From: a virus
IMG/VR virus record: IMGVR_UViG_3300005563_000088
Coordinates: 1-28,356 of that record
Direction: 5' to 3' (one strand)
DNA length: 28,356 bases
The position numbers and the translations under genes were made by a program. The notes below the pieces were generated by a model. The model was not told where the DNA came from. It saw only the letters and a list, made by a program, of their open reading frames with translations, and made no database searches. Positions within the stretch are counted from its first letter, which is position 1; each line of letters begins with the position of its first letter. This document shows positions 1-28,356 of this stretch, piece after piece.

Positions 1-1
1 A

Positions 2-151
2 ATGAGTGAGAAGAGCCGACATACATCCATCTCAGGTTATACTAAGGATACGGAAAAGTATAACCTTGCCGGCAGCTGCGGATGGCAGGTCAGGCGTTTC
101 ACGGCACTGAACTATAAAGATTTATTAACAGAGTTAAATAAGCATGTATGA
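2..151 (+). CDS. Small hypothetical protein (possibly truncated at the window edge)
   Basis: This 49-codon open frame begins with an ATG at the second base of the window and ends in TGA at 149-151. Its stop overlaps the ATG of the DUF1643 gene as ATGA, the coupling pattern used throughout this phage, which is the main reason to believe it is coding. The product is basic and polar, ends in ...LLTELNKHV and has no domain I recognise. The true start may lie upstream, outside the window, so treat it as a possible 3' fragment of a longer gene. Confidence 0.45.
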   Translation: MSEKSRHTSISGYTKDTEKYNLAGSCGWQVRRFTALNYKDLLTELNKHV

Positions 152-612
152 GACAGGGCGCCCAATTCACTGAGGACAGAAATTTTAGATATGCTCTCTG
201 GCGAATATGGAACGAGGATAAACCGCTGGTCATGTTCATCGGGCTAAACCCTTCTACGGCCAATGAATACAAAAACGACCCAACGATCCGTCGCGTCATG
301 CGCTATGCTGCAGATTGGGGATATGGAGGCGTTTACATGATGAACCTATTTGCCTGGGTGACACCCTATCCCAAGGAGCTGGGGAAAGCCCCGGATCCCG
401 TTGGAAATAATGATGCCTGGCTGACGAAAATACGACCCCTCTGCGACAAGGTCGTCTACGTCTGGGGCAGCTTCCCTGAAGCCACAGAACGCGCCGCCAA
501 GGTCCTCGAATTGATCCCTGGCGGTCATTGCCTGGGGAAGTCAAAGCTCGGTAATCCCTTGCATCCTCTTTATTTACCCATTGGACTTGAACCCATACTT
601 TTTCAGCCATGA
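148..612 (+). CDS. DUF1643 domain protein
   Basis: This 154-aa protein carries the DUF1643 signature: FIGLNPSTA at residues 30-38, NDPTIRR at 43-49, WGYGG at 57-61 and NLFAW at 66-70. The family is small, soluble and common in phages and mobile elements, and to my knowledge its biochemical function is unassigned. The length fits a complete member. The ATG at 148 overlaps the preceding stop as ATGA, and its own TGA overlaps the next ATG the same way, so it is probably translated as part of a coupled polycistron. The family call is strong; no function should be inferred beyond it. Confidence 0.9.
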   Translation: MRQGAQFTEDRNFRYALWRIWNEDKPLVMFIGLNPSTANEYKNDPTIRRVMRYAADWGYGGVYMMNLFAWVTPYPKELGKAPDPVGNNDAWLTKIRPLCDKVVYVWGSFPEATERAAKVLELIPGGHCLGKSKLGNPLHPLYLPIGLEPILFQP

Positions 613-866
613 AAGTCATCTGCATAGCCGATCATTTTGAAGGCATGGGGCCTCGTTTCCGGTTCGGAGATGTACTGCGGGTCAAACAGCAATTTGAAGA
701 TGGAGAACTTATGTATGAATTTAAAGAGGCTCCATTTTGGGCCTACTCTGCTTGCGGATTCTTCCCTCTGAGCAATATCTGTGGTGTGAAGGTGCTGACG
801 AAGAAGAAAAAGGGAATTTTGAGGCGAATGGCTACCCAGCTGACACTTGCGTTTAAATTATTGTAA
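609..866 (+). CDS. Hypothetical protein, 85 aa
   Basis: This 85-aa product starts at an ATGA overlap with the DUF1643 gene. The N-terminal half is mixed hydrophobic/charged (GPRFRFGDVLRVKQQF, then AYSACGFFPLSNICGVKVL) and could form a small beta-rich SH3-like fold. The C-terminus is strongly basic (KKKKGILRR) and ends in a hydrophobic tail. I do not recognise the family. Coupling to a recognisable gene and sensible composition support it as real. It ends 10 nt before the convergent minus-strand gene. Confidence 0.75.
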   Translation: MKVICIADHFEGMGPRFRFGDVLRVKQQFEDGELMYEFKEAPFWAYSACGFFPLSNICGVKVLTKKKKGILRRMATQLTLAFKLL

Positions 867-875
867 ATCTAATTG

Positions 876-1172
876 TTATCCCCGCTGAGAAAGCCAAATA
901 GCAGCCTCTTGAAGAAAGAAATTGGCAGAATCAAAGATCCCTTGCGTGAAGGGCATGTAGGTATCGTCACATACTCCGGCGAATTTCAGGACCCAGCACT
1001 TGCCTGGAACCAGCACACCTTCTTCTCGCTGGCTGAACTCACGGGCCTGTAGTTCCGTCTCAAACTCGCGGATTTGAGCTACCAGTTGGGGGCCGGGCTC
1101 TTCGCTGACATCAACCTGAACGATCCAGCGCGTACCGGAGACAATGTTTTGATTTTGGAAGAGTAGGAACAT
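876..1172 (-). CDS. Hypothetical protein, 98 aa
   Basis: This 98-codon frame runs against its neighbours and is the only plausible coding sequence in the gap between the 85-aa gene and the HAD hydrolase. The product has globular composition, with alternating hydrophobic residues (TRWIVQVDVSEE, GKCWVLKFAGV) and a Glu/Gln-rich central helix (ETELQAREFSQREE). I recognise no family. The N-terminus MFLLFQNQN is unusual and the upstream ribosome-binding signal is weak, so the start could be internal. The downstream stop faces the plus-strand 85-aa gene across about 10 nt. Confidence 0.55.
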   Translation of the reverse strand: MFLLFQNQNIVSGTRWIVQVDVSEEPGPQLVAQIREFETELQAREFSQREEGVLVPGKCWVLKFAGVCDDTYMPFTQGIFDSANFFLQEAAIWLSQRG

Positions 1173-1288
1173 ATCCGAATATACGGAAAGCCGCGCCCGT
1201 ATTGAATTTTGTCTAAAAAAAGTCGTTCAAGTAACTTGTTTGTTGAGCAGTCTATTTTAAATTTAAGTAACTGAAAAACAGAGTCTTT

Positions 1289-1684
1289 ATGGCAAAAAAT
1301 CAGCTTATCGTAGCGGTGGATTTTGACGGCACTTGTGTAATGCACGATTATCCTCGAATTGGGGACGATGTACTTGGCGCCGTGGAGGTGCTAAAGGCAA
1401 TCGTCGAATCTAGCGGCCGGCTTATTCTCTACACCATGCGACACGGGGAGACGCTGGAAGCAGCGGTGAACTGGTTTCGGGAGAGAGATATCCCGCTTTG
1501 GGCGGTGAATGAAAATCCAGGCCAAAAGCATTGGACACAAAGCCCAAAGGTGTACGCCACTCATTATATCGATGACGCGAGCGTAGGGTGCCCGCTGATC
1601 CACCCTGAAGGAGGCCGGCCATACGTCGATTGGGAAAAGGTAGGATCGTATTTCGCTGGGGTAATCAAAATGCTGCAGGTATGA
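1289..1684 (+). CDS. HAD-superfamily hydrolase, BT0820-like
   Basis: This 131-aa protein has the haloacid dehalogenase motifs in order: motif I DFDGT (D11 nucleophile, D13 acid/base), motif II LYTMR (T49), a candidate motif III lysine at K87 and motif IV YIDDAS (D95, D96). The compact cap-less arrangement and the text VDFDGTCVMHDYPRIG match the small BT0820-like phosphatases common in Bacteroidetes and their phages. A phosphomonoesterase acting on a small phosphorylated metabolite or nucleotide is likely, but the substrate cannot be read from sequence. It follows a 115-nt untranslated gap and couples to the next short ORF by ATGA. Confidence 0.88.
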   Translation: MAKNQLIVAVDFDGTCVMHDYPRIGDDVLGAVEVLKAIVESSGRLILYTMRHGETLEAAVNWFRERDIPLWAVNENPGQKHWTQSPKVYATHYIDDASVGCPLIHPEGGRPYVDWEKVGSYFAGVIKMLQV

Positions 1685-1809
1685 TACCGGTATACTTGGG
1701 TAAGCTCGTCTTTGGAAAAGGCAGTAATACGCCTCCCGAAGCGCCCGACAATGGTATATATGGGATCGATCCGTATCAGACACCGGATAAAACACCTGTA
1801 AAGCGTTAA
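1681..1809 (+). CDS. Small hypothetical protein, 42 aa
   Basis: This 42-codon ORF starts with an ATG sharing four bases with the HAD hydrolase stop and ends with TAA at 1807-1809, 11 nt before the next gene. The product is rich in Pro, Gly and Asp (NTPPEAPDNGIYGIDPYQTP) and looks disordered apart from its first ten residues (IPVYLGKLVFG). It has no recognised family. The evidence is its ATGA coupling and its fit into an otherwise empty gap. Confidence 0.5.
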   Translation: MIPVYLGKLVFGKGSNTPPEAPDNGIYGIDPYQTPDKTPVKR

Positions 1810-1820
1810 AAGCTAATAAG

Positions 1821-2294
1821 ATGGAACAAAAATTCAAAATAGGTGACCGCGTGAAGATTGTGAACTATGGTCACCGCATCATAAGTTACAAACCGCTTAT
1901 TGGCGCAAAATTGTTGGGGCCGAATGAATACGATATCCGACCCGAGATGGTAGGGAAGGTGGGAGCGATCTATGAAGTCGGTAAGTCGGGTTATGGCATT
2001 GATTTGGATGGCCGGGGTAAACATGCATGGTATGACAAGGTCCAACTGGAGAAGATCGACACCGTGGAGCAGGAAATAAAGCTCCAGCCACTTAAAGAAC
2101 CGTACTACTGTGAAAGGCTGCCCAATGGCGACTTTGATGAACCTCTCTTCGAAAGCAAAGTGCCTCATTTTGCCGACTTCACATTTGTTGACCTCATGAG
2201 GGTGCTGCCCGTGGCAGAAAAGATCCTCACTTATTGCCAGGATGCCGGTTGTAGCCCTGAGGACTTGATCGAGGCCCACAAGAACCAGCGGTGA
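1821..2294 (+). CDS. Hypothetical protein with N-terminal SH3/KOW-like region
   Basis: In this 157-aa protein roughly the first 80 residues form alternating short strands: FKIGDRVKIVNYG, then MVGKVGAIYEV, then GYGIDLDGRGKHAWY and KVQLEKID. That resembles the SH3-like barrel of KOW-type or binding-adaptor proteins. The C-terminal half is acidic and helical. No catalytic motif is visible and I cannot name a family. It starts 11 nt after the 42-aa ORF and overlaps the following GTG-start gene by 4 nt (GTGA), so it belongs to the same early polycistron. Confidence 0.78.
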   Translation: MEQKFKIGDRVKIVNYGHRIISYKPLIGAKLLGPNEYDIRPEMVGKVGAIYEVGKSGYGIDLDGRGKHAWYDKVQLEKIDTVEQEIKLQPLKEPYYCERLPNGDFDEPLFESKVPHFADFTFVDLMRVLPVAEKILTYCQDAGCSPEDLIEAHKNQR

Positions 2295-2680
2295 AGAAAG
2301 GGGAGACCATACCTGAACCACCTCTCACCCCCACCCAGCTCCGCCAATTCTGGACCGACCAGGGAATGATCCACCAGCCAAAACCCAGCCTTATGGAACT
2401 TGCCCGATGGTATATCAACCAACAATTAAAAATGGATCCCAGCGAAAAAGCAAAGTATCTGATAGAAACCCTCGCCGGCGGCTGCTGTAAGTGCCCTACT
2501 GATTCCAAAGAAGCCGCCCTGATTTTATGCGCTGAGGTAATAGAAGCGCTGAAAATAGCTGGCGCCCGAGAATTGGTAGTAGATGATCCCACCCTCCCCA
2601 TGACGGACATGAAGATGATAGGCGGTATAGACTATTGGGTAAGGGTCAAAATAAGCATCAAGCTAAACGCACAACTATGA
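2291..2680 (+). CDS. Hypothetical protein, 129 aa (GTG start)
   Basis: Translation probably starts at the GTG overlapping the previous stop as GTGA; no better ATG precedes the well-formed region. The 129-aa product has a Pro-rich N-terminus (IPEPPLTPTQLRQFW), a helical centre with a CCKC cluster near residue 70 (GGCCKCPTDSKEAA) and a C-terminal strand-rich end. The cysteines alone are too few to call a zinc site. Its stop overlaps the next ATG as ATGA. No family is recognised. Confidence 0.75.
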   Translation: MKKGETIPEPPLTPTQLRQFWTDQGMIHQPKPSLMELARWYINQQLKMDPSEKAKYLIETLAGGCCKCPTDSKEAALILCAEVIEALKIAGARELVVDDPTLPMTDMKMIGGIDYWVRVKISIKLNAQL

Positions 2681-2940
2681 CACTAACAGAAGCGGCCAAA
2701 TCATTTCTGCTCGCTTATCTCGCGGACGGAAGTATCAAACAACCCAGCGACCTCGAGCAGGACATTCTCCGCGTCGATCCATTTGATAGTACTATGTTGA
2801 TGTTCAGCTGAAAAGAGCCGCTTTGGAATCAGACCATCTTTTGCGATGCTCTTAGGGAACTTATCGAAGAAGGAAAGGTCAAGGCATGGGACGACGACTC
2901 CAAAGGCTGGATGTATCAGATCAATAACTCCCCGGCCTGA
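2677..2940 (+). pseudogene. Small gene interrupted by one in-frame TGA
   Basis: An ATG at an ATGA overlap opens a frame that reads MTLTEAAKSFLLAYLADG and continues for 44 codons to a TGA at 2809-2811. The very same frame then continues for 42 more sense codons, with clear protein character (LWNQTIFCDALRELIEEG, then AWDDDSKGWMYQ), to a TGA at 2938-2940. The two halves would make one 87-residue protein of alpha/beta winged-helix-like make-up. A single substitution (for example in a former TGG or CGA) explains the break. Readthrough is possible but no context supports it. If only the first part is translated, the product is 44 aa (2677-2811). Confidence 0.65.
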
Positions 2941-3280
2941 GATTGCGCAGATAGCGCTCCACCGCTCGCACATAATTACGCCCTTCCATTGTGGGAGATA
3001 CAATAGATCCCCGACCTTGCCCGACAGTTTCGATAATCCCCCTGTCCATCAGGCGCCATACCATCAAAAATCCAGCCTGCTTGTTATCGATGTTGGCCAT
3101 TCGAAACAACCTCTCCACCAATGCAGACCTCGTCATTGTCTGCCCATTCTCACAAGCATTATAAAGCGAAACTAGCACGGCGAAAGAACGAATGGTGAAC
3201 TGGTAGGAGGACCGCTTATTACAGGCCCTAAGTGCCGTAGGAAGGCATTCAATGACTCTTAAACGTAAAGAAGCGCCCAT
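2921..3280 (-). CDS. Winged-helix-like DNA-binding protein, 119 aa
   Basis: This 119-aa basic protein fits a small winged-helix regulator. A helix at about residues 27-44 (QFTIRSFAVLVSLYNAC) is followed by a helix-turn-helix-like stretch around 48-80 (TRSALVERLF, then AGFLMVWRLMDRGII). After that comes a Gly-rich beta hairpin (VGQGRGSIVSPT, 86-97) resembling a wing, and a C-terminal helix. This is a fold-level reading, not a named family. It converges on the interrupted gene with a 20-nt overlap. As the most regulator-like protein here, it is a candidate for binding the palindromes described in this window, but nothing in the sequence proves which site it uses. Confidence 0.7.
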   Translation of the reverse strand: MGASLRLRVIECLPTALRACNKRSSYQFTIRSFAVLVSLYNACENGQTMTRSALVERLFRMANIDNKQAGFLMVWRLMDRGIIETVGQGRGSIVSPTMEGRNYVRAVERYLRNLRPGSY

Positions 3281-3337
3281 TTGGTGGAGGATTGAAAAGA
3301 AGGGCTATGAAGAAGGGATAATTCATGTCTCGCTCCG

Positions 3338-3364
3338 ATGCGCATAAATACGGTTGATACGCAT
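3338..3364. repeat. Imperfect inverted repeat upstream of the winged-helix gene
   Basis: ATGCGCAT at 3338-3345 and ATACGCAT at 3357-3364 are inverted copies matching at 7 of 8 positions, separated by 11 bp. The pair lies in the 212-bp gap between the regulator start (3280) and the recombinase stop (3493). An autoregulatory operator or a recombinase-related site would both fit. The evidence is symmetry and position only. Apart from this repeat I see no gene in the gap. Confidence 0.35.
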
Positions 3365-3492
3365 GCTTGGTCCCGGATCAGGTGCCTTTTTGCTGGCAAG
3401 TGGTAAAATCTATTCATTATATGACGTATTTTTTCGTTAAGTGGGAATTTATTTGTCTATAGTCGGTGATAAAAGTACACTTTGTGGGAAAA

Positions 3493-4095
3493 CTACTTCA
3501 ATCTGGCAAGTATTCGTTGCATTTGTGTTGGGTGCTTTCTAAGCTCGGCTGCCAGGCGCCGCACACTGGTAATGCCCTGGCTCCTGAGTGATTCAATGTG
3601 GTCGGCCATATCTCGCGCACCCTCAATGGCTTTGGATTTATTATTAGCTGCCAATACTTTACCGTGCTTTCCCAGCTGTACACCCCTGGCCTTAGCAGCC
3701 TTGAGTGCTTCCTTTGTCCTCGTGGAAATCATGTCGCGTTCCATTTCGGCAAATATGCCCATCATTTGCAGCATTGCTTTTGTAGCGTGAGGATTATCAA
3801 CACATACAAAGTCTACCTTGCTTTTCATCATACCTGTTATGAAATGAAGATCCCGGCTGAGCCTGTCCAGCTTTGCTATCACGAGTATCGCTTTATTCTT
3901 TTTACACGCCTCAATTGCCAACTGCAGCTGGGGTCTATTATCCTTCTTACCCGTCTCAACATCAGTGAAACTGTTGATAATCTCGTAGTTGTATGGCTTT
4001 GCGAACTGCTCAACAGACGATTGCTGAGCTTCCAGGCCAAGGCCGCTGCGACCCTGTTTTGCGGTGGATACACGATAGTAGGCTATTGCTTTCAT
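3493..4095 (-). CDS. Small serine recombinase (resolvase/invertase family)
   Basis: This 200-aa protein has an N-terminal resolvase catalytic domain: AYYRVST at residues 5-11 with the nucleophile Ser10, then IAKLDRLSRD and the E-helix region MGIFAEMERDMISTRTKEAL, then KARGVQLG. A C-terminal helix-turn-helix follows (SLRSQGITSVRRLAAELRKH). The length fits Tn3/Hin-type small serine recombinases, not large phage integrases. I chose the ATG at 4095 because the family starts a few residues before YYRVST; the open frame to 4275 upstream has no domain character. A perfect TANNTTTG -7 element lies just upstream. It could resolve dimers, invert a segment, or mediate integration. Confidence 0.92.
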   Translation of the reverse strand: MKAIAYYRVSTAKQGRSGLGLEAQQSSVEQFAKPYNYEIINSFTDVETGKKDNRPQLQLAIEACKKNKAILVIAKLDRLSRDLHFITGMMKSKVDFVCVDNPHATKAMLQMMGIFAEMERDMISTRTKEALKAAKARGVQLGKHGKVLAANNKSKAIEGARDMADHIESLRSQGITSVRRLAAELRKHPTQMQRILARLK

Positions 4096-4109
4096 GAAAT
4101 GCTTTTTAT

Positions 4110-4117
4110 CAAATGTA
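4110..4117 (-). promoter_or_regulatory. Candidate -7 promoter element of the recombinase gene
   Basis: On the minus strand this octamer reads TACATTTG, a perfect match to the Bacteroidetes -7 consensus TAnnTTTG, 14 nt before the recombinase ATG. No good TTTG -33 element is found 19 nt further upstream. A 10-bp palindrome GTGTGCACAC sits at 4139-4148, where a regulator could bind. Confidence 0.4.
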
Positions 4118-4332
4118 CGCAAGCAAACGGGCGTATGTGTGTGCACACTTGTTAAATCGCACCTAAAATAGGACAGTTCGGTTTTCACTTTCGCCAATTG
4201 ATTACCTCTTAACACGTTGAACATCAATGCATATACGCCTGAAAAACAGACCCCACCCGGTCGCCAAAGGGCCATTTCCCCATTTTTGATCCCGATCGTC
4301 CTGAAATGATGTTACCCCCTCTACCCATCCCT

Positions 4333-4352
4333 AAAAAATTTTATAATTTTTT
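4333..4352. repeat. AT-only inverted repeat
   Basis: AAAAAATT (4333-4340) and AATTTTTT (4345-4352) are perfect 8-bp inverted copies around the loop TTAT. It lies about 140 bp beyond the stop of the last leftward-operon gene. The stem has no G:C pairs, so it would be a poor intrinsic terminator; it may be a bending or protein-binding site, or chance in an AT-rich patch. Confidence 0.3.
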
Positions 4353-4492
4353 TTAGTTCACTTTTCTTCATCCCATGGTTAACTTGAATAAGCGTGTCGG
4401 AAGAGTCCACTTCTGCAGGTGGTAATAATACCCAAGATGAAGGCTAGTCTTTTGGTGCATTCCGGTGAATTCGGTGTCGAAGAATAGTTTCG

Positions 4493-4717
4493 TCAATATA
4501 ATACATTGAACTTGAATAAAAATCCTCCTATTTCAAGGGTGTCATTTCGAATGTCCTCTGAAAGTCTGGTATTTCGGATGAATTCGAGAAGGTTGTCATA
4601 GGCGGGTTTGGAGAGAATAAGTTCCTGCTCGCGCGGTGCTATCTGCCGGCGCAGCTGGCTGGTCAGGGCACCGAAGAGTTCTATTATGAGGCTGTAATAA
4701 TCGACAGGGCTTTTCAT
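4493..4717 (-). CDS. Hypothetical protein, 74 aa
   Basis: The frame is open further upstream, but I start at the ATG at 4717. The preceding gene stops one base before it, and a purine-rich stretch (AGAAAAAGAAA) precedes it. The 74-aa product is mostly helical: DYYSLIIELFGALTSQLRRQ, then REQELILSKPAYDNLLEFIRNT, ending in a short beta-like tail (IGGFLFKFNVLY). No family is recognised. It is the last gene of the leftward accessory operon that starts at 5973. Confidence 0.7.
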   Translation of the reverse strand: MKSPVDYYSLIIELFGALTSQLRRQIAPREQELILSKPAYDNLLEFIRNTRLSEDIRNDTLEIGGFLFKFNVLY

Positions 4718-4718
4718 A

Positions 4719-4898
4719 TTATTTCTTTTTCTGCCGGCTGAGCTTTCGACTGGCTTGTTTCGGCATGGAGGTGAGGTGATAATAGGAGCAGGTGTCACAG
4801 TAGTAGAAGGTCGTAACACCTGTCCTACGTTTCTTCAGGAGCCGGAGTGCCGCTTTGGCTTCCTTGCGGGTGCTGTAGCAGGCCTTTAGGCAGGCCAT
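4719..4898 (-). CDS. Small Zn-ribbon-like protein, 59 aa
   Basis: This 59-aa ORF starts with an ATG overlapping the RyR gene stop by one base (TAATG) and ends one base before the next ATG, so it fills the gap exactly. It is highly basic. The core YYCDTCSYYHLTS (residues 32-44) resembles the small phage and bacterial proteins with a YxCxxCxxxHLTS motif, which usually bind zinc through the CxxC pair and nearby Cys or His residues. C3, C7, C34, C37 and H41 are candidate ligands. Nucleic-acid or protein binding is likely; the target is unknown. Confidence 0.68.
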   Translation of the reverse strand: MACLKACYSTRKEAKAALRLLKKRRTGVTTFYYCDTCSYYHLTSMPKQASRKLSRQKKK

Positions 4899-5236
4899 TA
4901 TTTCAGCGCATCTACGATTCCCTGGAAAAGTTTGTCCTTCTTTTGCTGGAATTCGGGAAGTCCTTCAAAGGAAACCAGGCAGGGATGTGTCTTTTTATCC
5001 GCGTCCTTTACTTCTCCATATACCCAGCCATCGGCCAACTTATCCTTGCTCCATGCGTCGTGCTGAGCGGAAGCGGGAGCATCGGGGTTGTCTATACGGA
5101 AATTCACGCCCTTCACGGCGCTTTCTCTTTGCCAATCCGCGGCGTCACCCCATGACTTTTGAGAGAAGTCGCCGTTTACTTCACATAGAGCTTTATTGGC
5201 TTCGTGGCAGATAATTGCTATTTGTAATGTGTCCAT
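4898..5236 (-). CDS. RyR-domain protein
   Basis: This 112-aa protein has a clear RyR (ryanodine-receptor repeat) module. The HEANKALCE helix (residues 11-19) and QKSW are followed by QHDAWSKDKLADGWVYG (58-74) and DADKKTHPCLVSFEGLPE (78-95), matching the HxxWxxxKxxxGWxYGxxxDxxxKTHPCLVxxxxLP pattern. Phage and bacterial stand-alone RyR proteins are known only from sequence to my knowledge, and a small-ligand-binding role is an inference. I start at the ATG at 5236 because it directly precedes the family-like helix; the open frame to 5302 adds a residue run with no domain character. It couples to the Zn-ribbon-like gene by TAATG. Confidence 0.88.
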   Translation of the reverse strand: MDTLQIAIICHEANKALCEVNGDFSQKSWGDAADWQRESAVKGVNFRIDNPDAPASAQHDAWSKDKLADGWVYGEVKDADKKTHPCLVSFEGLPEFQQKKDKLFQGIVDALK

Positions 5237-5304
5237 CAGATTGATATTTATAATGTTATAATAGATACTTAAAGTAGGATAAAGTCGAATGGTATGGCGC
5301 AATC

Positions 5305-5550
5305 TTATGCGGTAGCAGCTTTAACAGCCCACATGGCCGCCTCTTCGTATGACGTTTGCGCCAACGAGGCTAACCGTCCGTCGTTTCCTTTCAGGCTTTC
5401 ACAGAGATTGATAAGCTCAGCGGTCTTTTGTTTGATCTGGTCGACAGTCCCGTTATTGCCGGGATTGAATGTGGTTCTGACTCTTGTTTCACCAACCGAT
5501 AGCGGCGGTTCTCCTGTGCTCTCATGAGCTGGATGTGTTTTGTTCTGCAT
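5305..5550 (-). CDS. Acb2-like protein (candidate cyclic-nucleotide sponge)
   Basis: This 81-aa protein has a disordered N-terminus of about 25 residues. A compact helical hairpin follows: TFNPGNNGTVDQIKQKTAEL (residues 27-46), NLCESLK and TSYEEAAMWAVKAATA (66-81). The closing EEAxMWAxKA helix and the preceding helix matching xVxxIKxxxAxLI recall the Acb2/Tad1-type hairpin family (DUF7681). Characterised members bind cyclic nucleotides and blunt CBASS or Thoeris immunity. The assignment is from motif memory and the binding residues have not been verified; many family members are untested. It overlaps the upstream gene by 29 nt within the leftward operon. Confidence 0.65.
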   Translation of the reverse strand: MQNKTHPAHESTGEPPLSVGETRVRTTFNPGNNGTVDQIKQKTAELINLCESLKGNDGRLASLAQTSYEEAAMWAVKAATA

Positions 5551-5758
5551 TATGATAATTGTTTGATGACGGTTTTATTGCTTGAAGGATATCTTGGGCT
5601 ATCACTGCATACCTATCCACTATGATCCCCCTGGTGAGGGGATTCTTGCGCGCATTCTTCGGCAGGTAAAGTAGCTGCTCGTGTGCCTTTAGGATGTTGA
5701 TGATATCTTGCTGGGTCAACGTTGCTTCCGGTTCAGCCCTACGCAGTACGTATGGCAT
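5522..5758 (-). CDS. Hypothetical protein, 78 aa (start uncertain)
   Basis: The helical product carries TQQDIINILKAHEQLLYLPK and DRYAVIAQDILQAIK and ends in a polar Ser/Asn tail. Two starts compete. The ATG at 5758 gives 78 aa but overlaps the upstream gene by 43 nt. A TTG at 5719 gives 65 aa, overlaps the upstream stop as TTGA, and has GGAAG 5 nt before it. The second is the coupling style of this phage, so the first 13 residues may not be translated. No family is recognised. The stop overlaps the Acb2-like gene start by 29 nt. Confidence 0.62.
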   Translation of the reverse strand: MPYVLRRAEPEATLTQQDIINILKAHEQLLYLPKNARKNPLTRGIIVDRYAVIAQDILQAIKPSSNNYHNAEQNTSSS

Positions 5759-5973
5759 TCACTAAAACGGCGCCAGCACGCTTCTTTGAGGGGTTCTGAA
5801 ACCACGACGGGTTCCGGCTGGTAGATCTGAATGGGGGCCTGCTCGATATCGACGGTCTTGTTATCTTCTGTATCTCTTCTCAGGACAGGCCGGGAGATGG
5901 CTTTGAGACGGACGACGTAAACGGTGTCGCCTTTGTTGTAGTCGAAGTGTTCGACAGTCTGTCCTAAAGCCAT
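5716..5973 (-). CDS. Hypothetical protein, 85 aa; first gene of the leftward operon
   Basis: This 85-aa protein starts at the ATG at 5973, 11 nt downstream of a candidate start region in the divergent promoter. Its N-terminal half is beta-rich (TVEHFDYNKGDTVYVVRL), suggesting a small SH3-like barrel. The middle is Pro/Gln-rich (QAPIQIYQPEPVVVSEP) and the end is basic. No family is recognised. As promoter-proximal gene it is probably the most strongly expressed of the accessory operon. Confidence 0.72.
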   Translation of the reverse strand: MALGQTVEHFDYNKGDTVYVVRLKAISRPVLRRDTEDNKTVDIEQAPIQIYQPEPVVVSEPLKEACWRRFSECHTYCVGLNRKQR

Positions 5974-5990
5974 TGGGGATTTATTTCAAA

Positions 5991-6021
5991 TAAAAATAGA
6001 GATAAAACTTGCAATTGCAAG
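5991..6021 (-). promoter_or_regulatory. Leftward promoter of the accessory operon
   Basis: On the minus strand CTTG (6021-6018) is followed by a 19-bp spacer and TATTTTTA (5998-5991). This fits the Bacteroidetes consensus TTTG-N19-TAnnTTTG except for one base at the end of each element. The first gene starts at 5973. Its -33 element is part of the 18-bp palindrome. Confidence 0.5.
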
Positions 6022-6023
6022 TT
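6006..6023. promoter_or_regulatory. Perfect 18-bp palindrome, candidate operator
   Basis: AACTTGCAATTGCAAGTT is perfectly self-complementary over 18 bp. It is centred in the 77-bp gap between the leftward operon (start 5973) and the rightward late operon (start 6051), and it covers the TTG of both candidate -33 elements. A dimeric repressor bound here would block both promoters at once. The protein could be the winged-helix or the ribbon-helix-helix product in this window, or one encoded elsewhere. Confidence 0.65.
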
Positions 6024-6037
6024 ATTTAGTAATTTAG
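6008..6037 (+). promoter_or_regulatory. Rightward promoter of the late operon
   Basis: CTTG at 6008-6011, an 18-bp spacer and TAATTTAG at 6030-6037 approximate the Bacteroidetes promoter TTTG-N19-TAnnTTTG, with one mismatch in each element. The GroES-like gene starts 13 nt after the -7 element, giving a short leader. The -33 element lies inside the palindrome. Confidence 0.45.
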
Positions 6038-6050
6038 GTTTCAAAATAAA

Positions 6051-6920
6051 ATGCTGCAGTCCCCCAAAGACAAAGTATTTGTAGAGATCACAAACAGATA
6101 CGAGGATGAGATTCAATTCCAAAGCGGCGTAAAGCTCTACATCGATCCCAGTTTCAATCCCAACTTCCATGCTACGTCAGTAGGAGTCGTTCACTCGGTT
6201 CCGGCCAGTTTAAGTGAAGACAATGCCGGTATTGAAGCGATCGTCCGGCCCGGGGACGAAGTTCTTTTCAGTTACAAGACGGTAGGGGATATCACTTACG
6301 AGGACAATACCTCGTCTTTCCGGATGACGACAAAGGGAGAAGGTTATCTCACGGAGTGGATGAATCAGGAAAGGGAGACGATCCGCCTGGAAAAAGGGAT
6401 GAAGGAAGGCCAGTGGGTGGTTATCTATACCGATAAGACCGGGGCACTGATCGATGGCCGGAAAGGGAGCCAGGGGTACTGTGAAAACTGGATCGCCCAG
6501 AACTTCAAGTTTGCCAGTGCCGAGGGGTTTGAATATGATAACCGGTTCTATTACGAAGGGAAGGAACTCTGGCAGGTGGATTACAGTTTCATCTTCGCCA
6601 TCCGCCGGAAGGGTCATTTGAGAATGGTCGGGGATTATTTGTTAATCGAACCCATTGTAGAGAACAGGCCCCTGCAGATCATGAATACTTCCCTGATCAG
6701 ACCCGAGAGCGAAAGGTACTGCGTGTTGGAGCATAAGGGCTGGTTACGGTGCGGAGGAAGAGGTAGAGAAGGATATCGGAATGGGGACGTGCTGATCTTT
6801 CATCCCGACCTGAAGGAAAAATACAATGTAGAGGGAAAGCCCATGTATATCGTTCGCAAGAAATTCCTACTAGGCAGGGAGGAGTCGGTCAATAGTATGG
6901 CTACCACTAGTTTAAATTGA
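6051..6920 (+). CDS. Protein with two GroES-like segments; first late gene
   Basis: The 289-aa product has two segments that each read like a GroES-type co-chaperonin fold. The first runs from about residue 6 to 77: KDKVFVEI, GVKLYID, VGVVHSVP, RPGDEVLFSY. The second runs from about 193 to 276: VGDYLLIEPI, CVLEHKG, RNGDVLIFHPDL, KPMYIVRKKFLLG. Both show a DxVxVE opening, a short mobile-loop-like stretch and a GDxVxF strand. Between them lies a unique region. A virion-assembly chaperone or structural role is plausible from its place at the head of the late operon. The similarity is my reading of motifs, and a beta-barrel structural protein is an alternative. Confidence 0.65.
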   Translation: MLQSPKDKVFVEITNRYEDEIQFQSGVKLYIDPSFNPNFHATSVGVVHSVPASLSEDNAGIEAIVRPGDEVLFSYKTVGDITYEDNTSSFRMTTKGEGYLTEWMNQERETIRLEKGMKEGQWVVIYTDKTGALIDGRKGSQGYCENWIAQNFKFASAEGFEYDNRFYYEGKELWQVDYSFIFAIRRKGHLRMVGDYLLIEPIVENRPLQIMNTSLIRPESERYCVLEHKGWLRCGGRGREGYRNGDVLIFHPDLKEKYNVEGKPMYIVRKKFLLGREESVNSMATTSLN

Positions 6921-6924
6921 AGCT

Positions 6925-7602
6925 ATGGATATAGGGGATTTACATGATTTTATAGCCTTCCTGGAAAACCACCAGCAGGTCGCCTTTCACTCGCCGGGTG
7001 AGATTGACAATGCCATTCACAGGGGATCGATGGACCTGTTCTGGCAGTTCGCCCCGGTTTACGGAACGAGCAAGGAAGCAAAGACGGCTCTGGATCCTTT
7101 CACGCAGACCTATCAGGTCACGCCAGCTAATTCCCCGGGCGGTGTCGTTACTTTGCCTTCTGGCCTGGCATTCCCATCTCCTCTGAATTACGCCACGCTG
7201 ACCTCGGCTATGGCCGTCGCTTATGATAACACTCTCAGAAAGACGGTCTATTTTGATATTGACATGGTGAACAACGATGAACTCGCCCAGCGGCTGATGT
7301 CACAGATAAAACCAGTCACCGCTGACAGGCCGATTGCGATCAGTCAAAGTAACGGGGTCTACCAATTATATCCCCAACAGCCCAATACGGCGATGTTCAC
7401 GTACCTGGCGCTCCCGGTAAAACCCGTGTACGGGTACACCCCCGGTGTGAGGAAGCCGGTGTATAATCCAAGCCTGTCGACACAACTGCAGTGGAATGAA
7501 GCGTACTATACGAAGATTATTGAATTAGCCGTGGCGTATCTGGGTATCAACCTCGGAGATATGACGCTTACCCAATTTATGACACAAAAAGCCGGCTCAT
7601 GA
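6925..7602 (+). CDS. Putative virion connector/structural protein, 225 aa
   Basis: The 225-aa product has a helical start (LHDFIAFLENHQQ), a beta-rich middle (TYQVTPANSPGGVVTLPSG, then KTVYFDIDMVNNDELAQRL) and a helical end (IIELAVAYLGINLGD). Its position directly before two similarly sized proteins and the large tail/neck protein suggests a head-tail connector or ring component, as in podovirus-like Bacteroidetes phages. I cannot name a family with certainty. It starts 4 nt after the GroES-like gene and overlaps the next gene by ATGA. Confidence 0.72.
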   Translation: MDIGDLHDFIAFLENHQQVAFHSPGEIDNAIHRGSMDLFWQFAPVYGTSKEAKTALDPFTQTYQVTPANSPGGVVTLPSGLAFPSPLNYATLTSAMAVAYDNTLRKTVYFDIDMVNNDELAQRLMSQIKPVTADRPIAISQSNGVYQLYPQQPNTAMFTYLALPVKPVYGYTPGVRKPVYNPSLSTQLQWNEAYYTKIIELAVAYLGINLGDMTLTQFMTQKAGS

Positions 7603-8276
7603 GTACTAGATGGTCCATAGGCGAACAGATCAAGCTTCGGCTGGCCGGCGGGAAGGGTAAAGAAGCGGACTGGGCAGATATCCGGGAGATCTATACCGCC
7701 ATAGGGCAGGTCCTGAATCAACTGGTCAAGCTCGACTATTTTAAGGGCTCGATGCCTATCGGAGAAACGATTCCGGATGGAATATGTGTTGCCACTTACG
7801 ATAACATCCCGATAATCCCCTATAAAAATATTGCGAAGCTCACCCTGCCTGCGATGCCGATACGGCTGCCGCGGAATATGGGAGTGTTCGCAATCAGCCC
7901 CTACAACCTGGATAATGCCTCAAATATTCTGACGGCGCCGTTTATCCCCATCCCGATGGGCCACAGCGTGCTGGTGAATGGGCAACCTCTTATTGACGAT
8001 CTACTAGGACATATCGGATACGAATGTCACGGCCTTGAGGTTCTTTTCAGGACCGACATTACGCAGGCGCCTTATAGCATTACGGCAGCCACGGTCAAAT
8101 TACTGGTGATGGATATGTCGAACTATTCCGACTACGATCTGCTCCCAATTCCAGCCGATATGGAAGCCGCCTGTATTGAGCAGGTTTATCAGATTTTCAG
8201 CGGCGAGCCTGCGCCGGACAAAGTGGACGACCCCATTGCTATCACTGTAAAACCACAGCGAAATGCAGTTCAGTAA
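7599..8276 (+). CDS. Putative virion connector/structural protein, 225 aa
   Basis: The start is at an ATGA overlap. The 225-aa product has a helical N-terminus (ADWADIREIYTAIGQVLNQL), then many short strands with Pro and Gly turns (PAMPIRLPRNMGVFAISPY, then FIPIPMGHSVLVNGQP). Its C-terminal half holds EVLFRTDI, VKLLVMD and AACIEQVYQIF. This is the composition of a small virion adaptor or neck protein. I have no precise family. The stop overlaps the next start by 14 nt, implying tightly balanced expression of the three connector-like genes. Confidence 0.72.
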   Translation: MSTRWSIGEQIKLRLAGGKGKEADWADIREIYTAIGQVLNQLVKLDYFKGSMPIGETIPDGICVATYDNIPIIPYKNIAKLTLPAMPIRLPRNMGVFAISPYNLDNASNILTAPFIPIPMGHSVLVNGQPLIDDLLGHIGYECHGLEVLFRTDITQAPYSITAATVKLLVMDMSNYSDYDLLPIPADMEAACIEQVYQIFSGEPAPDKVDDPIAITVKPQRNAVQ

Positions 8277-9030
8277 GTTAGATAATATCGTTCGTGGTAT
8301 TCTGCTCAATAAGCAGTACACCCTACACTGGTATCTGCAAGTACTGAAGTATTGTACGGATTGCCTGCGCGAGCTCAATGCCGATGACCTTCAGATTATC
8401 AATAGCGTTGTGCTGACCCTTAACAGCTATAAGGCAGCCACGATCCCCGCAGATATGATGGACTGGGTAAGGGTAGGAGTAGAGAATGGTCCATACGTGA
8501 AACCGTTGACTCAGATAGAAGGCTATAATAGGACTTTAAATTATGACGTCAACGGCAATCCCCAGCCGTGGCCACAGGTCCAGGCGGGCCTTTCTGACCT
8601 AGCTTATTTCGGCGTACCGTATCTGACTTACTACGTGAACAGCTACAATAGTCGCGGAGAAAATGTCGGCGGCCTCTATGGTTTTCGTAGTGATGGCACC
8701 CCGTTTACTTTCCAGATGATGAAAGAACGGAACGAGATCCAGTTTGACACGGCCCTGGGATTTGACAAGATCGTACTGGACTATATTTCTGATGGGCGCT
8801 CAGCTACCGCCGCCTCGATGATCCCGGCCTATGCGGAGAAAACTATCGAAGATTATTGCGACTGGCAGTTGGATGAACATAATCGCAGTGTTTCAGATAC
8901 TTCGAAGGAGCGTAAGTATCTTAAGTATGTAGGAAGTAGGACCGGCCTCAGATCCAGGATGGAATCTTTGACGACGGATGATATTATGCAGATTTTCAGA
9001 GGCAATTATACCGCAACCGTAAGAACGTAA
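8263..9030 (+). CDS. Neck/connector protein, 255 aa
   Basis: The N-terminus is helical (FSKLDNIVRGILLNKQYTLH, then YLQVLKYCTDCLRELNADDL) and is followed by NSVVLTLNSYKAATIPADMM and DWVRVGVENGPYVKPLTQIE. This organisation is familiar from the connector or ring proteins of crAss-like and related Bacteroidetes podoviruses: an N-terminal helical bundle, a short NSY...P..MxDWVRVG block, then a beta-rich domain. That link is from memory and should be checked by profile search. The C-terminus is charged and helical. The ATG lies inside the preceding gene, a 14-nt overlap. Confidence 0.75.
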   Translation: MQFSKLDNIVRGILLNKQYTLHWYLQVLKYCTDCLRELNADDLQIINSVVLTLNSYKAATIPADMMDWVRVGVENGPYVKPLTQIEGYNRTLNYDVNGNPQPWPQVQAGLSDLAYFGVPYLTYYVNSYNSRGENVGGLYGFRSDGTPFTFQMMKERNEIQFDTALGFDKIVLDYISDGRSATAASMIPAYAEKTIEDYCDWQLDEHNRSVSDTSKERKYLKYVGSRTGLRSRMESLTTDDIMQIFRGNYTATVRT

Positions 9031-9218
9031 TGGCAACCCGCGATCCAAATATTATTAGTGAGATTCAGGTAAAAACTTCCGCTGGCACCGCCGTGGTGCA
9101 TGAATTGGCAGGAGATAAGGGCCCTGAATACAAGGTCAAGAACCCGGAAGCCCTTCCGGTGGCGTTTCTCTCCTCGGTCCTCGACCAGGCCCGTCAGATG
9201 GAAGAGAAAGGTGGATAA
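9030..9218 (+). CDS. Small hypothetical protein, 62 aa
   Basis: The ATG overlaps the previous stop by one base (TAATG) and the stop lies 8 nt inside the start of the large tail/neck gene. The product reads like a small globular protein with strands (EIQVKTSAGTAVVHELAG) and a C-terminal helix (PVAFLSSVLDQARQMEE). A structural accessory or chaperone for the next protein is possible from position only. Confidence 0.7.
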   Translation: MATRDPNIISEIQVKTSAGTAVVHELAGDKGPEYKVKNPEALPVAFLSSVLDQARQMEEKGG

Positions 9219-12200
9219 TCTCATAGAAAAAAGAGAATTCAATCAAGGCATGAATGCCGATGACTCCCTGACCAAACTGGAGCCAGGTGAGTACATGAAC
9301 GGCTTTAATTTCCGCGCCTGGACCTCAGAAACAGGTCGTGTCAGTGGCCTGCAGCCAATACCTGGCACGGTTAAACTGGCCTCTCCTCCTCAAAACCCTC
9401 CCGATGAACTGCAAACAGACTATGTCGGCATAGGTCAATGTGTTGACGAAGAAAGAAAATGGATAGTCTACTTCAATAGGTATGGGCTTGTTGGATTCAA
9501 CCATATCGCCGTGTATGATACGATTAATAACGTTGCCTATATGGCGTTGCGAGAGGATCAGGTAATCGGAGGTTTGGGCTGGGATGCTTCGACCTATATT
9601 CACTCCTCCTTTGTAATCAATGGCCTCTTATACTGGACAGACAACGTAGCGCCGCGTCGGATCAATCTCGATGCAGCAGTTAAGTTGAATAATCCGTCCT
9701 ACGTGACTAGCGTCGCTCCCTATATTTCGCCCATGAATCAGGCTGTCATATCCTGGATACGCCGACAACCGGGGTTGCCACCCTCTTTTATGAAGGTGAC
9801 CCAAACCACGCCTGTCATCAACGGGAGCCAGATAGCACTGGAGCCTTTCATGTTCTGCTATCGGTATATTTACCGAGACAATGAGGCCTCGACTCTTTCA
9901 GGGCGCTCGTTGCTTTGCCCGGAGAATGCAAACTTTGAGACGTACAACCGAATAGATATTTTGCTGCCATTGGGCGAACAAATTGATCAGGACGTTATCC
10001 AGATCGATCTCGTGGCACAGTTTGTCAATAGCGGAGACTTCTTCATTATCAATTCCTGGAAAAAGAGCGTTGCCGCCGACGCAGCAGCCATCACCGCACA
10101 CAATACTGGGACCGCGCTGACATTTCAGTTTTACAACAATCTGGCAGGGATATCCCTGGATAGCGCCTACACGGTAAAGATCGCCGATGCTACCCCTATA
10201 AAGGCTCAGACCATTGAGCGGGCAAAGAACCGTTCTTTTATGGGAGGATGCACTAATGGATATGATAGTCCTACGGCTACATCACTCGCTTTGACTTTGA
10301 TCACACAGAATTTCCCACCGGGGCCATCCGGATCAATCACGGGAGAATGGTGGTTCATGACCTGGCAGACATTTCCATTTGTAGGTCATTCCGCATACTT
10401 ATTGGTAACAACTACAGCCGTCGGTCCTGTTCCGCCATCGACATTTTATTATTACACCTGGAATTCTTCCGTTCCGCCATATCCTGCAAGCGTCAACGCA
10501 AGTGACCTCACATATAGAGGATCCAGTTTCGGGCAGGCTGCTGCAAATATAGGTGGAGCACCACCGACGCATATAAGCACCGCTGACCAGGGTATAGCAA
10601 GCACTATTCTTACCGGAGGCGGGACGCTGTCTGCAGTAGTAGGAAAATGCTTCAAAACAAATTCTTCCTATCAGTTTTCTGTCTCTTTCAAAGACAATTA
10701 TGGGAGAGAGACAGGGGTGGTAACCAATAACAATCTGAAGGTCATTATACCCAACACTGGTTTCGATGCCCTAAATTACACACCAGGCATTCAATGGGAT
10801 TTAAGTAATGCAGGGGCATTGACCGAAATACCTATTGATGCTTACTACATCAGCATCAATGTAACAAGATGTCTCCGGACAAGGTTTTTTATTCAGGGGC
10901 GTGGTGTAATGATATATGCAGACAAGGATAGCTCTGGGAATTATACATTTACAACTACTGCTTATTCCGATAATTTGGCCGGAGTTGCAGTCGATACGTC
11001 CACTCTTCAGTCGCAAGGCATGGCATATCTGTTGGCACAGGGTGACCTGCTGACGCTATACGTGAATGGTGCCTATTATTCCATGTCGATCATTGATCAA
11101 AGTGGAAAGTATGTTATCGGACAACTTACGAATGTGGGCACCCTGTCGGCTCAAATTGGCCTTTTTGAAATATATACCCCCTATAAAACGCAGGTAGATG
11201 AGCCGTACTTCGAAGTATCACAGATATTTCCCATTTTAAACCCCGGCACCAACTCCCGGCAATATAGCATTCTTAATGGCATCATAAATGGAGATGTCTT
11301 TCTATTTAAACGCTTTAATAATTCGGCGAACTACATTACCGAAGCGATGAATCCCAATGATAAATTTTACAAAATCTGGAACACGGATGCCGGGCGTCCA
11401 AATTTTGTAGATGGTATTGGGCAGGTATTTGATCAAAATGCGGTTTGCTTTAGCAATCCTTTGGTGCAAGGCAGTAGAATAAATGGCCTGTCAACGTTTG
11501 ATGCGCTGGATAAGGCGGATCTTCCGCTGGAGCTTGGAAGCATATCAAAACTTATTCTCACCAGTAAAATACAGAAGGAAGGCACAGTCATGCTGGCCTA
11601 TTGTAAATCTGAAACCGTCTCCCTGTACCTAGGAGAGGTGCAAGTGGCTGCTCCACAGGGAAATGCTTTCCTTGCAACCGATCAAAATGTAATAGGAACA
11701 ATATATCCCCTCAAAGGCTCCTTTGGAACTATCCACCCTGAGAGTGTCCGGCAATGGCGCGGCAACGTTTTCTCCTTCGATGCTTACAATGGCGCGGTCG
11801 TTCAGTACAGCGATAATGGGCTTGAGGCCATCAGCGCGTATAAGATGCGTACTTTCTGGCGCAGGTTTGCAGACAAGTTTGTCAACATGACTGCAGCTCA
11901 AATAATAGCGCTCGGCAGCAGGCCCTTTATCGTTGGCGGAATAGATCCATTCCACGGAGAGTATTTACTCTCTATACCCCAGCTGGAGCCGACCGTGCCA
12001 GCCGGAACACTCCCAGGGAATATTGTGGGAGTTCCTACCAATCTGTTCGACCCTTACGATGGAATGGCAAAGACCATGGTTTACAAGATTGAAAAGAACA
12101 GGTGGGTACCCGCCTACAACTATTATGCAGAATCTTTGGCCAACGTCAGCAATAAGTTGTATGCGGGAAAACTCGGAAGTCTATACCGGATGAACGATTC

Positions 12201-12606
12201 TACAGGTGGGTACAACCAGTTTTTCGGAGTGCAGACGCCATCTGTTGTTATGTTCCCCGCAAACATTTTGGATCATTCGCCGAAGCAACCAAAGGCTATA
12301 AACGTGGAGGCTGATCTTCAACCAGATGTATGCGTTCTGATGTCAGAATATCCTTATCAGCAGATTACGGACATACAGCCAGACGAATGGAATCCTAAGG
12401 AGGGTATTTTTTATCAATCCGTCCGACGGGATCGGCTAGATCCTTCATTTACTGATCCAAACCAGGCCTTGGTGGAAGGAGAGCAGTTGATAGGCAAAGT
12501 CATGATGATACAGTTGAATTTTCAACCTACACATCTTTTTCAATTAAAATATGTCAACGTGATATACGAACCGTTGACTGGGCATAAAACTATTGCATCA
12601 AAATAA
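9211..12606 (+). CDS. Large tail/neck structural protein (stabilization-protein type), 1,131 aa
   Basis: The frame is open from 9100, but that part is antiphase to the 62-aa gene. I start at the GTG at 9211, preceded by GGAAGAG and overlapping the previous stop by 8 nt. The N-terminus then reads EFNQGMNADDSLTKLEPGEY with NGFNFRAW and a later GxVSGLQPIPGT. This GMNxDxS...PGEYxxxxNxR pattern is the hallmark of the large beta-propeller-like tail-hub or stabilization proteins of crAss-like and other podoviruses. The long remainder is Tyr/Asn/Gly-rich and beta-structured (IVYFNRYGLVGFNHIAVYD, IMLNFQ-like strands near the end), without catalytic motifs. It follows the connector genes, as expected for a tail-associated component. 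Confidence 0.78.
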   Translation: MDNLIEKREFNQGMNADDSLTKLEPGEYMNGFNFRAWTSETGRVSGLQPIPGTVKLASPPQNPPDELQTDYVGIGQCVDEERKWIVYFNRYGLVGFNHIAVYDTINNVAYMALREDQVIGGLGWDASTYIHSSFVINGLLYWTDNVAPRRINLDAAVKLNNPSYVTSVAPYISPMNQAVISWIRRQPGLPPSFMKVTQTTPVINGSQIALEPFMFCYRYIYRDNEASTLSGRSLLCPENANFETYNRIDILLPLGEQIDQDVIQIDLVAQFVNSGDFFIINSWKKSVAADAAAITAHNTGTALTFQFYNNLAGISLDSAYTVKIADATPIKAQTIERAKNRSFMGGCTNGYDSPTATSLALTLITQNFPPGPSGSITGEWWFMTWQTFPFVGHSAYLLVTTTAVGPVPPSTFYYYTWNSSVPPYPASVNASDLTYRGSSFGQAAANIGGAPPTHISTADQGIASTILTGGGTLSAVVGKCFKTNSSYQFSVSFKDNYGRETGVVTNNNLKVIIPNTGFDALNYTPGIQWDLSNAGALTEIPIDAYYISINVTRCLRTRFFIQGRGVMIYADKDSSGNYTFTTTAYSDNLAGVAVDTSTLQSQGMAYLLAQGDLLTLYVNGAYYSMSIIDQSGKYVIGQLTNVGTLSAQIGLFEIYTPYKTQVDEPYFEVSQIFPILNPGTNSRQYSILNGIINGDVFLFKRFNNSANYITEAMNPNDKFYKIWNTDAGRPNFVDGIGQVFDQNAVCFSNPLVQGSRINGLSTFDALDKADLPLELGSISKLILTSKIQKEGTVMLAYCKSETVSLYLGEVQVAAPQGNAFLATDQNVIGTIYPLKGSFGTIHPESVRQWRGNVFSFDAYNGAVVQYSDNGLEAISAYKMRTFWRRFADKFVNMTAAQIIALGSRPFIVGGIDPFHGEYLLSIPQLEPTVPAGTLPGNIVGVPTNLFDPYDGMAKTMVYKIEKNRWVPAYNYYAESLANVSNKLYAGKLGSLYRMNDSTGGYNQFFGVQTPSVVMFPANILDHSPKQPKAINVEADLQPDVCVLMSEYPYQQITDIQPDEWNPKEGIFYQSVRRDRLDPSFTDPNQALVEGEQLIGKVMMIQLNFQPTHLFQLKYVNVIYEPLTGHKTIASK

Positions 12607-12617
12607 AATATTTGGTT

Positions 12618-13211
12618 ATGGGACTTTTAGACAGCATCGCAGGCGGATTGTTCGGAGCCTTTCAATTGAGTCAGGCCGGGAAAATCCATCCTCAGTACAC
12701 TCCATATCAGACCTCTCCATATGCGGAAAATGTATTGGAAAATGCCAAGAACGCCTACGGCGGACGGATGGCGGGAGCGACCGAACTGGAGCAGAATATT
12801 TTGACAAATCAAGCAAATGTAAACGCGAATGCTGATAGGACAGCCACAGATGGGTCCCAGGCTCTGGCTGTAAAGGCCGCCAATCAAGGGCAAACAAATG
12901 CAGCTTTTCGCAATCTTCAGACTCAGGAGGCTCAGCAGAAATATCAGCTGCTCAATAACCTTAATCTGGCAGATCAAACCATGATCAATGAAGGAGATAA
13001 AAAGTACCAGGATATGTTATACAAATACCAGATGGACGCGGGACAGCAGGCCGCACTTAGAAATGCTGGCATCCAAAATATTTTTGGAGCCGTAAACGGA
13101 TTGAGTGGTTCGGCCATGCAGTACAACATGATGAATGGCGGCGGCTCTGGAGGCGGTAGCGGCGGAACTAGCGGAGGCGGACTTATGGCAATGTTACCAT
13201 TCCTTTTATAA
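12618..13211 (+). CDS. Putative internal virion / DNA-ejection protein, 197 aa
   Basis: I start at the ATG at 12618; a TTG two codons upstream is less likely. The N-terminus GLLDSIAGGLFGAFQ is short, hydrophobic and glycine-rich, as in small ejection proteins that insert in membranes. The centre is Ala/Gln/Asn-rich and predicted helical (NAAFRNLQTQEAQQKYQLLN). Near the C-terminus is a Gly/Ser linker (GGGSGGGSGGTSGGG), then a hydrophobic end LMAMLPFLL. The neighbourhood (tail protein before, Gln-rich 521-aa protein and giant after) matches a block of ejected proteins. This is inference. Confidence 0.7.
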   Translation: MGLLDSIAGGLFGAFQLSQAGKIHPQYTPYQTSPYAENVLENAKNAYGGRMAGATELEQNILTNQANVNANADRTATDGSQALAVKAANQGQTNAAFRNLQTQEAQQKYQLLNNLNLADQTMINEGDKKYQDMLYKYQMDAGQQAALRNAGIQNIFGAVNGLSGSAMQYNMMNGGGSGGGSGGTSGGGLMAMLPFLL

Positions 13212-13220
13212 ACTCAGAAA

Positions 13221-14786
13221 ATGGCAAATGAAGGTTCGTGGGCGGTAGTGTTGCCCGATCAGACAGCTAGGAATACATCAATGATGCAGATGTTGTGGCA
13301 ACACAACATGCAGCAGCAACGTCTTGCTGCTATGCAGCAGCAGCGAGAATTGGCCAGGCAGGCAAAAGCCGCACAGTTTGTGGGACAAAACTTTAAGGAT
13401 GCCAATTATGCTACTGGCACAGCTGCTGACCCGATCATTAACAAGATGACCAGTGATGCCCGCGAGAAATTTGCCAGGCTTATACACGAGAATCCTAATA
13501 TGGATGAAGGAGATCTTGAATTGCAGATGCAGGGAGATCTGAGTAAAATATCTCAATATTCGGCCGCTATTAAGGCAGGTAGAAAAAACATCGAAGATTC
13601 CTTACAGCATTACCAGCAACTGCCTGGCATAGATGTGGGTAATTTAAAGAATGCCGCGATTAATAGAATGCTTTACCAGGGAGGAAAAAGTGTTGTTGAT
13701 GACCCTACTAAGATAGACCTAGGAAGAAACTATCTGGACGAAGAGTTGGGCACCAACCCCGACCATTATGTAATAGGAGATGTTCCGTTGACGAAAGCTA
13801 TTGAGGCTTATAAACCGAAAAAGGGGGGCGACACAACTATTAATGAGCATGCCGGTGTCACAACTGAAAAAAAGTTTACCGATGAATACTATCCATGGCA
13901 GTCAGAAGTGAAAGATGCAAAGGGAAATGTTACCGGGTTACAGGTCAATTACGAACCTGCCTCTTTAAACGGCCAACCCATTATCGACCCGGAGACAAGG
14001 CAACCCATGAAAGTTGTGACTGACCAGACGCTGAAACAACTTTCAGGAACAGGAGTCGCCGCCAATATAAAGAGAGATACGGATGCATTTATAAAAGATC
14101 ATGGGTATGATCCCGCACAATTCCCGGCAGGAAGTCAAGCTTACCAGTCACTTGCTAAGCATGTACTATATAATAAACTGTCGGAACTAACGCCATCTGA
14201 ATTCAGGAAGGAAGCAAAGAAAACGAATGCCACCTTTGTCGACAAAATGCAGGCCGGGCTTGTTGATGCTTTGGGAAGGACGCTCAATAAGTCTCAAAAG
14301 GAAAAGGAAGAGAAATTGCTTAATGGGAACTTTGCCAAAATACGCAGGGCTGTCAACATGGAGCCAGAGGCGTTGGCGGGAGGAGTTCCATATAGAGATC
14401 CCACTACAGGAAAACAATTCATCGATGTGACAAGTTTTGTGGGTGGGTTTAAAACCGATGCTGATAAAAAAGCTACACAGTATGATCCTGGCTACAAGCA
14501 GGTACAGCATCTTCTTATTGATCCAACAACTCCCGGCAAGTTATACACAATAGAGGGCACTGATGGTCATTTACAAGAATATGACCCCGAAAGTATTGAC
14601 GCACTGCAGCTTCGCTACGGAACGTCCAACGGACACGATAATCTGGCCGATGTAAAAAAGGTTATCCAAAAGATTCCTATTAAACAAAACGTACAGGCTG
14701 CCAGACAATTACGAGCAGATATGGAATTGCAGAGGCGTCAACAGCAACAGAAAGCTCAGGAGTCAATATTAAACTTTAACCAATGA
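13221..14786 (+). CDS. Putative internal virion protein, 521 aa
   Basis: The first about 55 residues are strongly helical and Gln/Met-rich (MMQMLWQHNMQQQRLAAMQQ, then QRELARQAKAAQ), likely a coiled coil. The rest mixes helices (EDSLQHYQQLPG) and mobile-looking Lys-rich segments, ending in another Gln-rich helix (QRRQQQQKAQESILNFNQ). No enzyme motif is seen. It sits between the GGLFG protein and the giant, so an ejected or inner-capsid role is likely. Its stop overlaps the next start as ATGA. Confidence 0.72.
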   Translation: MANEGSWAVVLPDQTARNTSMMQMLWQHNMQQQRLAAMQQQRELARQAKAAQFVGQNFKDANYATGTAADPIINKMTSDAREKFARLIHENPNMDEGDLELQMQGDLSKISQYSAAIKAGRKNIEDSLQHYQQLPGIDVGNLKNAAINRMLYQGGKSVVDDPTKIDLGRNYLDEELGTNPDHYVIGDVPLTKAIEAYKPKKGGDTTINEHAGVTTEKKFTDEYYPWQSEVKDAKGNVTGLQVNYEPASLNGQPIIDPETRQPMKVVTDQTLKQLSGTGVAANIKRDTDAFIKDHGYDPAQFPAGSQAYQSLAKHVLYNKLSELTPSEFRKEAKKTNATFVDKMQAGLVDALGRTLNKSQKEKEEKLLNGNFAKIRRAVNMEPEALAGGVPYRDPTTGKQFIDVTSFVGGFKTDADKKATQYDPGYKQVQHLLIDPTTPGKLYTIEGTDGHLQEYDPESIDALQLRYGTSNGHDNLADVKKVIQKIPIKQNVQAARQLRADMELQRRQQQQKAQESILNFNQ

Positions 14787-15022
14787 GGTGGCTAGAAAAA
14801 TTCAAGCTTATCCTTGATAAAAACCCGGATATGTCAGATGCGGAATTATTCCGCGCCTTCCCTGAATTAAAAGGAGAACAGCGACTACTCACTTATGCAC
14901 TCCTGTACTGGCGTCATGGGATTATTGTGGATGAATTCAGGAAGGATTCTATTTGGTTACGATGTAAAAAGGCAATTATAGATGGCTTTAGACGATTCTA
15001 TTACGGAGTTAGAGCAGCCTGA
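14783..15022 (+). CDS. Small stand-alone FPEL-module protein, 79 aa
   Basis: Residues 14-29 read NPDMSDAELFRAFPEL, the same pattern as NPSASDDELLKKFPEL at residues 41-56 of the giant protein encoded next. Similar spacing follows to an Ala-rich Tyr-containing helix (TYALLYW versus DAAFSYL). The N-terminal FxxxLxxNPxxSDxELxxxFPEL unit looks like a small helical module that has been duplicated. The ORF starts at an ATGA overlap and overlaps the giant start by 41 nt. Its function is unknown; a partner or competitor for the same binding surface is one possibility. Confidence 0.7.
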   Translation: MRWLEKFKLILDKNPDMSDAELFRAFPELKGEQRLLTYALLYWRHGIIVDEFRKDSIWLRCKKAIIDGFRRFYYGVRAA

Positions 15023-18000
15023 AGTCGCTGATGAGCAGGTTGAAGGTCCTGGGCCAAAACCCAAGACCTGGATAGATAACTTTGAAGAGTACACTTCGAT
15101 GAACCCCTCCGCGTCCGATGATGAGTTACTAAAAAAATTCCCGGAGCTTGGCAAGGATACTAAGAGAATAGACGCGGCATTTTCGTATTTACATGCCCTT
15201 AAAAAGGGAATGTCGCCCGAGCAGGCGCAGAAGCTATTCCCTGACATCGTAGGCCCAACGGGGCCTTACATCGATCCTAAAAATAGAGTTCCAATACAAG
15301 GTAATCCGGATGTACTGGATATTCCAAAGATCAATACAGCTGAGTATGATAAGAAAGTTCAACAATATCCTGCTTCAGAAAGCACGGCCATGCCAGCTAT
15401 AAAAAATCAAATTCAAGCGCAGCAGCAGGCGGATGATAGGGAAAAGAAAATACAAGCAAAGTATCAACCCATGATGGATAGGGCCATGTCGGATATCAAC
15501 GCCAACAGAAGTCATTTTGTAGAAAACAAGCGGCCGGCGCTTGATTCTCATCCGGATGCCCCAGACAGCTATTATGAAGTGCCCAAAATGTCTATCATTG
15601 ATGACTATCTTAAAAAAACCGTGCCGGATGCTGACGACAGATATTACCTTCGGAACAGGATTATCAGCGAGTTCCACGCCCAAAAGGACGCCTATACCAC
15701 ACAGAAGATAGCCGATAAAAAGATAAACGAACTGCCAGCCGTGCAACAGGCCCGGCAGCATTTATATGGGACGAACATAGCGGCTCCCCAAGATATGAGC
15801 AAAGTCCTTGCCACCGCCAAGCAAATAGATCCTGATCTTAATAATAAGGTCAATAACATCTATCGGGAGGCCGTAAAGACAAATGAGGACATCAAAAATG
15901 AGTCTACCAGGACTTTGATGAATAATAGCACTTCGCTGGAATACGATGAGAATGGTACCCTTAAAAAGGTTAACCCCCTGAACGCGAACACGCCTTTCCA
16001 TGATCAAATAACCGGGGCGGCAAAGGGGTTGCAGGGGTTTTTTAAATTCAGCGGACAAACCGGGCAGATGGCCAGCGGCATCTTAAAATTCTTTGGTGCT
16101 AAAGAGTCTGGCTATGACCTTCAAAAGAACGCGGATGACTTTTTAGCCAAGAACACCTTTCCCGAAGGCAAACAGACTCCTACTGAATTTTTGGCGGGGG
16201 AAGCGTTGCCTATGGTATTGCAGGGTGAAGCTATGGGCCGCTTTGCCCGTATCGCCGGAGCCCCCGCATTCAAGGCGCTGTCCGGGGCGGCTGCCAGAGG
16301 AATTATCGGAAAGCTCGGAGAAGGCGCTTTGGGGGGTATAGCATTAGCGCCGATCAATAGTGCATTGATTTCCCACGATTATTATACGCAGTTGGTAAGA
16401 GCCGGAGAAACCCCCGAGATGGCGCATGCGAAGGCAGAGCACGTCTTTGACAAGAATTTGGTAACGGACATGGCGATCAGCCCCGTACAGTTCGGGATCA
16501 TGAACGCACCGGTCAATGGCGCCATTGCAAAAGTCCTTTTGAAATACGGGGTGCCCCCCGCCATTGCCGGGGGGCACTTTATGGCCCAGGATTACTTTCA
16601 GCAGAAAGAGAACAACCCGGCGCTGACGGCCTGGAAGTACGCCACCTCCGATGAAGGTCTGAAGACGGGCATCACCGGCGCTCTCACCGGTATTCTTCAG
16701 CATTACACCATCGGTAAGATGAATGACTGGCAGAATAACAAGAATGTGAAGGATGCCTTTTCGTTTGGCCGGAAGGATGTAACTGCCGATAACGCCGCCC
16801 TGCCCAATAATAACGTCATAGCCAATACTGTCCTGAATGCCTACGAGATGAAGGACGGACCCCGCCGGGCAGATGAATTGAAAGGTTTGGTGAATGAACT
16901 TCATGTGAAAGGAGTGTATAACGATGCCGAGGCGAAGCGCATAACCGGCATCATCGACGACGTAGCCGCTGTGAAGGGACAGGTCCCTAAAATGGGTACG
17001 TCCGCTCAGCGCATGGCGGTGTTCAATGAACTGCTGAACAAGCAGAATTACAAAAATCAGCTTCCGGCGGCCGGGGATCAATCCGTGGTGGATCTGCTGG
17101 AAGGCAAGATGAAGGAGTCTGACCAGCGGATACAGAAGATCATGAATGAGGAAGAGCCCTTGTACTTCATTAACGGCATCGAGACCAGTAAGGAGCAGCT
17201 GATGGATTTTGTCAAACAGCACCCGGAAGAGGCTCAATCCAAGGCTGTCAAGATCGATATCATTGGAGACGACGAAACCAAACAAGCTATACAGGATGCG
17301 AAGAACGAGTTTATGCAATCGGCCGCAGCGGAGCAAACAGGCGAGAATTCTTCGACAGATCAAACAGTTCAGCCAGAAGCTCAGACCAAAGTTACCGAAG
17401 TCCGGCACGCCATTACCCCCGAAGACGAGCGCGGAGTGACCAGCGGCCCCACGGATGTTAAGCTAAGCGAGGAAGGAAGGGACCAGGCAGATACACTGGC
17501 TGAATCTGTCAAAGCCAAAGGAGTAACCAAGGTTATAAGTTCAGGTCTACCAAGAGCAGCTGAAACCGGACAGATCGTAGCGGATAAATTGGGTGTTCCC
17601 CATGTTACCAAGCCGGAATTAAAGTCTTGGGACATTGGGGAATTCGACCAGACCAAGGATACTGACTTTAAGAAGGCGGAGAAGTACTTTGTGATGCATC
17701 CAGATGCCACTGAATTTGAAGGAAAGAAAATAGGGGAGTCGTTCAACCAATACAAGGACCGGGTTATAGGAGCCAGGGAGAAGATTGAGAACGAGGCTGG
17801 TGATCATACGCTGGTGGTAAATCATGGTGGCAATATCAACGTATGGGATGCCTACCAGAAAAATGGGAAGGCGTGGAATGAACAAACAGCCAAAGATTAC
17901 CTGAATAGCCAGGATGTTCCGCCCGCAGAGGTCAGAACCGGGCCGGAAGCTACTCCGTCTGAAGAAAGGCCCCTGCCTGGTCGGACGCCAGAGTTTTCAC

Positions 18001-21000
18001 AATTCTATAACAGATTTAAGGATGAAATACCGATGGTCAACGATAGTTCGTTAGATTACCGGTGGGATACTAAGATGGACCAAAAGACCCGGGAAGGAGC
18101 TATTAAAGACATTGAGAAAGGCAAAGAGAGCAAGCGGGCTAAGGATTTCTTGGACGAACTACAGCGGCAATATGACGCAGGAACCTTAGAATATACCCGT
18201 GGAAGAGGGAACCATGTAGAAAAATTTGGCATTCCTGTCGAAGAATGGAGTAAATTACATACTGAAGCGGAACGTTCTGTCGTTGAGGAGGCAGAATCCG
18301 GTTCTATATCTGATGACGACTACGCTGAATGGCTCAAAAAAGAATCTCAAAACTGGAAACCTCATGAATCAGGCATCGACTTCGAAACAGCAGGACAAAC
18401 TTCAGGAAACAGTGAAGCAGCAGCTGCCGAAAGTGAACATGTACAACCGGTTCGTGAAGTCGATGAAAGCCAAACCAGCAGTGGTAAGCGTTCTGGAAAA
18501 GATGAACCACGAACAACAACATCACGCGATGATGAGCCTTTACAACAGCCTCGTGGGAAGAAAGGCAATGAAACTCTTCAAGACACATCCGCCAAAGATG
18601 TAGAGGAGCAAGACCTTATGAAGGACCTGGCCGCCCGGCTGGGTAAGAAAATTTCAGATAAGATGGATCGCATGACAGTAGACGTACAGGGCAAAAATAT
18701 GCCTGTCGACGAATACCTGTCCAAGGCAAAGGCCGTGCTTTCCCAATTGTTCCCAGACCATACTATTCGCTCCTACAATTCGAAGAAAGAATATACGGAA
18801 GCTGAAAAACGGCCGGCGGGATCTGCTGGGGTATATGACGCGAACGGTAAGTACATCGCTTTCAATATGGAGGCTATTCAAAAGGCAGGGGCGGAAAATA
18901 CTATCTTCCATGAGGTTATCCATCCCATCGTACGAGAAGCATTGCAGGCCCGCCCGGGCGCTGTAGACAATGCCTATTCCAAACTAGTGGAATTGAAAGA
19001 CGTAAAGGGCATGGAGGCGGTCTGGGAACATGAGAATCATTATCGGGATCGTGGTTTGGATACGATGAAGGTAGAAGCCATTACTGAATTCCTTTCTCAT
19101 GTGGCGGACGGGAAGATTGATCCAGCAAACTTCACCACCTCCATACGTACCAAATTCGTTGATGTGGTGAACCGGATCTTCAAAGCCCTTGGCATAAAAC
19201 GGACCATTTCCACTGCGCAAGATATAAAGCGGCTGGCAGACTCCATCAAAACGGCCTTCGAAAAGGCAGACGCATCTGCTGTGAAGGAGGCTCTTGGTAA
19301 AAAGACGATCGGCGCTCCGGATGAAAAGTATGACGCCATGATCGGCCAGCCCAGCGGGGACCCGATGGAGGACTTCGTACGGGAGAAACTGGACGAAAGT
19401 AAAGAATCCTCTGTTAAGAAAGCGCTCATCGAAGTGGGGGGTATGGATGACGCCAAGGCTCAGGCTCTCATTGACAAGGTGCGGGCGGAGCGCACGGATA
19501 CCCCAGAAGAGATAATTCAAAAGGCCATGGCTATAGGACAGGCAAAGACAAAATCTGCTGCCAACCAAATCGCACCCAAGCAGGTAGCCGTCGGCATGAA
19601 GCCTAGTTTGGCCAAAACACTCCGCCGCTGGTATTTTGATGGCGTGGACGAGGTCAGCGACGTAAAAAGCATCATACGGAAGAATAAGGGCAAGGAAGAG
19701 TTTGAGATCGACAAAGTATACCATGCCACCCGCAAACTCGTTAGCGACTGGAATAAGGTGCCGAAGGCGAAACAGATGGCCTTCATATTGGGCATAGAAA
19801 AGCCCGAACTTTTGGCCAATCAGTCCCAGGAGATGAAAGACATTGCCGCCGGTTACCGGCAGCGGCTTGACAAGACCTTTGAAACGATCAAAAGCGTCAT
19901 GCCGGATCTCAATTTTATCGAGGACTACTTCCCGCATTTCTGGGAAAAACCAGAACAAGCCCGTAATTTCTTTGCCAGCACTCTGGCAAAGGCGCCGATG
20001 GAAGGGAGTAAAGGGTTCGCCAAAAAGCGGTTCTTTGAAACCATCGTATCGGGACTGAGTGAAGGATATAAATTATCCACCACCAACCCGGAAGAAATGG
20101 TGCGACTAGCAGAGGCCAATTCCTGGAAGTTTAAAACCGCGCACGATATTTTAAAGGATATGACGGCACAAGGATTTGTAAAGATGTTGCCGAGGGGGGA
20201 ACAGCCAGCTGGATGGAAGACAGTTGATGATCCAATATTTATGAATATGGCCATGAGGGCCAAATCGTATAAAACTGTTAAAAAGTTAGGAGAGGACTTA
20301 TTTGGCAATGATGTAAAAACCAAGCCTGAAACCAAAATGGCCGCCCTTTACATGCCTGAAGAAGTAGCAAAACTGATGAACGACTATCTGAGCAAGGGAC
20401 TGGGCGGGCCGGCCAAAACGGTCGTACAGCAATATAATAACATAAAGAACCTCTTCCAGCTAGGTGTAGGGTTCTTTCACTTTGGGACTACTACGACGGA
20501 TGCCATTGTTACCGGCATGACCAATGGAATACAGAAACTTTCCGCCGGCAATCCACGGGGACTTTTGGACCTAGCCACTTTTGGAAATCTGCCTGCCACT
20601 GTTATCCGAGGTTTTAAGGCCCGGGCCGACTGGAACGCCGGGAAGATCACCGCCGATACACAGGCGCTGATGGACGCCAACGCCAAGGTGGGCCGGCAAA
20701 AGATGTACTCTTTGGATGCGAAATACAACATGATGAAAGCCTTCGGGCAACTTCGGGCGGACGGGGATTTCAAGCACCTTCCTAAAGCAATCTGGAATGC
20801 TGTACTATACCTGCCAGAGTCCATCAACAAACCTTTGATGGAGCACTGGGTACCTTCTTTGAAAGTAGGGGGATATCTCCGCTCCTTGGATGCAGAGATA
20901 CAGAGCCGGAAAAACATGACCCCGGCCGAGCTTCAGACCGCCAAGCAAAAGATTTGGGACTCAATGGATGACAGGCTGGGCCAGGTAGTCTACGACAATA

Positions 21001-21995
21001 TTTTCGTAAGGAAGTCGTTGAAAGACCTCGCATTTATGGCCGTTCGCTCAGCGGGGTGGACAGGCGGTACTATCCGGGCAGTGTCCGGTGGGATTGCCGA
21101 ACTGCCCCGCAGCGGCCAGCGACTGGTAAGGGGGCAGGGCCTAAGTCAGCGTACTGCCTATTTGATCGGTCTGCCCTTGACGGTTGGGCTCATGGGCGCC
21201 TTCTATCAATATCTCATGACAGGTGAAGGCCCTCAGGAAACCAAAGATTACTTCTTTCCTAAGGATGGAACTAAGAGTCCTGACGGAACCGACCACCGGG
21301 TAGACTTTCCGTCTTACATGAAGGACATCCTATCTTATAGCAAGAGTCCTGTACAAACCCTGTTGCATAAGACCTCCCCCATTATCAACGACGTGGTAGA
21401 ACTCTATCAGAACAAAGATTTCTACGGCGAGAAGATCTACAACGGGGATGATCCGATATATCGGAAGGGATTGGATGTGCTGCAGCATGAGTTTGAAACA
21501 ATGGAGCCGTTCTCTTTCAGGAAGAATCCATACGACGAATCGCCTTTTATAAACCAGCTGACAACTCGCCCGGGCCTCGAACAGAAGTTCGGCATCATGC
21601 CTGCGCCAAAGGAAAGGGAGAGGAACGCTACGCAGAACATGATCATGAAAGCCTACGGTGATCAGATGAAGCATGAAGAGGAAGGTAAAACCCATGCTGA
21701 GATGGAGCAGGTGATCGCTCGTCGACATCTCCGGGAGTTTATTTTCAATGGAGGTGATTGGAAAGACGCATCTCAGGAATGGAAAGATAAGGCAGGGCTT
21801 AAACCCCAGTCCGTATCCAAGTTCATCAATGATTCAAAAATGGATCCTTATGAGCGCTACTACAAGCAACTGCATGCAGAAACAAAGATTAAATTATACC
21901 GGCAAATGAGCGATGAGGAAAAAGAAAAATACGGTAAATGGATACCCATAGCACTAAGAGAGAAGGCCAATCAACCTGAAACAACAGAAGAATGA
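14982..21995 (+). CDS. Giant polyvalent virion protein with histidine phosphatase and zincin domains, 2,337 aa
   Basis: The order of regions is as follows. An FPEL module lies at residues 34-85. A long helical region follows, with hydrophobic Gly/Ala-rich stretches around 350-465, and YFINGIETSKEQ near residue 730. The histidine phosphatase domain spans about 803-975: RH at 808-809, SGLPRAAETGQIVA, and the second His948 in VNHGGNINV. A low-complexity linker covers about 1120-1205. A zincin-type HEVIH (H1310, E1311, H1314) follows, with a downstream acidic helix EAITEF (1365-1370). The C-terminal half includes membrane-like YLIGLPLTVGLMGAFYQYL (2060-2078) and an LPD38-like end (VDFPSYMKDI, LLHKTSPI, NGDDPIYRKG). 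The pattern is of phage polyvalent proteins ejected with DNA. Catalytic residues look intact; substrates are unknown. Confidence 0.82.
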   Translation: MALDDSITELEQPEVADEQVEGPGPKPKTWIDNFEEYTSMNPSASDDELLKKFPELGKDTKRIDAAFSYLHALKKGMSPEQAQKLFPDIVGPTGPYIDPKNRVPIQGNPDVLDIPKINTAEYDKKVQQYPASESTAMPAIKNQIQAQQQADDREKKIQAKYQPMMDRAMSDINANRSHFVENKRPALDSHPDAPDSYYEVPKMSIIDDYLKKTVPDADDRYYLRNRIISEFHAQKDAYTTQKIADKKINELPAVQQARQHLYGTNIAAPQDMSKVLATAKQIDPDLNNKVNNIYREAVKTNEDIKNESTRTLMNNSTSLEYDENGTLKKVNPLNANTPFHDQITGAAKGLQGFFKFSGQTGQMASGILKFFGAKESGYDLQKNADDFLAKNTFPEGKQTPTEFLAGEALPMVLQGEAMGRFARIAGAPAFKALSGAAARGIIGKLGEGALGGIALAPINSALISHDYYTQLVRAGETPEMAHAKAEHVFDKNLVTDMAISPVQFGIMNAPVNGAIAKVLLKYGVPPAIAGGHFMAQDYFQQKENNPALTAWKYATSDEGLKTGITGALTGILQHYTIGKMNDWQNNKNVKDAFSFGRKDVTADNAALPNNNVIANTVLNAYEMKDGPRRADELKGLVNELHVKGVYNDAEAKRITGIIDDVAAVKGQVPKMGTSAQRMAVFNELLNKQNYKNQLPAAGDQSVVDLLEGKMKESDQRIQKIMNEEEPLYFINGIETSKEQLMDFVKQHPEEAQSKAVKIDIIGDDETKQAIQDAKNEFMQSAAAEQTGENSSTDQTVQPEAQTKVTEVRHAITPEDERGVTSGPTDVKLSEEGRDQADTLAESVKAKGVTKVISSGLPRAAETGQIVADKLGVPHVTKPELKSWDIGEFDQTKDTDFKKAEKYFVMHPDATEFEGKKIGESFNQYKDRVIGAREKIENEAGDHTLVVNHGGNINVWDAYQKNGKAWNEQTAKDYLNSQDVPPAEVRTGPEATPSEERPLPGRTPEFSQFYNRFKDEIPMVNDSSLDYRWDTKMDQKTREGAIKDIEKGKESKRAKDFLDELQRQYDAGTLEYTRGRGNHVEKFGIPVEEWSKLHTEAERSVVEEAESGSISDDDYAEWLKKESQNWKPHESGIDFETAGQTSGNSEAAAAESEHVQPVREVDESQTSSGKRSGKDEPRTTTSRDDEPLQQPRGKKGNETLQDTSAKDVEEQDLMKDLAARLGKKISDKMDRMTVDVQGKNMPVDEYLSKAKAVLSQLFPDHTIRSYNSKKEYTEAEKRPAGSAGVYDANGKYIAFNMEAIQKAGAENTIFHEVIHPIVREALQARPGAVDNAYSKLVELKDVKGMEAVWEHENHYRDRGLDTMKVEAITEFLSHVADGKIDPANFTTSIRTKFVDVVNRIFKALGIKRTISTAQDIKRLADSIKTAFEKADASAVKEALGKKTIGAPDEKYDAMIGQPSGDPMEDFVREKLDESKESSVKKALIEVGGMDDAKAQALIDKVRAERTDTPEEIIQKAMAIGQAKTKSAANQIAPKQVAVGMKPSLAKTLRRWYFDGVDEVSDVKSIIRKNKGKEEFEIDKVYHATRKLVSDWNKVPKAKQMAFILGIEKPELLANQSQEMKDIAAGYRQRLDKTFETIKSVMPDLNFIEDYFPHFWEKPEQARNFFASTLAKAPMEGSKGFAKKRFFETIVSGLSEGYKLSTTNPEEMVRLAEANSWKFKTAHDILKDMTAQGFVKMLPRGEQPAGWKTVDDPIFMNMAMRAKSYKTVKKLGEDLFGNDVKTKPETKMAALYMPEEVAKLMNDYLSKGLGGPAKTVVQQYNNIKNLFQLGVGFFHFGTTTTDAIVTGMTNGIQKLSAGNPRGLLDLATFGNLPATVIRGFKARADWNAGKITADTQALMDANAKVGRQKMYSLDAKYNMMKAFGQLRADGDFKHLPKAIWNAVLYLPESINKPLMEHWVPSLKVGGYLRSLDAEIQSRKNMTPAELQTAKQKIWDSMDDRLGQVVYDNIFVRKSLKDLAFMAVRSAGWTGGTIRAVSGGIAELPRSGQRLVRGQGLSQRTAYLIGLPLTVGLMGAFYQYLMTGEGPQETKDYFFPKDGTKSPDGTDHRVDFPSYMKDILSYSKSPVQTLLHKTSPIINDVVELYQNKDFYGEKIYNGDDPIYRKGLDVLQHEFETMEPFSFRKNPYDESPFINQLTTRPGLEQKFGIMPAPKERERNATQNMIMKAYGDQMKHEEEGKTHAEMEQVIARRHLREFIFNGGDWKDASQEWKDKAGLKPQSVSKFINDSKMDPYERYYKQLHAETKIKLYRQMSDEEKEKYGKWIPIALREKANQPETTEE
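16551..16577 (+). other. Perfect GC-rich hairpin inside the giant gene
   Basis: GTGCCCCCCG (16551-16560) and CGGGGGGCAC (16568-16577) are exact inverted copies around a 7-nt loop (CCATTGC), followed by TTT. The encoded peptide is the ordinary GVPPAIAGGH. Such a stem in RNA would be very stable and could pause the ribosome or polymerase; it lacks a U-run long enough for a standard terminator. Confidence 0.5.
18364..18603 (+). CDS. Possible overprinted ORF within the giant gene linker, 79 aa
   Basis: In the +1 frame relative to the giant, an ATG at 18364, preceded by GGAAA, opens 79 sense codons. The product looks globular and helical: KLQETVKQQLPKVNMYNRFV, then AKPAVVSVLEKMNHEQQHHA and MMSLYNSLVGRKAMKLFK. 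Its codon choice looks more like neighbouring genes than that of the giant frame, which here encodes a Ser/Glu/Gly-rich linker. Either a real nested gene or a segment whose frame was shifted by compensating indels would explain it; chance is also possible. Confidence 0.35.
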   Translation: MNQASTSKQQDKLQETVKQQLPKVNMYNRFVKSMKAKPAVVSVLEKMNHEQQHHAMMSLYNSLVGRKAMKLFKTHPPKM

Positions 21996-22633
21996 ACTAT
22001 ACCTCTGACACCTTCAAAAATTGCGCCTTCAACCCTTATGAGGTATTCCCTTTTAAGGCATACCCGCAGCTGAAGAAGATGGTTGTAAAGGACCTGTACA
22101 ACCAGGAAGATGACGACGTGCGGGTAAAAATGCCGGAGGATAAGCTGGTGCGGTACATTATCGCTTTGTATGACCCTAAGAGTCCTCTTATAAAGGGAGA
22201 GCAGAACCTGGTCCGCAGGAAAGAGATAGCTGCTGAAATCGCCGGGTTTGACATGGAAAAGGACGACGCCGCACTGGCTGTCCTGTATGAGTACAAATAC
22301 GACCATATAGTCCTGACCGTACAGAACTTCCTGAAGGACTTTGTTCGTACAATGGAGTGGGCCATGCTGGTCAGCCTGGAGCAAACATTTTGGGAATTCC
22401 AGACGAGGCTTATGAAGCCGCTGGAGGCCGACAAGGACAAGGATCTGATGAAGGCGATGGAGACAAAGACCCAGCTTTCAGAAGATATTCAAAATATCTA
22501 CGATAAATACAAAACAGCCCTCAGCAAGTTTTACGGGGATGAGGAGGTGCTGATCGAAGCGGCGACGAAGATACGTCGCTTCACCCCGGAAGGCGTGGCA
22601 AAATTTGCCAGGAGCCATGTTCAAAAAAATTAA
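21992..22633 (+). CDS. Hypothetical protein upstream of terminase, 213 aa
   Basis: The ATG overlaps the giant stop (ATGA) and the stop lies 17 nt inside the TerL gene. The product is rich in charged helices: KAYPQLKKMVVKDLYN, VLYEYKYDHIVLTVQNFLKD, EWAMLVSLEQTFWEFQTRLM and KFYGDEEVLIEAATKIRR. Position directly before TerL invites a small-terminase or packaging-accessory role, but I see no DNA-binding helix-turn-helix that would prove it. Confidence 0.72.
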   Translation: MNYTSDTFKNCAFNPYEVFPFKAYPQLKKMVVKDLYNQEDDDVRVKMPEDKLVRYIIALYDPKSPLIKGEQNLVRRKEIAAEIAGFDMEKDDAALAVLYEYKYDHIVLTVQNFLKDFVRTMEWAMLVSLEQTFWEFQTRLMKPLEADKDKDLMKAMETKTQLSEDIQNIYDKYKTALSKFYGDEEVLIEAATKIRRFTPEGVAKFARSHVQKN

Positions 22634-24623
22634 AGGCGGGACGCTGGAGCGTATCTGTGATCGCTTCGACTGCTGGATACCTCCTGTTGGGTATGGCCTT
22701 AATGCAATCACCGGAAATCTCGAGCAGACCGATATTATTAAACGCTCTTCCCGGAAATCCGAGCAATTCTGGCAACGAGAAGAGATGCCGGAATGGTACA
22801 AACTGAGACGCCGGGGGGAGATTCGCCGTCAACGCGATGACCCAGACTATTTTGATCAAGAGTGTGAAGCGTACAGAGCTCAGGAGTGGAAGAGGCGGCT
22901 GTGCGGAGTCTGGTTCCTGAACAATGGGAACTATACGTATATAACCGGCACACATTACTTGTATCTCCAGTGCTGGAAGTTCCAGGGGAAGCATATGGAA
23001 TATCGTGACCCTAATAGGAAGCTATTTTACGTCTGGGACTATTGCGTTGAGGACCCAAACTGCTTGGGCCTGATCGAGATTACCAAAAGAAAAGACGGGA
23101 AGACCGCTCGGGCAGGTTGCATCCTCTACGAATATATTTCCCGCACTTTCAGCCGGCATGGAGGTATACAATCCAAAACGGATGACGATGCAGAGGAGGT
23201 TTTTCAAAAGGCTGTCATTGAGCCTTGGCAAAAACTGCCAGATTTTTTCCGACCCATTTATGACACAGGTATGGGTAGCTCGCCGGCGGAGATACTTAGA
23301 TTCTATCAACCATCCCTGCGGGGTAAACAAGCTGAGGACCTTGAATACAGGGAAGAGGCGCTGGAATCATTTATTGACTTCCAATCCAGGAAAGTGGAGG
23401 CGTATGACGGGCCTGAGCTTCATCGATACGTTTCTGATGAAGCCGGTAAGATGAAGGACGTAAGTATAAGGGAGCGCCACAATACCGTTATGATGTGCTC
23501 CGAGGTCGATGCTGTATTTGTCGGGAAACATCTCTATACCACCACTGTTGAAGAAATGGATAGCGGGGGCGGTGAGTTTCTACGCCTGGTTCAGGACAGC
23601 AATTTCGATGAGCGGAATGCAAACGGCAGGACAAAGACCGGGCTATATGTCTATTTTCTTCCTGCGTATGAAACAATGTTCTATGATAAATACGGTATGC
23701 CGAATGTGGAAGAGGGTAAAAAGTATCACCTCAACGCCAGGGCCGCGCTGGTCAATGATGAAAAGAACCTTCAGTCCTACATCCGGAAGAACCCCTTCAC
23801 GTTGGAGGAGTGCTTCACTACTGACAGCGATAAGTGTTTGTACAACGCCTATAAGCTCACGGAGCGCCAGAAAGCAATTCAGTTCAATGCCAGTGATAAT
23901 CAATTTGGCAATTTCATATGGAAAGATGGTATCAAAGACTCGGAGGTGGTTTGGGAACCCAATCCAAATGGCCGGTGGGAAATATCCTGGATGCCGGAAG
24001 ATAAGGACCGTAACAGGGTCCATCGAGATGGCAACATTCTCACGCCCTATAACACCCATATGTTTATTTCAGGGTGTGACACTTACGATCACAATACCAC
24101 AGAGGATTCCCGAAATTCTAAGGCGGCCAGCTTCGTAAAATGCCGGACCCGCTCCGCTGGCGATGATGCTATTTCCAAGAAGTATATCTGCAAGTATCAC
24201 TATCGGCCTCCTATGGCTGAAATGGTGTATGAGGATCTTGTTATGCAGAGTTTCTTCTTTGGCTGCCAGATGCTACCCGAGTCCAACAAGCCGGGTGTTA
24301 TCAATTATTTCATTCGCAGGGGCTATGGGAATTTCCTGGTGCATGTCCCAGGCTATAAAGAGCCAGGCATTCCATCCACCCAGGATAATAAACGGGAAGC
24401 CTCCCTTATGGTGGAATCCTACATCGAGCAGAATATCCACAAAATGGACTTCCTGCTGCAAATCATTCAATTATTACAATTCGATATTAAGAAAACCGAA
24501 AAGTTCGACCTGGTAATGGCCATGCTGTGGACCGAATATGCCGATAATTACCGCTACTTCGAAACTGAAGATGAAAATGATGACCTATACGAGCTTGACG
24601 ACCTCATGCCTCAATACCAATAA
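22617..24623 (+). CDS. terL: Terminase large subunit
   Basis: This 668-aa packaging motor has an ATPase domain followed by a nuclease domain. A variant Walker A KRKDGKTA lies at residues 157-164 after IEIT, the Walker B YVSDEAGK has D274 and E275, and the coupling motif is TTTVEEM (308-314). The nuclease part shows FISGCDTYDH with D488 as likely first metal ligand and KFDLVMAML (D631) as a later acidic residue. It would cut and translocate genome DNA through the portal. I start at the ATG at 22617; the TTG four codons upstream is the alternative. AGGAG is only three bases before the ATG. The gene lies directly before the portal. Confidence 0.92.
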   Translation: MFKKIKGGTLERICDRFDCWIPPVGYGLNAITGNLEQTDIIKRSSRKSEQFWQREEMPEWYKLRRRGEIRRQRDDPDYFDQECEAYRAQEWKRRLCGVWFLNNGNYTYITGTHYLYLQCWKFQGKHMEYRDPNRKLFYVWDYCVEDPNCLGLIEITKRKDGKTARAGCILYEYISRTFSRHGGIQSKTDDDAEEVFQKAVIEPWQKLPDFFRPIYDTGMGSSPAEILRFYQPSLRGKQAEDLEYREEALESFIDFQSRKVEAYDGPELHRYVSDEAGKMKDVSIRERHNTVMMCSEVDAVFVGKHLYTTTVEEMDSGGGEFLRLVQDSNFDERNANGRTKTGLYVYFLPAYETMFYDKYGMPNVEEGKKYHLNARAALVNDEKNLQSYIRKNPFTLEECFTTDSDKCLYNAYKLTERQKAIQFNASDNQFGNFIWKDGIKDSEVVWEPNPNGRWEISWMPEDKDRNRVHRDGNILTPYNTHMFISGCDTYDHNTTEDSRNSKAASFVKCRTRSAGDDAISKKYICKYHYRPPMAEMVYEDLVMQSFFFGCQMLPESNKPGVINYFIRRGYGNFLVHVPGYKEPGIPSTQDNKREASLMVESYIEQNIHKMDFLLQIIQLLQFDIKKTEKFDLVMAMLWTEYADNYRYFETEDENDDLYELDDLMPQYQ

Positions 24624-24634
24624 AAACAAACACA

Positions 24635-26995
24635 ATGGCAACTGAAACCGCAGTAGTACAGACCGCTTACAATTTCCCCAGTCACGACCTCCCTGCTGAC
24701 GAGAAGGGCGCCGATTGGTGCATGCAATATCTTCGGGCTATGTACACCGAAGCCACTACCAGGCAGTATGCAAAGATCTTTTTTGCAGCCAGGGACCAGT
24801 ATAAAGAGCTGAGGGAGTATGCACTTAGCAAGCAGAGTGTCCTGCCATTTCGAAAGTGGCTTACGGGCAGTGACAGCCAGGACAAAACCTGGGTAAACAT
24901 AAACTGGAGCATCCCCACCATTGGATCGAAGTACCGGAATATACTGGTGAATAAATTGCTATCCCGGGAGTTTAATATAACCTGTACTCCCGTTGATCCG
25001 GAAGCGGTCGATGAGACAGCCAAATGGTTTTCCGGGATGAAGGCGAAAATGAAACTGCGTGAAATGGCCCAGAAAGTGAACCCGGAATTACTGCAGACCA
25101 GTGCACTCACAAAACGCGGAGACGACCCCGAAGATATGGATGACTTCCAAATGCGTACACAGCTGGGGCTAAAGACTAAATTGGCCATGGATGCCGAAAT
25201 GGGGGTACAGGTGGTATTCCAGCAGAATAACATATACGAGGAAAGGAAAATGGTTGTCGAGGACCTGGTAGACTGGGGGGTTGGAATATACAAAGACGGG
25301 GTGGACGAGAACGACATGGTCACCATCGAGCACGTCGACGCCATGAAGTTCGTCTGCTCCTATTGCCGGCGTGGAGATTTCAAAGACATGACATGGGGAG
25401 GACAATTAAAATATTACACCCTTTCCGATATTGCTCCTTATTTCAGCCCAGCGGAATTGAAAGATATGGCCGAAAATGTGGCCGGAAAGAATGGTAATCC
25501 CCGGACCGTTCCGTACAATTTTGCAGCTGCTGACTATGATAAGTTTCGAGTCCTCTGCCTGGATGGAGAGTGGCTGACCTACAACTACGAGTATTACAAG
25601 CGATCGTACGACAGTAATAACAACTATGGCTTCCGCAAGAAAAGACCGGATAAAAGAGACGGTAAGGCAATGACAGAAGTGGCGGGATCTGCTAAGCCAA
25701 AATTCCAGCGGGATACCTATGATGACGTATATAAGGGGATCTGGATTGTTGATACAAACTACGTCTTTAAATACGGAAGGGCCACGGATCAAAAGAGAAA
25801 AAAGAGCTCCATAAAAAAGACATGCCTTTCTTTCCACGTATGCGCTCCGGATTTCTACGAAATGAACGCCCTGGGTGTCATGGAGCGGCTGAAACCATTT
25901 ATTGATAAATATTGCCAGCTCCACTACAAGATTGAGAACTTCGTCAACAAGTGGATCCCGTATATCATCAAGATCGATATCTCCGCCCTGGAAAATATCC
26001 CGCTAGGAAAGGGGGGTAAAAAACTGACACCACGCCAGGTTCTTGACATGCTGGCGCAAACCCACATGCTGGTTACTCGGCAAAAGAACGCAATCTCGGG
26101 TATGCCGGAGAGAAATGAGCCCGTCAGCGTTGAGGGAACCCAGATGGCGCAGGAGATAAACGTCCTGGATCAACAGCTGGAGAGAACCATCCAGGGGATG
26201 AGGGATGTAACCGGTCTAAATGAGGTAGTTGATGGTACCGGCCCTGCTGATAGGACCAATGTTCCAGCTCAACGACAGGCCGAACAGGGGAGCAATAATG
26301 CCATCAACCATTTCGCCAAGGCTGACTCTCGGCTGCTGGAAAGGGTGGCGGAAAGCTCTCTCCTTCGTCTACAGAGGGTTTTGAGGAGAAAGCCGGTGTC
26401 TGGCTACGTTCACGCACTGGGATCGAATTACATCAAATTTGTGCAGGTGTCCCCCGATATTTCCCTGCATGAGTACGCCATCGCCCTACAGGATAGGCCA
26501 GATAGTGAATTGAAACAGTTGATCCTGCAGCAGGTGGCTATAAAAGATCAACAGGGCCTTATCCAGCCGGAGGATTATTTTATGATCATGAACATGACAA
26601 ATCTGAAGGAGGTGGAACTGAAGTTGATCTATTCTTCCAAGAAGCGCATCGAACAGCAACAACAGCAAGCGCAAGCCAACCAGCAGCAGACCATTCAGGG
26701 TCAAATGCAGGCCGCACAAACAGCTGAGCAGGAGAAACAAAATACTATCCGTATTAAGGGAGAAGAAGATCGTAAGACAGAAGATGTTAAAGGTAGCTGG
26801 CTGGTTAAGGCTGCTGAAACAAAAGTTACGGGAAGTGTCGATCAGCAGACAGCAAAAATGATCGCGGATATTATATTGCAGGCTATGGGCCAAGAGCATG
26901 AAAAGGCGATGGCTACAGCGCCCCAGCCCCCGGCTGAAGGTCCTCAACCAACTCCTTCCGGTCCGCAGCCGGTTCCTGCTTCTTTGCAGGATTAG
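24635..26995 (+). CDS. Portal protein
   Basis: This 786-aa protein lies directly after TerL. It has an N-terminal helical region, a WVNINWSIPTIGSKYRN segment (residues 88-104), a central beta-rich part and the characteristic late helix with GMRDVTGLNEVVDG around 521-534. That last element resembles the MRDITGxNExxDG sequence of portals of Bacteroidetes podovirus-like phages. The C-terminus is a Gln-rich coiled coil (EQQQQQAQANQQQTIQGQMQ) with a Pro-rich tail (QPPAEGPQPTPSGPQ). It forms the ring through which DNA passes. Its final 83 nt overlap the antisense cysteine-rich gene. Confidence 0.9.
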   Translation: MATETAVVQTAYNFPSHDLPADEKGADWCMQYLRAMYTEATTRQYAKIFFAARDQYKELREYALSKQSVLPFRKWLTGSDSQDKTWVNINWSIPTIGSKYRNILVNKLLSREFNITCTPVDPEAVDETAKWFSGMKAKMKLREMAQKVNPELLQTSALTKRGDDPEDMDDFQMRTQLGLKTKLAMDAEMGVQVVFQQNNIYEERKMVVEDLVDWGVGIYKDGVDENDMVTIEHVDAMKFVCSYCRRGDFKDMTWGGQLKYYTLSDIAPYFSPAELKDMAENVAGKNGNPRTVPYNFAAADYDKFRVLCLDGEWLTYNYEYYKRSYDSNNNYGFRKKRPDKRDGKAMTEVAGSAKPKFQRDTYDDVYKGIWIVDTNYVFKYGRATDQKRKKSSIKKTCLSFHVCAPDFYEMNALGVMERLKPFIDKYCQLHYKIENFVNKWIPYIIKIDISALENIPLGKGGKKLTPRQVLDMLAQTHMLVTRQKNAISGMPERNEPVSVEGTQMAQEINVLDQQLERTIQGMRDVTGLNEVVDGTGPADRTNVPAQRQAEQGSNNAINHFAKADSRLLERVAESSLLRLQRVLRRKPVSGYVHALGSNYIKFVQVSPDISLHEYAIALQDRPDSELKQLILQQVAIKDQQGLIQPEDYFMIMNMTNLKEVELKLIYSSKKRIEQQQQQAQANQQQTIQGQMQAAQTAEQEKQNTIRIKGEEDRKTEDVKGSWLVKAAETKVTGSVDQQTAKMIADIILQAMGQEHEKAMATAPQPPAEGPQPTPSGPQPVPASLQD

Positions 26996-27419
26996 CCTGC
27001 TCTTTCAAATAAGTCATCAACTGGGCGTTCGTCATTGACGCCCTTTCTTTATCTGGAGACCAGCGATTGCAGCAGGCGTTCTTGTTGATCTCGCCTGGAT
27101 CGTCCCCAGTGGATTCCTTGTCCACTTTTTTACAATCTCCCGAAAGGATAAATTCATCACATCGCTTGCAGGAGAAGCCAGCTTCGTTCTCCACGTACCC
27201 CGCCTCCGTCTTTGTCGTGGCACCGATAATAGGCATACTCACCTGTTTGAATCGCTCCACCCACAGGCCGCAGCCTCCGTAGGCCTTTACCTGGTTATCG
27301 CTCTCATTGAATATAAGGCAGACTCCCCTTGAACGACGGAAAAATATACAATCCGAGCAGGTATATTGCGTACCTGCTCGGTGAATATATAGGACCGTCT
27401 CTTTGGCTATTTTACTCAT
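26913..27419 (-). CDS. Cysteine-rich protein with two HiPIP-like Cys clusters, 168 aa
   Basis: Two similar cysteine units are visible. The first is YTCSDCIFFRRSRGVC with a later GGCGLW, and the second FSCKRCDEFILSGDC with NACCNRW. Each has a CxxC pair, a third cysteine 8-10 residues later and a fourth before a Trp/aromatic residue. That layout resembles small phage proteins annotated as HiPIP-like or zinc-binding; I cannot tell which metal is bound. The C-terminal part (residues 128-168) is charged and disordered, and lies antisense to the portal 3' end. The ATG overlaps the GroES-like stop as ATGA. Confidence 0.72.
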   Translation of the reverse strand: MSKIAKETVLYIHRAGTQYTCSDCIFFRRSRGVCLIFNESDNQVKAYGGCGLWVERFKQVSMPIIGATTKTEAGYVENEAGFSCKRCDEFILSGDCKKVDKESTGDDPGEINKNACCNRWSPDKERASMTNAQLMTYLKEQANPAKKQEPAADRKELVEDLQPGAGAL

Positions 27420-27712
27420 AAATTCTCTTTGTCACGGGCAGGTCGCTCTATGCCCTTTATAATGGTTTCAGAGATAAACCTATACTTTGTGCCATTGATC
27501 TCCTGTAGGACACCTGTACTCTCGGGAAACAGAATCCTGTCTCCTTCTTTCATGGTCAGCACCTTTTTAGATACTCGCATTACGGTTGCCCATTGTAGAT
27601 TATCTGTCTTGGCGCCGTCTACTATTATCATACCCCCTTCCGTTTTTTCTTTCTTTGGGTCGGGCTTAATGATCACTTCTGTATTCAGTGGTTCTATGTC
27701 AATAGTACTCAT
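27416..27712 (-). CDS. GroES-like co-chaperonin, 98 aa
   Basis: The layout is that of GroES: an opening strand NTEVIIKPD (10-18), a mobile-loop-like KKEKTEGGMIIVDGAK (20-35) with hydrophobic MII where GroES has IVL, then ATVMRVSKK and GDRILFPE (57-64), and a closing EINGTKYRFISETII. Length matches GroES. Phage co-chaperonins replace host GroES to fold the capsid protein; that role is an inference. It is coupled by ATGA at both ends. No GroEL-like gene is in the window, so it would act with host GroEL. Confidence 0.85.
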   Translation of the reverse strand: MSTIDIEPLNTEVIIKPDPKKEKTEGGMIIVDGAKTDNLQWATVMRVSKKVLTMKEGDRILFPESTGVLQEINGTKYRFISETIIKGIERPARDKENL

Positions 27713-27975
27713 ACTTTCTTATTTTTAAATTTCATAAAAGCTTCGTTAAGTTGGCTTTCTGCCGATTGCAACACCCCCATCCTTGACTGCTCACGTTCTG
27801 AATACTCCCTGGCAAATGCTTTCATGTCTGCGTCGGTCCATTTCTTATCGCTGTTGGGGTAGCGGTAAAGGACCATGCGGATAAAGGTGGACAATGACAT
27901 GTGACCACTTCCCTTCATATCCTTCAGCATCTTTTCGCGAAGGTCGTCCGACATGAGGAAAATAAATCGTTTCAT
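27709..27975 (-). CDS. Ribbon-helix-helix-like DNA-binding protein, 88 aa
   Basis: The N-terminus MKRFIFLMSDDLREKMLKDM with HMSLSTFIRMVLYRY fits a ribbon-helix-helix fold: a short beta strand, a helix, a turn, and a second helix. Residues 1-42 form that unit; the rest is a charged coiled-coil-like tail (AFAREYSEREQSRMGVLQ). Such proteins usually act as dimeric repressors and may autoregulate. It is the first gene of the leftward operon that also carries GroES-like and Cys-rich proteins. A candidate promoter lies upstream. Confidence 0.72.
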   Translation of the reverse strand: MKRFIFLMSDDLREKMLKDMKGSGHMSLSTFIRMVLYRYPNSDKKWTDADMKAFAREYSEREQSRMGVLQSAESQLNEAFMKFKNKKV

Positions 27976-28005
27976 ATAGCAAGTATATGAAACACCTGCA
28001 TATCT

Positions 28006-28039
28006 AAAAGTTACTTACGCCCATTTATTTTGCTGCAAA
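28006..28039 (-). promoter_or_regulatory. Candidate promoter of the GroES-like operon
   Basis: Read on the minus strand, TTTG (28039-28036), a 22-bp spacer and TAACTTTT (28013-28006) approximate the Bacteroidetes promoter, with a one-base mismatch at the end of the -7 element and a longer than usual spacer. The ribbon-helix-helix gene starts at 27975. It lies in the 111-bp gap with the divergent gene at 28087. Confidence 0.35.
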
Positions 28040-28086
28040 TGAAATCTTTGTATCCGCATTCTTTTCCACACAAATAATCTGAAACC

Positions 28087-28356
28087 ATGCCTAAGTTCTC
28101 AAAAACAATTATTGTCGATGCCGACCAGGTGGACTTTGCTGACAAAGACAAAGAAATAGCCAAAAGAGGACTACCGGTAGCTACCCACGGGGATCATCTC
28201 CGCCATGAGGATGGGGTATACTCCGTTTTTGTGCATCTGGGTGAAGACGGCAAGAGGGCTAACGAGGGTGATTGGATTGTAGTGGAGAACGGGAAAAAGA
28301 GCATTGTGCCTGATGAAGAATTCAAAAAAACATACGTGCCTTATGAAGAGGCGGAG
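28087..28356 (+). CDS. Phage hypothetical protein, 3' end outside the window
   Basis: The ATG at 28087 opens 90 codons that remain open at the window end. The start is FSKTIIVDADQVDFADKD, followed by GDHLRHEDGVYSVFVHLG and GDWIVVENGKKSIVPDEEFK. The last segment resembles phage proteins with a GDWIxxxxKGxxxPxxPDxFxKTY pattern. It begins a new rightward unit divergent to the GroES-like operon. No function is inferred. Confidence 0.7.
   Translation, partial: MPKFSKTIIVDADQVDFADKDKEIAKRGLPVATHGDHLRHEDGVYSVFVHLGEDGKRANEGDWIVVENGKKSIVPDEEFKKTYVPYEEAE

Follow-up and report, generated by a model that had tools for sequence, protein, structure and literature searches.

A leftward operon in an IMG/VR virus record encodes, in neighboring genes, a RyR (R12) domain protein of the RyDEP family and an Acb2/Tad1 hairpin protein, as judged from profile matches, sequence alignments, and a predicted structure. 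Pairing of these two domains, as adjacent genes or as single fused polypeptides, recurs across viral and bacterial-genome loci and is not due to chance. The operon is best read as a compact counter-defense cassette of two signal sponges (rough probability, 0.64), which would act on Thoeris cADPR isomers and on CBASS/CRISPR cyclic oligonucleotides.

The window analyzed was the whole 28,356-bp record, which is possibly a genome fragment. Protein similarities indicate that the host of the phage is likely a member of the Bacteroidota, since the portal protein is related, distantly (~23% identity), to portals of Flavobacterium and Cellulophaga phages and the best bacterial-genome relatives of the RyR protein include sequences from Runella, Spirosoma, Telluribacter, and Arcicella. 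Six small leftward open reading frames (ORFs), each starting with ATG, were found at positions 4493 to 5973, in agreement with the preliminary description of this DNA. The features of the operon and of the adjoining intergenic region were as follows.

5716-5973, minus strand: 85-aa ORF, first of the leftward operon; ORF only, no Pfam match.
5522-5758, minus strand: 78-aa ORF overlapping both neighbors; ORF only, without a Pfam or PHROG match.
5305-5550, minus strand: 81-aa Acb2/Tad1 hairpin protein, candidate minimal sponge of the Acb2-like type (PF24729, predicted structure, and family alignment).
4898-5236, minus strand: 112-aa RyR (R12) domain protein, candidate cADPR sponge of the RyDEP family (PF02026 and conserved RyDEP residues).
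4719-4898, minus strand: 59-aa basic protein that weakly resembles a Zn ribbon and has a single CxxC (YYCDTCSYYHLTS; weak PHROG matches, ~1e-3).
4493-4717, minus strand: 74-aa ORF only; neither Pfam nor PHROG gave a match.
5974-6050: AT-rich divergent intergenic region (77 bp, 22% GC) separating the leftward operon from the rightward structural genes.
6006-6023: perfect 18-bp palindrome AACTTGCAATTGCAAGTT within the divergent intergenic region, a putative operator.

Four of the five ORF junctions overlap or abut, the exception being the 81-aa and 112-aa genes, which lie 68 bp apart. A single promoter shared by the six ORFs is plausible, and a further promoter could lie inside the 68-bp gap; a sigma-70 scan, the coverage of which does not extend to Bacteroidota promoters, returned no minus-strand site at the operon. 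The palindrome was the longest perfect one in the window, with ~0.1 expected per window at this length or above. The Zn-ribbon-like label given earlier to the 59-aa product is weak, the protein having one CxxC, a nearby His, and the weak PHROG matches. A conserved six-gene cassette is not supported, since none of the fetched loci held a relative of any of the remaining four ORFs of the operon.

Elsewhere in the window, a 2,337-aa structural-region protein (14982-21995, plus strand) contained, at residues 807 to 954, a histidine phosphatase domain (PF00300, 1.5e-28), which is unusual within a giant phage structural-region polypeptide. A GroES-like Cpn10 protein (PF00166, 3.3e-12) was encoded at 27416-27712 on the minus strand, and the 289-aa product of the first gene of the rightward operon (6051-6920, plus strand) had a weak GroES PHROG match (1.9e-9). 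A DUF1643 gene (PF07799, 5.7e-39) was present at the left end of the record (148-612, plus strand).

The 81-aa product matched the Acb2_Tad1_hairpin profile (PF24729) over residues 29 to 80 with an E value of 1.3e-13 and 51.4 bits (cut-off, 27), and the positive controls T4 Vs.4 and PaMx41 Acb2 (PaMx41 gp24 with X at the stop) scored 7e-20 and 4e-16, respectively. Recruitment in IMG/VR yielded 80 close relatives; their consensus reads GExRVRxxFNPS...VDxIKxxxAELIxxCE...RLAxLAQTxYEEAAMWAVKAATA, and residues G20, K40, A44, A64, M73, and K77 were invariant across the 75-sequence alignment (A3) of the hairpin family. AlphaFold modeling from the single sequence was poor (pLDDT, 62), and the 75-row alignment was used instead, giving a model (pLDDT, 90.8) with a short helix at residues 19 to 23 and long helices at residues 34 to 52 and 58 to 80. 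This predicted arrangement is the layout of the Acb2 protomer, which consists of a short N-terminal helix followed by two long antiparallel helices (PMC12043709). The Acb2/Tad1-type hairpin proposed in the preliminary description was borne out by both the profile match and the Acb2-like model, and the product ends in EEAAMWAVKAATA as described there.

Comparison of the model with structures in the PDB recovered cGAMP-bound T4 Vs.4 (7uq2; Z score, 5.9; 2.2 Å over 53 residues), which, at 26%, had the highest sequence identity of the structures listed and ranked fifth among unrelated helical hairpins. The structural match is consistent with Acb2, but it is not decisive because two-helix hairpins resemble many folds. 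A plain Foldseek search of the hairpin against the PDB, for which a two-helix hairpin is an uninformative query, returned nothing significant; the 81-aa sequence alone, searched against PDB sequences, gave no relevant match, and the family profile reached T4 Vs.4 with E values of only 0.37 and 0.092.

Acb2 is hexameric and binds cyclic di- and trinucleotides. The window protein shares with Acb2 (PaMx41 gp24 and T4 Vs.4) a PF24729 score above the cut-off, the predicted protomer of a short helix plus hairpin, and an aligned lysine, K40, which corresponds to K23 of T4 Vs.4 and to Acb2 K26, the latter presumably the basic residue of the pocket. It differs from Acb2 in its subfamily, which is distinct and highly conserved (GExRVRxxFNPS...EEAAMWAVKAATA) and has a shorter loop, and in its dinucleotide pocket, where the tyrosine is replaced or shifted. 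The counterpart of T4 Y8 is F28 in Pfam coordinates but lies one residue away in the MAFFT alignment. In T4 Vs.4, Y8 is the aromatic residue of the dinucleotide pocket, and Y8A abolishes function (PMC12657218). Tad1, an anti-Thoeris and anti-CBASS sponge, shares the C-terminal hairpin fold family with the window protein. Membership of the 81-aa protein in Tad1 itself was rejected: residues 1 to 18 of the model were coil with zero strands, and the N-terminal antiparallel beta-sheet domain of Tad1, which contributes the gcADPR pocket, was absent from it.

The clear RyR module of the preliminary description was recovered in the 112-aa product, which matched PF02026 with an E value of 2.9e-12 and 47.1 bits (cut-off, 27.4) and also matched solved RyR domains in the PDB (animal RyR repeats). 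The Thoeris signals 2'cADPR and 3'cADPR are either broken down or bound by phage R12 proteins, which a preprint of May 2026 (PMC13232231) describes under the name RyDEP. RyDEP itself, mycobacteriophage DyoEdafos gp78, is described there as hydrolyzing both isomers, most of the tested homologues as binding without cleaving (two of them at nanomolar affinity), and RyDEP and the sponge homologues as blocking Thoeris in vivo. The same preprint reports that two of the eight tested homologues did not bind cADPR and that RyDEP alone cleaved it despite high conservation, so that membership in the family does not fix function. Residues H75, W78, H100, and D117 were confirmed in the RyDEP sequence, and the aligned window residues, H59, W62, H84, and D101, were invariant in an alignment of 12 relatives (A1).

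These four residues do not distinguish a sponge from an enzyme. The 112-aa protein was 54% identical to Ruegeria phage V12 gp55 and 30% identical to RyDEP; the sponge homologue H4 of the preprint (PMC13232231) originates from a Ruegeria phage, and V12 gp55 is probably H4 or a near twin. Since overall similarity is closer to the Ruegeria phage homologue than to RyDEP, the 112-aa protein is more likely to be of the sponge type than of the glycosidase type. It shares with the RyDEP family the R12 domain, the same four ligand residues, and the form of a small stand-alone phage protein. In contrast, the RyDEP gene lies inside a NARP1 NAD-salvage operon, whereas the window RyR gene lies beside the Acb2-like hairpin gene, and no NARP1 genes were recognized beside it among the ORFs examined.

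The association between the two domains was assessed across 84 viral and 82 bacterial-genome RyR ORFs, de-duplicated at 90%, the flanks of which were scanned for hairpin domains. In the viral loci, 7 of 12 hairpins lay ≤600 bp from the RyR gene, with 12% expected (P = 1.3e-4), as did 4 of 5 hairpins in the bacterial-genome loci (P = 8e-4), and the RyR gene and the flanking hairpin gene shared a strand in 17 of 17 cases. Most of the near pairs scored above the Pfam cut-offs, with L117, L126, and L133 being recognized by custom HMMs or subthreshold Pfam scores. Recruitment of neutral controls through the terminase, HAD-like, and recombinase genes of the window yielded only 1, 7, and 4 loci, respectively; this was too few, and enrichment was therefore judged by position within loci rather than against control contigs. 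Fifty contigs (2.17 Mb) carrying a second subfamily, hairpin B (NPYPxSYxP tail), contained four RyR domains above the cut-off, all four fused or adjacent to a hairpin; the chance of this was ~6e-7, a guide only, as the 50 contigs were chosen from 80 and included the known linked ones. Among 50 hairpin-A contigs, RyR was found in 5, directly adjacent in two, and the other 45 had no detectable RyR.

When all neighbors of RyR genes were clustered, the hairpin stood out as the accessory family found repeatedly in unrelated lineages. Gene order varied, with the hairpin gene first in the window and in L092 and the RyR gene first in L044 and L072. Linked cases were scattered over a poorly resolved RyR tree, on which the 20 linked rows required 17 state changes, a count that unresolved forks inflate; because of these changes, the linkage appears to have been gained or lost many times. 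Recurring beside RyR in 11 loci, several of them from one lineage, was also an ~83-aa family (MREELGQELVEVAVPSPKDEYRPSDKEALREYEVRIRFLSRGC...; L127:5660-5923 and ten others) with no Pfam match.

Single ORFs containing both RyR and hairpin domains were found in at least seven metagenomic contigs (L124 [identical to L179], L126, L133, L150/L156, L180, L185, and L234) and in the cultured Sulfitobacter phage phiCB2047-B. Both domains exceeded the Pfam cut-offs in L124, L156, L234, L180, and phiCB2047-B, and the fusions drew on two different hairpin subfamilies. The phiCB2047-B protein (AGH07415.1, SUFG_00048; L339:2471-3037) has RyR at residues ~11 to 116 and the hairpin at ~132 to 184; like the window pair, it combines RyR with an Acb2/Tad1 hairpin that has an FNPS-type loop, but it does so in one 188-aa polypeptide, annotated "hypothetical protein," rather than in two genes. 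A separate 182-residue open frame (L139:6662-7207), ~0.7 kb from a RyR gene, had a C-terminal PF24729 hairpin and an N-terminal region without a known fold, and it may represent a Tad1-like or new two-domain sponge.

The preliminary description had also raised the question of co-occurrence of RyR and hairpin genes and suggested a linked ligand-handling module; the former was found beyond chance in both sets of loci and in the fusions, and the latter is supported by the domain matches, adjacency, and fusions and was made concrete because RyR proteins act on Thoeris cADPR signals, as stated in the preprint (PMC13232231). From the observed domain identities, R12 residues, Acb2-like predicted architecture, and adjacency or fusion, we infer joint expression, sequestration over cleavage, and the ligands. 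Both products would be made early and together from one operon. The 112-aa RyR protein would capture 2'cADPR and 3'cADPR produced by Thoeris TIR proteins, and the 81-aa hairpin, as a minimal Acb2-like sponge, would capture cyclic di- and/or trinucleotides of CBASS and possibly also cA3 of type III CRISPR. Effectors of Thoeris or CBASS would then stay off, and the phage would be covered against both classes of signal; some other phages carry both domains in one polypeptide. The steps that appear weakest are the ligand of the 81-aa hairpin subfamily and the choice between sponge and glycosidase for the RyR protein.

The main rival to two separate sponges is a mutual complex, in which both products form one physical unit (a hetero-oligomer or a fusion) acting on one ligand or pathway, for example as a Tad1-like anti-Thoeris factor. 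Fusion of the domains in at least eight distinct phages, the frequent short spacing, and the inclusion of gcADPR-binding Tad1 in the hairpin family (PMC12043709) are in line with such a unit, but hairpins are common without RyR and RyR also occurs without a hairpin, gene order varies, two different hairpin subfamilies are fused, and the window hairpin has no Tad1 beta-sheet domain; we consider this rival unlikely. Somewhat less likely still is a RyR protein of the RyDEP glycosidase type, which would cleave cADPR isomers, beside a hairpin that acts as an independent sponge. The catalytic dyad of RyDEP, H75/D117, is indeed kept as H59/D101, but in the preprint (PMC13232231) eight other homologues, though highly conserved, did not cleave, and both the closer similarity to the Ruegeria phage homologue (54% versus 30% to RyDEP) and the lack of recognized NARP1 genes among the ORFs examined argue against cleavage.

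The two genes might also be incidental accessory neighbors, with one or both proteins having a nonimmune (virion, regulatory, or metabolic) role, given that shuffling brings small accessory genes of phages together in the same early operons and that some RyR genes lie within structural gene clusters. Against this reading stand the position-specific clustering, the shared strand, the repeated fusion in loci of the Bacteroidota, Bacillota, and Pseudomonadota, and the recurrence of the hairpin family beside RyR in unrelated lineages; it is improbable, the least credible of the readings weighed here.

Both the Acb2/Tad1 hairpins and the RyR anti-Thoeris proteins of phages have been described already, and the window pair adds new members to both. 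Full-text literature searches, the reach of which may leave such a description in other papers, turned up no paper that connects RyR to Acb2 and no account of a recurrent pairing or fusion. Acb2, Tad1, and the hairpin are unmentioned in the main text of the preprint (PMC13232231), from which its supplement might differ; the "R12-like domains" purified there indicate that its authors may be aware of multidomain homologues. It is an even proposition that RyR (RyDEP-type) and Acb2/Tad1-hairpin domains, adjacent or fused, constitute a recurrent bispecific module against immunity, unnamed until now, that neutralizes signals derived from ADP-ribose together with cyclic-oligonucleotide signals and so defeats Thoeris and CBASS/CRISPR.

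Phage sponges have so far been known one family at a time. If the module is real, phages would package inhibitors of two immune-signal chemistries as one unit, and ready test proteins are named here, among them the 188-aa phiCB2047-B protein. The module would further predict immune-nucleotide binding for particular uncharacterized hairpin subfamilies and point to the host guard systems (Panoptes, for example) that those subfamilies might trip. The recurrent pairing and fusion of RyR and hairpin domains, the apparently new aspect of this analysis, suggests broad-spectrum silencing of bacterial immunity by phages.

Follow-up and report, generated by a model that had tools for sequence, protein, structure and literature searches.

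What would a histidine phosphatase do inside a giant phage protein that also carries a metallopeptidase-like domain, and is it still an active enzyme? The question is raised by a virus record of 28,356 bases, called here the window, in which an earlier note had described a virion protein of 2,337 residues combining both domains. The histidine phosphatase is a real, well-formed and recurrent cargo, previously unlisted, of a known class, the polyvalent proteins. The open reading frame is indeed single and uninterrupted at the length described, and it is surrounded by the following genes.

9100..12606, + strand: virion structural protein (phrog_14478), a syntenic marker
12612..14786, + strand: two structural-module genes (199 and 521 aa) immediately 5' of the giant, arranged as in relatives
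14982..21995, + strand: giant polyvalent protein, 2,337 aa (uninterrupted ORF; synteny with the giants of relatives)
21992..22633, + strand: 213-aa gene separating the giant and the terminase
22605..24623, + strand: terminase large subunit (phrog_6681, E=8e-75)
24635..26995, + strand: portal protein (phrog_6547, E=9e-79)

A second virion structural gene near the giant matches phrog_13977. The terminase is similar to those of Bacteroidota podophages (Flavobacterium elemo, Cellulophaga, Maribacter Panino, Tenacibaculum Gundel), and the window phage is probably a podovirus with a Bacteroidota host. Beyond the portal lies a Cpn10/GroES gene (window:27419-27712, - strand; Pfam E=3e-12), and a 289-aa protein (window:6051-6920, + strand) has a second, weak GroES-like N-terminus. 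Chaperonin genes are also found in several relatives. The left part of the window encodes a serine resolvase-type recombinase (window:3496-4275, - strand; PF00239, E=1.6e-31) and a DUF1643 protein (window:148-609, + strand; E=5.7e-39).

The structural module ends with a very long protein in related podophages too:

elemo (Elemovirus) gp18: 3,694 aa
Gundel gp74: 2,482 aa, placed two genes ahead of the terminase like the window giant
Callevirus phi38:1 gp101: 1,691 aa
Baltivirus phi13:2 gp127: 1,990 aa
Panino giant: 1,829 aa
MW202828 giant: 3,859 aa

In closer IMG/VR relatives, giants of 2,563-2,931 aa occupy the corresponding position. Several syntenic giants are labelled "structural protein" in their annotation (elemo, Gundel, phi38:1 and phi13:2 are among the syntenic phages); the text of the Gundel paper gives no spectra. 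Because of its syntenic position, the window giant is very probably a virion protein.

Two disparate domains, the histidine phosphatase and a zincin-like one, are joined in one polypeptide that lies in a neighbourhood of phage structural genes. Judged from its sequence, the giant is a phage-type polyvalent protein. Iyer et al. (2017, PMC5512222) predict that such proteins enter the host by injection along with the DNA, and propose that zincin-like peptidases process them. The cargo differs among relatives. For instance, the HExxH domain is preceded by DUF3293 in elemo and by a weak GNAT-like stretch in Gundel, DUF7178 is found in the giants of G003 and G006, and a phosphatase-bearing contig, L130, has a GNAT-like domain and DUF7178. 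In the G007 giant (L115:99-8837), a stretch past the HExxH domain resembles ART-PolyVal/DUF3990, which is ADP-ribosyltransferase-like, just under the cut-offs. A literature search covering the main texts of open-access papers returned no paper joining "polyvalent protein" with "histidine phosphatase".

The two ends of the giant form modules of their own:

14982..17381, + strand: N-terminal module (residues 1-800), Gly/Ala-rich, with weakly hydrophobic stretches
19635..21947, + strand: reusable C-terminal module (residues 1552-2322, ~770 aa), predicted to be alpha-helical

Residues 36-89 are similar to the N-terminus of the giant in L123, another phosphatase-bearing contig (43% identity, E about 1e-9). 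Membrane-like segments had been noticed in the protein; two are present, both weak (mean hydropathy 1.31-1.39 over 19 residues). The C-terminal module is met again in L123 and in L130-L141, 23-47% identical and in many cases encoded as a protein by itself (~900 aa). It also forms the C-terminus of other giants and occurs separately from the phosphatase. Its proposed likeness to LPD38 (PF18857) found little backing in the window: the protein gave no Pfam match even at E<=1, a search of the window's own record found none (the controls gave no match either), and a profile comparison of the module with LPD38-bearing C-termini gave no match. The likeness survives weakly in homologous C-terminal modules, 2 of 12 at E=0.033, and LPD38 is above the cut-off in the relatives G006, G007 and G009. 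Searches with the module gave nothing convincing in PHROG and no sequence match in the PDB. The AlphaFold model of the zincin and C-terminal module together is of low confidence (mean 59.9), with fold matches at a TM of about 0.3. Many of its viral fold matches are named large polyvalent protein, which is a hint only.

Between these modules, and past the phosphatase, lies the metallopeptidase-like domain:

18654..19301, + strand: zincin-like metallopeptidase domain (residues 1225-1440), by hhalign to seven other giants
18909..18923, + strand: HEVIH zinc-binding motif (residues 1310-1314)
19074..19076, + strand: E1365, candidate third zinc ligand by alignment, invariant in alignment A12

From composition, 0.06 HExxH motifs would be expected. 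Residues 1225-1440 were compared with a profile of the HExxH domains that occur in similar surroundings in the giants of G003, G006, G007, G009, elemo, Gundel and MW202828. The match is strong (hhalign P=96%, E=1.4e-9), with nine other window segments and five shuffles all under 1%, and the region also matches the G009 giant by BLASTP (E=7e-7). The HExxH domain of the earlier note is thus supported by its motif and by homology to syntenic giants. E1365 aligns to a Glu of the following helix, a helix assigned with low confidence. AlphaFold gives a pLDDT of ~40 here, with a consistent order of helices and strands and metal-site geometry of low confidence, and a PDB sequence search with the domain gave no match. 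The HExxH domain of L123 fits the profile less well (P=18.5%). L122 and L125, two further phosphatase-bearing contigs, lack HExxH, so that the two domains are not obligate partners.

The zincin-like domain most likely cleaves the giant and releases its parts, as proposed for polyvalent metallopeptidases. It could instead be an effector directed against host proteins, an alternative named in PMC5512222. Its recurring place in the middle of the giants, between cargo and C-terminal module, fits self-processing at least equally, and we hold the effector role to be rather doubtful.

The phosphatase and its active site lie upstream of the zincin-like domain:

17388..17951, + strand: histidine phosphatase domain (residues 803-990), by Pfam, AlphaFold (AF2) and fold match
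17403..17408, + strand: catalytic R808-H809, invariant in all aligned non-permuted phage copies
17424..17426, + strand: D815, in place of the canonical pocket Asn
17553..17555, + strand: R858, second catalytic Arg
17625..17627, + strand: S882, in place of the canonical proton-donor Glu (ungapped alignment to PhoE and CobC)
17823..17825, + strand: H948, second catalytic His

The domain search and the structural model that the earlier note had called for both reveal a phosphatase core at about residues 803-990. PF00300 (His_Phos_1) matches residues 807-954 with E=1.5e-28 and 100 bits against a cut-off of 21.7. The AF2 model of residues 797-992, built from four phage sequences, reaches a pLDDT of 89.2 and a pTM of 0.86. 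Its PDB fold matches (VIA) include phosphoserine phosphatase 4ij6 (Z 20.7, rmsd 2.3, 177 aligned) and PhoE 1h2e (Z 20.6, rmsd 2.5, 178 aligned), and the top Foldseek PDB match is 9mmh (E=4e-11). The domain has the alpha/beta/alpha fold of the branch-1 histidine phosphatase superfamily, in agreement with PF00300, and carries a phage-specific C-terminal extension, W[ND]E..A.DYL. It falls outside the CobC, PhoE and PGM subfamilies, as the best NCBIfam model (TIGR03162) scores 70 bits against a cut-off of 162.9 and the donor Glu is replaced. It also falls outside SixA (TIGR00249, 17.4 bits against 74.5), which is not among the PDB fold matches listed.

The catalytic motifs had been described as intact. 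This is true of the four core residues R808, H809, R858 and H948, read directly from the sequence, which correspond to the R-H-R-H pocket common to the whole superfamily (PMC12051542). It is not true of the donor Glu and the pocket Asn. In the relatives, the donor position is occupied by Ser (L123) or Thr (L122, L125), and in the subclade formed by these three and the window the RHG motif has become RHA. L130 and L135 retain RHGETxxN and the donor Glu; the canonical site therefore exists in the wider phage family, and the window subclade has departed from it. With the Glu and the Asn both replaced, activity may be altered or lost.

A pseudo-phosphatase would have retained the fold with no turnover, either to bind some phosphorylated ligand or to serve structurally as a spacer, and the Ser or Thr at the donor position together with the change of pocket Asn to Asp in all four subclade members agrees with this. 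Yet R808, H809, R858 and H948 are invariant though the copies are only about 50-60% identical to that of the window, the canonical set is complete in L130 and L135, the Glu included, and donor residues differ among active families (PMC12051542). We regard a domain without turnover as unlikely, and an active phosphatase is the reading followed below.

This histidine phosphatase fold acts mostly on phosphomonoesters. As the fold resembles PhoE, phosphoserine phosphatase and CobC, a small metabolite or nucleotide is favoured over a phosphoprotein. With S882 in place of the Glu and D815 in place of the Asn, the remodelled site points to a substrate that has a good leaving group, or else to a proton donor that has moved, possibly to D815; naming D815 is a guess. 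By chemical reasoning, the absence of the donor Glu would be tolerable with phosphoramidate substrates, which would suit an action on host proteins (phosphohistidine or phosphoserine) like that of SixA and PGAM5, whose substrates are phosphohistidine proteins (PMC12934123). Such a target is improbable, as the fold neighbours PhoE, PSP and CobC are small-molecule phosphatases and the SixA model of NCBIfam fits weakly (E=0.003). A further proposal, the idea of the earlier note, is that a host defence system is the target and that the phosphatase would destroy its signal, a nucleotide or a cyclic-nucleotide derivative. Early injection would be suitable for this, and action on nucleotide signals has been proposed for other polyvalent-protein domains (PMC5512222). 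Neither a connection to a defence gene nor a sequence feature for nucleotide binding was seen, however, and many such signals are cyclic phosphodiesters, outside the usual range of the fold. A defence signal is a possible target, not favoured over other phosphorylated substrates, and as a specific explanation it is very doubtful.

The phosphatase module is not confined to the window. When viral contigs were scanned with the domain, it turned up in L122 (a contig of 70,898 bases), L123 (38,599) and then L125 (72,437), with 51-59% identity in the scan and 50-57% as otherwise compared. It sits within a giant of 1,971 aa in L122 and of 1,812 aa in L125. In L123 the giant is in two pieces of 745 and 1,533 aa with three ORFs between them, and the 1,533-aa protein has the phosphatase at its start, then HELLH and the C-terminal module as in the window. 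These ORFs (177, 366 and 225 aa; L123:10-9365) lie between the N-terminal module and the phosphatase, as a genuine split or an assembly effect. In L130 and L135, the phosphatase is at the end of a separate 1,130-aa protein (Pfam 2e-33 and 1e-26). There (L130:2170-12394, L135:3942-12382), separate genes encode the N-terminal module with the phosphatase, a 422-aa protein and the C-terminal module protein. L130, L131 and L136 are one phage; with it counted once and the window included, the phosphatase is carried by at least six distinct phages. From these gene arrangements, fusion and fission of the polyvalent protein seem frequent. The earlier note's view of the combination as unusual holds for the polyvalent-protein literature searched, in which no such domain is described, and not for the phages, in which it recurs.

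Thirty terminase relatives, searched as complete records, gave no match to PF00300. About 85,000 prokaryote genomes were scanned twice; these scans, which use short patterns and detect near relatives only, gave no close relative and a single distant bacterial enzyme (L142, 28%). L001, the sister of L125 in the terminase tree (support 100), has a homologous C-terminus (30% over 878 aa) and lacks the phosphatase, which is therefore dispensable and readily gained or lost. Searched at full length, the giant had no match among viral contigs, and in the GenBank phage collection only its phosphatase domain was matched. Three matches from that collection (L119-L121) were rejected as phage copies, as they resemble ordinary stand-alone bacterial enzymes and are apparent contamination. 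Module swapping as read from trees was also dropped, the small phosphatase and terminase trees being without clear conflict.

An apparently circularly permuted form of the phosphatase was seen in two other records. The domain starts past the first strand, and the RHG(E/A)T strand has moved to the C-terminal end. In L127 (IMGVR_UViG_3300047444_000783; L127:7820-20359) it is part of a 4,179-aa polyvalent protein, which also has an Eco57I methylase and a SNF2 helicase, with the strand at residues ~941-955. In L128 (IMGVR_UViG_3300001848_000543; L128:9983-10618) it is a stand-alone protein of 211 aa whose last residues form the strand. The two are 39% identical in alignment. The literature search found no paper joining "histidine phosphatase" with "circularly permuted".

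An assembly chimera, suggested by the uncultivated origin of the contig and the apparent bacterial contaminants met in the phage collection, is refuted in practice because the same fusion recurs at the corresponding place in independent contigs from other metagenomes, and the GC of the domain is like that of the rest.

Taken together, the preferred explanation is a giant that would be carried in the virion and ejected from it together with the DNA. Its C-terminal module would be the constant part, probably serving packaging or ejection, and the middle would hold swappable enzyme cargo. Once the zincin-like domain had cleaved the giant, the phosphatase would dephosphorylate a host molecule via phospho-H809 early in infection. 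We hold this explanation as a whole, with self-processing and an active phosphatase, to be moderately likely. A narrower version is unlikely: a Bacteroidota phage lineage injecting a phosphatase with a rebuilt site, in which an Asp is the donor, against one specific phosphorylated signal of the host during the first minutes of infection, after release by the metallopeptidase. If the broader explanation is true, a phosphatase joins the catalogue of enzymes delivered by phages with their DNA. The phage group has cultured relatives among Flavobacterium, Cellulophaga and Tenacibaculum podophages. With a domain of ~190 residues and a conserved but remodelled site across several phages, the substrate and role are directly testable.

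Compared with known systems, Elemovirus gp18, Gundel gp74, phi38:1 gp101 and phi13:2 gp127 share the gene position of the window giant and, in some, an HExxH domain. They differ by the absence of the histidine phosphatase and by their cargo (DUF3293, GNAT-like or unrecognised), and their sequences have little in common with that of the window giant. N4 virion RNA polymerase and the crassvirus cargo proteins (PMC10172136) are also very large packaged proteins, delivered with the DNA according to the literature, whereas no RNA polymerase domain was detected in the window giant. With the branch-1 superfamily (PhoE 1h2e, phosphoserine phosphatase 4ij5/4ij6, CobC 3hjg/6e4b), the window domain shares the fold and the R-H-R-H phosphate pocket. 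In contrast, its subclade has Ser or Thr for the donor Glu, Asp for the pocket Asn and RHA for RHG, and the domain has an additional conserved C-terminal motif and is fused into a giant phage protein. The polyvalent proteins of PMC5512222 differ in that a phosphatase domain is unmentioned in the main text of that paper (0 matches for "phosphatase"). Like the window giant, these phage proteins are very long, are encoded in the structural region, and combine disparate enzymatic domains with a zincin-like metallopeptidase, an LPD-type C-terminus being found in relatives.
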